A DNA stretch of 64,000 nt from Clostridium sp. Cult2. GTDB taxonomy: Bacteria; Bacillota; Clostridia; Tissierellales; Tepidimicrobiaceae. The notes beneath the pieces are model-generated. The model saw nothing but the letters and a program-made list of their open reading frames with translations. It was not told where the DNA came from and did not search any database. Numbering within the stretch: the first letter of the stretch is position 1; each line of letters begins with the position of its first letter. Where the stretch lies: NCBI RefSeq assembly GCF_021655075.1, contig NZ_PPXX01000065.1:1-64000 (forward strand), read 5' to 3'. Below are positions 1 to 64,000 of this stretch, one piece after another. Both the position numbers and the translations under genes were made by a program.

Positions 1-15
1 TAATTTAATATTTAT

Positions 16-91
16 GCTGGTGTAGCTCAATTGGCAGAGCAACTGACTTGTAATCAGTAGGTTGGGGGTTCAAGTCCTCTCACCAGCTCCA
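16..91 (+). tRNA. tRNA-Thr (TGT)
   Basis: Full cloverleaf: acceptor GCTGGTG pairs with CACCAGC, the anticodon loop reads CTTGTAA, and CCA is encoded. The discriminator base is U73. This matches the UGGA bulge of the threonine T-box leader at about 29.7 kb, which would pair with a UCCA tail. Confidence 0.97.
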
Positions 92-101
92 TTAAATGAA
101 T

Positions 102-187
102 GGAGGAGTTCCCGAGTTGGCTAAAGGGGACGGACTGTAAATCCGTTGGCTAAGCCTTCACTGGTTCGAATCCAGTCTCCTCCACCA
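102..187 (+). tRNA. tRNA-Tyr (GTA)
   Basis: Long variable arm typical of bacterial tRNA-Tyr. Acceptor GGAGGAG pairs with CTCCTCC, the anticodon is GTA, and CCA is encoded. It lies 10 bp after tRNA-Thr. Confidence 0.97.
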
Positions 188-245
188 TATAAATTTAATT
201 TGCTAATATTACTTAAAAAGGATAATTTTAAAAGCTTGTCTCCTA

Positions 246-274
246 TTGACTTTATTAGCAAAAGAGTTTATAAT
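246..274 (+). promoter_or_regulatory. Sigma-A promoter inside the tRNA array
   Basis: TTGACT (246-251), a 17-bp spacer and a perfect TATAAT (269-274) lie in the 120-bp gap between tRNA-Tyr and the first half-tRNA. It should drive the rest of the array, including the half-tRNA elements, so those are probably transcribed. Confidence 0.8.
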
Positions 275-310
275 AGATTACTGTGAAACATTTAATAAAA
301 AATTCAATAC

Positions 311-360
311 TTGAAAGACAAATGGCATTTACAATTACATGCGGGTGTAGCTCAGTGGTA
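311..360 (+). repeat. 50-bp direct repeat, copy 1 (ends in tRNA-Gly 5' half)
   Basis: Positions 311-360 recur at 437-486 with one mismatch (A versus T at 333/459). The repeat covers about 30 bp of upstream flank plus the first 20 nt of tRNA-Gly. Copy 1 breaks off in the D-loop; copy 2 continues into the intact gene. The 5' half-tRNA itself is 341-360. Confidence 0.95.
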
Positions 361-411
361 TAAGCAGAGAGCCCAAATCAGGCTTTTCGATTTGGTGCGA
401 ATCGCTTAGTC
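361..411 (+). ncRNA. tRNA-associated structured element, copy 1 (after half tRNA-Gly)
   Basis: A 51-nt element begins immediately after the D-loop GGTA of a truncated tRNA-Gly. I read an outer stem TAAGC/GCTTA (361-365/404-408). An asymmetric loop AGAGA versus GAATC follows. The long inner helix joins G371-C372-CCAAATC to GATTTGG-U-G397-C398, with one bulged U, and is capped by a pyrimidine-rich loop. The same 51-nt layout recurs at 797-847. All base changes within the helix keep or add pairing (371/398 G-C to A-U; 379/389 C-G to U-A). A tandem G-A/A-G juxtaposition beside the inner helix resembles a kink-turn. I do not recognise it as a known family. Confidence 0.7.
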
Positions 412-436
412 AGGCAAAACTGAGTGCTAACGAAAT

Positions 437-486
437 TTGAAAGACAAATGGCATTTACTATTACATGCGGGTGTAGCTCAGTGGTA
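437..486 (+). repeat. 50-bp direct repeat, copy 2 (runs into intact tRNA-Gly)
   Basis: Partner of 311-360, with one mismatch. The pair brackets the 51-nt element and 25 bp of spacer. This is the footprint expected if the element arrived together with a tandem duplication of the tRNA 5' end. Confidence 0.95.
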
Positions 487-540
487 GAGCCCCAGCCTTC
501 CAAGCTGGTTGCGAGGGTTCGATCCCCTTCACCCGCTCCA
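467..540 (+). tRNA. tRNA-Gly (TCC)
   Basis: Intact tRNA: acceptor GCGGGTG pairs with CACCCGC, the anticodon loop is CTTCCAA, and CCA is encoded. It is the complete counterpart of the half-gene at 341-360. Confidence 0.97.
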
Positions 541-607
541 TTAGAAAAGACATTATAAATAATAGGTTCTAATAAATACAGGGGTGTCCACAATAGGAGA
601 TAAAATT

Positions 608-684
608 GCACCTATAGCTCAGTAGGATAGAGCAACGGACTTCTAATCCGTGTGCCGGGGGTTCGAATCCTCCTAGGTGCACCA
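608..684 (+). tRNA. tRNA-Arg (TCT)
   Basis: Acceptor GCACCTA pairs with TAGGTGC, the anticodon is TCT, and CCA is encoded. Confidence 0.97.
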
Positions 685-690
685 TAATGT

Positions 691-767
691 TGGGGCGTAG
701 CCAAGTCGGTAAGGCACTAGACTTTGACTCTAGCATTCCACAGGTTCGAGTCCTGTCGCCCCAGCCA
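691..767 (+). tRNA. tRNA-Gln (TTG)
   Basis: Begins with T as usual for tRNA-Gln. Acceptor TGGGGCG pairs with CGCCCCA, the anticodon is TTG, and CCA is encoded. Confidence 0.97.
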
Positions 768-770
768 TTA

Positions 771-796
771 ATCATGACCCATTAGCTCAGGCGGTA
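771..796 (+). repeat. 26-bp direct repeat, copy 1 (tRNA-Lys 5' half)
   Basis: Identical to 901-926. Nucleotides 776-796 are the first 21 nt of tRNA-Lys and stop at the same D-loop GGTA point as the half tRNA-Gly. The structured element follows directly. Confidence 0.95.
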
Positions 797-847
797 TAAG
801 CAGAGAACCCAAATTGTGTTTTTCAATTTGGTGTGAATCGCTTAGTC
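797..847 (+). ncRNA. tRNA-associated structured element, copy 2 (after half tRNA-Lys)
   Basis: Same length (51 nt) and architecture as 361-411: TAAGC/GCTTA outer stem (797-801/840-844), AGAGA versus GAATC loop, and an inner helix A807-C808-CCAAATTG with CAATTTGG-U-G833-U834. Relative to copy 1, two pairs change on both strands and one further pair forms (G816-C824). The flanks after GTC are unrelated to those of copy 1. This sets the element boundary and argues against simple duplication of a larger segment. Confidence 0.7.
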
Positions 848-905
848 CGTTCCACAAAGGTCAATGGAAAAACAAAACTTTTACTGTAGTTAATTAAACT
901 ATCAT

Positions 906-981
906 GACCCATTAGCTCAGGCGGTAGAGCACCTGACTTTTAATCAGGGTGTCCGGCGTTCGAGTCGCCGATGGGTCACCA
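906..981 (+). tRNA. tRNA-Lys (TTT)
   Basis: Intact gene, preceded 58 bp upstream by its own 5' half plus element. The anticodon loop is CTTTTAA, acceptor GACCCAT pairs with ATGGGTC, and CCA is encoded. The first 21 nt lie in the second copy of the 26-bp direct repeat (901-926). Confidence 0.97.
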
Positions 982-1032
982 TTATAATTATGAACTTAAT
1001 AAAATATATTGTAATCTAGATAGAACAATATT

Positions 1033-1123
1033 GGAGAGGTACCGAAGAGGTCATAACGGGGCGGTCTTGAAAACCGTTAGGGTCTTACGGCCCACGTGGG
1101 TTCGAATCCCACCCTCTCCGCCA
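1033..1123 (+). tRNA. tRNA-Ser (TGA)
   Basis: Class II tRNA with a long variable arm. Acceptor GGAGAGG pairs with CCTCTCC, the anticodon is TGA, the discriminator is G, and CCA is encoded. Confidence 0.97.
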
Positions 1124-1134
1124 TTAGTTTACAT

Positions 1135-1226
1135 GGAGAAGTACTCAAGTGGCTGAAGAGGCTCCCCTGCTAAGGGAGTAGGTCCTTCAATGGGGCGCGA
1201 GGGTTCAAATCCCTCCTTCTCCGCCA
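1135..1226 (+). tRNA. tRNA-Ser (GCT)
   Basis: Class II tRNA with a long variable arm. Acceptor GGAGAAG pairs with CTTCTCC, the anticodon is GCT, and CCA is encoded. Confidence 0.97.
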
Positions 1227-1232
1227 ATATTG

Positions 1233-1309
1233 GGGCCTTTAGCTCAGTCGGTTAGAGCGCCCGGCTCATAACCGGTAGGTCCGGGGTTCGAGTCCCTGAA
1301 GGCCCACCA
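1233..1309 (+). tRNA. tRNA with CAT anticodon (elongator Met or Ile2), copy 1
   Basis: Acceptor GGGCCTT pairs with AAGGCCC, so it has a G1-C72 pair and is not an initiator. The anticodon loop is CTCATAA and CCA is encoded. It could be elongator tRNA-Met or the lysidine-modified tRNA-Ile2; the sequence alone does not settle this. An identical gene lies at 1728-1804. Confidence 0.93.
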
Positions 1310-1310
1310 C

Positions 1311-1386
1311 GCCCAGATAGCTCAGTAGGTAGAGCAGAGGACTGAAAATCCTCGTGTCGGTGGTTCGATTCCGCCTCTGGGCACCA
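1311..1386 (+). tRNA. tRNA-Phe (GAA)
   Basis: Starts one base after the preceding tRNA. Acceptor GCCCAGA pairs with TCTGGGC, the anticodon loop is CTGAAAA, and CCA is encoded. Confidence 0.97.
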
Positions 1387-1419
1387 TGTAATAACATTCA
1401 AGGTGAGGGATAATAACAA

Positions 1420-1494
1420 AGGGGTGTAGTTCAGCGGTAGAACGTCGGTCTCCAAAACCGAATGTCGTGGGTTCGAGTCCTGCCACCCCTGCCA
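1420..1494 (+). tRNA. tRNA-Trp (CCA)
   Basis: Acceptor AGGGGTG pairs with CACCCCT, the anticodon is CCA, the discriminator is G, and the CCA tail is encoded. Confidence 0.97.
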
Positions 1495-1504
1495 TTCGAG
1501 ATAG

Positions 1505-1580
1505 GGGCGCATAGCTCAGCTGGGAGAGCACCTGCCTTACAAGCAGGGGGTCATAGGTTCGAGCCCTATTGCGCCCACCA
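1505..1580 (+). tRNA. tRNA-Val (TAC)
   Basis: Acceptor GGGCGCA pairs with TGCGCCC, the anticodon is TAC, and CCA is encoded. Confidence 0.97.
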
Positions 1581-1581
1581 G

Positions 1582-1602
1582 TTTCAACCCTTTGGGTTGA
1601 AA
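1582..1602 (+). other. Perfect 9-bp hairpin between tRNA-Val and tRNA-Ile
   Basis: TTTCAACCC, loop TTT, then GGGTTGAAA. No U-run follows, so it is more likely a processing or stability structure, or a weak pause site, than a complete terminator. Confidence 0.6.
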
Positions 1603-1646
1603 ATTGTGAAGTGTAAATAAAGTTAAAAATACCGCATAAGCGGCAT

Positions 1647-1723
<77 letters not shown>

Positions 1724-1727
1724 CTTG

Positions 1728-1804
1728 GGGCCTTTAGCTCAGTCGGTTAGAGCGCCCGGCTCATAACCGGTAGGTCCGGGGTTCGAGTCCCTGAAGGCCC
1801 ACCA
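1728..1804 (+). tRNA. tRNA with CAT anticodon (elongator Met or Ile2), copy 2
   Basis: Base-for-base identical to 1233-1309. It is the last gene of the array, directly before the terminator. Confidence 0.93.
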
Positions 1805-1820
1805 AAAATATAAATAAAAA

Positions 1821-1857
1821 AACAACAGACTTTGTAGGAAAGGTCTGTTGTTTTTTA
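1821..1857. terminator. Bidirectional terminator, tRNA array / YprB-like gene
   Basis: Stem AACAACAGAC (1821-1830) pairs with GTCTGTTGTT (1843-1852), with T-rich tails in both directions. It ends the tRNA array on the plus strand and the nuclease gene on the minus strand. Confidence 0.9.
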
Positions 1858-2769
1858 TTGTTGTTTTACATAATAAACTAGTTTCTTTATTATATTTTTA
1901 ATATTATCCATTACATATTTATCTTCTACTTTTAAAAGAATAATATTATCTGGTACCATATATTGAGAAAGGTCTTTTAATTGAAATTTATAAGGGAAAA
2001 TTTTTTTATTGAGAAATATAGCTTTTTTAGTAGGGGTTACAAGTCCTTCTTGCACTTCTAAATCAATAGTCATGGAAGTAGATTGCCAAATGATATTAAA
2101 TCCTTCTTGGTAATAAGCAATATTTATATTTTCGTCTATAAATGATGTATTGCATGAAATATTAAAAACATCTCCACTAATAATAATATTTTTAATCTTA
2201 ATTACCATTTTATGATTATTAAAATTAACTGATACGGTTTTCATATCATCAATAAGTTTAAAAAAATCAAGAATATCTACTAAATAGTAAAGATCATCAT
2301 AATTATGTTTTAAAATTTTTTCTTTTAATAGAAAGTCTCCTCTACTCATGTATTGGTAATAAAAGTTGATACAGTCTTTTCCAGAATATTCATCTTCCCT
2401 AAAGATTCCTAAACTTTCTTCAATGGTTTTTAGTTTTAAATTTTTTATATCAATATATGGGCTTTCAACTCTAACCTTTCTATAAATATCAAAACTATCA
2501 CCATTATAGGTAATAATTAGATTAAACTTTTCAATAAAGGAATTAAATTTATTCAATAAATCTTCTTCCTCATCAGTATGATTTGCAAAGAATTGTGTCA
2601 AATACCAATTATCTTTTCTTTCATCAAAATAGATTAATCCTATTAGATAAATATGATTATACTTTCTACTTAAGCCTGTAGTTTCTATATCTAAAAAACA
2701 CAATTTTTTTTCTCTAAAATAATTATCAACAACTTTCTTAGATTTCAACAAATGTTTATATATTTCCAT
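1855..2769 (-). CDS. YprB-type ribonuclease H-like exonuclease domain protein
   Basis: A 304-residue protein with the DEDD-exonuclease fold signature. DIETTG lies at residues 27-32 and gives the first two acidic residues. YNGDSFDI near 88-95 gives the third. HNYDDL near 155-160 supplies the last Asp. This pattern matches the YprB/RNase_H_2 (PF13482-like) family of predicted 3'-5' nucleases. The C-terminal 130 residues show no catalytic motif and may help bind nucleic acid. It is likely cytoplasmic. It is a single gene, divergent from the next gene, and shares a terminator with the tRNA array. The start ATG is preceded by AGGGAGAA. The physiological substrate is unknown. Confidence 0.75.
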   Translation of the reverse strand: MEIYKHLLKSKKVVDNYFREKKLCFLDIETTGLSRKYNHIYLIGLIYFDERKDNWYLTQFFANHTDEEEDLLNKFNSFIEKFNLIITYNGDSFDIYRKVRVESPYIDIKNLKLKTIEESLGIFREDEYSGKDCINFYYQYMSRGDFLLKEKILKHNYDDLYYLVDILDFFKLIDDMKTVSVNFNNHKMVIKIKNIIISGDVFNISCNTSFIDENINIAYYQEGFNIIWQSTSMTIDLEVQEGLVTPTKKAIFLNKKIFPYKFQLKDLSQYMVPDNIILLKVEDKYVMDNIKNIIKKLVYYVKQQ

Positions 2770-2876
2770 ATGTAATTCTCCCTTTTTCTATAATATGATA
2801 TAATAATCCTATATTTAAAACTATATGTTGATCTTATCATATTAATATTCTAGAATCTATTGAAAGGAGTATAAAA

Positions 2877-4343
2877 ATGAATCAATGGAGCAAACTTGAT
2901 GATGATTTAGATATATCAAAATTAACAGATGAAGAATTGAAGTCTATAATAATAGAATTAAACGATGCTCAACTTTATTATATAAGAAACATGTCATATT
3001 ATTACCTCTCTAGTAGAATTGGAAAACTTATTGAATTAGTAGAGGTCAAAAATTATTTTGATGATAGAAATAATATAGATGAAAAAAAGATTATACTTAA
3101 TAGTTATAATGTAATTATAAATTCCTTTATGAATTTCCATGAAGATATGGTAGAAAAAGAAATAGAAGAGAGAATAAATACATTATTGGATACTAGAGAG
3201 AAATTATATGATTTAGCAATGGCGCTAAATGCTTATGAAGTTGAGATTTCCTATATAAAAGAATTAATAGATTACCATATAATGAAGACAATATCTAAAG
3301 TAGATTATAAGGATGTTAATCTAGATAAAATTAAAATTAACACCTTAATTAATAGGACTAGAAGAGCATTAGATAGTGCAGAATCTAATGATATTATTTT
3401 TATGTCTATAGTTTCCAATATATTGAGCATAATACCCTTTAGAATGAGTAAATATAAATATTTTGACTTAATTAAATCTACTTTAATTAGAAATTTTAGC
3501 AACTATCCATTATATGTGGTAAAAACCCAAATAGAGGAATATAAAACTATATTCGATAGTAGATATATTGGAGACTATGGTATTGTATTTGATAATTATT
3601 TTACTAATATACAAAAGTATAAAAATATAAATATAAAATCTAAGTCCTTAGATGAAATAGAGAATATTACTAAAGATATTGTTCAATTAATGGAAGAAAT
3701 CAATAAGTGGAGTATTTTTATAAGAGATTTAGGAGTGATTCTTAACAGATTAATGGTTATATATATGACTAAAAAAGAAATTCCCATCAACCTTAAAATA
3801 AGAGATAATTTTAAAAAATGGGATGAATATTATCAAAATAGAGATGAAAAATTACTGGATTCCTTAATAAAAACATGTGATAGCCAGTTGACAACACTGG
3901 AAAAGGGATTATTAAATGGTATAAAAAAATTAGAAATTACAAGCCAAGAAGCATCAACTAGACAAGGTTTTAATGATGAAAATCTTAATAAAGAGATATT
4001 ATTTACTGGAAAAGTTTTAACTTATTATAATGATATGAAGTTTACTAGGTTGGATTTATTGTATCCTGACAAATATGAAATAGTAGAGAAAGATTATTTG
4101 ATACAATTAATAGATAATTTAATTCAATATATAAATAGAAGTATATCTACAATGTCTAACTTAGAAAGGAAAATTAGGATGAGAAGGTTATTATCTATAC
4201 TTCAATTACCTTTTAAGAACATAAGAGAGTTTTTTACCTATATAGAGTACTCTCTAGATGATAGAGCTATTAGTATCGAAGAAGTGCTTTTTACCTTAGA
4301 TGCAGTTAATTATTTATTGGATGAATACATAGAAGGGCAATAA
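2877..4343 (+). CDS. Hypothetical helical protein, 488 aa
   Basis: I do not recognise this protein. It starts at an ATG behind GAAAGGAG and is rich in Leu, Ile, Lys, Glu and Asn. Long stretches look helical, with coiled-coil-like heptads around residues 95-150 and 265-300. There is no signal peptide or membrane segment and no conserved Cys or His cluster, so it is probably a cytoplasmic scaffold or lineage-specific protein. It stands alone between a divergent nuclease gene and its own terminator. Its base composition is like that of its neighbours. Confidence 0.8.
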   Translation: MNQWSKLDDDLDISKLTDEELKSIIIELNDAQLYYIRNMSYYYLSSRIGKLIELVEVKNYFDDRNNIDEKKIILNSYNVIINSFMNFHEDMVEKEIEERINTLLDTREKLYDLAMALNAYEVEISYIKELIDYHIMKTISKVDYKDVNLDKIKINTLINRTRRALDSAESNDIIFMSIVSNILSIIPFRMSKYKYFDLIKSTLIRNFSNYPLYVVKTQIEEYKTIFDSRYIGDYGIVFDNYFTNIQKYKNINIKSKSLDEIENITKDIVQLMEEINKWSIFIRDLGVILNRLMVIYMTKKEIPINLKIRDNFKKWDEYYQNRDEKLLDSLIKTCDSQLTTLEKGLLNGIKKLEITSQEASTRQGFNDENLNKEILFTGKVLTYYNDMKFTRLDLLYPDKYEIVEKDYLIQLIDNLIQYINRSISTMSNLERKIRMRRLLSILQLPFKNIREFFTYIEYSLDDRAISIEEVLFTLDAVNYLLDEYIEGQ

Positions 4344-4359
4344 CAGCCTTTCTTTTTTT
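4331..4359 (+). terminator. Terminator overlapping the stop codon of the 488-aa gene
   Basis: AGAAGGGC (4331-4338) pairs with GCCTTTCT (4346-4353) with one G-U, and a T-run follows. The TAA stop lies in the loop. Confidence 0.75.
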
Positions 4360-4421
4360 ATGTCTATTATATTTTAACATCCTTTTGGTAATAATAGATT
4401 AATGTGAACTGGAGGGATGAT

Positions 4422-5423
4422 ATGAAAAATAAAGTTGGTATACCGAGAGGAATGCTATATTATGATTATTATCTATTATGGAAAGAATTTTTTAATAATC
4501 TAGATGTAGAAGTAGTAACCTCTCCGAAAACTAATAAGGATATATTGAATAAGGGAGTTCATGCTTGTGTAGATGAAGCGTGTTTGCCAGTAAAAGTATT
4601 TCATGGTCATGTAGAATATTTAAAAGACAAAGTAGATTATATATTTATTCCAAAATTTATTAGTATTTATATGAGGGAGTATTGTTGTCCAAAACATTTA
4701 GGATTACCAGATATGGTGAAACATAGTGTGGAAGGATTGCCTCATATAATTGATACGGAAATAAATTTGAGAAAATCCAATAATAACTTAAAGAAGTCAA
4801 TTCTATATACAGGCAAATATTTTATAAAAAGTTCAAAAAAAATACACAGAGCATATAATGAAGCTTATAACCAATTTTCCAAATATACTAAATTAATGTC
4901 TCGTGGGGTCATACCAATTAATGCTGTTGGGTTATATGATGATTTATCATTTAATATTAAAGGGAGTAAAGAAATCTACAAAAGACAGATACTATTATTA
5001 GGACATTCTTACAACATTTACGATGAATATATTAACATGAATATAGCTTCAAAGTTAAAAAAAAGAAAAATAAAAGTTATTACAGCAGAAATGATTGAAG
5101 AAATATCAACAAGATACTATGCTTCAAAGTTGTCTAAGAGGATGTTTTGGACTCATGGTCAAAAAATAGTTGGAGCTGCTTTTTCATTAATTGAAAGAAA
5201 AATAATTGATGGTATTATTTATATTTCTGCTTTTGGTTGCGGGTTAGATTCTGTATTGATGGATTTAGTAGAAAGAAAAGCTAAAGAGTATAAGATACCC
5301 TTTACTTTACTAACAATCGATGAACAAACAGGCGAAGCCGGTATCAATACGAGGATTGAAGCTTTTCTAGATATGTTAGAGTGGAGGGATAATAATGAAG
5401 ATTACTTTTCCACACATGGGTAA
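4422..5423 (+). CDS. 2-hydroxyacyl-CoA dehydratase/activase-related protein (DUF2229-like)
   Basis: A 333-residue protein starting VGIPRGMLYYDYY and containing DEACLPVKVFHGHV (about 49-62), YCCP near 87-90 and an FGCG motif in the last third. These are hallmarks of the acyl-CoA dehydratase activase-related (DUF2229) family, whose Cys residues probably bind an Fe-S cluster. An upstream GTG at 4404 is possible, but GGAGGG at 4411-4416 sits correctly for the ATG at 4422. The gene overlaps the next by 29 bp, so it is translationally coupled. In many relatives these domains form one polypeptide of about 1400 residues with the ATPase; here they are three genes. The substrate is unknown. Confidence 0.8.
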   Translation: MKNKVGIPRGMLYYDYYLLWKEFFNNLDVEVVTSPKTNKDILNKGVHACVDEACLPVKVFHGHVEYLKDKVDYIFIPKFISIYMREYCCPKHLGLPDMVKHSVEGLPHIIDTEINLRKSNNNLKKSILYTGKYFIKSSKKIHRAYNEAYNQFSKYTKLMSRGVIPINAVGLYDDLSFNIKGSKEIYKRQILLLGHSYNIYDEYINMNIASKLKKRKIKVITAEMIEEISTRYYASKLSKRMFWTHGQKIVGAAFSLIERKIIDGIIYISAFGCGLDSVLMDLVERKAKEYKIPFTLLTIDEQTGEAGINTRIEAFLDMLEWRDNNEDYFSTHG

Positions 5424-6486
5424 TGTATATATTGCAGGAAAGGCTTTTTTTGAAGAGTTAGGCCAAGAGGTAATTCCACCACCAAGATGTAGTAGAAAAA
5501 CTTTAGAAACAGGAACCAAGTATTCCCAAGAAACTATTTGTTTACCCCTAAAAATTATGATTGGAAACTTTTTAGAGAGTATAGAAAAGGGAGCAGATAC
5601 TATTCTTTTAACTGGCAGTTGTGGACCTTGTAGATTTGGATATTATTCTATATTAGAGGAAAATATATTAAGGGATCTAGGATATGATATAGATTTTATA
5701 GTGTTTGATCCAATTGGGGAAGGGTGGAAACCTTTACGGGACAATATTTACAAAACGTTCAAAGTAACCAATGTAAAAGATATATTTGCTGCAGGTAAGT
5801 TAGGTTGGGAGCTTATTAAAAAGGCGGACTATATTATTCATTTGTCTAACCAAAAAAGAGCTTATGCAGTTGATAGCTATATGGTAGATTTGATTATTGA
5901 TGACTATTATGGAAAAGTAGAAGAAACATATGGAGAAAGAGCAATGATGGCACTTATGGATAAAACCATAGAAAGACTAAATGGAGTAAAAACAAATCCA
6001 GAGCATGTCCCTATTAGAATAGGATTAATAGGGGAGATATACACGGTTATAGAACCCTTTGTAAACTTAGAAGTAGAAAGAAAACTTGGTCATATGGGTG
6101 TTTTAGTTGAAAAGTCTTTGACTCCAACTATTTGGTTAGAACACCATGTTAAAAGTTTTCCTTTTGGTTCAAAGAGCGAAAGGAAGAAACATCAATTGGC
6201 TAAACCATATTTAAAAACTTTGGTAGGCGGTCATGGAAGGGAAACTGTAGGTTCAGCTATATATTTTAGAAACATAGGTTTTGATGGAGTAATCCAACTT
6301 TTACCTTTAAATTGCATGCCTGAAATTGTTGCTAAAAGTATATTAAATACTGTGAGTAAAGATTTGAACTTCCCTATTATGACATTAATATTGGATGAAA
6401 TGACGGGTGAAGCTGGCTATCTAACAAGGCTTGAAGCCTTTGTGGATTTACTCAAAAGAAGAAAAGAGGAGGTAAAATATGGATAA
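5395..6486 (+). CDS. 2-hydroxyacyl-CoA dehydratase-like subunit (CoA-protein activase family)
   Basis: A 363-residue protein homologous in layout to the preceding one. It begins KITFPHMGNVY, carries SQETICLPLKIMIGN (about 43-57) and GSCGPCRFGYYS (about 77-88), and ends with a DEMTGEAGYLTRLEAFVDLL segment that parallels DEQTGEAGINTRIEAFLDML in its neighbour. Shared motifs suggest an ancient duplication and a heterodimer holding an Fe-S cluster. The ATG at 5395 follows GGAGGG. The 3' end overlaps the activase gene by 8 bp. It probably accepts electrons from the ATP-driven activator encoded next. The reaction is not predictable from sequence. Confidence 0.8.
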   Translation: MKITFPHMGNVYIAGKAFFEELGQEVIPPPRCSRKTLETGTKYSQETICLPLKIMIGNFLESIEKGADTILLTGSCGPCRFGYYSILEENILRDLGYDIDFIVFDPIGEGWKPLRDNIYKTFKVTNVKDIFAAGKLGWELIKKADYIIHLSNQKRAYAVDSYMVDLIIDDYYGKVEETYGERAMMALMDKTIERLNGVKTNPEHVPIRIGLIGEIYTVIEPFVNLEVERKLGHMGVLVEKSLTPTIWLEHHVKSFPFGSKSERKKHQLAKPYLKTLVGGHGRETVGSAIYFRNIGFDGVIQLLPLNCMPEIVAKSILNTVSKDLNFPIMTLILDEMTGEAGYLTRLEAFVDLLKRRKEEVKYG

Positions 6487-7459
6487 GTATTACATGGGCA
6501 TTGATGTAGGTAGCGTTAGTACCAATATAGTATTAATGGATGAAAATAATGACGTACATTATAAAAGATATTTGAGAACCCAAGGGAAGCCTATCGAGAT
6601 TTTAAAAGAAGGTATTGGAGAAATAGAAAGGGAGTTTAGTAAGATTGAGATTCTAGGAGTTGGTGTAACTGGTAGTGGAAGATATTTGGCAAATATAATA
6701 GTAGGAGCAGATATAGTAAAAAATGAAATTACAGCCCATGCAGTAGCAGGATTAAACTTTATCCCCGATGTAAGGACTATAATAGAAATTGGAGGACAGG
6801 ACTCTAAAATAATTCTTATTAGGGATAAAATTGTTGTAGATTTTGCAATGAATACCGTATGTGCTGCAGGTACTGGATCCTTTCTAGATAGGCAAGCTAT
6901 AAGATTAGGAGTAGATATTAGTGATTTTGGACATCTAGCATTACAATCAAAAAATTCCGTAAGAATTGCAGGAAGATGTGCTGTATTTGCTGAGTCTGAC
7001 ATGATACACAAGCAACAACTTGGTCATAATCAACCAGATATTGCAAGAGGATTATGCGATGCTTTGGTTAGAAATTATTTGAATAATGTAGGGAAAGGAA
7101 AAGAAATATTATCTCCTATCTTATTCCAAGGAGGTGTGGCAGCAAATGCAGGAATAAAAGAAGCTTTTAAAGAAGCACTAGAAAAAGAAATATACGTACC
7201 AGAAAATTATGATGTAATGGGAGCTATTGGCGTAGCTATACTTGCAAAGGAGGAGGTAAAAAAGAAAGATAAGACTAATTTTAAAGGGACTTCTTTGTCT
7301 AAAATGAATTACGAAGTAAAAGGATTTGAATGTGATGGTTGTTCCAACATATGTGAGGTGGTAGAAATAAGAGAAGAAGGAATAGTATTAGCTAGATATG
7401 GAGATAAATGTGGAAAATGGTCTAATTCTATTAATAATAGAGGTTCTAAACTAGCATAA
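6479..7459 (+). CDS. BadF/BadG/HgdC-type ATPase (2-hydroxyacyl-CoA dehydratase activator family)
   Basis: A 326-residue ASKHA-fold ATPase. Phosphate-binding motif DVGSVSTN lies at about 9-16, EIGGQDSK at about 102-109 and CAAGTGSF at about 126-133, with a GRCAVF Cys near 164-169 as the second ligand of the inter-subunit [4Fe-4S] cluster. This is the activator family that couples ATP hydrolysis to low-potential electron transfer. An added C-terminal tail of about 50 residues carries C-x2-C-x3-C near 284-291 and a further Cys. RBS GAGGAGG precedes the ATG. It is the third gene of the coupled set, so it presumably energises the two upstream subunits. Confidence 0.85.
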   Translation: MDKYYMGIDVGSVSTNIVLMDENNDVHYKRYLRTQGKPIEILKEGIGEIEREFSKIEILGVGVTGSGRYLANIIVGADIVKNEITAHAVAGLNFIPDVRTIIEIGGQDSKIILIRDKIVVDFAMNTVCAAGTGSFLDRQAIRLGVDISDFGHLALQSKNSVRIAGRCAVFAESDMIHKQQLGHNQPDIARGLCDALVRNYLNNVGKGKEILSPILFQGGVAANAGIKEAFKEALEKEIYVPENYDVMGAIGVAILAKEEVKKKDKTNFKGTSLSKMNYEVKGFECDGCSNICEVVEIREEGIVLARYGDKCGKWSNSINNRGSKLA

Positions 7460-7487
7460 CCTTAAGTTTATATACTTAAGGTATTTT
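7459..7487 (+). terminator. Terminator after the dehydratase/activase set
   Basis: ACCTTAAG pairs with CTTAAGGT around an 8-nt loop, then ATTTTC. The U-run is modest. Confidence 0.6.
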
Positions 7488-7530
7488 CTATGCTATAATA
7501 TCCTTATAATATTTAAATGAGGAGAGCGTT

Positions 7531-7947
7531 ATGTATAAGGATAGTGTTGTTAATGGGTTTAGGAAGGGGATTATAACTGTATGGAAATTGGCTAAAATCG
7601 TTGTGCCTGTTTATTTTTTTGTTACCTTTTTAGGCTTTACTCCTATATTAAATAAAATCTCAAATTTTTTTGAGCCAGTAATGAAAATTATTGGTCTTCC
7701 AGGTGAAGCTTCTCTACCTCTGGTTTTAGGAAACTTTATCAATCTATATGCTGGATTAGGTGCTATGGCAAGTTTATCATTAACTCCAAAACAAGCAACG
7801 ATTTTAGCAATTATGTTGTCCTTTTCCCATAGCTTATTTTTAGAAACTGCAGTAGCTAAAAAAGTTGGAGTAAGCCCTAGTGTAGCAGTGCTTATAAGGA
7901 TAATATTAGCTTTATTATCTGGAATTACTTTCAATCTAATATTATAG
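7531..7947 (+). CDS. Gate-domain (nucleoside recognition) membrane protein A
   Basis: A 138-residue integral membrane protein with about four hydrophobic helices and the Gate-domain pattern (VLGNFINLYAGLGAM, then SFSHSLFLETAVAKKVG). Related single-domain proteins include SpmA/SpmB spore-maturation proteins and small YjiG/YjiH-type pairs, but residue similarity is not enough to name it. RBS GAGGAGAG. The next gene starts 11 bp later and also encodes a Gate protein, so the two probably form a hetero-oligomeric transporter or channel. The substrate is unknown. Confidence 0.75.
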   Translation: MYKDSVVNGFRKGIITVWKLAKIVVPVYFFVTFLGFTPILNKISNFFEPVMKIIGLPGEASLPLVLGNFINLYAGLGAMASLSLTPKQATILAIMLSFSHSLFLETAVAKKVGVSPSVAVLIRIILALLSGITFNLIL

Positions 7948-7958
7948 GAGGTAAAAAA

Positions 7959-8429
7959 ATGGACTTAATAGCATATTTAAAAGAAAGTTCTATAGGGAGT
8001 ATAAACTCTATTTTAAATATGGCAAAGATAATTATTCCTCTCATGATAATTATGGAAATTTTAAAGGATTCAAATGTACTGGAAACCATATCCAAAAGAC
8101 TAAAGCCTATATCTAGGTTTTTTGATATATCCAACGAGACGGTTTTTCCAATGATGATAGGACTAATCTTTGGATTAGTATATGGAGCTGGTGTAATAAT
8201 AGAAAGTACTGATGGAAAAGAATTAAGGAAAAAAGATTTATATGTGTTGATTATATTTTTGGTTTCATGCCATGCAATCTTTGAAGATACTTTAATCTTT
8301 GTAACAGTAGGAGCAAATCTATGGATGCTTTTTATTACTAGGTTAATTGTAGCAACTATTACCGCTTATTTTGCATCAAAGATAATAGATAGAAGTTTAA
8401 ATAATAAAATATTTGAGAGTAATAAATAG
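7959..8429 (+). CDS. Gate-domain (nucleoside recognition) membrane protein B
   Basis: A 156-residue membrane protein with the matching half-motifs: FPMMIGLIFGLVYGAGVI (about 64-81) and FLVSCHAIFEDTLIF (about 101-115). It pairs with the gene 11 bp upstream; RBS GGAGG lies directly before the ATG. Paired half-size Gate proteins are known in Firmicutes, where each contributes one repeat. The pattern H-x-I/L-F/L-x-E is shared between the two partners and may line the transport path. The substrate is not inferable. Confidence 0.75.
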   Translation: MDLIAYLKESSIGSINSILNMAKIIIPLMIIMEILKDSNVLETISKRLKPISRFFDISNETVFPMMIGLIFGLVYGAGVIIESTDGKELRKKDLYVLIIFLVSCHAIFEDTLIFVTVGANLWMLFITRLIVATITAYFASKIIDRSLNNKIFESNK

Positions 8430-8462
8430 AACAGGTACCTTAGGGAACCTGTTCTATTTGCT
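8429..8462. terminator. Bidirectional terminator between convergent genes
   Basis: GAACAGGT-ACC pairs with GG-AACCTGTTC (8429-8454). It separates the Gate genes from the convergent gene that ends at 8466. Confidence 0.8.
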
Positions 8463-8465
8463 TTA

Positions 8466-9434
8466 TTAATAAATGTCTTTATCATCTTCTTCAGCTTCTA
8501 ATGAAAGACGTGGACGTGGTCTAGGATGTGGCGGGTCGTTGTTATCATTATTTTCGTCAATTTGTCTAGGGAATAAGGTTGGGAATGTAGTACAGATTGG
8601 AGATATTTCTGGTGATAATTCTGGGAATCCAGTAGATAGAACACAAAGTTGAACTGGTACTATAATTTTCTTTTCACAGGATATACATATAGCTATTATT
8701 AAATCGATTCTTACCTCTCCTGTTTCTGGATTAATATCTATATCCCTTGTGATGCTATTAGTTGCCAATCTTGTTTCGCAAAGTATATTGCAGAATTCAG
8801 CAAATCTTGGGAAGAAAGCTGAGTTGAATACTGAAGGTATACATAGTTCAAAGAAGTTAGTTAGCTCTACTGGTGTAATAGGAACATTAGCAGTCAAAGT
8901 AACATTCCTTCTTCTATTACTAGGTGTTTGAACAACCACATCTATTTCTACTAATACATTGCCTCTTATTCTTACTCTTTGCGTTCCAAAAACTGGGGTA
9001 CCTTTACCTTCTTCATCGCATTCACTGGTATCAGCAAAAATAATTTTTTCAGACATGAATCCATCAGGACCCACTACTTCAACTGGTTTTCCTTTTCCAT
9101 CTTTTACAAATTGTCCTCCTGAAAGGACTGTTTCTGGATCTACAACTAAATTACGTGGGTCATTAATATTTTCAGGATTAAAGAATCTTTTACACCTAAT
9201 ATCTAGAATTCTTATTATCCTTGCATTTGGGCCTAAATTTGGTGTAAACCTTACATTGTTTATGGTGCTTAGAGCTTGCAAATTAACTAATGTAGCATCA
9301 AATACTTTTTGAGCAAATATTGGTTCAGTCTTTACATTTCTTAGTGTACCATCCCATTCGCATCCTGTAACGCCTTCACAACATCTATCGGTTATACCTA
9401 AACTTATTGTTTCAGGTCTAAAGTTCGAACTCAT
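8466..9434 (-). CDS. Hypothetical protein, possibly spore-surface associated
   Basis: 322 residues from the ATG preceded by AAAGGGGG; a longer reading to 9479 lacks an RBS. It is beta-rich and Val/Thr/Asn/Pro-rich, with scattered cysteines (CC near 19, FCNILC, CISC) and no signal peptide. It ends in a Pro-His-Arg tail (PPHPRPRPR) followed by acidic residues. Cys-rich, signal-less proteins of this kind in spore formers are often coat or exosporium components, but that is inference; no domain is recognised with confidence. It is convergent with the Gate pair and divergent from the next gene. Confidence 0.75.
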   Translation of the reverse strand: MSSNFRPETISLGITDRCCEGVTGCEWDGTLRNVKTEPIFAQKVFDATLVNLQALSTINNVRFTPNLGPNARIIRILDIRCKRFFNPENINDPRNLVVDPETVLSGGQFVKDGKGKPVEVVGPDGFMSEKIIFADTSECDEEGKGTPVFGTQRVRIRGNVLVEIDVVVQTPSNRRRNVTLTANVPITPVELTNFFELCIPSVFNSAFFPRFAEFCNILCETRLATNSITRDIDINPETGEVRIDLIIAICISCEKKIIVPVQLCVLSTGFPELSPEISPICTTFPTLFPRQIDENNDNNDPPHPRPRPRLSLEAEEDDKDIY

Positions 9435-9581
9435 TATTTTTCCCCCTTTCAATAGTCTTGAGTCCCTTGTCTCACTCATATTATATTCTTCTGTTATAGT
9501 TCTTGTTACATGTTAAAACAGGAATATTTATTTTCAGTTATTAATATTATTTTAGAAGAAGTATATTTAGGTGGTGATAAT

Positions 9582-10658
9582 ATGGCTTATTTTAATGACA
9601 AATTATTATTAATATCAGATTCCCATGAGAACATTGACGTATTTAGACTATTAAAAGGGAAAATAACAAGATACAATTTCAATTACGAAACACAAAAACA
9701 GTATGAAAAAGTTATAGCAAAAGAAGTATTTTTAGAATACGATGGTTCCATTGATGAAAATGATACTATATATATTATTTGCCAAGATAAATCTTTTGAT
9801 TTAATATTAATTCTTTTAAAAAAGAACAAAGACATGGAAGTAGTTAAATTGACAGAAGAACCAATACCAGAAGTTTATTATTTAAACATAATTTTGGATA
9901 ATGATAAACCACATATTTTTTATTTTATATTGACATCAAAGATTGAAAAAAAATATCGAATTTATCATCATTATTTTACTGGGGGAGAATGGATAACTAA
10001 CAAAGTAGATGAAATAAAAGTTAGAGAACTGTTAAACCCATTAAAAATATTTAGAGCTGATAATGAGATTATTTTATCCTACTATAACAAGATTGGAGAT
10101 GAACAAATCTATATAAAAAAATTCGATTTAAATAAAGAAAAATGGGAAGAAAAAATTAGATTAACTGATGATGAAAGAAACAAATTATATTTAGATTTTG
10201 TTGTTGGTAAGGACAAAATACACCTGACCTACTGCCAATATGAAGAAGGAAATCTGGTAGTAAAATATGAAAGATATAGTTATGATAATGTTCTGTTGAG
10301 AAAGGAAGTAGAAGAGAAAATATCTAATATAGAAAACCCGCAAGACCCTACACTAATATACTATGAAGACCGATTATGGATTGTATGGATTGAATATGAA
10401 AATGTAATGAGTAGATATAGTGATGACTTTGGCAATACTTGGAGTCCAATTTATTTATGGAAAGAATCAAAAGGAAAGGATATTGTAAGATACAAGTATA
10501 ATAAACTGAACAATGAAGGAATTATATTAAACTATTCTTTTGGAAAGATTGATTCAGATATCAGTTTTATAGGTATCGGGGTTTTAGATAATACTATAGA
10601 AATACCATTAAAAAAAAAGGCATTCCAGACTATCATCAAGAACATTCCAAGATTTTAG
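9582..10658 (+). CDS. Hypothetical beta-propeller-like protein with possible -1 frameshift extension
   Basis: 358 residues from the ATG at 9582 (AGGTGG at 9570-9575); a start at 9510 would precede this RBS. The protein has repeating blade-like units (for example YYEDRLWIVWIEYENV and YSDDFGNTWSP, an Asp-box-like turn), as in sialidase-type propellers. There is no signal peptide. At 10610-10618 nine A residues include A-AAA-AAG (10613-10619), the classic -1 slippery heptamer in the right frame. Slippage would replace the last 13 residues with a 77-residue, highly charged, coiled-coil-like tail ending at 10852. A plain frameshift mutation or homopolymer error is the alternative. Confidence 0.75.
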   Translation: MAYFNDKLLLISDSHENIDVFRLLKGKITRYNFNYETQKQYEKVIAKEVFLEYDGSIDENDTIYIICQDKSFDLILILLKKNKDMEVVKLTEEPIPEVYYLNIILDNDKPHIFYFILTSKIEKKYRIYHHYFTGGEWITNKVDEIKVRELLNPLKIFRADNEIILSYYNKIGDEQIYIKKFDLNKEKWEEKIRLTDDERNKLYLDFVVGKDKIHLTYCQYEEGNLVVKYERYSYDNVLLRKEVEEKISNIENPQDPTLIYYEDRLWIVWIEYENVMSRYSDDFGNTWSPIYLWKESKGKDIVRYKYNKLNNEGIILNYSFGKIDSDISFIGIGVLDNTIEIPLKKKAFQTIIKNIPRF

Positions 10659-10852
10659 AATTTAACAATGAAATGAAAACAGAGTTAGAAAAAATATATA
10701 ACTTGATAGAAGGATTGGAAAAAAGAGTAGCAGCTATGGAGATGTTAGAAATTAATAAGGATGTGGAGTTATTGACAAAAAAAGTTGATTACGTAGAAAG
10801 CTTTTTAAATAATAGAACAAGGGGTTTATATGAAAGAAGTAAACATAGATAG
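10619..10852 (+). other. Open -1 frame continuing the propeller gene (77 codons)
   Basis: Read from GGC at 10619, this frame has no stop until TAG at 10850-10852. It encodes a helical Glu/Lys-rich segment with heptads (NEMKTELEKIYNLIEGLEKR and further). It has no credible RBS of its own. It is either the C-terminus of the upstream gene, reached by slippage on the A9 tract, or a separated remnant. Confidence 0.6.
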
Positions 10853-10876
10853 ATGTTACTAGTAACATCTATCTAT
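10845..10876. terminator. 32-bp perfect palindrome between convergent genes
   Basis: ATAGATAGATGTTACT is followed directly by its reverse complement. It contains the stop of the -1 frame and lies 1 bp from the asparaginase stop. It probably works as a bidirectional terminator. Confidence 0.7.
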
Positions 10877-10877
10877 A

Positions 10878-11861
10878 TCAATTTTCAAAAAGGTCTCTAA
10901 TAATATTAAAATCATTAGTTATGCTTAATATTAACATTAACTTTATTCTGGCTTTTTGTCCCGGAAGATTCTTGCCAAAAATAACACCTAAGTTTCTTAA
11001 ATGCTTACCGCCACCTTCATAACCATATGTATCTAACACTCGTCCTGTGGGGCATCTAGATACCATAACCACTGGTATCCCTTTTATTATAGATTTTTTT
11101 ACACCAGAAACCATGGTAGGCGGTATATTTCCTCTTCCTAAAGATTCAATTACAATACCTTTGTAATTTTTTTCAATGTAGAAATCAAATATATCAGAAT
11201 TCATTCCAGGACCGCATTTTATCAATGCTACTTTTGACTCTATCTTTTCAGTTTCAATATGCTTTTTGGATAAAATATCCCTATAAAAAATTACTTCATC
11301 ATTATCTACTATACCTAATGGACCAAATTCTGGGGATTTAAAAGTATCTAAGGACAAAGTATTGGTCTTTGTGACTTCACTGGCAGCGTTTACTTCATTA
11401 TTCATAACTACTAAAACACCTTTATTTTTGGCGTTTTTAGATATAACTGTACAAATGGCAGCAGATAAGTTACTGGAACCATCATAGCCAAGTTCGGAGC
11501 TGTTTCTCATAGCACCTACAACAGCGATAGGTTTCTTTGAATCAATTGTCAAATCTAGTAGATAGGCTGTTTCTTCTAAAGTATCAGTACCATGAGTTAC
11601 AATAACACCAGTAATATCTTCTCTCATAATGGTTTTCTTTGTTAGTATTGATAGTTTTATCATCATTTCAGGAGTAATGTGAGGACTAGGAAGATTTGAA
11701 AAATTAATTATTTCAATTTCTGCAAATTTTTCTATATTTGTAACCATAGCCATTATTTCTTCTGAAGATAAAGCAGGTATGGCAGCGTGAATTCTAGGGT
11801 CTATTTTCATAGATATGGTGCCACCAGTGAAGATAATAGCAACTTTATTAGGACAGGTCAT
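10878..11861 (-). CDS. ansA: L-asparaginase (type I-like)
   Basis: 327 residues. TGGTIS at about 13-18 supplies the nucleophilic Thr. THGTDTLEET at about 89-98 supplies the second Thr and the Asp of the active site. GAMRNSSELGYDGSSNL is the typical substrate-side loop. There is no signal peptide, so it is cytoplasmic: L-asparagine + H2O to L-aspartate + NH3. Start ATG with GAGGAGG. In an amino-acid fermenter it would feed aspartate to the threonine pathway or to catabolism. A promoter-like TATAAT (minus strand, 11887-11892) lies within an ATGATAA/TTATCAT inverted repeat just upstream. Confidence 0.92.
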   Translation of the reverse strand: MTCPNKVAIIFTGGTISMKIDPRIHAAIPALSSEEIMAMVTNIEKFAEIEIINFSNLPSPHITPEMMIKLSILTKKTIMREDITGVIVTHGTDTLEETAYLLDLTIDSKKPIAVVGAMRNSSELGYDGSSNLSAAICTVISKNAKNKGVLVVMNNEVNAASEVTKTNTLSLDTFKSPEFGPLGIVDNDEVIFYRDILSKKHIETEKIESKVALIKCGPGMNSDIFDFYIEKNYKGIVIESLGRGNIPPTMVSGVKKSIIKGIPVVMVSRCPTGRVLDTYGYEGGGKHLRNLGVIFGKNLPGQKARIKLMLILSITNDFNIIRDLFEN

Positions 11862-11880
11862 ATAAACGCCTCCTCAATTT

Positions 11881-11901
11881 ATGATAATTATATTTTATCA
11901 T
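11881..11901 (-). promoter_or_regulatory. Inverted repeat over the ansA -10 region
   Basis: ATGATAA-N7-TTATCAT (11881-11901) overlaps a TATAAT read on the minus strand. Its location suggests an operator for ansA. The regulator is unknown. Confidence 0.45.
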
Positions 11902-11926
11902 AAAAAATAAAATAAAGTACAAAAAA

Positions 11927-12035
11927 GAAAAAAGCCCCTTGCGGGGCCTCCCATCCTTAACGGATGTAAAATAAACCGTTCAAAAGGGGTATTGGGAATA
12001 GAGATCTTATTTGAGGTTACCAGGGGGATAACCAC
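11927..12035 (-). ncRNA. Candidate small RNA (about 109 nt) upstream of ansA
   Basis: The minus strand has a near-perfect promoter and, about 90-110 nt later, an intrinsic terminator (GCCCC-GCAA-GGGGC, 11934-11947, then a T-run). The body contains GGTTA/TAACC, AACGG/CCGTT and the mutually exclusive CATCC/GGATG pairings. There is no ORF with an RBS. It fills most of the 332-bp gap between ansA and the LUD gene. It may be a free sRNA or an attenuating leader of ansA, which starts 66 bp beyond the terminator. I saw no SRP or other familiar signature. Confidence 0.6.
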
Positions 12036-12041
12036 TTTTAA

Positions 12042-12070
12042 ATTATAGCAAATTACGACAAAGTTTGCAA
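12042..12070 (-). promoter_or_regulatory. Strong promoter of the candidate small RNA
   Basis: On the minus strand: TTGCAA (12065-12070), a 17-bp spacer, extended TG-n-TATAAT (-10 at 12042-12047). Confidence 0.75.
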
Positions 12071-12193
12071 CACCTTTTTAAAAAATTATTATGTTTTCAA
12101 AAGAAACTATATATAACAAACTTAATCTTTAATATAGTTTATAAATGCTATATAATTATTATTGAAATAGAAGATAATATTAGGGGGGTTAAA

Positions 12194-12799
12194 ATGAATA
12201 ATAAAATCTTATTAGCAGAATCAAGTTTAAAACGGAATGGATTTCAAGTAAAGACTTTTCAAAATGTACAGGAGGCAAAAGAAGCGCTGATGGAGGCAAT
12301 TGATATTGATGAATCCGTAGCTTTAGGAGGCTCTATTACTTTATACGAATTAGATATTTATGAAGATTTTGTTAAGAGAGGAAATGAAACATATTGGCAT
12401 TGGAAAGGGGAAGATAGGAAAAGAGAATTAAAAAAAGCTCATACTTCTAAAGTATATTTAACAAGTACCAATGCTCTAACCTTAGACGGGAAATTGGTAA
12501 ATATGGATGGAGTTGGCAACAGAGTTTCATCTATGTTTTATGGGCATGAAAGGGTATATATAATTGCAGGAAGGAATAAAATATGCAAAGATTATGAAGA
12601 AGCAAAGAAAAGGATTAAAAACATAGCAGCACCTAAAAACGCTCAAAGATTAGATGTTAATACACCATGTAAATTTACAGGGAAATGTAGTGATTGCGAT
12701 TCTCCAGATAGAATATGTAATGTAGAGGTTATTATACATAAAAATACTTCAGGATCAAACATTAACATATACTTGATAGATGAGGATTTAGGATACTAA
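12194..12799 (+). CDS. LUD (LutC/YkgG-like) domain protein
   Basis: 201 residues from the ATG behind GGGGGG; an in-frame extension to 12065 lacks an RBS. It contains the LUD-domain pattern ALGGSITLYELDIYE, then TSTNALTLDGKLVNMDGVGNRVSSMFYGHERV. A C-terminal Cys set (C-x5-C-x2-C, then C) is common in clostridial stand-alone LUD proteins. LutC-like proteins take part in lactate utilisation, but here lutA/B are absent and the role is unknown. The next gene, a cysteine desulfurase, starts 18 bp later, so they may share a transcript. Confidence 0.8.
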   Translation: MNNKILLAESSLKRNGFQVKTFQNVQEAKEALMEAIDIDESVALGGSITLYELDIYEDFVKRGNETYWHWKGEDRKRELKKAHTSKVYLTSTNALTLDGKLVNMDGVGNRVSSMFYGHERVYIIAGRNKICKDYEEAKKRIKNIAAPKNAQRLDVNTPCKFTGKCSDCDSPDRICNVEVIIHKNTSGSNINIYLIDEDLGY

Positions 12800-12817
12800 A
12801 CTAGATGAGGTGATACT

Positions 12818-13981
12818 TTGAACATGGACATATACTTGGATAATTGCTCTACAACTAAACCAAGAGAAGAAGTTATAGAAGAGATGATTTATGTTTTAAG
12901 GGAAGAATATGGTAATCCTTCATCCCTTCATAGGATGGGATTTACTGTAGAAAAAAAAATAGAGGATATAAGGTATAATATAGCTAGATTTTTAAAAGTA
13001 GATAAGGATGAAATATACTTTACATCTGGAGGCACTGAAAGCAACAATATGGCTATTCAAAGTATAATAAATAAATATAGTAGATTAGGAAAACACATAA
13101 TAACAACAAGAATTGAACATCCATCAGTGTTGAATATACTAAAAGACTATGAGGAAAAAGGTTATGATGTAACTTATTTAGATGTAAATAGTGAAGGCTT
13201 AATTTCATTAGATCAATTAAAAGAAAGCATAAGAGAAGATACCATACTTCTATCTATAATGCAAGTAAATAATGAAATAGGAAGTATTCAACCTATTTGG
13301 GAAATAAAAAACATTTTAAGGGATATAGAGTCAATAGCATTAATACATGTGGATGGAGTTCAAGCTTTCGGTAAAGTTCATATTAGCCTAGAGGATTGGG
13401 GTATAGACACATTTTCTTTTAGTGGGCACAAAATTTATGGACCAAAAGGGATAGGTGGATTGTATATTAATAAAGATTTAAATTTAAATCCTATAATATT
13501 TGGTGGTAATCAAGAAAGAGGATTGCGTTCTGGTACAGAGAATGTGCCAGGCATAATGGGGCTAGGAAAAGCTGTAGAATTGATGGAGAAAAATTTTGAA
13601 AAGGAACAAAAATGGGTCAATGGAATTAAGCAATACCTTATTAAGAAACTGAAAGCAGAGATTGACAATATTCACATTAATAGTCCAATGAATGAAAAAT
13701 CTTCACCTTATATATTAAATGTTTCCTTTGAATATGTAAGAGGAGAAGTTTTGCTCCACTATTTAGAAAACAAGGGTATTTATGTATCTACTAGTTCTGC
13801 TTGTTCTTCAAAAGGTACAGAAAAGAGCCATGTATTATTAGCATTAGGGCTTTCAGATAGATTAATAGAAGGGGCTATAAGATTTTGTTTTTCTCACGAA
13901 AACACGAAAGAGGATATAGACTATACTATAGAAATATTAAAAAAAGCAGTTGAAGAGATTAGACAAATTACTATGAGGTGA
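12818..13981 (+). CDS. Cysteine desulfurase (NifS/IscS family)
   Basis: 387 residues from TTG (12818), 5 bp after GAGGTG; an ATG at 12824 is the alternative. It is a PLP enzyme: TSGGTESNN near 70 binds cofactor phosphate, HVDGVQAFGK is a typical Asp/Gln region, the Schiff-base Lys is in FSFSGHKIYGPKG (about 205), and the catalytic Cys is in STSSACSSKG (about 325-334). It converts cysteine to alanine and passes persulfide sulfur on. thiI starts 5 bp after its stop codon. This is the usual NifZ-type arrangement, in which the desulfurase supplies ThiI for 4-thiouridine in tRNA. Confidence 0.93.
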   Translation: MNMDIYLDNCSTTKPREEVIEEMIYVLREEYGNPSSLHRMGFTVEKKIEDIRYNIARFLKVDKDEIYFTSGGTESNNMAIQSIINKYSRLGKHIITTRIEHPSVLNILKDYEEKGYDVTYLDVNSEGLISLDQLKESIREDTILLSIMQVNNEIGSIQPIWEIKNILRDIESIALIHVDGVQAFGKVHISLEDWGIDTFSFSGHKIYGPKGIGGLYINKDLNLNPIIFGGNQERGLRSGTENVPGIMGLGKAVELMEKNFEKEQKWVNGIKQYLIKKLKAEIDNIHINSPMNEKSSPYILNVSFEYVRGEVLLHYLENKGIYVSTSSACSSKGTEKSHVLLALGLSDRLIEGAIRFCFSHENTKEDIDYTIEILKKAVEEIRQITMR

Positions 13982-13986
13982 TAGAA

Positions 13987-15153
13987 ATGGACAAAGTTCT
14001 GAGCATAAGTATCGGTGAAATAGCTCTAAAAGGGAAAAATAGAAAATATTTCGAAGACAAACTAATATCAAGAATGAGAAAAGCTATTAAAGGATTACAT
14101 TATTCAAAAATCTATAAGGAACAAGGTAAAATTTATATAGAAGCACCAGAAGACAATTTTCCTATGATGATAAATAAATTGAAGAAAGTATTTGGACTTG
14201 TATATATTAGTCCCTGTATAAGGGTAGAAAAGGACATTAATGAGATAGAAAAAGCTATTATAGAGATAATGAAAGAAAAACAAATGAAAGACCCTGTAAA
14301 AACCTTTAAAATCAAAACAAATAGAGTAGATAAAAACTTCCCAATTAAATCCCCAGAAGTTTCTAAGAAAATGGGAGGAGTTGTACTAAACAACATTGAA
14401 GGCGTGAAAGTCGATATACACAATCCAGATACCTATGTATTCATAGATATTAAGCAAAATGCATATATTTATACTGAAAGAATAGAAGGATATGGGGGAT
14501 TGCCTGTAGGTACTAATGGTAAAGGATTATTGTTATTGTCAGGAGGGATAGATAGTCCTGTAGCTGGATTTTTAATGGCCAAACGAGGCGTTGAATTGAG
14601 TGGAATTCATTATCATAGTTATCCTTTTACCAGCGAAAGAGCAGAAGAAAAGGTAAAAAAACTAGCAAAAATATTAAGCATATATACAGGAAGGATTAAA
14701 TTATATAGTGTAAATATTTTACAAATCCAGAAAGAGTTAAATGCAAAATGCCCTGAAGACGAAATGACCATATTATCTCGTAGATTCATGATGAGAATAG
14801 CAGAAAAAATTGCATTAGATAATAATATAGATGCCCTTATAACAGGGGAGAGCTTAGGTCAAGTTGCAAGCCAGACTATAAAGGGACTATCTGTTATAAA
14901 TTCGGTAGTAGACATGCCCATATTGAGACCATTAATAGGTCAAGATAAGGTAGAAATAATAGATATAGCAAAAGATATTGAAACTTATGATACTTCCATT
15001 CTTCCTTATGATGATTGTTGTACTTTATTTCTACCAAAACATCCTGTAACTAAACCTAAACTAGCTGATATAGAGAAATCTGAAGAAGCAATAGATGTAG
15101 AAAGATTAGTTAAAGAAGCTGTATCAAATGTGGAAATTTATTATATAGAATAA
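13987..15153 (+). CDS. thiI: tRNA 4-thiouridine synthase ThiI
   Basis: 388 residues from ATG 13987; GAGGTGAT spans the junction with the preceding gene, and a GTG at 13978 is less well placed. An N-terminal ferredoxin-like/THUMP region (1-165) is followed by a PP-loop ATP pyrophosphatase domain with SGGIDSPVAGF (about 182-192). A further CC pair lies in DDCCTLF near 342-348. It ends there, without the rhodanese domain found in E. coli ThiI, which is normal for Firmicutes. It adenylates U8 of tRNA and inserts sulfur from the partner desulfurase. Confidence 0.93.
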   Translation: MDKVLSISIGEIALKGKNRKYFEDKLISRMRKAIKGLHYSKIYKEQGKIYIEAPEDNFPMMINKLKKVFGLVYISPCIRVEKDINEIEKAIIEIMKEKQMKDPVKTFKIKTNRVDKNFPIKSPEVSKKMGGVVLNNIEGVKVDIHNPDTYVFIDIKQNAYIYTERIEGYGGLPVGTNGKGLLLLSGGIDSPVAGFLMAKRGVELSGIHYHSYPFTSERAEEKVKKLAKILSIYTGRIKLYSVNILQIQKELNAKCPEDEMTILSRRFMMRIAEKIALDNNIDALITGESLGQVASQTIKGLSVINSVVDMPILRPLIGQDKVEIIDIAKDIETYDTSILPYDDCCTLFLPKHPVTKPKLADIEKSEEAIDVERLVKEAVSNVEIYYIE

Positions 15154-15199
15154 TCATAAATACCCCCTTTAATGATAAAGAAAGATTTACTGATTTTTA

Positions 15200-15227
15200 T
15201 TGACACTAGTGTCGGATATGATAAAAT
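15200..15227 (+). promoter_or_regulatory. Promoter with palindromic operator for the TetR/radical SAM pair
   Basis: TTGACA (15200-15205), 16 bp, TAAAAT (15222-15227). The perfect 12-bp palindrome GACACTAGTGTC (15202-15213) overlaps the -35 box. This placement suits autorepression by the TetR protein encoded next. Confidence 0.7.
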
Positions 15228-15273
15228 ATAATTAAATCAATTATTTCGCATAGAGGAGGGAGGGTAGATTAAT

Positions 15274-15861
15274 TTGCCGAAAATAGTAGATTATGAATCA
15301 AAAAAGCAAGAAATAATTGAAAAAGCAAGAATTGTATTTGCGAAACGAGGATATCGAAATACTAATCTATCTCATATTTCAAAAAAATGTGGGATGGGTA
15401 GAACTACCCTTTACCAATATTTTAATAATAAGGATGAAATATTTTATCACACCATGGGTTTAACATTAGAAGAGATTAAAAGTCAAGTACAAGTAATTGT
15501 TGTAAATAACCAATTAACATTTGTTGAGAAATTAAAAGAAATAATCCACCAACTGACAGATGAGCAAAAACATAATAATACTTTTATATTATTGCTAGAA
15601 GTATGGCTTGTTTTGAAAAGAGAAAATAATGACACTTTGGAAAAATTAAAAGAATATACTAAAGAATTAAAAATGGTTATAGAAGAATTAATAAAAGAGG
15701 CAATAATAGCAAAAGAAATTAAGCCAATTGATAGTAAAAGCTTAGCAGAGACTATTTACACATTTATTGAAACATTTACATTGCAAAGAACATCTAACAA
15801 TTTAGATGCAAAAGTTAAGGTAGAATCACTAAATCTGTTAATCGATGGGTTAAAAGCTTAA
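15274..15861 (+). CDS. TetR/AcrR family transcriptional regulator
   Basis: 195 residues from TTG, behind a strong GAGGAGGGAGGG. An N-terminal helix-turn-helix (about 10-56) has the pattern KARIVFAKRGYRNTNLSHISKKCGMGRTTLYQYFNNKDEIF. The C-terminal ligand-binding domain is all-helical. It lies 18 bp upstream of the radical SAM gene and behind a palindromic operator, so it probably regulates that gene and itself. The ligand is unknown. Confidence 0.9.
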   Translation: MPKIVDYESKKQEIIEKARIVFAKRGYRNTNLSHISKKCGMGRTTLYQYFNNKDEIFYHTMGLTLEEIKSQVQVIVVNNQLTFVEKLKEIIHQLTDEQKHNNTFILLLEVWLVLKRENNDTLEKLKEYTKELKMVIEELIKEAIIAKEIKPIDSKSLAETIYTFIETFTLQRTSNNLDAKVKVESLNLLIDGLKA

Positions 15862-15879
15862 TTAAAAGGGGGATTTAGA

Positions 15880-17250
15880 ATGGCAAGTATAAAACAACTT
15901 ATTAGTACTAAAGTTATGAATGAAGGGCTTAAATATATTGAAAGGAATCCTATGGAAAATCTACCTAAACTAATGGATTGGGCTGAGAAACTTATTGCAA
16001 GGGAAAACCATAAGCAAATGCTTCAAACCTTTAGAAATATAGTAGATGATGCAGATAATAACTGGTATCAACTGATTGAAAGGTATTTTGATGAACTTTC
16101 TCCTGCAACAAGGCAAAAATTTATGATTAACTTTATGGTAAATTCAGGGATGGTGGGTATACCTATTCAATATAAACTAATGGAGAAACATAACTGTAAC
16201 GTACCATGGGCCATATTAATTGATCCTACAAGCGCCTGTAATTTAAAATGTACTGGTTGTTGGGCAGCAGAGTATGATAAAACAGATGCTTTAAGCTATG
16301 ATTTATTGGATAGAGTAATAAGAGAAGGAAAAGACTTAGGGATATACATGTATATATATTCTGGCGGCGAACCTTTAGTAAGGAAAAACGACTTAGTTAA
16401 ATTAGCTGAGGAACATAAAGACTGTGTTTTCCTATCCTTTACAAATGCTACTCTGGTAGATGAAGAATTTGCCAAAAAGTTAGGAGAATTAGGAAACTTT
16501 GGGTTAGCTATTAGTGTAGAGGGTTTTGAAGAAGAAACGGATATGAGAAGGGGAAAAGGTACCTATAACAAGGTTATGGAAGCTATGGATTTACTTAAGA
16601 AAGAAGGTGTAGCTTTCGGGTTCTCAACCTGTTATCATAAATACAATACTGATTCTATAGCCAAAGAAGAATATGTAGACTTTTTAATTGATAAAGGATG
16701 TATGTTTGGTTGGTATTTTACGTATATGCCTATAGGGAAAGATGCAGTAACTGATTTAATGGTAACACCTGAACAAAGGGAATATATGTATCATCAAGTT
16801 AGAGATTTAAGGACTAAAAAGCCTATATTTTTAATGGACTTTTGGAATGATGGAGAATATGTACAAGGATGTATTGCTGGAGGAAGAAGATATCTTCATA
16901 TTAATGCCAATGGGGATGTAGAACCTTGTGCTTTCATTCATTACTCAAATGTAAATATTAAAAACGTTAGTTTACTTGAAGCATTACAATCTCCATTATT
17001 TATGCAATATAAAGAACATCAGCCTTTTAATCATAACCACCTAAGACCATGTCCTTTACTGGACAATCCAGAAAAAATAAAAGATATGGTAAATGAATCT
17101 GAAGCTTATTCGACCCAACCAATAGATAGAGAAGATGTAGAAGATTTAATTGGCAAAACTGAAAAAGCTGCTAAAGATTGGGCTATAACAGCAGATAAAT
17201 TGTGGAACAAAAGTTTAGAAGAAAAAGAAAGGGTAACTGAAAAAGCATAA
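15880..17250 (+). CDS. Radical SAM protein with SPASM-like C-terminus
   Basis: 456 residues. A 100-residue helical N-terminal region precedes the radical SAM core. CNLKCTGC (about 119-126) has C-x3-C-x2-C for the [4Fe-4S] cluster, and YSGGEPL follows. C-terminal cysteines in GCIAGGRRYLHINANGDVEPCAFIH and in RPCPLL suggest an auxiliary cluster, as in SPASM/twitch proteins. TetR and radical SAM form a two-gene unit with their own promoter and terminator. No precursor peptide is visible beside it, so peptide maturation is unlikely. A lipid or small-molecule substrate is possible but only a guess. Confidence 0.85.
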   Translation: MASIKQLISTKVMNEGLKYIERNPMENLPKLMDWAEKLIARENHKQMLQTFRNIVDDADNNWYQLIERYFDELSPATRQKFMINFMVNSGMVGIPIQYKLMEKHNCNVPWAILIDPTSACNLKCTGCWAAEYDKTDALSYDLLDRVIREGKDLGIYMYIYSGGEPLVRKNDLVKLAEEHKDCVFLSFTNATLVDEEFAKKLGELGNFGLAISVEGFEEETDMRRGKGTYNKVMEAMDLLKKEGVAFGFSTCYHKYNTDSIAKEEYVDFLIDKGCMFGWYFTYMPIGKDAVTDLMVTPEQREYMYHQVRDLRTKKPIFLMDFWNDGEYVQGCIAGGRRYLHINANGDVEPCAFIHYSNVNIKNVSLLEALQSPLFMQYKEHQPFNHNHLRPCPLLDNPEKIKDMVNESEAYSTQPIDREDVEDLIGKTEKAAKDWAITADKLWNKSLEEKERVTEKA

Positions 17251-17270
17251 ATAAAAAAATGTTTAGTTAA

Positions 17271-17310
17271 AAATAAAGCTGGGATTATTTTATTACCAGC
17301 TTTATTTTAT
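17271..17310 (+). terminator. Terminator after the radical SAM gene
   Basis: AATAAAGCTGG pairs with CCAGCTTTATT (17296-17306), followed by TTATT. Confidence 0.85.
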
Positions 17311-17392
17311 TATAAAATCAAATCTTTTGATTATTTATATATTATAATATAATAGAGAGTGTATTAGACTACAAATATAAGGAGGATATAGA

Positions 17393-17947
17393 ATGCAGAA
17401 AAAATTTTTAATTCCATTAGTGATAATTATTATGATTGTAGCATTATTTGCTGGGAGTTATAACAATTTAGCCGTTAGTGATGAAAAAGTTACAAGTGCT
17501 TGGGCACAAGTTGAGAATCAACTAAAACGTAGAGCGGATTTGATACCAAATTTGGTTGAGGTAGTTAAGGGTTATGCAAGTCACGAAAAAGAAGTATTGA
17601 CTGGCATTACTGAAGCAAGAACAAAATTTAATGCAGCCAATACTCCTGATGAATATGCAGAAGCAAATGCAGAATTCAATAGGGCATTGACAAATCTATA
17701 TGCAGTAGTAGAAAACTATCCAGAATTGAAAGCAAATGAAAACTTTTCGGAATTACAATATGAATTAGCTGGAACTGAAAATAGAATTGCAACTCAACGG
17801 ATGAGATATAATGAAACAGTGGAAAGTTTTAATACTACTATAAGAAGATTTCCAACCAATATAATAGCAAAAATGTTTGGATTTGAGAAAAGACAGTATT
17901 TTGAGATAAGTCCAGAAGATGTTGAAGTTCCAGAAGTGAATTTCTAG
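17393..17947 (+). CDS. lemA: LemA family protein
   Basis: 184 residues with one N-terminal membrane anchor (about 5-22), followed by the LemA helical bundle: YNNLAVSDEKVTSAWAQVENQL, RRADLIPNLVEVVKGYASHEKEVL, and the C-terminal RYNETVESFNTTIRRFP-x-IIAKMFGF. The topology is a short inside tail with the bulk outside. RBS AAGGAGG. The next gene, a TPM protein, follows at once. LemA and TPM are a common pair whose function is not well defined. Confidence 0.93.
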   Translation: MQKKFLIPLVIIIMIVALFAGSYNNLAVSDEKVTSAWAQVENQLKRRADLIPNLVEVVKGYASHEKEVLTGITEARTKFNAANTPDEYAEANAEFNRALTNLYAVVENYPELKANENFSELQYELAGTENRIATQRMRYNETVESFNTTIRRFPTNIIAKMFGFEKRQYFEISPEDVEVPEVNF

Positions 17948-17956
17948 GTGATGAGG

Positions 17957-18748
17957 ATGAGAAAAAAATTAGCTATATTCATTTTTCTATTTATATTATT
18001 GATATTTAATAGCAGTGTAGGGTTAGCTTCCAAATTTAATCTACCCGAACCTAGTTATTCTTTTTATGTCTTTGATGAAGGTAATATAATTGATAGTGAT
18101 ATAGAAGACTATATTGTTGAAACCAATAAAGAATTATATAAAAAAACGGGAGCTCAAATAGTAGTTGCTAGTATAGTTGATTTAGAAAATATGGATATAA
18201 AATTATTTGCTAGTGAATTATTTAGAAAATGGGGTATAGGTAGTAGGGAATATGATAATGGCCTATTAATCCTTATCGCTCCAGAAGAAGGAGAGATTTG
18301 GATAGAGGTAGGTTATGGCTTAGAAGGAGCATTACCAGATAGTAAAGTAGGAAATATTATTGAAAATTCTATATTACCTTATTTTAGAGAAGATAATTAT
18401 TCTGAAGGTATATTATCCGGATTTAATGAAATAATCAATGAAGTAGAGAGGGAATATAATATTGAATTGGGGCGTGAAAGGATTAACGAAGAACTATATT
18501 ATTTTGACGATTCCTATGGGGGAATAAGTTTATTTGATAAGTTTGGCAAAATTTTATTGGTAGTTGGGATAATAATGTTTTTATTTATAGACTTTAGATT
18601 TTTTAATGGATTTTTAACTTATTCCCTGTTAAGAGGAAGTAGGTTTGGCGGCTCTAGCTTTGGTGGTAAAGGCGGTAGATCTTCTGGTGGTAGATCTTCT
18701 GGAGGAGGAGGCAGATCTGGTGGTGGAGGCGCTGGAGGCAGATGGTAA
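17957..18748 (+). CDS. TPM-domain membrane protein (YgcG family)
   Basis: 263 residues from ATG 17957; AGGTG at 17946-17950 fits this start, though GTG 17948 and ATG 17951 are in frame. It has a signal peptide (about 1-25), then a TPM domain with VFDEGNIID, TGAQIVVASI, RKWGIG, DNGLLILIAPEEGEIWIEVGYGLEG. A transmembrane helix near 200-218 is followed by a long Gly/Ser/Arg-rich tail (SGGRSSGGGG pattern). It is the usual partner of LemA, which ends 9 bp upstream, and is probably anchored outside the cell. Confidence 0.9.
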   Translation: MRKKLAIFIFLFILLIFNSSVGLASKFNLPEPSYSFYVFDEGNIIDSDIEDYIVETNKELYKKTGAQIVVASIVDLENMDIKLFASELFRKWGIGSREYDNGLLILIAPEEGEIWIEVGYGLEGALPDSKVGNIIENSILPYFREDNYSEGILSGFNEIINEVEREYNIELGRERINEELYYFDDSYGGISLFDKFGKILLVVGIIMFLFIDFRFFNGFLTYSLLRGSRFGGSSFGGKGGRSSGGRSSGGGGRSGGGGAGGRW

Positions 18749-18762
18749 GGAAGGATGAAAAT

Positions 18763-19653
18763 ATGAAAAAATTAATAATAATATTTACTATAATAACATT
18801 ATTGATTACTGGATGTTCTTCCAGAGATATATCAAAGGAATCAGACGGGGATAAGCTATTGGTCTATACATCTTTTTATCCATTATATTTTTTAGCAGAT
18901 GAAATAGGTGGGACTAATATAGATTTAAAAATGGTAATACCTAGCGGCGTAGATTCTCATGATTATGAGCCATCTATGAAGCAATTGAAAGAAATAGAAC
19001 AAGCTGAAATTTTTATATATAATGGAGCTGATTTTGAAAGTTGGGCAGATAAACTTATAGGTACTATTGTAGATGAAGAAAAAACATTAAAAGCCAGCGA
19101 AGCGGTAGAATTAATTAGTGATAATGGTATTTCAGACCCTCATATTTGGTTAAACCCTGAAAATATGAATATTATTGGTAAAAAGATTAAAGAGAGGTTT
19201 ATACTAATAGATGAAAAAAATAAAGATGAGTATGAAAAAAATTTTAACGAATTATCCAAAAGGTTAATAACATTAGATAATCAATTTATGGATGAACTGA
19301 AGAATAAGAAAAAAGATACAATACTTGTATCCCATTCAGCTTTCGCTTATATGGCAGAAAGATATAATTTTCACCAGTTGTCAGTAGCTGGAATTAGTCC
19401 AGAACAGGAGCCTAGTCCTAGAACTATTGCAAATATTATAGAAATCGTTGAAAGGGAAGATTATGAATATATTTTTTTAGAGACTTTAGCTAACCCAAAG
19501 ACTGTTGATATAATTGCGGAAGAGACTAATTTAAAGACTCTTATATTAAACCCTATAGAGGGTCTAACTGAGGAAGAACAAAATAAAGGTGAAGATTATA
19601 TATCCATAATGGAAAAAAATCTTGAAAACTTAAAAAAGGCTTTGGTGGAATGA
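18763..19653 (+). CDS. znuA: Zinc/manganese ABC transporter substrate-binding lipoprotein (ZnuA-like)
   Basis: 296 residues from ATG 18763 (AAGGAAGG). The lipobox is ITGCSS. It is a cluster A-I metal-binding protein: ligands are expected from SHDYEP, DPHIWLNP and VSHSAF, each with its metal-ligand His. It lacks the long His-rich loop of many ZnuA proteins and instead has an acidic GISDPH segment. Its start follows the TPM gene by 14 bp and its stop abuts znuC, so lemA-tpm-znuA-znuC-znuB form one run. Zn or Mn cannot be told apart by eye. Confidence 0.85.
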   Translation: MKKLIIIFTIITLLITGCSSRDISKESDGDKLLVYTSFYPLYFLADEIGGTNIDLKMVIPSGVDSHDYEPSMKQLKEIEQAEIFIYNGADFESWADKLIGTIVDEEKTLKASEAVELISDNGISDPHIWLNPENMNIIGKKIKERFILIDEKNKDEYEKNFNELSKRLITLDNQFMDELKNKKKDTILVSHSAFAYMAERYNFHQLSVAGISPEQEPSPRTIANIIEIVEREDYEYIFLETLANPKTVDIIAEETNLKTLILNPIEGLTEEEQNKGEDYISIMEKNLENLKKALVE

Positions 19654-19654
19654 G

Positions 19655-20404
19655 ATGGATAAATATATAGTAAAAGTAGACAATTTAAGCTTTAGTTATG
19701 ATTCGAATAAAGTATTAGAAAATGTTAGTTTTTCTATTCAAGAAGGGGATTTTGTAGGAATTATTGGGCCTAATGGTTCTGCTAAAAGTACCCTACTAAA
19801 ATTGATGGTTGGGTTACTTAAACCAGATGAAGGCTCTATAAAATTGCTGGGTAAGCCAATTGAGAAATTTAATGACTATAAAAGTATAGGTTATATTTCT
19901 CAGAATGTTAGGGATTTTAATCAAATGTTTCCTGCAACAGTAGAAGAAGTTGTTGCAGCTAATCTCTATTTAAACAGGGGTCTATTTAATAAGTTGAAAA
20001 AAGAAGATAATATGAAAATTGATAAAGCCTTACAAATTGTTGAAATGGAAGAATTCAAAAAAAGAAAGATTGGCAATCTATCTGGTGGGCAAAAGCAAAG
20101 GGTTTTTATTGCTAGGGCATTGGTTAATAATCCTAAAATACTTTTTATGGATGAACCTTTAGTGGGAATGGATTTAGATTCCCAGAATAAATTTTACAAT
20201 TTAATGGATATATTGAATAAAGATTATAATATTACATTAGTAATGATATCCCATGATATAGGTGTTATATCAAAAAAGGTAAATAGGATACTTTGCTTAT
20301 CTAAGGGTAAAGTATATGGGCATAATTCTAATCAAAGTATTTGCATTGATATGTTTAAGGACGTCTATGGAGAAAATATGAATATATTGTTTCATAATCA
20401 TTAG
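19655..20404 (+). CDS. znuC: Zinc/manganese ABC transporter ATPase (ZnuC-like)
   Basis: 249 residues, starting 1 bp after znuA stops. Walker A is GPNGSAKST (about 36-44), where the usual second Gly (GxGKST) is Ala. The signature is LSGGQKQR and Walker B is ILFMDEPLVGMD, with the switch His in ISHDIG. It powers uptake through the permease encoded 10 bp downstream. Confidence 0.88.
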   Translation: MDKYIVKVDNLSFSYDSNKVLENVSFSIQEGDFVGIIGPNGSAKSTLLKLMVGLLKPDEGSIKLLGKPIEKFNDYKSIGYISQNVRDFNQMFPATVEEVVAANLYLNRGLFNKLKKEDNMKIDKALQIVEMEEFKKRKIGNLSGGQKQRVFIARALVNNPKILFMDEPLVGMDLDSQNKFYNLMDILNKDYNITLVMISHDIGVISKKVNRILCLSKGKVYGHNSNQSICIDMFKDVYGENMNILFHNH

Positions 20405-20414
20405 GAGGAAAAGT

Positions 20415-21203
20415 ATGCTTTCTTACGGGTTTATGCAAAAATCATTTGTTATGGGTATTATGATAGCCTTAATTGCTCCTACAATAGGTTATTTTTTAGT
20501 TCTTAGAAGACAATCGATAATAGGAGATACCTTGTCTCATGTTGCTTTATCTGGAGTAGCTTTTGGTATGATAACCAATTCATACCCTGTTTATACTGCA
20601 ATTACATTTTCTATAATAGCAGCTGTTGGAATAGAAGGTTTAAGAAAGAGATTTGAAAATTATGCTGAATTATCCCTTGCTATAGTATTATCTGCTGGAG
20701 TGGGTTTGGCTTCTGTTTTAATTAGTTTAGGCAATACCCAAGGGATATTATCATATCTATTTGGGAGTTTAGCCCTGGTGTCAAATCAAGATATATTTTT
20801 GGTAATTGTTTTGGGAATAATAGTTTTTATTACTATTGTTCTTTTTTACGAAGGTTTATTTTACATATCCTTTGATGAAGAAAGTGCATATTTAGCTGGA
20901 GTTCCTAACAGATTTATCAATCTTTTTTTCTCTATACTAGTGGCCTTAACAGTTGCAATTTCCATAAGAATTGTTGGTGTACTTCTTATTTCATCTTTAA
21001 TGGTATTGCCCGTAGCTACAAGTCTTTTAGTTGCTAAAAGTTTTAAATCAGGCCTGATATACTCTAATGTTTTTGGTGTAATATCAGTAATAATAGGTTT
21101 AATATTATCTTATTATTTAGATTTAGCTCCAGGAGGAACTATAGTATTATCAGCATTATTATTACTAATAGCTATTATAATAATCGAAAATATAAAGAAA
21201 TAA
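20415..21203 (+). CDS. znuB: Zinc/manganese ABC transporter permease (ZnuB-like)
   Basis: 262 residues with about eight hydrophobic segments, and the family pattern GDTLSHVALSGVAFG (about 36-50). A late RIVGVLLISSLMVLPVATSLLVAKSF segment contacts the ATPase. RBS AGGAGG. It is the last gene of the run and is followed by a strong terminator. Confidence 0.9.
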   Translation: MLSYGFMQKSFVMGIMIALIAPTIGYFLVLRRQSIIGDTLSHVALSGVAFGMITNSYPVYTAITFSIIAAVGIEGLRKRFENYAELSLAIVLSAGVGLASVLISLGNTQGILSYLFGSLALVSNQDIFLVIVLGIIVFITIVLFYEGLFYISFDEESAYLAGVPNRFINLFFSILVALTVAISIRIVGVLLISSLMVLPVATSLLVAKSFKSGLIYSNVFGVISVIIGLILSYYLDLAPGGTIVLSALLLLIAIIIIENIKK

Positions 21204-21237
21204 TAAAAAAAGCCAGCTTTGAAGCTGGTTTTTTTTA
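21204..21237 (+). terminator. Terminator after the zinc-type ABC genes
   Basis: AGCCAGCTT pairs with AAGCTGGTT around TG, with a T8 run after it and an A-run before it. Confidence 0.92.
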
Positions 21238-21397
21238 TTAAGTAAAAAGATTTATATATTAAACCAAAAAAATATTAAACTAGATGAAGCGTTGTATATA
21301 TCCTATTTAAAATTAAATAATATATTTTTAAAAATCTATTGACTTTTTAGTAATATTTTGCTTATAATGTAATAGTTGAATTGGAAGTTTAGTAATT

Positions 21398-21430
21398 ATA
21401 AACTAGAGGTTTAATATATGGCTAGTTTAT
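21398..21430 (+). promoter_or_regulatory. Hairpin/inverted repeat in the leader of the XRE-cupin gene
   Basis: ATAAACTAG (21398-21406) pairs with CTAGTTTAT (21422-21430), just before the RBS. A TTGACT/TATAAT promoter (about 21348-21371) precedes it. It may be an operator of the regulator or an RNA hairpin. Confidence 0.45.
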
Positions 21431-21446
21431 ATCGAGGAGGATAATT

Positions 21447-21986
21447 GTGAAAATTGGTGAAAAAATTAGACGTCTTAGAGTTCAAAATTCATTGACCCAA
21501 GAAGAGTTAGCAGATAGATGTGAGCTAACTAAAGGGTTTATATCTCAAGTAGAAAGAGATTTAACATCTCCTTCCATAGCAACTCTAATGGATATTTTGG
21601 AAGGATTAGGGACTAATTTAAGAGACTTTTTTAATGAAATAGAAGATGAAAAAATAGTCTTTTCAAAAGATGATGCTTTTGTTGCGGAAAATGAAGATTA
21701 TAAGTACACCCTGAAATGGATTGTTCCAAATGCACAAAAAAATATTATGGAACCGATTCTTATAGAATTAGAGCCAGAGGGTAGGACTAAAGAAGATTCA
21801 CCCCATGAAGGAGAAGAATTTGGTTATGTGTTAAAAGGAAGTATAATTATTCATTTAGGTAGTGAAAAATATAAAGTAAGAAAAGGAGAAAGCTTTTATT
21901 ATAAAGCTAACTCTAACCATTATTTAAGTAATGCTGGTAAAACCCAATCTGTTATAGTCTGGGTAAGCTCACCACCAAGTTTTTAA
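21447..21986 (+). CDS. XRE-family regulator with cupin sensor domain (PuuR-like)
   Basis: 179 residues from GTG (GAGGAGG 7 bp upstream). HTH_XRE occupies about 7-60 (LRVQNSLTQEELADRCELTKGFISQVERD). A cupin domain follows (HEGEEFGYVLKGSIIIHLGSEKYKVRKGESFYY). It sits 23 bp upstream of potA and belongs to the family in which such regulators control polyamine uptake and catabolism, so it probably senses polyamine state and controls the pot operon. Confidence 0.88.
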   Translation: MKIGEKIRRLRVQNSLTQEELADRCELTKGFISQVERDLTSPSIATLMDILEGLGTNLRDFFNEIEDEKIVFSKDDAFVAENEDYKYTLKWIVPNAQKNIMEPILIELEPEGRTKEDSPHEGEEFGYVLKGSIIIHLGSEKYKVRKGESFYYKANSNHYLSNAGKTQSVIVWVSSPPSF

Positions 21987-22009
21987 TATAAAAGGAGGGG
22001 GTTTGAAGG

Positions 22010-23059
22010 ATGGATAAAACTCATGCCATTGATTTAAAAAAAATATCAAAAGAATATGATGGGATAAAAGTCCTTGATGATATTAATCTTTACATTAGGA
22101 AAAATGAATTTTTAACATTGTTAGGCCCTAGCGGATGTGGAAAGACAACTACTCTAAGAATAATAGGAGGATTTGAACAGCCTACAGAAGGAAAAGTAAT
22201 ATTTGAAGGAAAAGATATTACAACTGCGCCCCCTTATGAAAGACAAATAAATACTGTTTTTCAAAAATATGCATTATTTCCACATGTGAACGTATTTGAT
22301 AATATTGCTTTTGGTTTAAAAATAAAAAAGATGGAAAAAGATGCTATAAGAACAAGAGTTAAAGAAATGCTAAGATTAGTAAATCTAAAAGGATTCGAAA
22401 ACAGGTCTATAGATTCTTTAAGCGGTGGACAACAACAAAGGGTTGCTATTGCAAGAGCATTAGTCAATGAACCTAAGGTATTACTATTAGATGAACCTTT
22501 AGGTGCTTTGGACTTAAAACTTAGAAAAGATATGCAAACAGAATTAAAAAACATGCAGAAAAGATTAGGAATTACCTTTGTATATGTGACCCATGATCAA
22601 GAGGAAGCTTTAACTATGTCAGATACTATAGTAGTAATGGACAAAGGAATTATACAACAAATTGGGACACCTGTTGATATATATAATGAGCCTAAAAATG
22701 CTTTTGTTGCTAAGTTTATTGGAGAAAGTAATATTGTGGATGGAATTATGCATGAAGATTTTGTAGTTGAATTTGCTGGGCAAATTTTTAAATGTGTGGA
22801 TAAAGGTTTTAACAAAAAGGAAAAAATAGATGTAGTTATTAGACCTGAAGACTTAGAAATTGTGCCACTAGAAGAAGGTTTATTAAGTGGAATAGTAGTA
22901 TCGGTGACTTTTAAAGGGGTTCATTATGAAATGATTGTTAAAGATGGAGAGGCAGATTGGATGATTCATAGCACAATAATGAAACCAGTAGGTACTGAAA
23001 TAGGTATGAATATATTACCTGAGAATATTCACATAATGAGGAAGGTGATTAAAGAATGA
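22010..23059 (+). CDS. potA: Spermidine/putrescine ABC transporter ATPase PotA
   Basis: 349 residues. Walker A is GPSGCGKTT (about 39-47), the Q-loop follows in FQKYALFPH, the signature is LSGGQQQR, and Walker B is [14 protein letters not shown]-terminal TOBE-type domain starts near 245. RBS AAGGAGGGGG. It is the first gene of a four-gene set with 4-7 bp overlaps downstream. Confidence 0.93.
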
Positions 23060-23892
23060 AGATGAAGTGGACTTCCTATCCATATATATTATGGATGATT
23101 ATCTTTATAGTGGTTCCTTTAGCTTTAATACTTCTGTTTTCCCTTACTACTGGTGAAGAAGGTGGAATAAAGAATCTACAATTTACTTTTGAAAATTTCA
23201 AACGATTCTTAGATTCCAAATATATAGATATATTATGGATATCTATTAGTTTGGCCCTAAAGTCTACAGTTATTACTTTGCTAATAGGGTATCCTATGGC
23301 TATGATTATTGCCCGAGAAAGACCTAATAGAAGAAATATTATGATTCTTTTATTTGTTATACCTATGTGGATGAATTTTTTATTAAGAACCTATGCTTGG
23401 TTAACTTTACTAGGAAAGAACGGTCTCATTAATTATATTGTAACAAGACTTGGGTTTAGTCCACTTAATCTAATATACAATGATATGGCAGTACTATTAG
23501 GAATGGTATATAATTTTTTACCCTTTATGGTTTTACCTATATATTCGGTTTTGATAAAGATAGACAAAAGCTTAATTGAAGCAGCAGAAGACTTAGGTGC
23601 AAATAAGCTTATAGTTTTTTCTAAAGTAACTTTCCCATTGAGTATTCCTGGTATAATTACAGGAATTACCATGGTATTTATGCCTGCTGTTAGCACCTTC
23701 GTAATATCAAGGCTATTAGGTGGTGGCCAATATATGCTTATAGGAAATTTAATAGAACAACAGTTTTTATGGGTTGGAGATTGGCATTTTGGTTCTGCCA
23801 TATCCATAATAATGATGGCTTTTATACTTGTAACTATAGCTATTACTGCAAAATTTGACTCTCAGAAAGAGGGAGGTGGAGGGTTATGGTAG
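23056..23892 (+). CDS. potB: Spermidine/putrescine ABC transporter permease PotB
   Basis: 278 residues with six hydrophobic helices. The EAA loop is [26 protein letters not shown] (about 175-200). It overlaps potA by 4 bp and potC by 7 bp. It is a membrane channel half with PotC. Confidence 0.92.
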
Positions 23893-24677
23893 GAAAAGCA
23901 CTAAGAAGGCTATATACTTGTTTAATATTTTTATTTTTATATGCTCCTATAATTGTATTGATCGTGTTTTCTTTCAATAGTTCAAAATCTAGGGGGACTT
24001 GGAGTGGTTTTACATTTAAATGGTATATAGAATTATTTAGGGATGCAGAAGTACTGAAAGCTTTATATTATACTTTACTTATTGCAGTACTATCATCGAT
24101 TATTTCAACAATAATTGGTACTTTTGCAGCCATAGGTATATATGGTATGCCGGGACTTAGCAAAAAGATTGTGCTTAATTTAAACTATTTACCTGTATTA
24201 AATCCAGATATTGTTACAGCAGTGTCTTTAATGACCTTATTTAGGTTTATTAGGATTGAATTCGGATTTATTACTATGCTTTTATCCCATATAACCTTCT
24301 GCATACCTTATGTAATATTATCTATATTGCCTAAATTGAAACAGATGAATAAACATTTAGCAGAGGCAGCAATGGACTTAGGAGCAACCCCTTTCTATGC
24401 ATTAAGAAAGGTAATAATTCCAGAAATAAAACCTGGAATTGTAACTGGAGCTCTATTGGCATTTACTCTATCGGTTGATGATTTTGTTATTAGCTTTTTT
24501 AACAAAGGAGCAGGAGTTACCAATTTAAGCATTACAATTTTTTCCATGGCAAGAAGAGGCATTAATCCAGTAATAAATGCTTTATCTACTCTGATGTTTG
24601 TTAGTTTACTAATTCTACTATTAATAATAAATAGTAGATCTTCTAAAAGTATTAGTGAGAGAGGTGATATTATATGA
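23886..24677 (+). CDS. potC: Spermidine/putrescine ABC transporter permease PotC
   Basis: 263 residues with six membrane helices. The EAA loop is EAAMDLGATPFYALRKVIIPEIKPGI (about 160-185), followed by FTLSVDDFVISFF typical of PotC. It overlaps potD by 4 bp. Confidence 0.92.
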   Translation: MVGKALRRLYTCLIFLFLYAPIIVLIVFSFNSSKSRGTWSGFTFKWYIELFRDAEVLKALYYTLLIAVLSSIISTIIGTFAAIGIYGMPGLSKKIVLNLNYLPVLNPDIVTAVSLMTLFRFIRIEFGFITMLLSHITFCIPYVILSILPKLKQMNKHLAEAAMDLGATPFYALRKVIIPEIKPGIVTGALLAFTLSVDDFVISFFNKGAGVTNLSITIFSMARRGINPVINALSTLMFVSLLILLLIINSRSSKSISERGDII

Positions 24678-25720
24678 AAAAAAGTGTAAAATTATTAATC
24701 AGTATAGGTTTAATATTGATAATTGGTTTATTATCTACTGGGTGTGGTAGCAATAAACCTACTATTAATGTATATAACTGGGGAGATTATATAGACCCTG
24801 ATGTATTAAAGGATTTTGAAAAGGAATTCAATGTAAAAGTTAACTATAATACTTTTGCAACAAATGAAGACATGTATGTAAGCATTAAAAAGGGAGGCAC
24901 CAGCTATGATGTGGCCTTTCCTTCAGATTATATGATTGAAAGAATGATAGATGAAAATTTACTGGAGAAAATAAACAAAGAAAATGTACCAAATTTGAAC
25001 AATATTGAGGATAGGTTTTTAGATCTGGATTTCGATCCCAATAATGAATACTCAGTACCTTATATGTGGGGAACCATGGGGATCATTTATAATAAAAATA
25101 TGGTTGATGATATAGTAGATAGTTGGAATATACTCTGGAATGAAAAATATAGCGGACAAATTTTAATGCTTGATAGCCAACGGGATTCTTTAGCTGTGGC
25201 ACTAATAAAGCTAGGTTATTCAATGAATTCTAGAGAGATGAAAGAATTGGAAGAAGCAAAAGAAGAATTAATTAAGCAAAAACCTTTAGTTTATGCTTAT
25301 GTGGGAGATGAAGTAAAAGATTTAATGGTTGGAGAAGAGGCTGCTCTTGCTGTTGTATGGTCGGGGGATGCAGTAGCCATGATAAGAGAGAATGAAAATC
25401 TAGAATATGTAATACCAAAAGAAGGAACTAATCTTTGGTTTGATAATATGGTAATACCAAAGAGTGGAAATAATAAAGAATTAGCTGAAAAATTTATTAA
25501 TTTTATGAATAGACCAGAAATAGCTGCCAGAAATACAGATTATATTGGATATTCTACAGCTAATTATAAAGCGTTAGAATTTTTGCCAGAGGATATAGTA
25601 AATAGTGAAGTAGCATATCCTACTGATGAGGAAATAGGAGAAGTAGAAATATTTAAAGATCCTAAAGATTTCTTAAAAGTTTATGATGAAATATGGTTGG
25701 AAATTAAAGCACAAAGATAG
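24674..25720 (+). CDS. potD: Spermidine/putrescine-binding lipoprotein PotD
   Basis: 348 residues with signal peptide and lipobox STGCGS (Cys about 24). The mature part opens INVYNWGDYIDPDVLKDFEKEF, a PotD/PotF hallmark, and later has YDVAFPSDYMIERM and VVWSGDAVAMI. It captures polyamines outside the membrane. It is the last gene of the operon; no clear terminator is seen in the 88 bp that follow. Confidence 0.93.
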   Translation: MKKSVKLLISIGLILIIGLLSTGCGSNKPTINVYNWGDYIDPDVLKDFEKEFNVKVNYNTFATNEDMYVSIKKGGTSYDVAFPSDYMIERMIDENLLEKINKENVPNLNNIEDRFLDLDFDPNNEYSVPYMWGTMGIIYNKNMVDDIVDSWNILWNEKYSGQILMLDSQRDSLAVALIKLGYSMNSREMKELEEAKEELIKQKPLVYAYVGDEVKDLMVGEEAALAVVWSGDAVAMIRENENLEYVIPKEGTNLWFDNMVIPKSGNNKELAEKFINFMNRPEIAARNTDYIGYSTANYKALEFLPEDIVNSEVAYPTDEEIGEVEIFKDPKDFLKVYDEIWLEIKAQR

Positions 25721-25808
25721 TTTTGACAATGGATAATTGTAGGGTTATGTGTAATACATTGACACTTTGGGTAATTATTAACTAACTATTAACCCAAGGA
25801 GGAAAACA

Positions 25809-26993
25809 ATGGAGAGAGTAAAATATTTAATTATAGGAAATGGGATTGCAGGACTTTCAGCAGCAAAAGAAATACGAAATAATGATAATAAGGGTAGTAT
25901 TATTATGATTTCTAGTGAACCATATCATACTTACTATAGATTAAGATTAACTAAATACCTATCTCAAAATTTTAAAGATGAAGAATTCTTAGTAAATAAA
26001 AATAGCTGGTATGATGAAAATCATATAAAGGTATTACTAAATAAAATCGTTGAAAAAATAGATGTGGAGAATTCCAAAGTAAGATTAGATGATGGAGTGG
26101 AGATTGGGTTCGAAAAGATGTTATTAGCTACTGGTAGTAGACCCTTTATACCTCCTATAGCTGGGAAGTTTAAACGAGGGGTATTAGCATTAAGGACTTT
26201 AAAAGATTTAAGATATATTAGAAACTATTTTAATAAATGTGATGACATTGCCGTAATAGGTGGTGGCCTTCTAGGATTAGAAGCTGCATGGTCATTAAAA
26301 AAACTGAAGAAAAATATAACTATTGTAGAATTTGCACCATATTTATTGCCTAAACAATTAGATGAAGATATAGCAGATAGGTTGAAGGAAAACCTACTGA
26401 AAGAAGGTTTTAAAATTTATCTTTCTTCAGCAGCAGAAGAAATATTAGGGGAAGATAAGGTTAATGGAATATTATTAAATAATGGTGCAGAAATCAAAAC
26501 TGATGGAATATTATTTTCTGTAGGTATCAGACCAAATATAGACATAATTAGAGACACCCAAATAGAATATAATAAAGGAATAATAGTTGATAAATATTTA
26601 AGAACAAATATAGAAAATATTTATGCAGCTGGGGATGTGGTGGAAATAGATGGGAAAATAATAGGCCTATGGACTGCAGCAAATGAACAAGGAAAAGTTG
26701 CAGGAGCTAATATGTCGGGCAAAGCCATAGAATATACTGAAGCCAAATTTTTTACATCTTTATCAATAGGAGATATTAAACTTTTTTCAGTAGGAAATAT
26801 AAAAGAATTTGATAGATTATATGAATACAAAGAAGAGAGTAAAAATATCCATCATAAATTATTTACTACGGAGGATAAATTAACTGGTGGAATACTATTT
26901 GGAGATACCAAAGATATGATTAAGCTTAAAAAAGCAGTTACTGAAAAACTAGATATAAATATCTATTTAGGCAGTGGCTTACCTTTCAAATAA
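25809..26993 (+). CDS. FAD-dependent NAD(P)H oxidoreductase (NADH:rubredoxin reductase-like)
   Basis: 394 residues. The FAD Rossmann motif is IIGNGIAGLSAA (about 8-19). ATGSRP is at about 107-112. The NAD-binding motif is VIGGGLLGLEAA (about 151-162), and the second FAD contact is IYAAGDVVE. It is a two-dinucleotide-binding flavoprotein without redox-active Cys or extra domains, like clostridial NADH:rubredoxin reductase, nitrite-reductase-like or ferredoxin reductases. RBS AAGGAGG. It is a single gene with a strong terminator. No rubredoxin gene lies adjacent, so the partner is open. Confidence 0.85.
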   Translation: MERVKYLIIGNGIAGLSAAKEIRNNDNKGSIIMISSEPYHTYYRLRLTKYLSQNFKDEEFLVNKNSWYDENHIKVLLNKIVEKIDVENSKVRLDDGVEIGFEKMLLATGSRPFIPPIAGKFKRGVLALRTLKDLRYIRNYFNKCDDIAVIGGGLLGLEAAWSLKKLKKNITIVEFAPYLLPKQLDEDIADRLKENLLKEGFKIYLSSAAEEILGEDKVNGILLNNGAEIKTDGILFSVGIRPNIDIIRDTQIEYNKGIIVDKYLRTNIENIYAAGDVVEIDGKIIGLWTAANEQGKVAGANMSGKAIEYTEAKFFTSLSIGDIKLFSVGNIKEFDRLYEYKEESKNIHHKLFTTEDKLTGGILFGDTKDMIKLKKAVTEKLDINIYLGSGLPFK

Positions 26994-27005
26994 AATAGTC
27001 CATAT

Positions 27006-27040
27006 AAAAAGTGTGACATTTGAAGTCACACTTTTTATAC
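27006..27040. terminator. Perfect 12-bp terminator hairpin
   Basis: AAAAAGTGTGAC pairs with GTCACACTTTTT. It serves the flavoprotein gene and, on the other strand, the signal-peptide gene. Confidence 0.9.
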
Positions 27041-27078
27041 TTAGTTAATTAAAATTGATACTAAAAATATGCCTTGGG

Positions 27079-27213
27079 TTAAAATTCTAAAATTATTGAA
27101 TCTCTAATTGGCTCTGGTGGTACATGAATTGGTTTTGCAAATGCAACAGTGCTTAATAAAGTAATCACAGTAATAACTGATAAAACTATTGCTAGTTTCC
27201 TCTTAAAGTTCAT
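27079..27213 (-). CDS. 44-residue exported peptide, candidate RRNPP signal precursor
   Basis: A small ORF whose ATG overlaps the receptor's TGA (ATGA), with GGGAGGTGG 6 bp upstream, so it is translationally coupled. The peptide begins MNFKRKLAIVLS, followed by a hydrophobic stretch and STVAFA, a typical signal-peptidase site (cut after about residue 26). The remainder is KPIHVPPEPIRDSIILEF. A basic N-terminus, one hydrophobic helix and a short proline-rich tail fit Phr/PapR/NprX-type precursors, which are exported, trimmed and re-imported to bind the TPR receptor encoded next door. The active fragment is unknown. The gene was too short for standard ORF calling. Confidence 0.8.
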   Translation of the reverse strand: MNFKRKLAIVLSVITVITLLSTVAFAKPIHVPPEPIRDSIILEF

Positions 27214-28538
27214 TTTTCCACCTCCCTATCTAATAAGTTCTTAATTAAATGTTTTGCATCTAAATTATTGTTCTGTTCAATAAAGTTATATAGAATTTTA
27301 AGTATTATAATAAAATCTTTATTAATTTTTAAGTTACAAATTTCTCTTCTATAGATTTTCACTAAAGTATCTATTTTATTAAGCTGTTTTGTTTCTGCGT
27401 AAAAATCTATTGTTCTTATAAAAACGTCTGGAAAGAGACTTGTGTCCTTATGATTTTGAGATAAAGATAATGCTTCTATTAAATATTTCTCGCAGGTTTC
27501 ATAATCTTTTAAATAATAATAAATATTTGATATGCTAAATAAGATTTTAGGTAAATAAAAAGATGTATTATCTAATTTTTCTAGATAACCTAAAATTTTG
27601 TTTTTGCATTCAACTATATTCGAATCATCTTCTAACTCAATGTAGATTTGAATTATATTAATATATGCTAAGCACAACTCTTCAGGATCTTCGAATTTAT
27701 TAATTACTTTTAATAATTTGTTATAACTTCTTAAAGCACCATCATAATTTTCATTCTCTGAGTTACATATTCCTTCTAGAACTAATATTCTTTTTGTTTC
27801 TCTATGGTTATCATGACTTACATAATATTTAGCATTTATTAGCTGTTCCAAACATTTACCATATTCTTTTTTATTATAATAGGCTAATGCACTATTATAA
27901 TAAAAAACACCTTTATATTTATCAGGAATATCATCTTGAGTAGAAAGAGCAAAATTACATAATCTAATAGCCTCATCAAATTTCTTTGTTACAATACAAT
28001 TATAGACTAGCTTTAGGATAATCTTATAGCGCTCTTTCATATATGGGTATTCATAAGAAACCTCTAAAGCTTTTAAATAATAGTAATATTCTTTATTGGA
28101 ATCCTTGGCATTATAATAAATGTCTCCTAATAATTCATAAGCTTTTACCTTCTTGTCTATAAAGTTCCATTTGTTCAGAAAAGTTTCAATTTCGTTTAAT
28201 TCTTCCAATTCAAACTCATAGTCTTTTTCAATCAAATGATGATTTAATTTTTCAATATAAACATTAGCTTGTTTTCTTGCTTCATATCTTTCTGGGTTGA
28301 GTATATCTTCTGGTTGAATATATATATCATTACCTTTTCCATGAATAATTTTATTTATATTTTTGGAAATAATATTAGCCACATTATAGTATATCGGTGT
28401 TCTATCATTTTCTATAAGACTGATTAGGTTTCTAGTAATTTGATCACCAGCTAATTCATATTGCCTTAAGTTTAAGTCCTTTCTTATTTTTTTTAAATTT
28501 TGGCCTATGGTTATTTCGTTATCCTCCACATTTCTCAA
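27210..28538 (-). CDS. XRE-TPR regulator, candidate RRNPP quorum-sensing receptor
   Basis: 442 residues. The N-terminal XRE helix-turn-helix (about 9-65) has QNLKKIRKDLNLRQYELAGDQITRNLISLIENDRTP. The rest is tetratricopeptide-like helical pairs (about 90-435), for example YYNSALAYYNKKEYGKCLEQLINAKYY and ISNIYYYLKDYETCEKYLIEAL. This is the architecture of PlcR, NprR, Rgg-like and AimR receptors. It is immediately followed, with a 4-bp overlap, by the 44-residue exported peptide. Likely targets are its own promoter and nearby divergent genes; the 270-bp region upstream also holds a structured leader on the other strand. Confidence 0.85.
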   Translation of the reverse strand: MRNVEDNEITIGQNLKKIRKDLNLRQYELAGDQITRNLISLIENDRTPIYYNVANIISKNINKIIHGKGNDIYIQPEDILNPERYEARKQANVYIEKLNHHLIEKDYEFELEELNEIETFLNKWNFIDKKVKAYELLGDIYYNAKDSNKEYYYYLKALEVSYEYPYMKERYKIILKLVYNCIVTKKFDEAIRLCNFALSTQDDIPDKYKGVFYYNSALAYYNKKEYGKCLEQLINAKYYVSHDNHRETKRILVLEGICNSENENYDGALRSYNKLLKVINKFEDPEELCLAYINIIQIYIELEDDSNIVECKNKILGYLEKLDNTSFYLPKILFSISNIYYYLKDYETCEKYLIEALSLSQNHKDTSLFPDVFIRTIDFYAETKQLNKIDTLVKIYRREICNLKINKDFIIILKILYNFIEQNNNLDAKHLIKNLLDREVEK

Positions 28539-28599
28539 CCTTTATTGTATATTTTATTCAAATTAGATTATATCACATAACTAATATTAAGTAAATATA

Positions 28600-28627
28600 T
28601 TTACATATTATTTTTTTATGATATAAT
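28600..28627 (+). promoter_or_regulatory. Promoter of the structured leader / GntR gene
   Basis: TTTACA (28600-28605), 16 bp, TATAAT (28622-28627). Transcription would start about 20 nt before the hairpin at 28655. Confidence 0.65.
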
Positions 28628-28654
28628 ATATAGTACAAAGATTAAATTTTACTG

Positions 28655-28718
28655 TATACCAGGAAAGTCCAATTTGTGTGGTGGGAAGTTTATGGGGTTA
28701 GGATTATTTCCTGGTATA
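28655..28718 (+). ncRNA. Structured leader RNA upstream of the GntR gene
   Basis: A perfect 12-bp outer stem TATACCAGGAAA (28655-28666) with TTTCCTGGTATA (28707-28718) encloses GTCC...GGAT and a G-rich loop (GTGGTGGGAAG and ATGGGG). There is no U-run after it, so it is not a plain terminator. The next start codon is 92 bp downstream. It could be a riboswitch-like aptamer, an sRNA or a processed leader. I cannot match it to a known class. Confidence 0.55.
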
Positions 28719-28810
28719 TTTGTATTGAAAAATAATTTTATTTAGGCTTCAATAATTGCAGAATTAATATTATACTGATATGATAGAAGTAAATATTACA
28801 ATAAGGAGTT

Positions 28811-29455
28811 ATGACTGTGAGCAAGAAGATTAAAACTGAGGAAATTTATGATATTCTAAAAAGAAGAATTATTAAATTAGATTATGAACCTGGAGAAGTA
28901 CTTAATGAAGTAGATGTAGCTGATGAGTTTAATATTAGTAGAACACCTATACGGAAAATATTCCATCAACTAAGTACTGATAAGTTACTTAATATAATAC
29001 CAAGGTTTGGTGCCCAGGTTGCGCCAATTGATTTCATGTATATGAAATCAGTTTTTGAAGTAACTCGTATACTCGATCCTTTTGCAGCAAAACTAGCAGT
29101 TGATAGAATTACTGATGAACAAGTTAAAGAATTGGAAAGCATAATTGATAGATTTAAAACTTATGATATAGATGTAGATTATCAAAAAGCGATTATTGAT
29201 GACCAAAAGTTCCATGATATTATATTTTTAAGTAGTGGGAATCCATGTTTGCAAGAGATTCTCCTTGGTTTACATAGTCATACGGAAAGACTTTGGCATT
29301 ATTCTAAACGCTATTTTGATACTATGGATTTGTTTACTGATAGTTTAAGTAAGGTTTTAAAGGCAATAAAGGAAAAAGATAGAGATAGAGCTGAGAAATA
29401 TGCAAGAGAGCATATAGATGATTTTGTTGATAAAATAAAACAAGAGTTACTTTAG
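28811..29455 (+). CDS. GntR family regulator (FadR subfamily, FCD domain)
   Basis: 214 residues from ATG or the GTG 6 bp later; AAGGAG precedes. The winged HTH (about 7-70) has ILKRRIIKLDYEPGEVLNEVDVADEFNISRTPIRKIFHQL. The FCD domain (about 80-210) shows FEVTRILDPFAAKLA, the DDQKFHDIIFLSSGNP metal-ligand region and HSHTERLWHY. These regulators usually bind a small organic acid or amino acid with a metal ion. It is a monocistronic gene behind the structured leader. The target is unknown; the threonine operon downstream has its own T-box. Confidence 0.85.
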   Translation: MTVSKKIKTEEIYDILKRRIIKLDYEPGEVLNEVDVADEFNISRTPIRKIFHQLSTDKLLNIIPRFGAQVAPIDFMYMKSVFEVTRILDPFAAKLAVDRITDEQVKELESIIDRFKTYDIDVDYQKAIIDDQKFHDIIFLSSGNPCLQEILLGLHSHTERLWHYSKRYFDTMDLFTDSLSKVLKAIKEKDRDRAEKYAREHIDDFVDKIKQELL

Positions 29456-29514
29456 TTTAGGGCTTCTTGTTTATTATGAACACCAAGAATGCCAGTATGA
29501 TTTTTTAAAAAAAC

Positions 29515-29543
29515 TTGACTTTCTCCAATTAAAGCTATAAAAT
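29515..29543 (+). promoter_or_regulatory. Promoter of the threonine operon
   Basis: TTGACT (29515-29520), 17 bp, TAAAAT (29538-29543), just before the T-box leader. Confidence 0.75.
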
Positions 29544-29549
29544 ATTGCA

Positions 29550-29772
29550 AAGCGGTGAATAGGACGAGTAGATTTTTTAAGGTCAATAGAGATAGAAGTT
29601 CATCGGCTGAAAGACTTCTTTGACACACTAAATTGAAAACCCCCTATGAGCTCAATCCTGAAATCTAGTAGGGATTTGCGTTGGCTTACGTTACAGCTAT
29701 TAACTATACTTAATTCGCAATTAGGTGGAAACGAGAGTAATACTCGTCCTATTAAGGACGGGTATTTTTTTT
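29550..29772 (+). promoter_or_regulatory. T-box leader, threonine-type
   Basis: The stem I start contains GAATAGGACGAGTAGA and an AGAGA segment. The specifier region GAAAACCCCC before TATGAGC allows codon ACC (Thr). The antiterminator has AGG-TGGAAAC-GAG with CTCG and CCT downstream; the bulge UGGAAAC differs from the usual UGGNACC by one base (C to A). The variable base A pairs with U73, as seen in tRNA-Thr at 16-91. A competing terminator (29739-29766) follows. Uncharged tRNA-Thr should permit expression of lysC-asd-hom-thrCB. Confidence 0.88.
29739..29772 (+). terminator. T-box controlled terminator
   Basis: AATACTCGTCC pairs with GGACGGGTATT (11 bp with one G-U), then a T-run. It overlaps the antiterminator 3' side. 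Confidence 0.9.
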
Positions 29773-29794
29773 ATAAAAATTGGAGGGATATAGG

Positions 29795-31126
29795 ATGGAA
29801 GATATAATAGTGGTGAAGTTTGGAGGAAGTTCTTTAGCCGACGGAACTCAATTTGCTAAGGTTAAGAAAATAGTAAAATCAGATAACAATAGAAGATATG
29901 TAGTACCTTCAGCACCAGGAAAAAGAAATTCAAAGGATCATAAAGTGACGGATTTACTATATATGTGTTATCAACTTGCATCCCATGGATTAAACTTTGA
30001 TGAGGTTTATAATATAATTGAAAACAGATTTTTAGATATATGTAGAGATTTAAAACTAGGAATAGAAATAGATAAAATATTAAGCCATATAAAGGAACAA
30101 ATAAAGGATGGCGCTTCTAAAGATTACTGTGGAAGTCGTGGAGAATATTTAAATGGTATAATATTATCCCAATATCTAGGTTTTCAATTTATTGATTCCC
30201 AGGAAATTATATTATTTGATGAAAACGGTCAATTTGATGAAAAAGGAACAGAAACAAAGGTTAGAGAAGCCTTAAAAGAAGTCTCCTATGCTGTGATTCC
30301 AGGATTCTATGGAAGTAAACCTAATGGGGAAATAAAGACCTTTTCTAGGGGAGGTTCAGATATCACCGGTTCAATTATTGCTAATGCAGTAAAATCTAAG
30401 CTCTATGAAAACTGGACCGATGTATCAGGATTTCTAATGGCAGATCCTTTTATAGTAGAAAATCCCAAGACAATTGAAAGGATTACTTATAAGGAGCTTA
30501 GAGAACTTTCCTATATGGGCGCGCCAGTACTTCATGAAGAGGCTATATTTCCCATAAAAAACTCTGGCATACCAATAAATATTAAAAATACCAATTTTCC
30601 AGAGGACCCTGGAACTATGATAATAGATGATTTTTCAGAAATAAGCTATATAGGAACTATAACGGGAATTGCTGGAAAAAAGAACTTTACAGCCATATCC
30701 GTAGAAAAGACTCTAATGAGCATTGACAAGGGTTTTTATAGAAAACTTGTGTCCGTATTGGAAACCAATGATATAACTATTGAACATATGCCTTCCAGTA
30801 TAGACTCTATTACGGTAATAGTACCTAATTCAGAAATTGGTTCTAAATTAAATAAAATTGTGGAGGAAATACGGATATATTGTAGTCCAGACAATATAGT
30901 TTGTTATACGGATATGGCCCTTATTGCAGTAGTAGGCAGAGGGATGATAAAGACAAGAGGTATATCTGCGAAAGTATTTACAGCCTTAGCCCAAGGGAAG
31001 GTAAATATAGAGATGATTACCCAAGGGTCCAGTGAATTAAATATAATAATAGGCATCAAAAATGATGATTTTGAAAAGGCTATAAAATCCATATATAATG
31101 CTTTTAATAAAAATGGAGGGATATAA
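29795..31126 (+). CDS. Aspartokinase
   Basis: 443 residues from ATG 29795 (GGAGGG 7 bp upstream); an in-frame TTG at 29780 precedes the RBS and is rejected. The kinase domain opens VVKFGGSSLADG (about 5-16), with GRGGSDITGS (about 188-197) for ATP/aspartate binding. Two ACT-type regulatory repeats occupy about 300-440. It makes 4-phospho-L-aspartate. It is the first gene of the threonine operon, and only 1 bp separates it from asd. Confidence 0.92.
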   Translation: MEDIIVVKFGGSSLADGTQFAKVKKIVKSDNNRRYVVPSAPGKRNSKDHKVTDLLYMCYQLASHGLNFDEVYNIIENRFLDICRDLKLGIEIDKILSHIKEQIKDGASKDYCGSRGEYLNGIILSQYLGFQFIDSQEIILFDENGQFDEKGTETKVREALKEVSYAVIPGFYGSKPNGEIKTFSRGGSDITGSIIANAVKSKLYENWTDVSGFLMADPFIVENPKTIERITYKELRELSYMGAPVLHEEAIFPIKNSGIPINIKNTNFPEDPGTMIIDDFSEISYIGTITGIAGKKNFTAISVEKTLMSIDKGFYRKLVSVLETNDITIEHMPSSIDSITVIVPNSEIGSKLNKIVEEIRIYCSPDNIVCYTDMALIAVVGRGMIKTRGISAKVFTALAQGKVNIEMITQGSSELNIIIGIKNDDFEKAIKSIYNAFNKNGGI

Positions 31127-31127
31127 T

Positions 31128-32129
31128 ATGAAAAAGCTTAACATTGCAATTATAGGAGCTACAGGGTTAGTAGGAAGTACCATGCTTAAAATATTAGAAG
31201 AAAGGAATTATCCCATTAACAACTTGTTCTTATTTTCTTCTAAAAAATCTGCAGGATGTATAGTAAAATTTAAAGGAAAAGAATATATAGTAGAAGAATT
31301 AGAAGAAGAATCCTTTAATAGGGATATAGACATAGCTTTATTTGCTGCTGGAGGAACTGTAAGCAAAAAATTTGCTCCATATGCAGTAGAAAAAGGGATA
31401 CAAGTAATCGATAATAGCAGTGTATTTAGAATGGACAAGGATATTCCCCTTATAGTACCTGAAGTAAACCCTGATGATATAAAGGCTAATAAGGGAATAA
31501 TAGCCAATCCTAATTGTTCAACTATACAATCCGTATTGCCCCTTAAGCCCCTATATGATAAATATGGGATTAAAAGGGTAATCTACTCTACTTATCAATC
31601 AGTATCAGGATCTGGTTTAGGAGGTCTTAGGGATTTAGAAGAGGGAAATATAGAATTTTACCCCTATCCAATTCAATACAATGTATTTCCTCATATAGAT
31701 GAATTTTTAGAAAATGGTTATACAAAAGAAGAGATGAAGATGATAGAGGAAACTAAAAAAATATTAAAGGATAATAATATAAGAGTAACAGCTACTACAG
31801 TAAGGGTACCAGTTAAATATAGTCATAGCGTTTCTATAAATATTGAATTGGAAAAACCTTTCAATTTAGAAGAAATAAAGAAGGATTTAAAGGAGTTTAA
31901 TGGAATTGTAGTAATGGATGATATAAAAAACAATATCTTCCCTATGGCAATAGATGTTGAAGGCAAGGATGAGGTGTATGTAGGTAGAATAAGAAGAGAT
32001 TATAGTTTAGATAATGGCCTTAATATCTGGGTAGTTGCAGACAATATTCGAAAGGGAGCAGCCACAAATGCTGTACAAATAGCTGAATTAGTAGCTGAAA
32101 AACTGTATAGGAGGAAAGAAAAATGTTAA
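31128..32129 (+). CDS. asd: Aspartate-semialdehyde dehydrogenase
   Basis: 333 residues from ATG 31128 (GGAGGG); the reading from 31098 overlaps the kinase and is unneeded. It has IGATGLVGSTML (NADP-binding, about 7-18), SAGG-type loop AAGGTVSKKFAP and the active-site Cys in NPNCSTIQ (about 127-134). It reduces aspartyl phosphate to aspartate semialdehyde. It overlaps hom by 7 bp. Confidence 0.93.
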   Translation: MKKLNIAIIGATGLVGSTMLKILEERNYPINNLFLFSSKKSAGCIVKFKGKEYIVEELEEESFNRDIDIALFAAGGTVSKKFAPYAVEKGIQVIDNSSVFRMDKDIPLIVPEVNPDDIKANKGIIANPNCSTIQSVLPLKPLYDKYGIKRVIYSTYQSVSGSGLGGLRDLEEGNIEFYPYPIQYNVFPHIDEFLENGYTKEEMKMIEETKKILKDNNIRVTATTVRVPVKYSHSVSINIELEKPFNLEEIKKDLKEFNGIVVMDDIKNNIFPMAIDVEGKDEVYVGRIRRDYSLDNGLNIWVVADNIRKGAATNAVQIAELVAEKLYRRKEKC

Positions 32130-33334
32130 ATATTGGTCTTCTAGGCCTTGGGACAGTAGGACAAGGAGTATTAGAGATACTTTCCAAAAGAAAAAAAGAG
32201 TTGGAAGAAATTTTGAATAAAAAGATAATAATTAAAAAGATACTAGTTAAAAATATAGAGAAAAAAAGAAATATAGATCTGCCAAAGGGTATTATTACAG
32301 ATAATTTTAATGACATTATAGAAGATGATAAAATCCAATTAATAATAGAAGCCACCAGTAATTTAGAGGATAGTTATGGGTATATAAAGGAAGGATTGAA
32401 TAGGGGAAAACATGTAGTTACAGCTAATAAAGCCATAGTATCTAAATATTTTGAGGAACTAACGGCCTTAGCCTTAGAAAATAAAGTAGCTTTTTTATAT
32501 GAGGCTAGTGTAGCAGGTGGTATACCTGTATTAAAGCCTTTAAAGGAACATATTCCTTTAAATAGAATAAATGAAATACAAGGAATTTTAAATGGCACTT
32601 GTAATTATATACTTACTAGAATGTTTAAAGATGATTTAGATTATGATGAAGTCTTAAAGATTGCCCAAAATTTAGGTTATGCAGAAGCAAATCCAGCAGC
32701 AGATGTAGAAGGCCATGATACTCTAAGAAAATTAAGGATACTAAGCACTCTAGGATTGCAAGTAAAAGTATTAGAAGAAGATATTCTTCTAGAGGGAATA
32801 GATAATATTAAATCCTTTGATATAGAACAAATAAAAAAGCTAAATAGTGTCATAAAATTAATAGGTGAAGGTAAATATTATGAAGATGGATTTATAGCAG
32901 TAGTTTTACCCACCATTGTAACAAAAGATTCTTATTTTTCCACTGTTAATGAGGCCTTTAACTCTGTAGCCTTTAAAGGAGATAATGTGGGAGAATTAAA
33001 ATTTTATGGACCAGGAGCAGGAAAACTTCCTACGGCAAATGCTATTTTAACTGATGTATTAGACATAGGATTAAATACCTACAGAAATAATAATCCCTTG
33101 AGAAATAAGAAACTTAAAAACTATAATTACAGTATAAAAGGCAAATTTTATCTAAGGGTTTCAAAGCTAGATTGGGAAACTGGAAAAGGATTAGAGGAGA
33201 TAACAGAAGAAATTTTAGGACAGGGAAAATATATAGGAATTAAAACTAAGGAAGTAAAATTAGGGAAAATCTATGAAATCCTCAAATCATTAAATATAAA
33301 CAAAAAAGAGTACTTTTTAGGAAGATTTCTTTAG
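32123..33334 (+). CDS. hom: Homoserine dehydrogenase
   Basis: 403 residues. Rossmann motif LGLGTVGQGV (about 6-15), VTANKAIVSK (about 100), EASVAGGIPV and GILNGTCNYILTRM in the catalytic core, then YAEANPAADVEGHD. The last 70 residues are shorter than a full ACT domain. It reduces aspartate semialdehyde to homoserine. Confidence 0.93.
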   Translation: MLNIGLLGLGTVGQGVLEILSKRKKELEEILNKKIIIKKILVKNIEKKRNIDLPKGIITDNFNDIIEDDKIQLIIEATSNLEDSYGYIKEGLNRGKHVVTANKAIVSKYFEELTALALENKVAFLYEASVAGGIPVLKPLKEHIPLNRINEIQGILNGTCNYILTRMFKDDLDYDEVLKIAQNLGYAEANPAADVEGHDTLRKLRILSTLGLQVKVLEEDILLEGIDNIKSFDIEQIKKLNSVIKLIGEGKYYEDGFIAVVLPTIVTKDSYFSTVNEAFNSVAFKGDNVGELKFYGPGAGKLPTANAILTDVLDIGLNTYRNNNPLRNKKLKNYNYSIKGKFYLRVSKLDWETGKGLEEITEEILGQGKYIGIKTKEVKLGKIYEILKSLNINKKEYFLGRFL

Positions 33335-33348
33335 TAGGAGTGAAGAAT

Positions 33349-34833
33349 ATGGATTATATTAGCACAAGAAATAAAGAATTAAAGGTAAATTCAAGTCAGG
33401 CTATTTTGCAGGGAATATCCATGGAAGGTGGTTTGTTTGTGCCTAAATCTTTGCCTTTAATAGAGGATTTAGACATCTTAATGGATATGGATTATAGAGA
33501 AATAGCTTTATACATTTTAGAAAAGTTCTTTCCCCAATTAGGTAGAGACAATCTCCAAAAAGCTGTAAACATGGCCTATGATACAAAATTTACCCATAAA
33601 GAGATAGTGGATATCAAAACTGTAATGGGAGTAAATTTCTTAGAATTATTTCATGGTCCAACCTTAGCTTTTAAAGACATGGCCTTATCCCTATTGCCTC
33701 ATTTGTTAAAAATATCTAAAGAGATAGAAGAAATAGATAAAGAAATAGTAATATTAACAGCCACATCTGGAGATACTGGAAAGGCAGCATTAGAAGGCTT
33801 TGTTGATGTAGAAGGGATAAAGATAATAGTGTTTTTCCCAGAAGAAGGTGTAAGTAGAGTTCAAAGACTTCAAATGATAACTCAAGAAGGAGAAAATACC
33901 TTTGTAGTAGGAATAAAGGGAAACTTTGACGAGGCCCAAAGTGGTGTTAAGGCAATATTTAATGATGAAAAGTTTAAAGAAGATTTAAAAAAGGATGATT
34001 ATATACTTTCATCAGCTAATTCCATAAACATAGGAAGATTAATTCCCCAGATAGTCTATTACTTTTATTCTTATTGTGAATTAGTTAGAAGAGAAGAAAT
34101 AGAAAAAGGAGAAAAGATTAATATAGTGGTACCTACGGGAAATTTTGGAAATATACTTGCAGCCTATTATGGAAAACATATGGGACTACCTATAAATAAA
34201 TTAATATGTGCTTCAAATAATAATAATGTTTTAACAGAATTTTTTGATCAAGGTAAATACGATAAAAGAAGGGAATTAGTCCTTACCTCTTCTCCCTCTA
34301 TGGATATACTAATATCTAGTAATTTAGAAAGATTATTATTTCATTTAACTGGAGAGGATGAAGAATTAATAAAGGATAAAATGAAGGAACTTTCAGAGAA
34401 GGGACAATATGAAATATTGGATTTAGATACTAGTGAGTTTTATTCCAATTATGCAGATGAAAAAGAAGTTACCAGAAGTATAAGAGATGTTTTCATGGAG
34501 GGAGATTACTTAATAGACCCTCATACAGCTGTGGCTTATAGTGTATATAAAAAGTATAAAGAGGATTCAAAGGATGGGACCAAAACCATAATAGCTTCCA
34601 CAGCTAGCCCCTTTAAATTTGGTGAAAAAGTAGCTTCATCTATAGGCATAGATACAAGAGGTAAAAATGAAATTCTTATCCTTGAAGAATTAGCTGAAAA
34701 GACTGGAATAGATATACCTGACAATATAAAATCCCTAAAGGATAAGGCTATTGTTCATAAAAATATTTCAACAAAGGAAGATATGAAAAACATGATAGAG
34801 GAATTTCTAAAGGTAGGTGAAATTTATGGTTAA
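33349..34833 (+). CDS. thrC: Threonine synthase
   Basis: 494 residues from ATG 33349 (TAGGAG); GTG 33340 is less likely. PLP Lys lies in ELFHGPTLAFKDMALS (about 98-113), with TATSGDTGKAALEGF binding phosphate. This long form resembles the fungal/E. coli type 2 enzyme. It converts O-phosphohomoserine to threonine. It overlaps thrB by 8 bp. Confidence 0.93.
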   Translation: MDYISTRNKELKVNSSQAILQGISMEGGLFVPKSLPLIEDLDILMDMDYREIALYILEKFFPQLGRDNLQKAVNMAYDTKFTHKEIVDIKTVMGVNFLELFHGPTLAFKDMALSLLPHLLKISKEIEEIDKEIVILTATSGDTGKAALEGFVDVEGIKIIVFFPEEGVSRVQRLQMITQEGENTFVVGIKGNFDEAQSGVKAIFNDEKFKEDLKKDDYILSSANSINIGRLIPQIVYYFYSYCELVRREEIEKGEKINIVVPTGNFGNILAAYYGKHMGLPINKLICASNNNNVLTEFFDQGKYDKRRELVLTSSPSMDILISSNLERLLFHLTGEDEELIKDKMKELSEKGQYEILDLDTSEFYSNYADEKEVTRSIRDVFMEGDYLIDPHTAVAYSVYKKYKEDSKDGTKTIIASTASPFKFGEKVASSIGIDTRGKNEILILEELAEKTGIDIPDNIKSLKDKAIVHKNISTKEDMKNMIEEFLKVGEIYG

Positions 34834-35710
34834 AGTAAGAGTGCCAGCTACCACTGCAAATCTTGGACCGGGATTTGATACTTTGGGGTTAGCCCTTAAT
34901 CTATATAATGAATTCACATTTCAGGAAATTCCAGAAGGCTTGAAAATCAGCGGACTTAAAAAGGAATATGATTTGACAAACAATTTAGTCTATAAATCAA
35001 TGAAGGAAACCTTTAAGGAAATTGGTTATATTCCTACAGGAATAAGTATAGATGCAAAAACCAATATACCTATTTCCAGAGGATTGGGAAGTAGTGCTTC
35101 CTGTATTTTAGCTGGAGTCATAGGAGCTAATGAGTTGGCAGGGAGTCCCTTAGGGAAAGATGAAGTATTAAAATTAGCAACAAAGATAGAAGGACATCCT
35201 GACAATATTGCACCAGCATTATTTGGTGGACTTGTAATATCTCTCATGGAAGAAGACAAGGTTATTTACAATAAAATAGAAGTTACTAGAGGAATAAAAT
35301 TCATTGCCTTAATATCAGATTTTACATTATCCACAAAGGAATCTAGAGAAGTATTGCCAACTATTATAGAATTTAAGGATTGTATAAATAATATAAGTAA
35401 AGTATCTTTACTTATATCAGCTCTTTCTAATGGTAGATTTGATTTACTAAAATATGCCTTTAAGGATAGATTGCATGAACCCTATCGGGGAAAACTAATA
35501 CCCGATTACTTTAATATAATAGAACAATGTGAAAAGTTGGATAGTCTAGGAGCCTATTTAAGCGGTGCTGGGCCTACTATTATGTGTATTGTAGAAGAAG
35601 ATAATAGGGATTTTATAGAGAAAATAAAATCCTATCTTCATACTTTAGACCAACAATGGTATATAAAAGAATTGAGTATAGATTTAGAAGGAACTAAGGT
35701 TTCATTATAG
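34826..35710 (+). CDS. thrB: Homoserine kinase
   Basis: 294 residues from ATG 34826 (AGGTAGGTG). GHMP kinase: VRVPATTANLGPGFDTLG at the N-terminus, PISRGLGSSASCILAG (about 87-102) as the ATP loop, and LSGAGPTIMC near 250. It phosphorylates homoserine for ThrC. It is the last gene before a terminator. Confidence 0.95.
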   Translation: MVKVRVPATTANLGPGFDTLGLALNLYNEFTFQEIPEGLKISGLKKEYDLTNNLVYKSMKETFKEIGYIPTGISIDAKTNIPISRGLGSSASCILAGVIGANELAGSPLGKDEVLKLATKIEGHPDNIAPALFGGLVISLMEEDKVIYNKIEVTRGIKFIALISDFTLSTKESREVLPTIIEFKDCINNISKVSLLISALSNGRFDLLKYAFKDRLHEPYRGKLIPDYFNIIEQCEKLDSLGAYLSGAGPTIMCIVEEDNRDFIEKIKSYLHTLDQQWYIKELSIDLEGTKVSL

Positions 35711-35745
35711 CCTAATAATAAATAATTAAAAATGTGAAATTTAAT

Positions 35746-35768
35746 GCCCATGTCCTGGGCTTTTTTTT
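35746..35768 (+). terminator. Terminator of the threonine operon
   Basis: GCCCA-TGTCC-TGGGC followed by eight T residues. The rest of the 324-bp gap holds the grd promoter below and otherwise nothing recognisable. Confidence 0.9.
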
Positions 35769-35885
35769 ATGAAAAAAATTTTAAAAAAACCTATGAAGAA
35801 TAGCATACTAGCAGAAAATATAAAATTAAATAGCAAATAGGGATTGACAAAAGATTAACTTTATGAAAAAATGTTAAATATACTA

Positions 35886-35914
35886 TTGAAATACAAATGA
35901 AATACATATAAAAT
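35886..35914 (+). promoter_or_regulatory. Candidate promoter for grdX-grdG-grdF
   Basis: TTGAAA (35886-35891), 17 bp, TAAAAT (35909-35914). It leaves a leader of about 110 nt before grdX. No sigma-54 site is seen here. Confidence 0.55.
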
Positions 35915-36034
35915 ACAATTAGGAAACACATCAACAAAGAAATGGATTATAAAATACCAAAACCAATATGGATATTATGCATTACTATTTTTAAACATGA
36001 TGATGAGTAAAAACTATATGAGAGGTGGGATTAC

Positions 36035-36397
36035 GTGAAATATAAAATTGTAACCAATAATCCGCTTGTGAAAGAATCTGAAAATATATGTTTTGTAGAA
36101 GGTTCTTTTGAGGATGTGTTAATTAAAGTTAGAGATTTGGTCTATGAAGGTGTAGAGTTAATTAGTCATCCTTTAGGTGCTAGCATGAGAATGTTATATT
36201 CTCCTTACCGTTCCATATTAGTTGGAAAGAAGAACAATACAATAAACCCTTCTCATATTGAAACAATTGAAAACAGCATTATAAATTATAAGAAAAATTT
36301 GAAGGCTAGAAAAGTAGATTGGGTTCATGCTGATGATTATGCTTTAATTGATAATGAACTTTTAAAGTCCACGCTTAGAGACTTAGAAGTTTATTAA
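36035..36397 (+). CDS. grdX: GrdX family protein
   Basis: 120 residues from GTG (GAGAGGTGGG upstream). The pattern TNNPLVKE at the N-terminus, then LIKVRDLVYEGVELISHPLGASMRMLYSPYRSILV, is that of GrdX, a small protein encoded with glycine/sarcosine/betaine reductases and of unknown function. It lies 37 bp ahead of the reductase genes. Confidence 0.9.
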   Translation: MKYKIVTNNPLVKESENICFVEGSFEDVLIKVRDLVYEGVELISHPLGASMRMLYSPYRSILVGKKNNTINPSHIETIENSIINYKKNLKARKVDWVHADDYALIDNELLKSTLRDLEVY

Positions 36398-36434
36398 TAT
36401 AATCAATACTTTTAAAAACTTTGGAGGTGATTTT

Positions 36435-37721
36435 TTGAAACTAGAACTTAGAAGGATTCATATTAAGGATATCCAACTTGGTAAAGAAACTTTTGTTAAA
36501 GATGGTGTATTAACGGTAAATGAAGAAGAACTAATTAAAAAATTAATGGAAGATGATAGGGTTAAAGACATAAAAATTGACATCGCAAGACCAGGAGAAA
36601 AGGTAAGAATTATCCCAGTTAAAGACGTAATTGAACCTAGGGTAAAAATTGAAGGATCTGGAAATGGATTTCCAGGAGTAACCACTAAAATGGCTCAATT
36701 AGGGGAAGGTAAAGTAAATGTACTATATGGTGCAGCTGTAGTTACAGTAGGAGATATAGTAGGGTTTCAAGAAGGCGTTATAGATATGTGGGGAGAAGGT
36801 GCAAAATGGACACCTTTTTCAAAGACATTCAACTTAGTAATAGACATTACTCCAGTTGAAGGATTAGATCCACATACTCATGAAGCAACTGTAAGGTCAG
36901 TAGGTCTAAAAGCTGCTGAACTTATAGGTGAAGCAGGAAGAGAAGTTGAACCAGATGAAATATTAACCTATGAAATAGGGAGTCATGCTGAGGAAACTAA
37001 AAAATATCCTAATTTGCCAAAAGTATTATATGTAGAAATGCTAATTTCTCAAGGGTTACTTCATGATGGATATATTTATGGTGTTAACAGTCAAAAAATA
37101 TTACCAACATTATTACATCCAAATGAAGAACTTGATGGTGCTGTAATTAGTGGTAACTGCGTTGCTGCCTGTGATAAGATTACAACTTATCAACACCAAA
37201 ACAACTCAGTAATATTAGATTTATATGCACAACATGGAAAGACATTAAACTTTATGGGAGTAGTATTGACACCAGAACTTACTACTTTGGAAGGTAAGTT
37301 TAGAACATGTGATTATACATCAAAACTATGTAAGATGATTGGTGCAGATGGAGTCATAGTATCAGAGGAAGGTTATGGCAATCCTGATTCAGATTTACTA
37401 ATGATTTGTAAGAGACTAGAAGATGCAGGAATAAAAACGGTTTTAATCACAGATGAATGTTCAGGTAGAGATGGAATGAGTCAACCTTTAGCAGATACAG
37501 CAAAAGAAGCAGTAGCTGTTGTATCAGGAGGTAATGTAAGCCATGTAGTTACTTTACCACCAGCTGAAAAAGTTATAGGAAATGCTAAATCCATAGCAAC
37601 TTTAGCAGGAGGCTGGGATGGAGCATTACTTGAAGATGGAACATTAATGTGTGAATTAAATGCAGTAATCGGGTCTACATCAGAAATAGGTTATCATTAC
37701 TGTACAGCTAAACTTTATTAA
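36435..37721 (+). CDS. grdG: Glycine/sarcosine/betaine reductase component B, alpha/beta proprotein (GrdE/GrdG type)
   Basis: 428 residues from TTG, with GGAGGTGA upstream. It is the self-processing subunit: cleavage is expected between Asn241 and Cys242 in SGNCVAACDK, turning Cys242 into a pyruvoyl group that forms a Schiff base with the amine substrate. It is a partner of the selenoprotein encoded 24 bp downstream. Three paralogues exist in this family (glycine GrdE, sarcosine GrdG, betaine GrdI). The adjacent N-carbamoylsarcosine amidase favours sarcosine, but the assignment is contextual. Confidence 0.85.
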   Translation: MKLELRRIHIKDIQLGKETFVKDGVLTVNEEELIKKLMEDDRVKDIKIDIARPGEKVRIIPVKDVIEPRVKIEGSGNGFPGVTTKMAQLGEGKVNVLYGAAVVTVGDIVGFQEGVIDMWGEGAKWTPFSKTFNLVIDITPVEGLDPHTHEATVRSVGLKAAELIGEAGREVEPDEILTYEIGSHAEETKKYPNLPKVLYVEMLISQGLLHDGYIYGVNSQKILPTLLHPNEELDGAVISGNCVAACDKITTYQHQNNSVILDLYAQHGKTLNFMGVVLTPELTTLEGKFRTCDYTSKLCKMIGADGVIVSEEGYGNPDSDLLMICKRLEDAGIKTVLITDECSGRDGMSQPLADTAKEAVAVVSGGNVSHVVTLPPAEKVIGNAKSIATLAGGWDGALLEDGTLMCELNAVIGSTSEIGYHYCTAKLY

Positions 37722-37745
37722 TTAATATTGAAAGGAGGATGGAAA

Positions 37746-39053
37746 ATGACAGAAAAATTTAAGGTATTATACTATGTAAACCAGTTTTTTGGGCAAATAG
37801 GTGGCGAAGATAAAGCAGGAATAGAGCCAATGTATAAAGAAGAAATTATAGGACCAGCAATGGGTTTCAATGGCTTACTAGGAGATGAAGGAGAAGTAAT
37901 TGGAACATTAATTTGTGGGGACAACTATTTCAATGAAAACAAAGAAGAAGCTTTAGAATATATACTTAAAGTTGTCAAAGAGAATAATCCGGATATTGTT
38001 GTAACAGGTCCAGCTTTTAATGCTGGTAGATATGGAATGGCTTGTGCAGAGATTGCAAAAGCTGTAGTAGAAGAATTAAATATTCCAGTAGTTTCAGGTA
38101 TGTATATAGAAAATCCAGGATTAGACGTTTGTAAAAGCGTAGCAATTGTAGCAGAAACAATAGACTCAGCTGCTGGCATGCGTAAAGCATTGCCCGTTAT
38201 GGCAAAACTAGTAAAGAAAATTGCAAAGGGAGAAGCATTAGGATTACCAGAAGAAGAAGGCTATATTCCACAAGGTAAAAGGCTTACAGTCTTTGTAGAT
38301 AAAAGAGGATCTCAGAGAGCAGTAGAAATGTTATTGGCTCGTTTAAATGATGAAGAATTTCAAACAGAATTGCCAATGCCAGTATTTGACACTGTAGAAC
38401 CTGCTGCACCAATAAAAGATTTAAGTAAAGCAACTATTGCATTAGTTACTAGTGGTGGTATGGTTCCTTTAGGAAATCCAGATAGAATCCAATCAGCAAG
38501 TGCTCAAAAATGGGGTAAATATGATGTAAGTAAAAGAGATTCACTTACTGGAGAATATTGTACAATCCATGGTGGATTTGACCCAGTATATGCTAATGCA
38601 TTGCCAGATAGGGTAGCACCATTAGATATGTTGAAAGAATTCGAAAAAGAAGGTTTTATAGGAAAGGTATTTGAATACTTCTATACAACTACAGGTACTG
38701 GAACATCTGTTGGAAATTCAGTTAAATTTGGTACTGAAATAGGTAAGGAATTAAAAGAAGCTGGAGTAGATGGTGTTATTTTAACTTCAACCTGAGGCAC
38801 CTGTACACGTTGCGGTGCAACGATGGTAAAAGAAATTGAAAGGTATGGCATACCTATTGTTCATATGGCTACAATCACCACTATTTCAGAATCTGTAGGA
38901 GCAAATAGAATAGTTCCAACTGTTGCAATACCTCATCCAGTTGGAAATCCAGATCTTCCAGCTGAAGAGGAATTAGAATTAAGGCGTAGAATGGTTAAAA
39001 AAGCTTTAAATGCTCTAAGTACAGAAGTTTCTGAACCGACACAATTTGAATAA
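37746..39053 (+). CDS. grdF: Selenocysteine-containing reductase component B gamma subunit (GrdB/GrdF type)
   Basis: 435 residues when the in-frame UGA at 38793-38795 is read as selenocysteine (Sec350) in ILTST-U-GTCTRCGATMVKEIE, the invariant active-site motif of this family. Start ATG 37746 follows AAGGAGG. Right after the UGA, GCACC/GGTGC can form a SECIS-like hairpin. Sec carries the carboxymethyl group to protein A, giving acetyl phosphate via protein C. For sarcosine, the other product is methylamine. grdA, grdC and grdD are not in the window. Glycine or betaine specificity cannot be excluded. Confidence 0.88.
38796..38820 (+). promoter_or_regulatory. Bacterial SECIS-like hairpin after UGA
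   Basis: Directly 3' of the Sec codon, GCACC (38797-38801) pairs with GGTGC around TGTACACGTTGC. The position suits SelB-dependent recoding. Confidence 0.6.
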
Positions 39054-39076
39054 AGTTTTTATTTTAGACCACTCCC

Positions 39077-39205
39077 TTCCTTCACCTCTCCTTTGGGAGG
39101 AACGGTATTAAAATAAAATAACAATAAATAAATAATCTTATGATAAATCCGATTCTTTCCTTCACCTCTCCTTTGGGGAGAGTCGGATTTAGAAGATTTT
39201 TATTT
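39077..39205 (+). repeat. Tandem hairpin repeat after grdF
   Basis: A 21-bp core starting TTCCTTCACCTCTCC occurs at 39077-39097 and again exactly 80 bp later at 39157-39177. Each core folds with adjacent GGGAGG or GGGGAGAG. The second copy is further enclosed by AAATCCGA/TCGGATTT (39145-39190) and a T-rich tail, so it probably terminates grdF transcription. The 228-bp gap holds nothing else recognisable. Confidence 0.7.
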
Positions 39206-39281
39206 TTTAAGTTTTATGTTAAAAATTTAACTTATTGTATAAATGAACGGAACTAAAAAATAAAGTTGAGGAGTGTAGAAT

Positions 39282-40619
39282 ATGGAAAAAAGAGAAAATT
39301 GGGGAAGTAGATTTGGTTTTATTATGGCAGCTGCAGGTTTTTCAATTGGACTTGGGAATATATGGAGATTCCCTTATTTAACAGGAGTTAATGGTGGCGG
39401 TGCATTCGTATTTGTATATTTGATAATCTGTTTATTAATTGGTATTCCTCTATTTACAATGGAAATGAGCTTAGGCCGTAAAACTCAATTAAACCCTGTA
39501 GAAGGTATGAGGTCTTTAACTAAAAAAGGAAGTATTTGGGTAGCCTTTGGATGGCTAGGGGTACTTTCTGCATTCGTAATTTTAACTTATTATATGCAAA
39601 TTATGGGATGGCTTTTAGCATATTTATTTAAGATGGTTTCCGGTTCATTAAGCGGATTGACAGCAGAAGGCTATACACAAGCTTTCACAGATTTTACTTC
39701 TAACACGGTTTTAGTAGCAGTATCTACCTTGGCATGTGTTATTATTGTAGCTTTAATCTCATCAAAAGGGTTAGAAAAAGGTATCGAAAAAGCATGTAAG
39801 TTTTTGATGCCAACTTTATTTACTATGTTAATCATATTAGCTATTAGGTCCCTAACACTTCCTGGAGCAATGGAAGGATTAAAATGGTATCTAAGAGTTG
39901 ATTTTTCAAAGATAAATGGACAAGTATTATTAGCTGCATTAGGACAATGTTTCTTTTCTATTGGTATAGCTAGCGGTGGTGCATTTATATATGGTAGTTA
40001 TCTTAAAAAAGATAGCAATATTCCAACAGATGCTATTATTATAATTGGGTTTGATACATTAGCAGCATTAATTGCAGGTATTGTTATATTCCCAGCAATA
40101 TTTGCATTAGGGTTAGAACCAAATGCTGGAGCAAGTTTGTTGTTTGTAACTATGTCAAATTTATTTTCACATTTACCAGCTGGGAATATTTTTGGAGGAA
40201 TGTTTTTCTTATTGGTATTCTTTGCTGCACTATCATCTGCATTAGGATATTTAGAACCTGTTGTAATGACTTGTACTGAATTATTTAAGATGGATAGAAA
40301 GAAAGCTGTTTGGTTAAGTTTGATAGTTATATTTGTAGTAGGTTTCCCAACTATAATGGCTCAAGGCCCATGGTCAGATATTCTAATTGGAGGAAGAAAC
40401 TTTTTTGATTTTGCAGATTATCTTTCCGGTAACATTATGATGCCTTTAGGAGCTTTAGTTTTAGCTTTCTATACTTTATTTGTTTGGAAATTTGAGAAAT
40501 ATCAGGAAGAAACAAATATAGGGGCATCAAAGTTTAAAGTATTTAGTTGGTGGGGTCCATTGGTTAAGATATTAATTCCAGTGGCATTAGTTATAATTTT
40601 TATAACAGGAATATTCTAG
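39282..40619 (+). CDS. Neurotransmitter:sodium symporter (SNF) family transporter
   Basis: 445 residues with about 11-12 membrane helices. The N-terminus has GSRFGFIMAAAGFSIGLGNIWRFPYLTGVNGGGAFVFVY, the Na+-binding TM1 signature of LeuT-like bacterial transporters. Start ATG with GAGGAG. Encoded between the reductase and the activator, it may import sarcosine or a related amine with Na+. The family also carries amino acids, so the substrate is inferred from context only. Confidence 0.85.
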   Translation: MEKRENWGSRFGFIMAAAGFSIGLGNIWRFPYLTGVNGGGAFVFVYLIICLLIGIPLFTMEMSLGRKTQLNPVEGMRSLTKKGSIWVAFGWLGVLSAFVILTYYMQIMGWLLAYLFKMVSGSLSGLTAEGYTQAFTDFTSNTVLVAVSTLACVIIVALISSKGLEKGIEKACKFLMPTLFTMLIILAIRSLTLPGAMEGLKWYLRVDFSKINGQVLLAALGQCFFSIGIASGGAFIYGSYLKKDSNIPTDAIIIIGFDTLAALIAGIVIFPAIFALGLEPNAGASLLFVTMSNLFSHLPAGNIFGGMFFLLVFFAALSSALGYLEPVVMTCTELFKMDRKKAVWLSLIVIFVVGFPTIMAQGPWSDILIGGRNFFDFADYLSGNIMMPLGALVLAFYTLFVWKFEKYQEETNIGASKFKVFSWWGPLVKILIPVALVIIFITGIF

Positions 40620-40632
40620 ATAAGTATAAATT

Positions 40633-40670
40633 AAAGCAGTGTAGTAGATTGTCTATTACACTGCTTTGAA
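40633..40670 (+). terminator. Hairpin after the SNF transporter
   Basis: A 16-bp stem AAAGCAGTGTAGTAGA pairs with TCTATTACACTGCTTT, with a weak T-tail. Confidence 0.7.
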
Positions 40671-40809
40671 TTATCAGCATTAATTTGGCTGGAATATTAT
40701 GATTAAATTAACATATTAAGTGAAATATATTTTCTTGTAATTGGTAAAGGTGTGTTATAAAATTAAAAAGTAACAAGCTTATGTAAACTATTATGAGGAG
40801 GAATTTTTT

Positions 40810-42237
40810 ATGGCATCTTTAATGAATAAAGATGAATTAATAGACCCTCAATATAAAGAGATGTTTATAAAAGCATTAAATGCTTCTTCTGATGGGATAT
40901 TGATTTGTGATAATAAAGGAAATGTACTTTATGTGAACCATGCATATGAGAATACAACGGGATTAAAAAGAGATGATTTATTAGGTAGGAACTTAAAAAT
41001 GCTGTTAGAACAAAAGCTTTTCAATAAAGCTGCTTCTCTTTCTGTGCTAGAAAATCAAAAACCTTTTTCACTTATTCATCAATATGTTACTGGCAAATCT
41101 GCCTTAACTACTGCAAATCCTATTTTTAACGAAGATGGGGAACTTCTAGGAGTAGTTTGTAATACAAGAAACATTACAGAGCTTGTACACATAAGAAGGG
41201 AATTGGAAAAAACTAAAGAACTTACTCAAAAATATTCCGATGAGTTGCAAAAACTCAGAGAAGAACAATTGAAATGTGAGGGATTAATTTATAAAAGCCA
41301 AACAATGGCAGAAACCCTTAAATTTGCTTCAAAGGTATCAGATTTTGATAGTACCGTATTGATTACTGGAGAATCGGGTACTGGTAAGGAAGTATTAGCA
41401 AAGTTCATTCATCAACATAGTCCAAGAAAAGATGGACCTTTTATAAAAGTCAATTGTTCAGCTATACCAGCGGAATTATTTGAATCTGAGCTATTTGGAT
41501 ATGTTCCAGGCTCATTTACAGGGGCCTCTTCACAAGGCAAAACTGGTATGTTTGAATTAGCTGACGGAGGAACCATATTATTGGATGAAATAGGTGAATT
41601 AGACTTATCTGTTCAACCTAAATTGCTAAGGGTATTACAAGAGATGGAGGTCCATCCTGTAGGGGCTGAAAAGCCTATAAAAATAGATATAAGGGTTTTA
41701 GCAGCTACAAATGTAAATCTAGGTGAAGCAGTTAAAGAAGGATGTTTTAGAGAAGATTTATTCTTTAGATTGAATGTACTACCAATCAAAATACCACCAT
41801 TAAGAGAACGAAAAGAAGATGTTAATGAAATTGCTTCACATTTTTTAGAAAAATTAAATAGAAAATATAAGAAAAACATTACTTTTACTTCTGAGGTAGA
41901 ACATATATTGACCAATTATTCATGGCCAGGAAATGTAAGAGAATTAGAAAACTTAGTTGAATATCTTTTTATTGTAAATCCTAGTGACCAAATAACTGTA
42001 GAACAGCTTCCATCTTGGGTACTAACGGAACATGTGATGGAAGAATATATTTGTGAAAATGGTGATTGTACTCCAAGGTTAAATTATATGTTAGACATGT
42101 ATGAAAAAAATATTATTACCTTTGCATTAAGAAAGCATAATTCTGTGAAAGAAACAGCTAAAACTCTAGATATCCATCCGTCTACTCTATTTAGAAAAAT
42201 AAAAAAGCATAATATTAATACGGATTTTTTAGATTGA
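40810..42237 (+). CDS. Sigma-54 dependent activator with PAS sensor
   Basis: 475 residues (GAGGAGGAA upstream). PAS domain at about 15-125, coiled-coil linker at 125-158, AAA+ domain with Walker A GESGTGKE (187-194), the sigma-54 contact loop as GSFTGA (234-239; usual form GAFTGA), Walker B GGTILLDEIGE (253-263). A Fis-type HTH ends the protein (HNSVKETAKTLDIHPSTLFRKIKKHNI). The gene directly precedes three repeated operators and a consensus -24/-12 promoter, so it most likely switches on the amidase operon when PAS senses its ligand. Confidence 0.92.
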   Translation: MASLMNKDELIDPQYKEMFIKALNASSDGILICDNKGNVLYVNHAYENTTGLKRDDLLGRNLKMLLEQKLFNKAASLSVLENQKPFSLIHQYVTGKSALTTANPIFNEDGELLGVVCNTRNITELVHIRRELEKTKELTQKYSDELQKLREEQLKCEGLIYKSQTMAETLKFASKVSDFDSTVLITGESGTGKEVLAKFIHQHSPRKDGPFIKVNCSAIPAELFESELFGYVPGSFTGASSQGKTGMFELADGGTILLDEIGELDLSVQPKLLRVLQEMEVHPVGAEKPIKIDIRVLAATNVNLGEAVKEGCFREDLFFRLNVLPIKIPPLRERKEDVNEIASHFLEKLNRKYKKNITFTSEVEHILTNYSWPGNVRELENLVEYLFIVNPSDQITVEQLPSWVLTEHVMEEYICENGDCTPRLNYMLDMYEKNIITFALRKHNSVKETAKTLDIHPSTLFRKIKKHNINTDFLD

Positions 42238-42256
42238 TATATTTTTTATTAAAAAG

Positions 42257-42357
42257 TCGCAATTTTGCGATTGTGGATAACTTGATTGCAAATTTGCAAA
42301 ACCTTGTAGTCAACAGGTGTTGAGAAAATACCAAAACGTACTGTTGCAAAATCGCGA
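42257..42357 (+). promoter_or_regulatory. Three upstream activator sites
   Basis: TCGCAATTTTGCGA (42257-42270), TTGCAAATTTGCAA (42286-42299) and TTGCAAAATCGCGA (42344-42357). Consensus TYGCAA-NN-TYGCRA; starts are 29 and 58 bp apart. They lie 55-155 bp before the sigma-54 promoter, where enhancer-type activators bind. Confidence 0.75.
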
Positions 42358-42411
42358 CTCTATAATTAAATAAAAAAACATTGTTTTGGCTAAATTCTCC
42401 CTTTTTGAAAG

Positions 42412-42429
42412 TTGGCACGGTACTTGCTA
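42412..42429 (+). promoter_or_regulatory. Sigma-54 (-24/-12) promoter of the amidase operon
   Basis: TTGGCAC-GGTAC-TTGCTA, a perfect match to the TGGCAC-N5-TTGCW consensus. The transcript would start about 85 nt before the amidase ATG. Confidence 0.93.
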
Positions 42430-42525
42430 TATATAAGGGCAAGAAGTTCAATACTAAATATAAAAATGCACTATACAAATTGGTGTAAAGGTATTGAAAA
42501 ATAAAATTAAAGGGAGGATTTATAA

Positions 42526-43242
42526 ATGAAAAACGAAAAATTTGTTGACAAAGGTGGACAATATAATTTTGATACCGAATTATTAGAAAAGGCTTTTGAA
42601 GAAGCAAGAAAGATTTACAAAGAAAGAGGATTCCAAACTAGAATGGGTTATGGTAAAGCTCCTGCTATAACAACTGTAGACATGGCAAAAGCTTGGATGT
42701 CAGATGGCCATCCATTTACATGTGAAAACAATGAAGAAGTTTGTGCTAACGCTCTTAAGGTATTAGAAGCTGCAAGAAAATCAGGAGTACCTATTTTCCA
42801 TACAACTACTGGTTATGTAGGAAAAGAACAATGGGATTTACCAAGATGGGACGAAAAAATTCCTATGCATACATTAGATATTAACTCAGAATGGATGGAA
42901 ATTGATCCTAAGTTAAAACCAAGACCAGAAGAACCAGTTATTCACAAAAAATATGCTAGTAACTTCTTTGGAACACATTTAGCTCAAACTTTATATAAAT
43001 TAGGAGTTGACACTGTAATAGTAATGGGAGCTACTTCCTGTGCATGTGTTAGACATACTGTAATGGACTCAACAGGACATGGATTTAAGACAATAGTTCC
43101 TGAAGGAACAGTAGGCGATAGAGTACCTGGAGTTATTGCTTGGAACCTATTTGATATGGATGCTAAATTTGCTGACGTTGAACCATTAGAAACTGTAGTT
43201 AAATATTTAGAAGGTATTGATAGTAGCGTATATAATAGATAA
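42526..43242 (+). CDS. N-carbamoylsarcosine amidase-like isochorismatase family hydrolase
   Basis: 238 residues (GGGAGG upstream). Cysteine hydrolase fold with the expected triad: Asp52 in ITTVDMAKAW, Lys at 141/142 in VIHKKYASNFFGT, and Cys174 in GATSCACVRHT. The overall pattern (DMAKAWMSDGHPFTCEN, HTLDINSEWMEIDPKL) resembles N-carbamoylsarcosine amidohydrolase, which yields sarcosine, CO2 and NH3. The nearby sarcosine-type reductase fits this role. Other ureido or amide substrates remain possible. It is the first gene of the sigma-54 operon. Confidence 0.82.
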   Translation: MKNEKFVDKGGQYNFDTELLEKAFEEARKIYKERGFQTRMGYGKAPAITTVDMAKAWMSDGHPFTCENNEEVCANALKVLEAARKSGVPIFHTTTGYVGKEQWDLPRWDEKIPMHTLDINSEWMEIDPKLKPRPEEPVIHKKYASNFFGTHLAQTLYKLGVDTVIVMGATSCACVRHTVMDSTGHGFKTIVPEGTVGDRVPGVIAWNLFDMDAKFADVEPLETVVKYLEGIDSSVYNR

Positions 43243-43277
43243 TCTGCTAACAATATATATATCTAGTTAAAATTATA

Positions 43278-43315
43278 GGGGACACCAAACGAGCTAAGCT
43301 TAATAAGGTGTCCCT
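43278..43315 (+). other. Intercistronic hairpin after the amidase
   Basis: GGGGACACC pairs with GGTGTCCCT around 20 nt; there is no U-run. It may stabilise the upstream mRNA or partly attenuate the two membrane-protein genes. Confidence 0.55.
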
Positions 43316-43360
43316 TAGATATAAATTCTACTAACTGTGAAGTTAGAAAGGAGAATTAAT

Positions 43361-44053
43361 ATGAAAGACTATTTAGAAATTGCAAATGATCCAATGCTAT
43401 GGGTAATGGCAATACCTGCAGTGGCAATGGTTGGAATTCAAGCTTATTTGTTTTCAAAAAGAGCATTTAATGCTTCTAGGACAACAAGCTTAACAAAAGA
43501 GCAGTGCAGAAAAGCTTTTAAAGTTGGAGCAGTATCTGCTATAGGGCCTTCCCTTTCAGTATTTGTTGTTATGATTGCCATGATGGCAGTTATAGGTGGA
43601 CCAGTTACATGGTTAAGATTATCCTTTATAGGAGCAGCGCCAACGGAATTAACAGCATCAACTATTGGTGCTAAGGCTATGGGGGTTGAATTTGGTTCTC
43701 CTGAATACGACGTAACAGCTTTTGCTTCATCAGTATGGACCATGACATTAAATGGTTGTGGATGGTTAATATTCTGCGGATTATTTACTCATAAATTAGA
43801 TAGATTACAAGATAAGGTAGCAGGTGGAGATACAGTACTAATGGGGCAAATTTGTGGTGCAGCCATATTAGGAACAGCTTCATATTTAGTAATGAGTAAT
43901 TCAAAAGCAGGTTTTGATAGATTTGTGGCAGCATTAGTAGCTGCAATTGCGATGATTATACTTGATAAGGTATCAGATAAATTACCAAAACTTAAAGAAT
44001 ATAATTTAGGAATATCAATGATAGTTGGAATGTTTATAGCTGTTTTAATTTAA
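43361..44053 (+). CDS. DUF5058-like membrane protein
   Basis: 230 residues from ATG 43361 (AAGGAG); an earlier in-frame start at 43337 lacks an RBS. About six hydrophobic helices, with AIGPSLSVFVVMIAMM and SVWTMTLNGCGWLIFCGLF as notable segments. It resembles the DUF5058 family of uncharacterised membrane proteins. Its partner starts 20 bp later. Position behind the amidase suggests a two-component carrier for N-carbamoylsarcosine, creatinine or a related compound. That is inference; no ATPase is nearby. Confidence 0.75.
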   Translation: MKDYLEIANDPMLWVMAIPAVAMVGIQAYLFSKRAFNASRTTSLTKEQCRKAFKVGAVSAIGPSLSVFVVMIAMMAVIGGPVTWLRLSFIGAAPTELTASTIGAKAMGVEFGSPEYDVTAFASSVWTMTLNGCGWLIFCGLFTHKLDRLQDKVAGGDTVLMGQICGAAILGTASYLVMSNSKAGFDRFVAALVAAIAMIILDKVSDKLPKLKEYNLGISMIVGMFIAVLI

Positions 44054-44072
44054 TGGTTAAGGAGGGATAACA

Positions 44073-44753
44073 TTGGAAAAAGATAATTTAAACTCATATG
44101 AAGAGGTATTTACAAATAAAATAATAAAAACTGGACGTTGGACATTATTAGCAGCAATTCCATTATGTTTACTACCTGCAATATACCTTTGGATTAGATA
44201 TGGAGCAATTCCGCCAGTTAAGACAATATTTACAGCTTGGTTCATGATTGCCTCTATATATGGAGTTGAATATTTTGCCACTCCAATTTCATACTTTCCT
44301 ATTTTAGGAATGTCAGGAACATATATGTCTTTTCTATCTGGTAATATTGCAAATGTAAGAGTACCTTGTGCTGTAGTTGCTCAAGAAGTTATAGGCGCTG
44401 AACCAGGAACCAACGAAGGTGAATTGGTTGCAACATTGGGTATAGCTGGATCTATAATAACAAATTTAGTAGTAGTAACAATTGCTGCTCTAGCAGGCAA
44501 TGCTTTAATTTCATACTTCCCACCAGTAGTAATAAAGGCTTTTGACTATGTATTACCAGCAATTTTTGGAGCATTATTTTCTTTGTTTGCAGTAAAGTAT
44601 CCAAAGTATGGAATCTTCGGAATGGTAGTCTCAGCATTTTTGGTAATAGTAATAGGAGTACTACCAACCTGGCTTGTCGTGCCATTATGTTCCTTTAGTA
44701 CAATAGGTTATGCAATATATTCATATAAGCATAAAAAAGTACAAAAAGCATAG
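44073..44753 (+). CDS. Membrane protein, partner of the DUF5058-like protein
   Basis: 226 residues from TTG (AAGGAGGG upstream). About six hydrophobic helices, with the striking loop GMSGTYMSFLSGNIANVRVPCAVVAQEVIGAEPGTNEGELVATLGIAGS between helices 2 and 4. That loop is too polar and conserved-looking to be a simple linker and may form a substrate site. It ends in a basic tail. It is the last gene of the sigma-54 operon. No named family is recognised with certainty. Confidence 0.75.
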   Translation: MEKDNLNSYEEVFTNKIIKTGRWTLLAAIPLCLLPAIYLWIRYGAIPPVKTIFTAWFMIASIYGVEYFATPISYFPILGMSGTYMSFLSGNIANVRVPCAVVAQEVIGAEPGTNEGELVATLGIAGSIITNLVVVTIAALAGNALISYFPPVVIKAFDYVLPAIFGALFSLFAVKYPKYGIFGMVVSAFLVIVIGVLPTWLVVPLCSFSTIGYAIYSYKHKKVQKA

Positions 44754-44843
44754 TAAAAGATTAATTTGAAATATTATGGAATGATTAATCAAATAAAAAA
44801 ACTCATATTTATCAATTATAGAATAAAACAAATAATCTTTTAA

Positions 44844-44880
44844 GGGGAACTTTATTAATAAATTATAAAGTTCCTTTTTC
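44844..44880 (+). terminator. Terminator of the sigma-54 operon
   Basis: GGAACTTTAT pairs with ATAAAGTTCC, followed by T5. The rest of the 266-bp gap (44754-45019) shows nothing else clear. Confidence 0.85.
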
Positions 44881-45019
44881 AATCTTCAAAAGGAATAATA
44901 CAAAGAAAAACAAACCTTCCAAATATCATTGATTATAGAATATCGAATTTTTTAAATATTGAAAAAACCAATATAAATTGATATATTATTAGTATATTCA
45001 ATAATGGGGAGGCGTTTTT

Positions 45020-46651
45020 GTGGACGTTCAATTTTGTGGTGCTGCAAAGGTAGTCACTGGTTCAAATTATCTACTTACTACAGATAAATACAAGATTCTT
45101 ATAGACTGTGGTATGTTTCAAGGAAGTGAAGAACTAGAAAGATTAAATTTTGAACCTTTTACTTATAATCCATCAGAGATAGATTATCTAATATTATCTC
45201 ATGCTCACATAGATCATAGTGGAAGGATTCCTAAACTAATAAAAGATGGTTTTAAAGGCAGAATAATATCAACAAAACCAACCTATGATTTATGCAAGAT
45301 AATGCTTATGGATTCAGCTAAAATTCAAGAAGCAGATGTAGAATGGGAAAATAGAAAAAGACAAAGAGCTGGGAAAAAACCAATTGAACCATTATATACT
45401 ATTGAAGAAGCTGAGATTAGTCTAAAGTTTTTTGAAACCTATCTATATGACCAAAAGATAATTGTCAACGAGGATATCCAGTTAACCTTTAAAGATGCAG
45501 GACATATGCTAGGTTCATCTATTATAGAGTTATGGATTAGGGATAAGGGAGATTATGTAAAAGTTGTATTTTCTGGAGATTTGGGAATGCCTAACAGGCC
45601 TATAATCAAAGACCCAGAATATGTAGATGAGGCTGATTATTTAATAATAGAGTCAACTTATGGAGATAGGATACATGAAGAATTTAATCGAAGTACTGAA
45701 AAATTAGTAGATATAATAAATAAAACTGTAGTTAGAGGTGGTACGGTAATCATACCTTCTTTTGCTGTAGGTAGAACACAGGAATTGATTTATAAACTAA
45801 ATAAGTACTATGAATACAATGAAGAGATAGAAGAATACATGAAGATTCCAATTTATGTAGACAGTCCTATGGCTGTAATGGCTACAGAAGCTTTTCAGGT
45901 CAATTCTAGTAGTTTTGATGATGAGGCAAAAGAGCTTATTCTAAAGGGAGATAATCCATTCCAGTTCCCTAATTTAAGATATATTAAAGACCAAAAAGAA
46001 TCTATGGCATTAAATAAGTATAAATTTCCTAAGGTAATAATCTCTTCTAGTGGTATGGCAACAGCAGGTAGAGTTAGACACCATTTGAAACATAATCTAT
46101 GGGATGGGAAAAATAGTTTAGTATTTGTAGGTTATCAAGCAGAAGGTACATTAGGAAGAATAATATTAAATGGTGCAAAAAAGGTAAAAATATTGGGAGA
46201 AGAAGTAGCTGTGAAAGCTGAAGTTTATGATTTAGAAGGTTTTTCTGGTCATGCAGATCAAACTATGCTCATTGATTGGATAAGAAAATTTAAAATGAAA
46301 CCAGAAAAGATTTTTGTTGTCCATGGTGAAGAAAAGTCTTCTAATACTTTATCTAATTTAATAGAAGAAGAATTCAATATCGAAACCATAATACCAAATA
46401 TAGGAGATAAATTTAATATAGAGAAACAAAGTATAGAATTAACTAAAAGAGTAGCAAAAGAGCCTTTAGATTTAGAAGAAAATATAATAAGGGATTTAGA
46501 ATATATATACAATCAATTCCAATCATTAAACGCTAGAAAGGACAAATTAACAGATCGAAAATTATTAGAAAAGGAATATGATTCTCTTAAAAATATATTG
46601 ATTTTACTTCAACAAAATTTAATGGACTTAAATATGATGATTGGCAAATAA
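45020..46651 (+). CDS. Metallo-beta-lactamase/beta-CASP RNA nuclease family protein
   Basis: 543 residues from GTG (GGGGAGG upstream). The MBL core has SHAHIDHSGRIPKL (about 59-72), FSGDLG (about 187) and the beta-CASP motifs YVDSPMA, SSSGMATAGRVRHHL and SGHADQ. The C-terminal KH-like region present in archaeal CPSF is absent; instead there is a charged coiled-coil tail (about 475-540). YpsC/CPSF-like stand-alone enzymes of this type act as predicted exo/endoribonucleases in the cytoplasm. It lies 19 bp from the next gene. Confidence 0.88.
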   Translation: MDVQFCGAAKVVTGSNYLLTTDKYKILIDCGMFQGSEELERLNFEPFTYNPSEIDYLILSHAHIDHSGRIPKLIKDGFKGRIISTKPTYDLCKIMLMDSAKIQEADVEWENRKRQRAGKKPIEPLYTIEEAEISLKFFETYLYDQKIIVNEDIQLTFKDAGHMLGSSIIELWIRDKGDYVKVVFSGDLGMPNRPIIKDPEYVDEADYLIIESTYGDRIHEEFNRSTEKLVDIINKTVVRGGTVIIPSFAVGRTQELIYKLNKYYEYNEEIEEYMKIPIYVDSPMAVMATEAFQVNSSSFDDEAKELILKGDNPFQFPNLRYIKDQKESMALNKYKFPKVIISSSGMATAGRVRHHLKHNLWDGKNSLVFVGYQAEGTLGRIILNGAKKVKILGEEVAVKAEVYDLEGFSGHADQTMLIDWIRKFKMKPEKIFVVHGEEKSSNTLSNLIEEEFNIETIIPNIGDKFNIEKQSIELTKRVAKEPLDLEENIIRDLEYIYNQFQSLNARKDKLTDRKLLEKEYDSLKNILILLQQNLMDLNMMIGK

Positions 46652-46670
46652 ACTCTGGGAGAAGAAGTGA

Positions 46671-47084
46671 ATGATTAATAAATTTGAAGAAAAGTTAAAA
46701 AACATAAAACTACTAATAGAAAAGTTTACAATCATAATAGAAGTTTTATTAGCTCTGTTAATAATATTTACTGTTATATTAAGCATTAAAGATTTAATAG
46801 TACTAGGGATTAATGTATTTATAACAGAAGCAAATGCCAGCTATGAGATATTACAAGGATTTTTATCTCATACCCTTTTATTGGTAGTAGGCTTAGAGTT
46901 GGCCATAATGCTAATAAGCCATACTCCAGGGAAAGTTTTGCAAGTTATATTATACGCTATAGCAAGAAAGATGTTGGTCAGCAGTGCAAATATGGCAGAT
47001 ATATTATTAGGGGTTATTGCATTAGCTTTAATATTCATTACGGATAAATATTTGCATACAAAGGAGACAAAAAGGATGTTATAG
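46671..47084 (+). CDS. Small membrane protein (PsiE-like)
   Basis: 137 residues with four hydrophobic helices (about 20-45, 66-85, 88-105, 110-128), the last pair separated by the basic IARKMLVSS loop. The layout resembles the PsiE/YbaI group, but the similarity is weak. It follows the nuclease gene by 19 bp. Function unknown. Confidence 0.7.
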   Translation: MINKFEEKLKNIKLLIEKFTIIIEVLLALLIIFTVILSIKDLIVLGINVFITEANASYEILQGFLSHTLLLVVGLELAIMLISHTPGKVLQVILYAIARKMLVSSANMADILLGVIALALIFITDKYLHTKETKRML

Positions 47085-47162
47085 CATGGGTTTTTCTTGA
47101 CATTATGGTAGAAAAGCCTTATATTTGATTTAAATATCTTTGCACAAGGGGTGTTAATTAAT

Positions 47163-47744
47163 ATGAGTAAATATATTCCAACTAGAGAAGAGGCTTTTGA
47201 ATTATTAAAGGAGTATAATAAAAATGAAAGCCTAATAAAACATGCTTTAGCAGTGGAAGGGGTTATGATTCATTTTGCAGAATTGTTAGGAGAAGAAGAT
47301 AAAGAAAAATGGGCTGTAATAGGCCTTATTCATGACTTGGATTATGAAATGTATCCAGAAGAACATTGTATTAAGACTAAAGAAATATTAACTGAAAGAA
47401 ATTGGCCAGAAGAATATATAAGAACTATTATTAGTCATGGATGGGGGATATGTACCGATGTAGAGCCTGTGGAGACAATAGACAAGGTATTATATACAGT
47501 TGATGAATTAACGGGATTAATAGCTGCTACAGCTTTAGTAAGACCAAGTAAAAGCGTTTTAGATATGAAGCCAAAATCCGTAAAGAAAAAATGGAATCAA
47601 AGTAGTTTTGCAGCAGGGGTGGATAGATCTATCATAGAAAAAGGTGCAGAAATGTTGGGTATGGAATTAAATTCAGTAATAGCTGAAACCATTAAAGGAA
47701 TGCAAAAAGTAGCAGAGGAAATTGGATTAAAGGGAAATATTTAA
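47163..47744 (+). CDS. HD-domain (HDIG-like) phosphohydrolase family protein
   Basis: 193 residues from ATG 47163 (AAGGGGTG); GTG 47151 lies inside that RBS. The HD motif is HALAVEG near 28-34 with LIHDLDYEMYPEEHC at about 58-72, then IISHGWG. Known relatives are small predicted metal-dependent phosphohydrolases or nucleotidases. It is monocistronic, with its own terminator. Confidence 0.85.
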   Translation: MSKYIPTREEAFELLKEYNKNESLIKHALAVEGVMIHFAELLGEEDKEKWAVIGLIHDLDYEMYPEEHCIKTKEILTERNWPEEYIRTIISHGWGICTDVEPVETIDKVLYTVDELTGLIAATALVRPSKSVLDMKPKSVKKKWNQSSFAAGVDRSIIEKGAEMLGMELNSVIAETIKGMQKVAEEIGLKGNI

Positions 47745-47756
47745 GTTTATGAATTT

Positions 47757-47786
47757 GGGTCGCAATGAAATATGCGGCTCTTTTTT
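47757..47786 (+). terminator. Terminator of the HD gene
   Basis: GGGTCGCA pairs with TGCGGCTC (8 bp, two G-U), then T6. Confidence 0.75.
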
Positions 47787-47884
47787 ATTGCCTAGGAATA
47801 GGAAAGCATACTTCCCAGACAAAAAATACAATTATAAAAGTTTCAACCCCTGACTAACAATTAGACAAACATCAAATTTATATA

Positions 47885-47913
47885 TTGACATACAACACAT
47901 ATCAATATATAAT
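47885..47913 (+). promoter_or_regulatory. Consensus sigma-A promoter of the MFS gene
   Basis: TTGACA, 17 bp, TATAAT, which is a perfect match to consensus, 31 bp before the ATG. Confidence 0.85.
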
Positions 47914-47943
47914 ATAATCAACTAATAATACGGAGGTTATATT

Positions 47944-49233
47944 ATGAATATAAAACTTATCAAACGAAAAGATTTCTCTTTATTGATATTAGGGAAGTTG
48001 GTATCCTTACTTGGAAGTAATATGCAACAGTTTGCTCTATCTTTATACGTCCTTGAACTGACTGGGTCTGCAACCATATTTGCATCTATTCTATCCATAT
48101 CAATTCTTCCTAGGCTACTATTATCGCCTATTGCTGGAGTATTTGGGGATTGGTTTGATAGGAAAAAAACTATAGTATTACTGGATTTATTAAACTTCAT
48201 AATAATTGGCATATATGCAGCTGTTTTTTCTTTAAAAGGAAGTATAACTATACCTATGATATATGTGTTGGTTATTCTTTTGGAAATTACAGAAATATTC
48301 TTTGGTTCGGCCATGTCTGCTGTTATACCTAGCATGGTAGATAAAGAAGAATTATTGGAGGCAAATTCTTTCAACTCCCTAGTTATGAATATAGGTCAGT
48401 TACTGTCTCCAGTAATTGGAGCTGTTGTTTATGGAACATTCGGATTAAAAGTAGTTATGATAATTAATTCCATTAGCTTTTTGATATCAGCTATTAGTGA
48501 AATGTTTATAAACATTCCTAAAAAGCATAAAAAGCCAGAAAAAATCAGTATGAAGGCATTTAAAACGGACTTAATGGAAGGCATAAATATTATTAAGGGA
48601 AATAAATTTATTTCTACGATGATATCCTTAGGAACTATTATCAATTTTGTTGTTGCACCAGTTTTTTCAGTAGGGTTAATATTTATTATTAAGGAAGTAT
48701 TAAAAGCAACGGACTTTCAATTTGGAATATTCCAAATGGTTTTGTCTGCTTCTATGATTGCTGCCCCAATCTTTGCTTCAGGCTATATAAAGAAAGTAAA
48801 AGTAGGTAGATTATGTTATTTGAGTTTTATTTCAATTGCATTATCCATATTGATTATGGCAGTAATTCCATCTAAGGCTATATTAGGTAGTTTCAAATCC
48901 AATTTAATACCATATATTCTTTTATCAATAATTTCTTTTATGGTTGGGGTATTTGCGACAATAGCTAATATCACTATGGGTACTATATTTAACCAGGTAA
49001 CTCCTATCCAGTTGATGGGTAGAACATCTACCGTATTTAATTTAGCAGTTACTGTATTTATTCCAATAGGACAAATGCTTTTCGGCTATCTTTATGATAT
49101 AATATCACCAAGTTATGTAATTGCAATAAGCGGGTTAATATTAATTGTTGCAGTTAGAAGGTATAAAGTTGCTTTAATGAAATTGGATGAACAGGAAGAT
49201 GGGATAAGGGGAGATGTGATAAATGAAATTTAG
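47944..49233 (+). CDS. MFS transporter (efflux type)
   Basis: 429 residues (GGAGGT upstream) with 12 hydrophobic helices. It has the MFS loop 2-3 pattern GVFGDWFDRKKTIVLLD (about 61-77). The N-terminus LLGSNMQQFALSLYVLELTGSATIFAS is typical of the enterobactin/macrolide exporter-like (MefA/YfiS) group. It overlaps the ArsR-type regulator gene by 11 bp, suggesting drug or metabolite efflux under its control. Confidence 0.88.
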   Translation: MNIKLIKRKDFSLLILGKLVSLLGSNMQQFALSLYVLELTGSATIFASILSISILPRLLLSPIAGVFGDWFDRKKTIVLLDLLNFIIIGIYAAVFSLKGSITIPMIYVLVILLEITEIFFGSAMSAVIPSMVDKEELLEANSFNSLVMNIGQLLSPVIGAVVYGTFGLKVVMIINSISFLISAISEMFINIPKKHKKPEKISMKAFKTDLMEGINIIKGNKFISTMISLGTIINFVVAPVFSVGLIFIIKEVLKATDFQFGIFQMVLSASMIAAPIFASGYIKKVKVGRLCYLSFISIALSILIMAVIPSKAILGSFKSNLIPYILLSIISFMVGVFATIANITMGTIFNQVTPIQLMGRTSTVFNLAVTVFIPIGQMLFGYLYDIISPSYVIAISGLILIVAVRRYKVALMKLDEQEDGIRGDVINEI

Positions 49234-50326
49234 ATTTTATCCAAAGGAGAGTAAATTATACGATTTTTTACAGTTCCCAAGATTACTATATTATAGGGAG
49301 GGATTTGATAAATCAAAAGAGGATACAAATTATCAAGAAATACTTATAGAAGATTATCTAAGTTTTGTTAGCAAAGTGGAAGAAAGGTTAAAGCCTTTCG
49401 CAGAGGAAATAGAGAAATTTTATATGAAGGAATATTTAAGTGATTACGATTTTATAGATTTAATATCAAAGGTTACTGGAATATTTGGTTTTAAAGATGA
49501 AAAAGATTATCTGAATATGCTCTTATCTTTAGATGAATATGAGGTTAAAAGAGGTATCATCTATTCCATTATGCTAATAAACGATGGTTATCCCGACGAT
49601 TTAGATGAAGCTATGAAAAAGGCTGATGAAATCAGCTTAGACTATAATGATATGATTGAATTTATTAAGGAATTACCTATTGAAGCAGGTTCTAAATGGA
49701 ATTTTTTCTTAATAGTTGAAGAGCCTTTAAAATATATAGAAATGTATGTTAAACTAATGGAAAAATTATTACCTATTTTTGATGAAATCTATAATTCCTT
49801 TGAAGATGAAGTAAAGGATTATGGGGAATATTTAGTGAATTTTTTAAACGAAAAAGGGGCAGAAGGATTAGAAGAGATTACCTATTCAATTGTAAATATA
49901 AAATTATTAGATGATGAATATATGAATATATTGATTTCCCTAATATATCCCTACGCCCTTTCAATAGTCACTACTAGCAAAGTTAATTATACTGCATGGG
50001 GCTTGAGAATGGAAGAGGCCTTTAAAAGGATGAAGGAGATAAATGAAAATAAAACCCTTGAAAGAGTACAAATATTCAAAAACCTTGGAGACAAGACTAG
50101 ATATGAAGTCTTAAAATTAATTGCAGCAGGGGAAACCTCTACCAAAGTAATTGCCAAAACTTTAGGAGTGTCAAGTGCAACTATTTCCTATCATATAAAC
50201 AATTTTCTCACTTCAAAGGTGATAAAGATGGATAAGAATAATGATAAATTTGGGTATGTAGTTGACTATGAATTACTAGAAGATACAATAGAAGAGTTTA
50301 AAAAAGATTTAAGTTTCCCAAAATAG
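49223..50326 (+). CDS. ArsR-type winged-helix protein with large N-terminal domain
   Basis: 367 residues. About 280 residues of unknown helical domain precede a C-terminal ArsR-like winged helix (about 285-340): FKNLGDKTRYEVLKLIAAGETSTKVIAKTLGVSSATISYHINNFL. This large domain plus C-terminal HTH layout is found beside MFS exporters in Firmicutes. Translational coupling to the exporter (11-bp overlap) suggests it senses the exported compound. GGGGAGATG serves as RBS. Confidence 0.8.
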   Translation: MKFRFYPKESKLYDFLQFPRLLYYREGFDKSKEDTNYQEILIEDYLSFVSKVEERLKPFAEEIEKFYMKEYLSDYDFIDLISKVTGIFGFKDEKDYLNMLLSLDEYEVKRGIIYSIMLINDGYPDDLDEAMKKADEISLDYNDMIEFIKELPIEAGSKWNFFLIVEEPLKYIEMYVKLMEKLLPIFDEIYNSFEDEVKDYGEYLVNFLNEKGAEGLEEITYSIVNIKLLDDEYMNILISLIYPYALSIVTTSKVNYTAWGLRMEEAFKRMKEINENKTLERVQIFKNLGDKTRYEVLKLIAAGETSTKVIAKTLGVSSATISYHINNFLTSKVIKMDKNNDKFGYVVDYELLEDTIEEFKKDLSFPK

Positions 50327-50357
50327 TATATAGAGAGATGGAGGTATATTTATCTTT

Positions 50358-50714
50358 ATGAAAAAAATACTTTTAATATTATTAATCTTTTCCATAATTT
50401 TGAATACTACTGCTTGTGTGAAAGAATCAACGGAATCCATTGGTATAAGAGGGGAAATAAAGGAAATTTATACTGATGAGGATAGTTTATTAGTTCAAAG
50501 TATTTTAGTAGAAGGAGAAGTTCATGATGATACAATGTATGACAGTGCTCATATTACAATAACTAATGATACTGAAATTTTCAAAGGGGATGAAGAGGTA
50601 ACAATAGAAGATATAGAGGAAGGGCTGACAGTGGAAGTCATTTTTGATGGAGCTGTAGCAGAATCCTATCCGGTACAGGGAATTGCAAAGAAAATTATAA
50701 TTATTGAAGAATAA
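50358..50714 (+). CDS. Small lipoprotein (DUF3221/YobA-like)
   Basis: 118 residues with signal peptide and lipobox NTTAC (Cys20). The mature part is a short beta domain (IRGEIKEIYTDEDSLLVQSILVEG, HITITNDTEIFKGDEEVTIEDIEEGLTVEVIFDGAVAESYP) like DUF3221/YobA lipoproteins, which are OB-fold-like and of unknown function. It starts 31 bp after the preceding gene. Confidence 0.75.
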   Translation: MKKILLILLIFSIILNTTACVKESTESIGIRGEIKEIYTDEDSLLVQSILVEGEVHDDTMYDSAHITITNDTEIFKGDEEVTIEDIEEGLTVEVIFDGAVAESYPVQGIAKKIIIIEE

Positions 50715-50725
50715 GGAGAATTATT

Positions 50726-51223
50726 ATGTTTAAATTAGATTCTATTAAAGATATGAATGAGGAAGAAAGATTAAAATACATGAACCTTCTCTTAAAATCT
50801 CAGTTAAGCTCTGAAAAAAATGATTTAGCAAATATATCCAACGCTACGGGTATTATTATGGCTTGTATAGATAGGTTAAATTGGGCAGGATTCTATATAT
50901 TAAGGGAAGATGAATTGGTATTAGGACCCTTCCAAGGGCTACCAGCTTGTAATAGGATAGAAATAGGGAAAGGAGTATGTGGCACAGCGGTTAAAACAAG
51001 GAAGATTCAACTAGTTCCTGATGTACATCTATTTCCAGGGCATATTGCTTGCGATGCAGCTTCTAACTCTGAGTTGGTTATACCAATTATAAAAGACGAC
51101 ACAGTATATGGAGTTTTAGATTTAGATAGTCCGGAAAAAGGAAGATTTACAGAATTAGAGAAAGACTATTTTACTAAATTTGTAAAGATATTGAACGAAC
51201 ATATAGATTGGCAAAATGTTTAA
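50726..51223 (+). CDS. msrC: Free methionine-(R)-sulfoxide reductase (GAF domain)
   Basis: 165 residues, GAF domain. The three family cysteines are present: FQGLPACNRI (about 72-81), GKGVCGTAV (about 83-91) and HIACDAASNSELVIP (about 108-122). It reduces free Met-R-sulfoxide in the cytoplasm with thioredoxin. RBS AAGGAG. A 13-bp direct repeat and terminator follow at once. Confidence 0.88.
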   Translation: MFKLDSIKDMNEEERLKYMNLLLKSQLSSEKNDLANISNATGIIMACIDRLNWAGFYILREDELVLGPFQGLPACNRIEIGKGVCGTAVKTRKIQLVPDVHLFPGHIACDAASNSELVIPIIKDDTVYGVLDLDSPEKGRFTELEKDYFTKFVKILNEHIDWQNV

Positions 51224-51225
51224 AT

Positions 51226-51278
51226 AAGACAAGGGGACTAAAAACAAGACAAGGGGACGGTTCTCTTGTCTTGTTTTT
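51226..51278. repeat. REP-like repeat and terminator between convergent genes
   Basis: AAGACAAGGGGAC occurs at 51226-51238 and 51246-51258. A 14-bp stem AAAAACAAGACAAG (51240-51253) pairs with CTTGTCTTGTTTTT (51265-51278), with loop GGGACGGTTCT. Motifs of this kind (GGGACGGTTCT loops) recur in clostridial genomes near REP-type transposases, though none is present here. Confidence 0.75.
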
Positions 51279-51286
51279 ACTAATAT

Positions 51287-52636
51287 CTATTCCATTTTCC
51301 TTACCTCAATTATCTCTTGTATTACATCATACTCATCATAGAAAACAGGCCTATCCAAATATTCCATTTCTCCCTCCTGATTATCATAAGGATCTTGTCT
51401 TAAAAACTTCTTCTCAGGATAGAAGTTATAGTGAAATTCTGAGTTGGCAATCATTCTAAAGGGATCTAGGTTTCCAAAATAAAAATTCCATCTCTTTTCA
51501 TTACCCCTTCTTAATGCTCCTCCACCAAAGGATGGATCAGCAAATACCCATCCATAAGGTTCTATATAAAACTCTGCCCAATCATGGCAACCTATACGGT
51601 TTGGATTGACAACTAAACCAGATTGCCATCTAGCTGGTATTCCAATTATTCTACAGAGGGTAATAAACAACATAGCTTGAATACCACAATCTCCTTTTAA
51701 ATTGTAAGCAGCATATTCAGGTACATTGGTTATGGCTGCATATTGTCTTACATAAGAATATTGGACATTTTGAGTAATGTAATCATAAATCTTTCTAGCT
51801 TTAATCAATGGGTTTGTTTCCTCTTCAACTATTTCTTTTGCTAACTCGATTAATAAAGGTGTAAACTTTATATGAGGCAAATATTCTTCAGTATAAAAAG
51901 TAGGCTGATTTTTAGAAACCCTATCTGCTGATAGATCTTTGTATTTAATATGGCTTTCATAGGAATATTCAACGGTAAATTCATCTTCTCCTTTTACTAT
52001 TTCCTCAAAACAGACAGTTCTTTGGGGATGATTTTCATGAGAAATAGCCTTAGGTTTATGAGAAGTATGTAATATATTGACATTTTTTATTTGCTGAGCA
52101 CCTTGAGGTATAGGTAAATAAACTCTAATAGTTTCACCATTTCTAGCATATTCATCTTTTAATTTTAAACCAGTTTTAATATGAATAAAGTATTTTATCT
52201 CTCTCCTGTTAATGATTTCTTCTATAGTTTTATCTAATATATTAGAATCATCCGCTACAGGATTAATAAGTCTTGTTTTTAAAATGGGATGCACCTTAAT
52301 AGAATTTTCCAAAAAATTTTTATGAAATGTAACTTTACCATCTATATAAATCCAATCTGCATATCTTCCATCTTTTAGAGACTCTAATTCTTCCTTGGTA
52401 AAATCTTGAATTTGATTTTGAGCTAAAGTCAATGCCTTATCAAAGGAATATATATAATCTTGCTTGAATCTTCTAATTCTATCTTTTTCAAAGGTTAGTC
52501 TATCCGTTAGTATCTTTGGGATATTTCTTGTCATATATAGATCTATCAATTCTAGAGCTTTAGAGAAATCACCAAATGCTACTAATCTGTTCACATCCTC
52601 TGGTAAATCAACCATCAAAAATTTTAATTTATTCAT
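51287..52636 (-). CDS. Transglutaminase-like cysteine protease domain protein
   Basis: 449 residues. The N-terminal 280 residues are of unknown fold. A transglutaminase core follows, with the catalytic Cys in LKGDCGIQAMLFITLCRIIGIPARW (about 323-347), His in GCHDWAEFYIEPYGW (about 357-371) and Asp in VFADPSFGG (about 372-380). No signal peptide, so it is probably cytoplasmic. It could act as a peptidase or amidase; the substrate is unknown. RBS GGGGGGAT-like (minus strand), start ATG at 52636. Confidence 0.85.
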   Translation of the reverse strand: MNKLKFLMVDLPEDVNRLVAFGDFSKALELIDLYMTRNIPKILTDRLTFEKDRIRRFKQDYIYSFDKALTLAQNQIQDFTKEELESLKDGRYADWIYIDGKVTFHKNFLENSIKVHPILKTRLINPVADDSNILDKTIEEIINRREIKYFIHIKTGLKLKDEYARNGETIRVYLPIPQGAQQIKNVNILHTSHKPKAISHENHPQRTVCFEEIVKGEDEFTVEYSYESHIKYKDLSADRVSKNQPTFYTEEYLPHIKFTPLLIELAKEIVEEETNPLIKARKIYDYITQNVQYSYVRQYAAITNVPEYAAYNLKGDCGIQAMLFITLCRIIGIPARWQSGLVVNPNRIGCHDWAEFYIEPYGWVFADPSFGGGALRRGNEKRWNFYFGNLDPFRMIANSEFHYNFYPEKKFLRQDPYDNQEGEMEYLDRPVFYDEYDVIQEIIEVRKME

Positions 52637-52793
52637 CTGTATCCCCCCAATATTATATTACTACTTTAATCTATTATATAGATAATCATATAAAATTGGA
52701 AGTATAATAAAAGAGATAATAAATATTCCATAAGACTAAAGGATTAAAATAAAAATAATTTCTTGCTTTTAGATTAGACATATGATAAATTGT

Positions 52794-52835
52794 GTATATA
52801 TAGTATACCGAATATATTACATATACTATATATAG
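52794..52835 (+). promoter_or_regulatory. Two NrdR-box-like sites
   Basis: GTATATATAG (52794-52803) and CTATATATAG (52826-52835), starting 32 bp apart, match the core CWATATATWG of NrdR boxes; the first has one mismatch. They lie just before the reductase RBS, in the usual pair arrangement. Confidence 0.6.
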
Positions 52836-52853
52836 ACACGAGGAGGGGGTTTT

Positions 52854-54986
52854 ATGTTGAAGGTTGAAAAGAGAAATGGAATGATTGTTGATTTTGATGG
52901 AGATAAAATTGTAAATGCTATTAGTAAAGCTATGGCTGAGACGGAAGTAGGTATAGACGAGGAAATAGCAAAACAAATAGCAGACAAGGCTTATGAAACA
53001 TTTAGTGATTTAGATGTGGTACACATTGAAAAAATACAAGATTTTGTTGAAATCCAATTGATGCAAATTAGACCAGATGTAGCAAAAAAATATATTTTAT
53101 ACAGAGATGAAAGGGCAAGGCTAAGAAAACATGGCTGGGTTATGACAGATCTTCAAAGAGATATATATGAGAAAAAGTATAGATTCCATAACGAAACCTT
53201 TGATGAGTTTTTAACTAGAGTAAGTGGAGGCAATAGTTTTATAAAAAAGGCTATTAAAGATAAAAAATTCATGCCTGCAGGCAGGATATTAGCAGGACGA
53301 GGTTTAGATAAGCATGGGAGAAAGATGACATTATCCAATTGTTATGTTATGCCTAAGGTAGAAGACAATATTGAATCCATATTTGATACAGCTAAATATA
53401 TGGCAAGAACCTATTCTTATGGTGGTGGTGTAGGTTTAACCTTATCTAAGTTAAGGCCCAAGGGTGCAAAGGTTAATAATGCAGCTAGTACTACTACAGG
53501 GGCTGTTTCCTTTATGGACCTTTATTCTTTAGTCACTGGACTAATAGGAATGAGAGGAAGACGAGGAGCATTAATGCTTAATTTAGATTGTAATCATCCA
53601 GATATTGAAGATTTTATAGATGTGAAAAATGATTTAACCAAAGTTAAATATGCTAATATTTCTGTCAATATAACTGATGAGTTTATGGAAGCTGTAATAG
53701 ATGATAGGGAATATGAACTATATTTTAAAGTAGAAGCTACTGGTGAAGAAATTAGAAAAACTATCAAAGCTAGAGATTTGTTTAGAAAATTGGCAAAAAA
53801 CAACTGGAATATGGCAGAACCAGGAATGCTATTTACAAATAGAATAAATTCTTGGCATTTAATGAGCGAAGATGATACCTTCGAATTTGCAGGAGTAAAT
53901 CCTTGTGCAGAAGAGACTTTACCAGCTTTTGGAAGCTGTAATCTGTCTTCTATTAATTTAAGTGAGTTTGTTAGAAATCCTTTCACAGAAAAAGCAGAAT
54001 TTGAATTTGAAAGATTTGGAGAAATGGTAAGGGAAGGAGTTATCTTCTTAAATGAGGTATTAGATGAGAATATGAAACTACATCCTCTATTACAACAAAA
54101 GGACATGGCTAGAGAGTTGAGGCAAATTGGCCTAGGGATAATGGGTATTGCAGATATGTTTATTAAATTAGGTGTTAGATATGGTGATCAAGAATCAATA
54201 AACCTAATACATCAAATTGGTAAAGTTTTAGTAAATGAAGCTTTAAAACAATCTGCATTATTAGCAAAAGAACATGGACCATTTCCTAGGTATAGAGAAG
54301 AAGCTGTTTTAAAATCACCGTTTTTAGTATCAAACGCTAAGGATGATGTCATAGAAATTATTAAAAGATATGGACTTAGAAATAGTCAGCTATTAACTAT
54401 ACCTCCTACGGGAAGTATATCGACTTTAATTGGTTGTAGCAATGGATTGGAACCTATATTCCAAACATCCTATACCAGAAAATCTGAGTCTCTACACCAT
54501 GAGGACACTTACTATAAGGTATTTACTCCTATAGTAAAGGAATATATGGATAGAAATGATATTACTAGAGAAGAAGATTTGCCAGATTTCTTTGTAACTA
54601 CTTCTACCTTGAACTATAAGGATAGAATAAAAGTACAAGCTGCTTGGCAACAATATATAGATGCTAGCATTTCCTCAACAGTTAATGTACCTAATGAATT
54701 TACTGTGGAAGAAGTAGAAGAACTATATATATATGCATGGCAAAATGGATTAAAAGGGATTACAATTTATCGAGATGGATGTGCTAGAGAAGGAATACTA
54801 ATTACAAATAAGAATAATTTATCTAACCAAGAAAAAATAGAAAAATTACAACGGGAATTAGATGAATTAGTATCTAAACAATTAAAAGAAGACCCAGATA
54901 CTTGTCCAATGTGTGGGGGAAGATTAATCCATAGTGGTGGATGTTCTGAATGTCAAGATTGTGGATATAGTCCTTGTTCCATATAA
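52854..54986 (+). CDS. nrdJ: Adenosylcobalamin-dependent (class II) ribonucleoside reductase
   Basis: 710 residues (GAGGAGGGGG upstream). An ATP-cone occupies about 3-90 (VEKRNGMIVDFDGDKIVNAISKAM). The catalytic barrel has LSNCYVMP, GVNPCAEETLPAFGSCNLSSINL (with the active-site N-x-C-x-E) and a late TIPPTGSISTLIGCSNGLEP loop. A C-terminal zinc-finger-like tail (CPMCGGRLIHSGGCSECQDCGYSPCSI) holds the redox Cys pair. No small subunit gene is present, which fits a class II (B12) enzyme. It makes deoxyribonucleotides and probably answers to NrdR. Confidence 0.88.
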   Translation: MLKVEKRNGMIVDFDGDKIVNAISKAMAETEVGIDEEIAKQIADKAYETFSDLDVVHIEKIQDFVEIQLMQIRPDVAKKYILYRDERARLRKHGWVMTDLQRDIYEKKYRFHNETFDEFLTRVSGGNSFIKKAIKDKKFMPAGRILAGRGLDKHGRKMTLSNCYVMPKVEDNIESIFDTAKYMARTYSYGGGVGLTLSKLRPKGAKVNNAASTTTGAVSFMDLYSLVTGLIGMRGRRGALMLNLDCNHPDIEDFIDVKNDLTKVKYANISVNITDEFMEAVIDDREYELYFKVEATGEEIRKTIKARDLFRKLAKNNWNMAEPGMLFTNRINSWHLMSEDDTFEFAGVNPCAEETLPAFGSCNLSSINLSEFVRNPFTEKAEFEFERFGEMVREGVIFLNEVLDENMKLHPLLQQKDMARELRQIGLGIMGIADMFIKLGVRYGDQESINLIHQIGKVLVNEALKQSALLAKEHGPFPRYREEAVLKSPFLVSNAKDDVIEIIKRYGLRNSQLLTIPPTGSISTLIGCSNGLEPIFQTSYTRKSESLHHEDTYYKVFTPIVKEYMDRNDITREEDLPDFFVTTSTLNYKDRIKVQAAWQQYIDASISSTVNVPNEFTVEEVEELYIYAWQNGLKGITIYRDGCAREGILITNKNNLSNQEKIEKLQRELDELVSKQLKEDPDTCPMCGGRLIHSGGCSECQDCGYSPCSI

Positions 54987-54994
54987 TCTGAATG

Positions 54995-55075
54995 AAACAA
55001 GTCATTCTGAAATTATATAAATACTATTACTAATATAGAGTTAGTAGAGTTTATTTCAGAGAGACTTGTTTTTTC
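54995..55075 (+). terminator. Long terminator hairpin after nrdJ
   Basis: AAACAAGTC-TTCTGAAAT pairs with ATTTCAGA-GACTTGTTT, with an inner TACTAA/TTAGTA stem and T6 at the end. Confidence 0.8.
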
Positions 55076-55127
55076 TTTTCAATAACATGTATAATAGGGT
55101 TATAATATCATCAAGGGAGAGAATAAT

Positions 55128-56540
55128 ATGCAAATATTAGAGAAATTGCCCCTAATTATTGGTAATTGTAAAAGACAAGCGGAAGATATTATTAATAAAC
55201 CCTATATTAATAATTTTATTCAAAAAGAAAAGATTATATCCTGTCCAAATAAAATAGAAGCTATCTGCAAAAAAAATTGGGTTAACCAATTTTATCAGGA
55301 AGATAATATAATGGTGATGAAAAAGCTTATAGAAGATGGATATAAAGAAAAGATAGATTTAATATACATAGATCCACCATTTTTAACTAAAACAAAATAT
55401 AAGGGAAGAATTTTGCTCAATAATGGAGAAAGGGAAGATGTAATAGAATACTTTGCATACAATGACACATGGGAAAATGGATTACTTTCGTATCTTGAAA
55501 TGCTATGTATAAGACTATTATTGATGAAAGAATTATTAAGTAATCAGGGTACTATCTATGTCCATTTAGATTATAGAACCGTCCACTATGTAAAGTTATT
55601 CATGGATCAAATATTTGGAGAAGAAAATTTTTTAAACGAAATTATTTGGGCATATAAATCTGGAGGAGCAAGCCCGAGAAACTATTCAAGAAAACATGAT
55701 AACATTCTAGTATATACCAAAGGGAAAAACTACATATTTAACCCCCAACTGGAAAAGTCTTACAATAGGGATTTTAAACCCTATAGATTTAAAGGAGTTA
55801 AAGAGTATGAGGATGATATAGGTTGGTATACTTTAGTTAACTTAAAAGACGTATGGAAAATCGATATGGTAGGTAGAACGTCAAAAGAAAGGGTAGGCTA
55901 TGATACACAGAAACCTGAAAAATTATTGGAAAGAATTATATTAACATCTTCTAATGAAGAATCCATTGTGGCAGATTTTTTTGCAGGCAGTGGTACAACA
56001 GGAGTGGTGGCAGAAAAATTTAATAGGAAATGGATAATGGCAGACTCTGGATCTTTATCTTCTATTACTATTAGTAAAAGGTTGATTGGAAATAAATCTT
56101 CACCATATTATATTTGCAAAACTTATAAAAATCATATTAAAGCAGGAAAATTATTAATAAAAGAAATAGAGATTAGAAAGAACAAAAAAGGTAGTAAAGA
56201 ATTATATATGGAATTAGATAGATATGAATTAAGTTTAAACCAAATCCATATTAAAGATAAATATAAAAATAAAATTAAAACTATACTATCAAAAGAATCC
56301 TTATCCTTAATAGATTATATTGGCATAGATACCGACTACGATGGTAATACTCCTATTATCCATTGGCAATACTATAAAAATAAAGATGGTTTAAATATTC
56401 ATTCAAATTTTAGTTTACAATTAAGAAATATTAAAAAGGGTCAAAAAATATATATAAAATATGTTGATATTTTTGGCCATGGAAATTCAAATCTATATGA
56501 AATAAGAGATGAAAGGGTGATTTTATGTCAAGAAGATTAG
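55128..56540 (+). CDS. Site-specific DNA methyltransferase (beta-class N6-adenine or N4-cytosine), orphan
   Basis: 470 residues. Motif IV is DLIYIDPPF (about 77-85), then motif I FFAGSGTTG (about 290-298), in the IV-before-I order of beta-class enzymes. Motif VIII region EIIWAYKSGGASPRNYSRKHDNILVY and a C-terminal 150-residue domain of no clear type follow. No restriction gene lies nearby, so it is an orphan or an epigenetic enzyme. It overlaps pepD by 16 bp. N6-adenine versus N4-cytosine cannot be told by eye; DPPF suits either. Confidence 0.82.
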   Translation: MQILEKLPLIIGNCKRQAEDIINKPYINNFIQKEKIISCPNKIEAICKKNWVNQFYQEDNIMVMKKLIEDGYKEKIDLIYIDPPFLTKTKYKGRILLNNGEREDVIEYFAYNDTWENGLLSYLEMLCIRLLLMKELLSNQGTIYVHLDYRTVHYVKLFMDQIFGEENFLNEIIWAYKSGGASPRNYSRKHDNILVYTKGKNYIFNPQLEKSYNRDFKPYRFKGVKEYEDDIGWYTLVNLKDVWKIDMVGRTSKERVGYDTQKPEKLLERIILTSSNEESIVADFFAGSGTTGVVAEKFNRKWIMADSGSLSSITISKRLIGNKSSPYYICKTYKNHIKAGKLLIKEIEIRKNKKGSKELYMELDRYELSLNQIHIKDKYKNKIKTILSKESLSLIDYIGIDTDYDGNTPIIHWQYYKNKDGLNIHSNFSLQLRNIKKGQKIYIKYVDIFGHGNSNLYEIRDERVILCQED

Positions 56541-57988
56541 AAGGAATAAAACCTGAGAGAGTTTTTTATTATTTTGAGGAAATATCTAAAATACCTCGCT
56601 GTTCTTTTCATGAAGAGAAAATAAGCAATTTTTTAAAAGAATTTGGGAAGGAGCAGAAACTTGAAACCATTCAAGATGAGGCTTTAAATATTATTATAAA
56701 AAAACCTGGTACCTTTGATTATGAAAATAGTCCTACTGTCATTTTACAAGGACATATGGATATGGTATGTGAAAAGGAAGAAGATTCCAACCATGATTTT
56801 TCAAAGGATTTTCTTAAATTAAAGGTGGAAGGCGATTTTTTGGAGGCAGAAGGAACTACCCTTGGTGGAGATAATGGTATAGCAGTAGCTATGGCTTTAG
56901 CCTTGTTAGAATCAAAAGATATTCCCCATCCTCCCTTGGAAGTGGTTTTTACAACTAATGAAGAGTCGGGAATGGATGGCGTCAAGGCCCTAGACCCTAA
57001 ACATATTAATGGCAGGATACTTATCAATATAGATTCAGAAGAGGAAGGAACTATATTAGTGAGCTGTGCAGGAGGAGAAAGGAATAAGGTAACAATTCCA
57101 ATAGATTGGCAATCAATAGAATTAACAGAAGATAAGATAATATACTCCATAAAGATCTCTGGGTTACAAGGAGGTCACTCGGGAATGGAAATCCATAAGG
57201 GTAGAGGAAATGCTAACAAGATTATTGCAAGAATATTAGCTTTTGTTAAAGATGAGTGTAAATATGATTTAGTACATATTGAAGGAGGCTCAAAGACCAA
57301 TGCAATACCTAGAAATGGAAAGGCAATTATTGTACTAGAAAGAGAAGATGAAAGTATATTTTTACAAGCCATTGAAGCATTAGAAAATGAAATACAGAAG
57401 GAATTGGCAAGTTCTGATTCTAACTTTAAACTTATTATAGAAAAAGTAGATAAAGAAGTAGATAAAGTATTTACTGAAGATAGTTTTAATAGAACAATAG
57501 CAGCTTTAACCTTAATCCCTACTGGTGTTCAGTCTATGAGCATGGATATGGAAGGATTGGTAGAAAGCTCTAATAATTTAGGGATTGTTAATACTTTAGA
57601 TAAGGAAGTTACAATTGAATCAGCTATAAGAAGTTCCAAAGAAACATTGAAATCAAATATTAGTAAGCAGATAAAAACCGTAGCAGATATAGTCAATGGT
57701 AAATGGGAAAGCTATGGTTCCTATCCTGCTTGGGAGTATAGCAAGGATTCCCAAATAAGGGAGATATTTAAAAGGGTATATAAAACCCAATATGGAGAAG
57801 ATATAGATGTAGCTGCTATTCATGCTGGGTTAGAATGTGGTATTTTTGCAGAGAAATTTCATGATATGGACATGATATCCTTTGGACCAGATATGTATGG
57901 AGTTCATACACCAGAAGAAAAACTAAGCATAGAATCCACTAAAAGAACTTACAATTTATTATTGAATGTATTAAAAGAAATAAAATAG
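56525..57988 (+). CDS. pepD: Aminoacyl-histidine dipeptidase (M20C, PepD)
   Basis: 487 residues starting inside the methyltransferase gene's end. Metal ligands of the M20 family: LQGHMDMVCEK (His and Asp, about 74-84), GGDNGIAVAMA (about 118-128, Asp bridging), TNEESGMDG (Glu general base and ligand, about 148-156), IDSEEEG (about 173-179) and late HAGLECGIFAEK (His, about 440). It cleaves X-His and other dipeptides; it would supply amino acids to fermentation. Confidence 0.92.
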   Translation: MSRRLEGIKPERVFYYFEEISKIPRCSFHEEKISNFLKEFGKEQKLETIQDEALNIIIKKPGTFDYENSPTVILQGHMDMVCEKEEDSNHDFSKDFLKLKVEGDFLEAEGTTLGGDNGIAVAMALALLESKDIPHPPLEVVFTTNEESGMDGVKALDPKHINGRILINIDSEEEGTILVSCAGGERNKVTIPIDWQSIELTEDKIIYSIKISGLQGGHSGMEIHKGRGNANKIIARILAFVKDECKYDLVHIEGGSKTNAIPRNGKAIIVLEREDESIFLQAIEALENEIQKELASSDSNFKLIIEKVDKEVDKVFTEDSFNRTIAALTLIPTGVQSMSMDMEGLVESSNNLGIVNTLDKEVTIESAIRSSKETLKSNISKQIKTVADIVNGKWESYGSYPAWEYSKDSQIREIFKRVYKTQYGEDIDVAAIHAGLECGIFAEKFHDMDMISFGPDMYGVHTPEEKLSIESTKRTYNLLLNVLKEIK

Positions 57989-58068
57989 TTTAAAATACTA
58001 TATACTTTTATAATAATATAGGATATTATTAGCATATAATTAAATAATTCCTTGAAAGGAGAATTAAT

Positions 58069-58455
58069 ATGAATAAAAATCATGATGAAAACTGCAATTG
58101 TGATCATGATCACCAACACTGTGATTGTGACCATGACCATGAAATGGATGTAATCTATCTTACCCTTGATAATGACACAGAATTAGAGTGTAATGTTATT
58201 GGAATTTTTGAGGTAGATGATTATGAGTACATTGCATTGGTACCAGTAGATGATGACCAAGTACTACTATATAGATACGAAGAAAATGAAGAAGGCATAG
58301 ATTTAATAAACATTGAGGATGAAGAAGAATTAGATATTGTGTCAGAAGCTTTTTATACATTATTTGTAGATGAAGGTTTTGATGAGGAAGAATATGAATA
58401 CGATGATGATTTTTATGATGATCTTGATGATGACGAAGATAATGATGATGAATAA
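58069..58455 (+). CDS. DUF1292 protein with His/Cys/Asp-rich N-terminus
   Basis: 128 residues (AAGGAGA upstream). The first 25 residues hold eight His and four Cys alternating with Asp (CDHDHQHCDCDHDHE), a likely metal-binding patch. A DUF1292 domain follows (IYLTLDNDTELECNVIGIFEVDDYEYIALVPVD), then a very acidic tail. DUF1292 proteins are small cytoplasmic proteins of unknown role. The metal-rich extension is unusual. Confidence 0.85.
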   Translation: MNKNHDENCNCDHDHQHCDCDHDHEMDVIYLTLDNDTELECNVIGIFEVDDYEYIALVPVDDDQVLLYRYEENEEGIDLINIEDEEELDIVSEAFYTLFVDEGFDEEEYEYDDDFYDDLDDDEDNDDE

Positions 58456-58468
58456 TTTTTAATTTTGG

Positions 58469-58500
58469 AGTACTTCAACTATATAGTTGAAGTACTTTCT
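58469..58500. terminator. 28-bp palindromic terminator
   Basis: AGTACTTCAACTAT is followed by its reverse complement, then TTCTTT. Confidence 0.8.
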
Positions 58501-58526
58501 TTAGATACGTAAGAGAGGATGATTTT

Positions 58527-59828
58527 ATGAAAAAAGAACAAAAATTTGCAAAAGATTTAATAGATTTTATTGATATAAGTCCTAGCTCTTTTCATGTAGT
58601 AAAGCAGGTAGAAGAAATCCTTAATAAAGCAGGATTTGAAAAAATTTCATTGAAAGACAAATGGGAATTAAAAAAGGAAGGTAAATACTATGTAATAAAA
58701 AATAATTCTGCAATAATAGGCTTTATAATAGGAAAAGGAGAAATTGAAAAGGATGGGTTTAAATTAATAGGGGCTCATACAGATGCACCAACCTTTAAAA
58801 TTAAGCCAAGTCCAGAGATGACTGTTGAGGGCAAATATTTAAAATTTAATACAGAAGTCTATGGCGGTCCCTTATTAAATACTTGGTTTGATAGGCCACT
58901 ATCTATAGCTGGAAGGGTTACCGTAAAAACTGACAATCCTTTTAAACCGAAAGAGCATTTGTTGGATATAGAAAAGCCAATAATGATTATTCCAAATTTG
59001 GCAATTCATATGAATAGAAAAGCAAATGAAGGAGTAAAGATAAATCCTCAGACAGACATTTTACCTTTAGTGTCAATGATAAATGATAAATTTGAAAAGG
59101 AAAATTTCCTATTAGAATTATTAGCTGAAAACCTTAATGTAAAAGTGAAGGATATTTTAGATTTTGAACTATTCCTATATGATACAGAAAAAGGGTCTTT
59201 AATTGGCCTTAATGAAGAGTTTATCTCAGTTGGAAGATTAGATGACTTAGCGATGGTCCATGCAGGTTTACATGGTCTAATAGAGAGTGAAGTAGGTAAT
59301 GCTACCAATGTATTGGTGTGTTTTGATAATGAAGAAGTAGGTAGTACTACTAAACAGGGGGCTGCTAGTCCTATGCTTAGGACTATTTTGGATAGAATTA
59401 TTATAGCTATGGATAAAGACAGAGAGGACTATTATAGAGCTTTGTCTAATTCATTCTTAATATCTGCAGACATGGCCCATGCTCTTCATCCAAATTATAC
59501 TGAAAAACAAGACCCTACCAATAGACCAGTAATTAATGGGGGCCCGACTATAAAAATATCTGCAAGGCAGTCCTATACAACAGATAGTCTGTCATCAGCT
59601 ATTTATGAAGGGATATGCAAATCCGTGGAAGTTCCAATTCAAAAATTTGTCAATAGATCTGATGAAAGAGGAGGCTCTACTATCGGGCCTATATCTTCAA
59701 CTCAATTGGACATCCCTTCAGTAGATATAGGAAACCCTATACTTGCCATGCATTCTATAAGGGAATTAGGTGGCGTTCTAGATCACTATTATGTATATCA
59801 ATCCTTCAAAGAGTTTTATAAAATATAG
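58527..59828 (+). CDS. M18 family aminopeptidase
   Basis: 433 residues (GAGAGGATG upstream). M18 pattern: IGAHTDAPTFKIKPSP (about 87-102, first metal His), WFDRPLSIAGRV, LDDLAMVHAGLHGL (about 235-248), CFDNEEVGSTTKQGAASP (Glu pair, about 266-283), SADMAHALHPNYTEK (His, about 315) and MHSIRELGG near the end. It is a cytoplasmic Zn aminopeptidase, in keeping with an amino-acid fermenter. Confidence 0.92.
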   Translation: MKKEQKFAKDLIDFIDISPSSFHVVKQVEEILNKAGFEKISLKDKWELKKEGKYYVIKNNSAIIGFIIGKGEIEKDGFKLIGAHTDAPTFKIKPSPEMTVEGKYLKFNTEVYGGPLLNTWFDRPLSIAGRVTVKTDNPFKPKEHLLDIEKPIMIIPNLAIHMNRKANEGVKINPQTDILPLVSMINDKFEKENFLLELLAENLNVKVKDILDFELFLYDTEKGSLIGLNEEFISVGRLDDLAMVHAGLHGLIESEVGNATNVLVCFDNEEVGSTTKQGAASPMLRTILDRIIIAMDKDREDYYRALSNSFLISADMAHALHPNYTEKQDPTNRPVINGGPTIKISARQSYTTDSLSSAIYEGICKSVEVPIQKFVNRSDERGGSTIGPISSTQLDIPSVDIGNPILAMHSIRELGGVLDHYYVYQSFKEFYKI

Positions 59829-59852
59829 GTTCCTAGGAACCTATATTTTATT
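59820..59852 (+). terminator. Palindromic terminator overlapping the M18 stop codon
   Basis: AAAATATAGGTTCC pairs perfectly with GGAACCTATATTTT; the TAG stop is inside the first arm. Confidence 0.8.
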
Positions 59853-59918
59853 CTGCTTAATTAGGTTAGATTTTGGTATAATTAAACTAAGTACTGAAAT
59901 AGAGGTGATAATGAAAAT

Positions 59919-60752
59919 ATGTTCAAATTAATTGCTATAGATTTAGATGGTACCTTACTTGATGATAAAAAAAACATACCAGAATATAATATTAAGATGG
60001 TAAAAAAATTGATTGATAAAGGGTATGAAGTAGTTATAGCAACAGGAAGAAGGTACTGGTCTGCTAAACAATTAGTTAAAAGTATAAATAGACCTATGGT
60101 TATATTGGCTAATAATGGAAATATAGTCAGGGATACCAAAGATGATGGAATAATAATTAAAAAATACTTAGATTTAAAGGATTTTAAGACTTTAGTAAAA
60201 GAAGGGAAAGAAAGAGGACTATACCCAATAATTCATGTAGATCAATTTAAAGATGGCATAGATCTTATTATTGAAATGGATAAAGCCCATGAAAAATATC
60301 ATAATTATATAGCCCAATCTGAAGAAAGATACAAAAAGGTAGAAAATTATTTGGAAATCAAAGAAGATAATATACTAGCAGTAGTGTATGCAGGTGGTAA
60401 AGAGGAATTAGAAAGTTTCCATTTCGACATTAATGAAAGATATCCTAATAGATACAACTCCCACATAATGGAAAACATAGTAGTAGCAGAAGCTTTACTA
60501 GAGATAATGAACCCGTTAGGTTGCAAATGGTTAAGTTTATCCGAATATGCCAAAGAAAAAGGAATAGCTGAAAAGGAAATCATAGCAATTGGCGATGATA
60601 ACAACGATGCCCAGATGATTAAGAATGCAGGATGTGGTATAGCAATGAAAAATGCTAGCGAAGGAGTAAAGGAAGTTGCCAATATTATCACCGAAAAGGA
60701 TAATAATGAATCGGGAGTAGCTTTTGAACTTAAAAAAATACTGAACTTATAG
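59919..60752 (+). CDS. Cof-type HAD-IIB phosphatase
   Basis: 277 residues. The HAD motif I is DLDGTLLDD (about 7-15), motif II is ATGR (about 40-43), and motif III/IV is GDDNNDAQMI (about 230-239). A large cap domain sits between. It hydrolyses sugar phosphates or similar small phosphoesters, substrate unknown. RBS is GAGGTGATAATG, 10-12 bp before the ATG. The broken peroxiredoxin follows 10 bp later. Confidence 0.9.
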   Translation: MFKLIAIDLDGTLLDDKKNIPEYNIKMVKKLIDKGYEVVIATGRRYWSAKQLVKSINRPMVILANNGNIVRDTKDDGIIIKKYLDLKDFKTLVKEGKERGLYPIIHVDQFKDGIDLIIEMDKAHEKYHNYIAQSEERYKKVENYLEIKEDNILAVVYAGGKEELESFHFDINERYPNRYNSHIMENIVVAEALLEIMNPLGCKWLSLSEYAKEKGIAEKEIIAIGDDNNDAQMIKNAGCGIAMKNASEGVKEVANIITEKDNNESGVAFELKKILNL

Positions 60753-60762
60753 GAGGATGAAT

Positions 60763-61012
60763 ATGTCAAAATACAAATTTACTTTAAAAGAAACTGATGG
60801 AAAGGATATTTCCCTTAAACGATCCAACGGAAGAGGTCCATAATCTATTTGAAGTGATGAAACTTAAAAAAATGCATGGAAGAGAATATATGGGAGTAGA
60901 GAGATCTACCTTTGTTTTTGATAAAAATGGGCATTTAGTGAAAGAATTTAGAAATGTTAAAGCCAAAGGCCATGCAGAGAAAGTGTTAGATTTTATTAAA
61001 AATGAATTGTAA
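60763..61012 (+). pseudogene. Bcp-type peroxiredoxin with internal deletion and frameshift
   Basis: A start with AGGAGG (60753-60758) opens MSKYKFTLKETDGKDISL, the N-terminus of a Bcp thiol peroxidase, then hits a stop at 60841. The other frame holds the family's C-terminus: NDPTEEVHNLFEVMKLKKMHGREYMGVERSTFVFDKNGHLVKEF, then KGHAEKVLDFI. About 70-80 residues are missing between them, including the catalytic Cys region. The junction is at CTTAAACGATCC (60814-60825), probably a deletion across a short repeat. The gene is inactive as read. Confidence 0.82.
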
Positions 61013-61053
61013 TCATAGAATTGCGGCTTTAATAAATGATTAGGAGGGATTTT

Positions 61054-63171
61054 GTGAGGAGAAAAAGTCGTTTATCCATTATGCTAGTGTTACTGATTTT
61101 ATTAAGTAGTTTTCAACTAAGTTTTGCAGTAGATTTAGATAATATAACTAAGTACGATATGACCATTAGCTTGAATACTAAAGAACACATTTTAGAAGGT
61201 GTACAGAATGTAACTTTTGTAAACCACTATAATAATGATTTAGATGAAATAGTATTCCATTTATATCCTAATTCCTTTAAATCCTATGAAACCATGCCTG
61301 CTATTGGTGATATGTACTATCTAATGGATCAGGAGCAACCGGAGATGAGAGAAGAAGAAAAGGGTTATATAAATATCCATAAGGTACATATTAATAGAAA
61401 AGAAGTTGAATTTAAAGAAGATGAACAAATATTAAAAATACCCTTAGAAGAACCGTTGAAAAAAGGTGAAAAAATTAGTATAAGAATAAAATTTACATTA
61501 AAAGTTCCAGAAGGGTATCAACGTCTCCATCAAATGGAAGGAACCTATTCTTTGACTAATTGGTATCCTATATTATCCATTTATGATGAAAAAGTTAATA
61601 AATGGGATGAAAATCCTTATCACCCTATTGGAGAATCTAATTATAGTGATGTATCCGATTATAATGTTAAGCTTACAATCCCTAAAGAGATGGTAGTAGC
61701 ACCTACTGGTACTATTGTAAAAGAAAAAGTATTTGGAGAAAACAAGACCCTAACTATACAAGGAGAAAAGGTTAGAGATTTTGTAATCCTCATGAGTCCT
61801 AATTATAAGGTAAAAACTAAAGAAGTAGATGGAATCAAGATTAGTAATTATTATATGAAGGATAAGGATTACCCTGTTGATAAAACAGCAGAGATAGTAC
61901 TAGATGAAGTAGCAAAAGCAGTAAAATTATTAAATAATACCATAGGTAAATATCCCTATGATGAATTAAGAATCGCTGAAACCTATCTTTCCGGCGGAGC
62001 CATGGAATATCCTCAGGTAATCCAGATGGGTGGCTATCATGATTTATCTAATTTAAACATAGAAGAAAACGCACCTTTCATCATAGAGGCAGTAGTCCAC
62101 GAAACTATTCACCAATGGTGGTATGTAGGAGTAGGAAATGATGAATTCAATGAACCCTTCTTAGATGAGTCTTTAACCGTATTTACCACTGCTTATTACT
62201 TTGAGAAGGAATACGATAAATACCATCGTAATGGAGTGATTTATAGCATAAGGACTAGAGTTTATCCATCAACTATTCTTTCGTTAAGCAGTAGTGTAGA
62301 TAAATTTAACGATTGGGGAGACTACTCGCAAACTATTTATACAAGAGGTCCTGCATTTTTTGAAGATTTAAGACAAAGAGTTGGAGAAGAGAAGTTTATT
62401 GAAATCTTACAAGAGTATTATGATAGGTATCTATTTAAAAATGCAACTACAGAAGATTTACTGGATGTAATAGAAGAAATTGCAGGAAAAGAAATCAGAA
62501 AAATAATGGATAAAGCAGTTAATGAGCCCAATTATTTCCCGCAGAATATTCAATTATCTGAAGAAGAAAACAATATTTTTTATAGAAGGCAAGAAGAGCA
62601 AAGATTAACAGGTTATGAGAAAGCAAGGGGCTTAGTATTAGGTAGTATTGCCTTAAGAGGATTAGAAGGAGAAGAAATAATATTAGTAAAGCCAGATTAT
62701 GTAAAAGATGGAGATTTGCAAGATATAGAGAGTTTAATAAATATGTTAACAAGTTCTTTAGAAATGCGATTAAATATTAAAATGAAGGTTGTAGAGGAAA
62801 CTAAAATTACAGACAAAGAAAAGGAAGAGAATATAATAATAATTGGTTATCCTAAAAAAAATAGTCTTTTAAAAGAAATGACATCAAAACTACCTATAGA
62901 TTTAAATTCCGATGAGCTCAATATAAATGGAGTATCCATTGAAAATAAAAATACATCTGGTATCTTTATATCGGAAAATCCAAACAATAATAAGAAAGTT
63001 TCTTTAATAATATTCTTAGACGAAAACAAGGCTAAGAAAGAACATACTATAACACCAGACGGATATATTTTAGATATGAATACAATATATAATTATAATC
63101 CATTGTATAATCCGGATATTCAATTTATAATTAATATAGGGGATATAGAAATCAGAGGAATGTACAAATAG
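61054..63171 (+). CDS. M1 family metallopeptidase (gluzincin), membrane-anchored or exported
   Basis: 705 residues from GTG 61054; TAGGAGGG (61041-61048) lies 5 bp upstream, so the ATG at 61036 (upstream of the RBS) is rejected. Signal sequence at about 5-26. The zinc site is HETIHQWW (about 349-356), with Glu19 residues later in DESLT (372), i.e. HEXXH-x18-E. The M1 substrate loop reads GGAMEYPQV (about 314-322). The C-terminal 200 residues are a less conserved domain. It trims N-terminal residues outside the cell. No clear terminator before the next gene (14 bp). Confidence 0.88.
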   Translation: MRRKSRLSIMLVLLILLSSFQLSFAVDLDNITKYDMTISLNTKEHILEGVQNVTFVNHYNNDLDEIVFHLYPNSFKSYETMPAIGDMYYLMDQEQPEMREEEKGYINIHKVHINRKEVEFKEDEQILKIPLEEPLKKGEKISIRIKFTLKVPEGYQRLHQMEGTYSLTNWYPILSIYDEKVNKWDENPYHPIGESNYSDVSDYNVKLTIPKEMVVAPTGTIVKEKVFGENKTLTIQGEKVRDFVILMSPNYKVKTKEVDGIKISNYYMKDKDYPVDKTAEIVLDEVAKAVKLLNNTIGKYPYDELRIAETYLSGGAMEYPQVIQMGGYHDLSNLNIEENAPFIIEAVVHETIHQWWYVGVGNDEFNEPFLDESLTVFTTAYYFEKEYDKYHRNGVIYSIRTRVYPSTILSLSSSVDKFNDWGDYSQTIYTRGPAFFEDLRQRVGEEKFIEILQEYYDRYLFKNATTEDLLDVIEEIAGKEIRKIMDKAVNEPNYFPQNIQLSEEENNIFYRRQEEQRLTGYEKARGLVLGSIALRGLEGEEIILVKPDYVKDGDLQDIESLINMLTSSLEMRLNIKMKVVEETKITDKEKEENIIIIGYPKKNSLLKEMTSKLPIDLNSDELNINGVSIENKNTSGIFISENPNNNKKVSLIIFLDENKAKKEHTITPDGYILDMNTIYNYNPLYNPDIQFIINIGDIEIRGMYK

Positions 63172-63185
63172 AAAAGGTGAATTAA

Positions 63186-64000
63186 GTGGATATAACAGTA
63201 TATAATGTTTATTCAAAATATTTAAGGGAAAAATTTGGTGAAAAAGTATATAAACTACCCATTAGTTTACCTCTTACCTGTCCCAACAGGGATGGGTGTG
63301 TAGGTACTGGTGGTTGTATCTATTGTGGGGAAGAAGGAGGTTCCTTTGAGAACCTGCCTAGTACCCTTTCTGTTAAGGAACAGGTGTTGAAGAATAGGGA
63401 GTATATCAGTAGAAGATATAAAGCCAAAAAGTTTATCTCTTACTTTCAAAGCTTTACCAATACCTATTTGCCTTTAGAGGATTTTGAAAAATATGTAGAA
63501 GAATCCATAGTAGATGGGGTGGTGGGTATATCCATATCCACAAGGCCTGATTGCATTAATGATGGATACTTGGAATATTTAGCATATATAAGAGATAAAT
63601 ATAATTTAGAAATAACCATAGAATTAGGGTTGCAGACTGTAAATTACCATACTCTTAGAAAGATTAACCGAGGTCATTCTTTAGCAGAGTTCATAGATGC
63701 GGTTATTAGAAATAAAAAATATGGAATTAGAACTTGTACCCATTTAATACTTAACCTTCCTTGGGATACTATGGAAGATGTTATAGAAAATGCAAAAATA
63801 TTATCTGCATTAGGAGTTGATGAAGTGAAACTTCATGCACTCTACATTGTAGAGGGAACAGAGTTAGGTAGGATTTACAAAGAAGGAGAGATCAAATTAA
63901 TATCAAAGGAAGAATATAAAGAAAGGGTAATTGCATTTTTAGAATATCTAGATGAAGAAATTGTAATTCAAAGAATTATTGGTAGAGCTCCTGAAGAAAA
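63186..64000 (+). CDS. TIGR01212-type radical SAM protein (truncated at window edge)
   Basis: The first 271 residues are present; GTG 63186 follows GAAAAGGTG. Pattern VYSKYLREKFGEKVYKLPISLPLTCPNRDG, then C-x-GTGGCIYCGEEGGSF, giving the Cys cluster of the YhcC/TIGR01212 radical SAM group (Elp3-like). A later STRPDCIND and ELGLQTVNYHTLRKINRGHS fit. The function of this group is not well defined (possibly RNA or protein modification). The gene continues past the right end. Confidence 0.85.
   Translation, partial: MDITVYNVYSKYLREKFGEKVYKLPISLPLTCPNRDGCVGTGGCIYCGEEGGSFENLPSTLSVKEQVLKNREYISRRYKAKKFISYFQSFTNTYLPLEDFEKYVEESIVDGVVGISISTRPDCINDGYLEYLAYIRDKYNLEITIELGLQTVNYHTLRKINRGHSLAEFIDAVIRNKKYGIRTCTHLILNLPWDTMEDVIENAKILSALGVDEVKLHALYIVEGTELGRIYKEGEIKLISKEEYKERVIAFLEYLDEEIVIQRIIGRAPEE

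Follow-up and report, generated by a model that had tools for sequence, protein, structure and literature searches.

A new structured repeat family outside Rfam with a class that targets stable-RNA genes

Background

Genomic islands that integrate in tRNA genes split their target, carry a copy that restores the gene and leave a displaced fragment at the far end (Islander, PMC4383910). Their crossovers lie in the anticodon loop, the T loop or the T/acceptor junction, and 159 of them have 5' fragments against 3760 with 3' fragments (PMC4383910). For archaeal integrases, att sites reaching over the D-loop have been noted, and in the accessible part of that account no D-arm crossover of the type reported below is described (PMC8371274). 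The start of the window (the whole stretch of 64,000 nucleotides from Clostridium sp. Cult2 that was analysed) is a cluster of 14 tRNA genes found with ARAGORN, and two of these genes are preceded by a short hairpin, here called E, which with its non-repeated tail forms a unit of about 76-105 nt. Such units resemble the islands in all three respects, and a displaced fragment together with a restored intact tRNA was found in 79 cases. The islands are however many kb long and have a tyrosine integrase. The E unit is too short for a gene, and near 80 copies no mobility gene recurs. In all units the crossover lies in the D-arm at GGNA^GA and the displaced fragment is always the 5' part, which is unlike the Islander islands (PMC4383910).

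Several other systems share some of these properties. REP and BIME sequences with their Y1 proteins have a short irregular hairpin, many copies and a strand-specific structure, as has E, but E shows no link to Y1 and no GTAG/GGAG tetranucleotide at its foot, and it has tRNA and 5S targets and long direct repeats. Bacterial MITEs are also short, non-coding and dispersed at unrelated sites, some of them with direct repeats, whereas the duplications at E vary between 20 and 50 nt around a unit of fixed length, and no transposase terminal repeats were found in the tRNA class; nor did we find a parent transposon for E as a MITE with duplications of 20 to 50 nt. IStrons and group I introns in tRNA genes (PMC4227781) are structured elements rendered harmless to the gene they have entered; E has no ribozyme core (no Rfam match), and is made harmless via duplication and not by splicing. 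SINE-type retroelements have a tRNA-derived part, a structured body and long variable duplications, but this is a resemblance only, as the tRNA part of an E unit comes from the local target and differs per site, with no sign of reverse transcription.

The tRNA-Gly and tRNA-Lys units

The two units in the window have the following parts, R1 and R2 being the left and right copies of the direct repeat.

311..360, + strand: R1 of the Gly unit, 30 nt of upstream sequence and the tRNA-Gly 5' part (341-360), a displaced fragment ending in GGTA
361..408, + strand: E hairpin core of the Gly unit (fold z -2.9; covariance models R1/R2; covariation)
361-411, + strand: the Gly element as drawn in the original prediction, the E core and the GTC after it
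409..436, + strand: non-repeated tail of the Gly unit, GTCAGGCAAAC common to Acetobacterium Lys units
437..486, + strand: R2 of the Gly unit, the second copy of R1, with its end at GGTA^GAG within the intact tRNA
467..540, + strand: intact tRNA-Gly(TCC) (ARAGORN; Rfam tRNA)
771..796, + strand: R1 of the Lys unit, 5 nt of upstream sequence and the tRNA-Lys 5' part (776-796), 100% identical to 901-926
797..844, + strand: E hairpin core of the Lys unit (fold z -3.5; covariance models R1/R2)
845..900, + strand: non-repeated tail of the Lys unit
901..926, + strand: R2 of the Lys unit, with its end at GGTA^GAG within the intact tRNA; the site is empty in genomes G016 and G017
906..981, + strand: intact tRNA-Lys(TTT) (ARAGORN)

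The original prediction described a copy of half a tRNA-Gly, a direct repeat around a folded element and the same layout at tRNA-Lys, and all three descriptions are borne out. Positions 341-360 are the first 20 nt of tRNA-Gly(TCC) and stop after the D-loop GGTA, with the element starting at 361; the 50-nt repeat (311-360 and 437-486) has 98% identity, and at tRNA-Lys a 26-nt repeat (771-796 and 901-926) is 100% identical, the half tRNAs at the two genes being 20-21 nt long. The 55 nt at 357-411 recur at 793-847 with 87% identity, and base pairs are preserved despite the sequence differences between the two E copies, each of which folds better than 198 of 200 shuffles (z -2.9 for Gly and -3.5 for Lys). 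These two are the only E copies in the Cult2 genome.

A BLAST search within the window's GTDB family, with the Gly element as query, gave copies in four genomes (G010, G015, G016 and G017), each placed between a tRNA 5' part and an intact copy of the same tRNA, with Phe and Cys instead of Gly and Lys. The same arrangement in four genomes of the family rules out that the two window copies are chance duplications, and an assembly artefact is ruled out by the recurrence of the layout in single-contig genomes (G016, G020, G175, G238, G245 and G616) and in cultured named species.

Structure and distribution of E

E is a single bulged hairpin with a core of 42-48 nt, TAAGYAGRGRNCC...GGTGNNNRTCRCTTA, and a variable apex of 3-9 nt. 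In nine sequences of the window's GTDB family 16 base pairs are kept in 100%, and among 44 distinct copies both partners vary in 12 of the 18 pairs. Covariation scores 0.341 compared with 0.119 +/- 0.009 in shuffles, and the signal is lost on sliding the partner. The pairs include 21 G-U cells but not a single A-C cell, so the top strand of E is the folding strand, which points to one folded strand. At pairs 9-40 and 10-39 most copies have G-A/A-G and others a Watson-Crick pair, and a kink-turn was for that reason rejected. In Acetobacterium (L308-L310 and L262) some copies have an enlarged apex, giving about 60 nt in total, alongside 42-nt copies in the same genome.

It had been stated beforehand that no RNA family or mobile element with this insertion point was known. 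In covariance-model scans of the window and other E loci, E had no Rfam match. In open-licence papers we found no description of E and no printed core sequence. E is a new structured repeat family outside Rfam, widespread in anaerobic bacteria, with a class targeting stable-RNA genes. A first covariance model, built from the nine sequences of the family, matches 61 of 249 genomes of the order with up to 24 copies per genome, and a second one, built from 44 varied copies, has matches in 22 of 391 genomes drawn from the whole class. Among the matches listed from a pattern scan of GTDB species are Clostridium carboxidivorans, magnum, neonatale, drakei, ragsdalei and luticellarii, as well as Acetobacterium, Tissierella, Anaerosalibacter, Alkaliphilus, a Synergistes MAG and four Flavobacteriales. 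Phage and plasmid records (BLAST) and IMG/VR (pattern) gave no E match.

Insertion site, spacing and turnover

We collected about 70 distinct units of the tRNA class, in the order 5' part of tRNA X, E, tail and intact tRNA X, where X is Lys, Cys, Thr, Gly, Phe, Val or Leu(CAA). In 70 of 70 tabulated units the left junction lies between GGNA and E, and the right one between GGNA and GA inside the D-arm of the intact tRNA; in tRNA-Cys, where both GGTA and GGCA are present, the break is at GGCA^GAG. Of 262 tRNA genes whose D-arm contains GGNAGA, 85 have a unit, as does 1 of 224 that lack the motif (Fisher p = 5.5e-25), a contrast that holds although the counts come from loci fetched for holding E and are not genome-wide rates.

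The end of E and the second junction are 79.2 +/- 2.9 nt apart (75-86) over seven tRNA types, and 77.5 +/- 0.9 nt apart in Cys; so constant a spacing suggests that the distance from E is measured. Despite it the tails mostly show no alignment between lineages, although they are alignable within some genomes, and the idea that the tail is a conserved element end was for this reason rejected. A tRNA-like acceptor stem formed from the tail was also considered, but it occurs in the Cys units of one family only and is not general. The target duplication varies between 20 and 50 nt while the unit length is constant.

Units are also found in tandem. In G020 there are eight before tRNA-Thr and four more elsewhere, and arrays occur in G022, G023, G181, G466 (L306) and Acetobacterium as well, with a period of 119-128. 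Within the window's genus, G000 has a unit at tRNA-Lys and G016 and G017 have none, their Gln and Lys genes being 4 nt apart; at tRNA-Phe and tRNA-Cys it is G000 that lacks the unit and the others that have it. One tail is common to units at different tRNAs (Thr/Lys in G175, Lys/Phe in G245), as expected if a unit moves between tRNAs. In G017 (L015, 380-500) tRNA-Met and the half tRNA-Phe are separated by about 120 additional nt, and a strong palindrome, CCTTGATAC..GTATCAGGG, stands before tRNA-Phe.

That E always follows a tRNA 5' half at the D-loop, a check put forward in the original prediction, holds with great precision for this large class, but many copies lie elsewhere, chiefly in Clostridium and Tissierella, and E is therefore not a tRNA-specific RNA. 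In a non-random sample of 255 copies examined, 117 are flanked by a direct repeat, whose end lies inside an intact tRNA in 79 cases; the remaining repeat-flanked copies mostly belong to the interior of tandem arrays at tRNA genes. Many copies outside tRNA genes have no obvious flanking repeat. At three rRNA loci in G278 an antisense E lies just behind the 5S gene, where the duplication comprises 32 nt (the 5S 3' end and the terminator) and the unit of 122 nt has the same length as at tRNA genes. The same architecture, with a period of 122-123, was found in G022 at a heptamer repeat with GGNA^GAAATCC that is not a tRNA, and in L098 39 nt are duplicated at a site outside genes.

Discussion

E may be the recognition hairpin of mobile repeats that are very small, non-coding and probably non-autonomous, and may act as DNA; this is the most economical explanation, and we lean somewhat towards it. 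Mobility of the units is strongly suggested. The structure, the site, the duplication, the fixed spacing, the arrays, the dispersed copies and the species with and without a given insertion are all seen directly in the loci; we infer the movement itself, a dedicated enzyme that reads E and cuts the site, and an action of E as DNA and not as RNA. "tRNA-targeting mobile element" and "repeated insertion", two readings offered in the original prediction, fit best, but that the mobile form is RNA rather than DNA is unproven, with E being antisense at 5S and 16S.

The half tRNA could instead be part of a cis-acting RNA, in which it pairs imperfectly with the tail under E and the tail may switch to the identical 5' half of the real tRNA, so that E would control the folding or processing of the next tRNA or yield a stable tRNA-half RNA. 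The half tRNA equals the intact one in 50 of 66 units, with the two leaders near-random in 35 of 64, and it tracks species-specific changes of the intact tRNA; in related units the identity is 90-100% in R1, 47-71% in the tail and 26-51% in the upstream flank. Pairing between R1 and the tail is better than with shuffled tails (fold z -0.67, p about 2e-5) and better than with the tails of other tRNAs (permutation p 0.0008). These observations, and the G-U but no A-C pairs in E, speak for an RNA. The pairing signal is modest however, and the controls (parallel pairing and reversed R1) are weakly positive too. The tail of the 5S unit shows such pairing as well. We take the complementarity of tail and half tRNA to be suggestive only. 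It could mask the duplicated half from the real tRNA, or serve movement. Against an RNA stand also the orientation of E, sense at tRNA genes but antisense to the transcript at 5S and 16S so that no sense is conserved, the same architecture and spacing away from tRNA genes, the many copies without any tRNA, and the patchy presence of units within one genus. We find a cis-acting RNA rather unlikely. Either selection or repeated recombination within the repeat could conserve the half tRNA beyond an inert remnant, and the arrays favour recombination.

Passive spread would need no dedicated enzyme: as the DNA is replicated, templates would be switched or genes converted between hairpins and between short repeats. 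It would go well with the tandem arrays of period 119-128, the near-perfect short direct repeats and a leader similarity that ends sharply at variable points. It accounts poorly for a GGNA^GA junction that is exact even in Cys and Leu with their different D-arm sequence, for the fixed distance from E to the junction, and for the strong covariation of E across unrelated contexts in two phyla, and it seems to us decidedly unlikely. A recurrent mobility gene near E was not found at 80 loci, the largest cluster of neighbours being ABC-transporter-like and at scattered distances. The irregular hairpin with single-base bulges and one folded strand would suit a REP-like sequence mobilised by a REP-associated transposase of the Y1 (HUH) type, and Y1 proteins of 255-320 aa are present in most E-bearing genomes. 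E occurs however without Y1_Tnp in G023, G174 and G248, many E-less genomes have Y1_Tnp, and none of 24 Y1 genes has an E within about 1 kb. To our knowledge long target duplications are not expected of Y1 transposition, which also counts against such a transposase, and we give it very little credence.

If E marks a mobile repeat acting as DNA, a unit of about 76-105 nt (E and tail) would come to sit at GGNA^GA in the tRNA D-arm, where the enzyme would read the hairpin, join at this site and duplicate 20-50 nt of the target, that is the tRNA 5' part and some of the leader. The left copy would be left behind as the displaced half tRNA, and the right copy would be joined to the tRNA 3' part, so that the tRNA is whole and the insertion tolerated; it is the target duplication that would let essential genes survive. 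Recombination or slippage between the direct repeats would build the tandem arrays, could excise units cleanly and may help to keep the half and the whole tRNA alike. Several features count against a mobile repeat: no transposase or integrase could be tied to E at the loci examined, a variable duplication with a constant unit length fits no standard cut-and-paste mechanism, many copies outside tRNA genes show no obvious flanking repeat, and the half tRNA is better conserved than the tail, more so than an inert remnant should be.

A more far-reaching proposal, which we put forward tentatively and hold to be possible but doubtful, is a self-standing class of micro-mobile elements. Their bulged hairpin of 42-48 nt would be recognised by a nuclease or recombinase that makes its cut in a stable-RNA gene (at GGNA^GA of the tRNA D-arm, or in 5S) a set distance away, copies the target, thereby sparing the gene, and gives rise to arrays; the half tRNA, kept like the real tRNA and paired with the tail, would be in use by the element or the host. 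E has a covarying structure in two phyla and lies outside Rfam. Its insertions are found in the cell's most constrained genes, with a spacing like that of a ruler and at a D-arm site not listed for known integrases. If it is mobile, its enzyme would be site-specific, hairpin-guided and worth finding; if it is regulatory, it would be a new way of controlling a single tRNA.

Copies in other contexts

Near-identical dispersed copies were seen in G235, G236, G238, G202 and G451, and elsewhere E is a plain dispersed repeat, accompanied by additional hairpins in Clostridium and by arms of heptamer repeats in Tissierella. In several Clostridium loci (L143, L144, L148, L157, L163, L180, L183 and L186) E and a second hairpin are central in a longer multi-copy palindromic repeat, GAATCCAGG..CTCCCAGT / TGGGAG..ATCGGATAA, and an Rfam scan of L143 gave no match. 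In Tissierella and G022 (L058-L065, L071-L080) E lies between tandem heptamers (GTGAATA, GTTAGTA), in some of these loci with inverted heptamers at the far end, and so resembles a heptamer-ended MITE. An antisense E about 10-15 nt upstream of the 16S rRNA 5' end was noted in L278 (G451) and L131 (Clostridium homopropionicum). In the four Flavobacteriales (L119, L128, L167 and L169) E begins exactly at the stop codon of one gene, which from its protein we take to be methylmalonyl/isobutyryl-CoA-mutase-like, and in Flavobacterium terrae (L128) E is followed by several more E-like copies interspersed with GTCGAAG palindromes.
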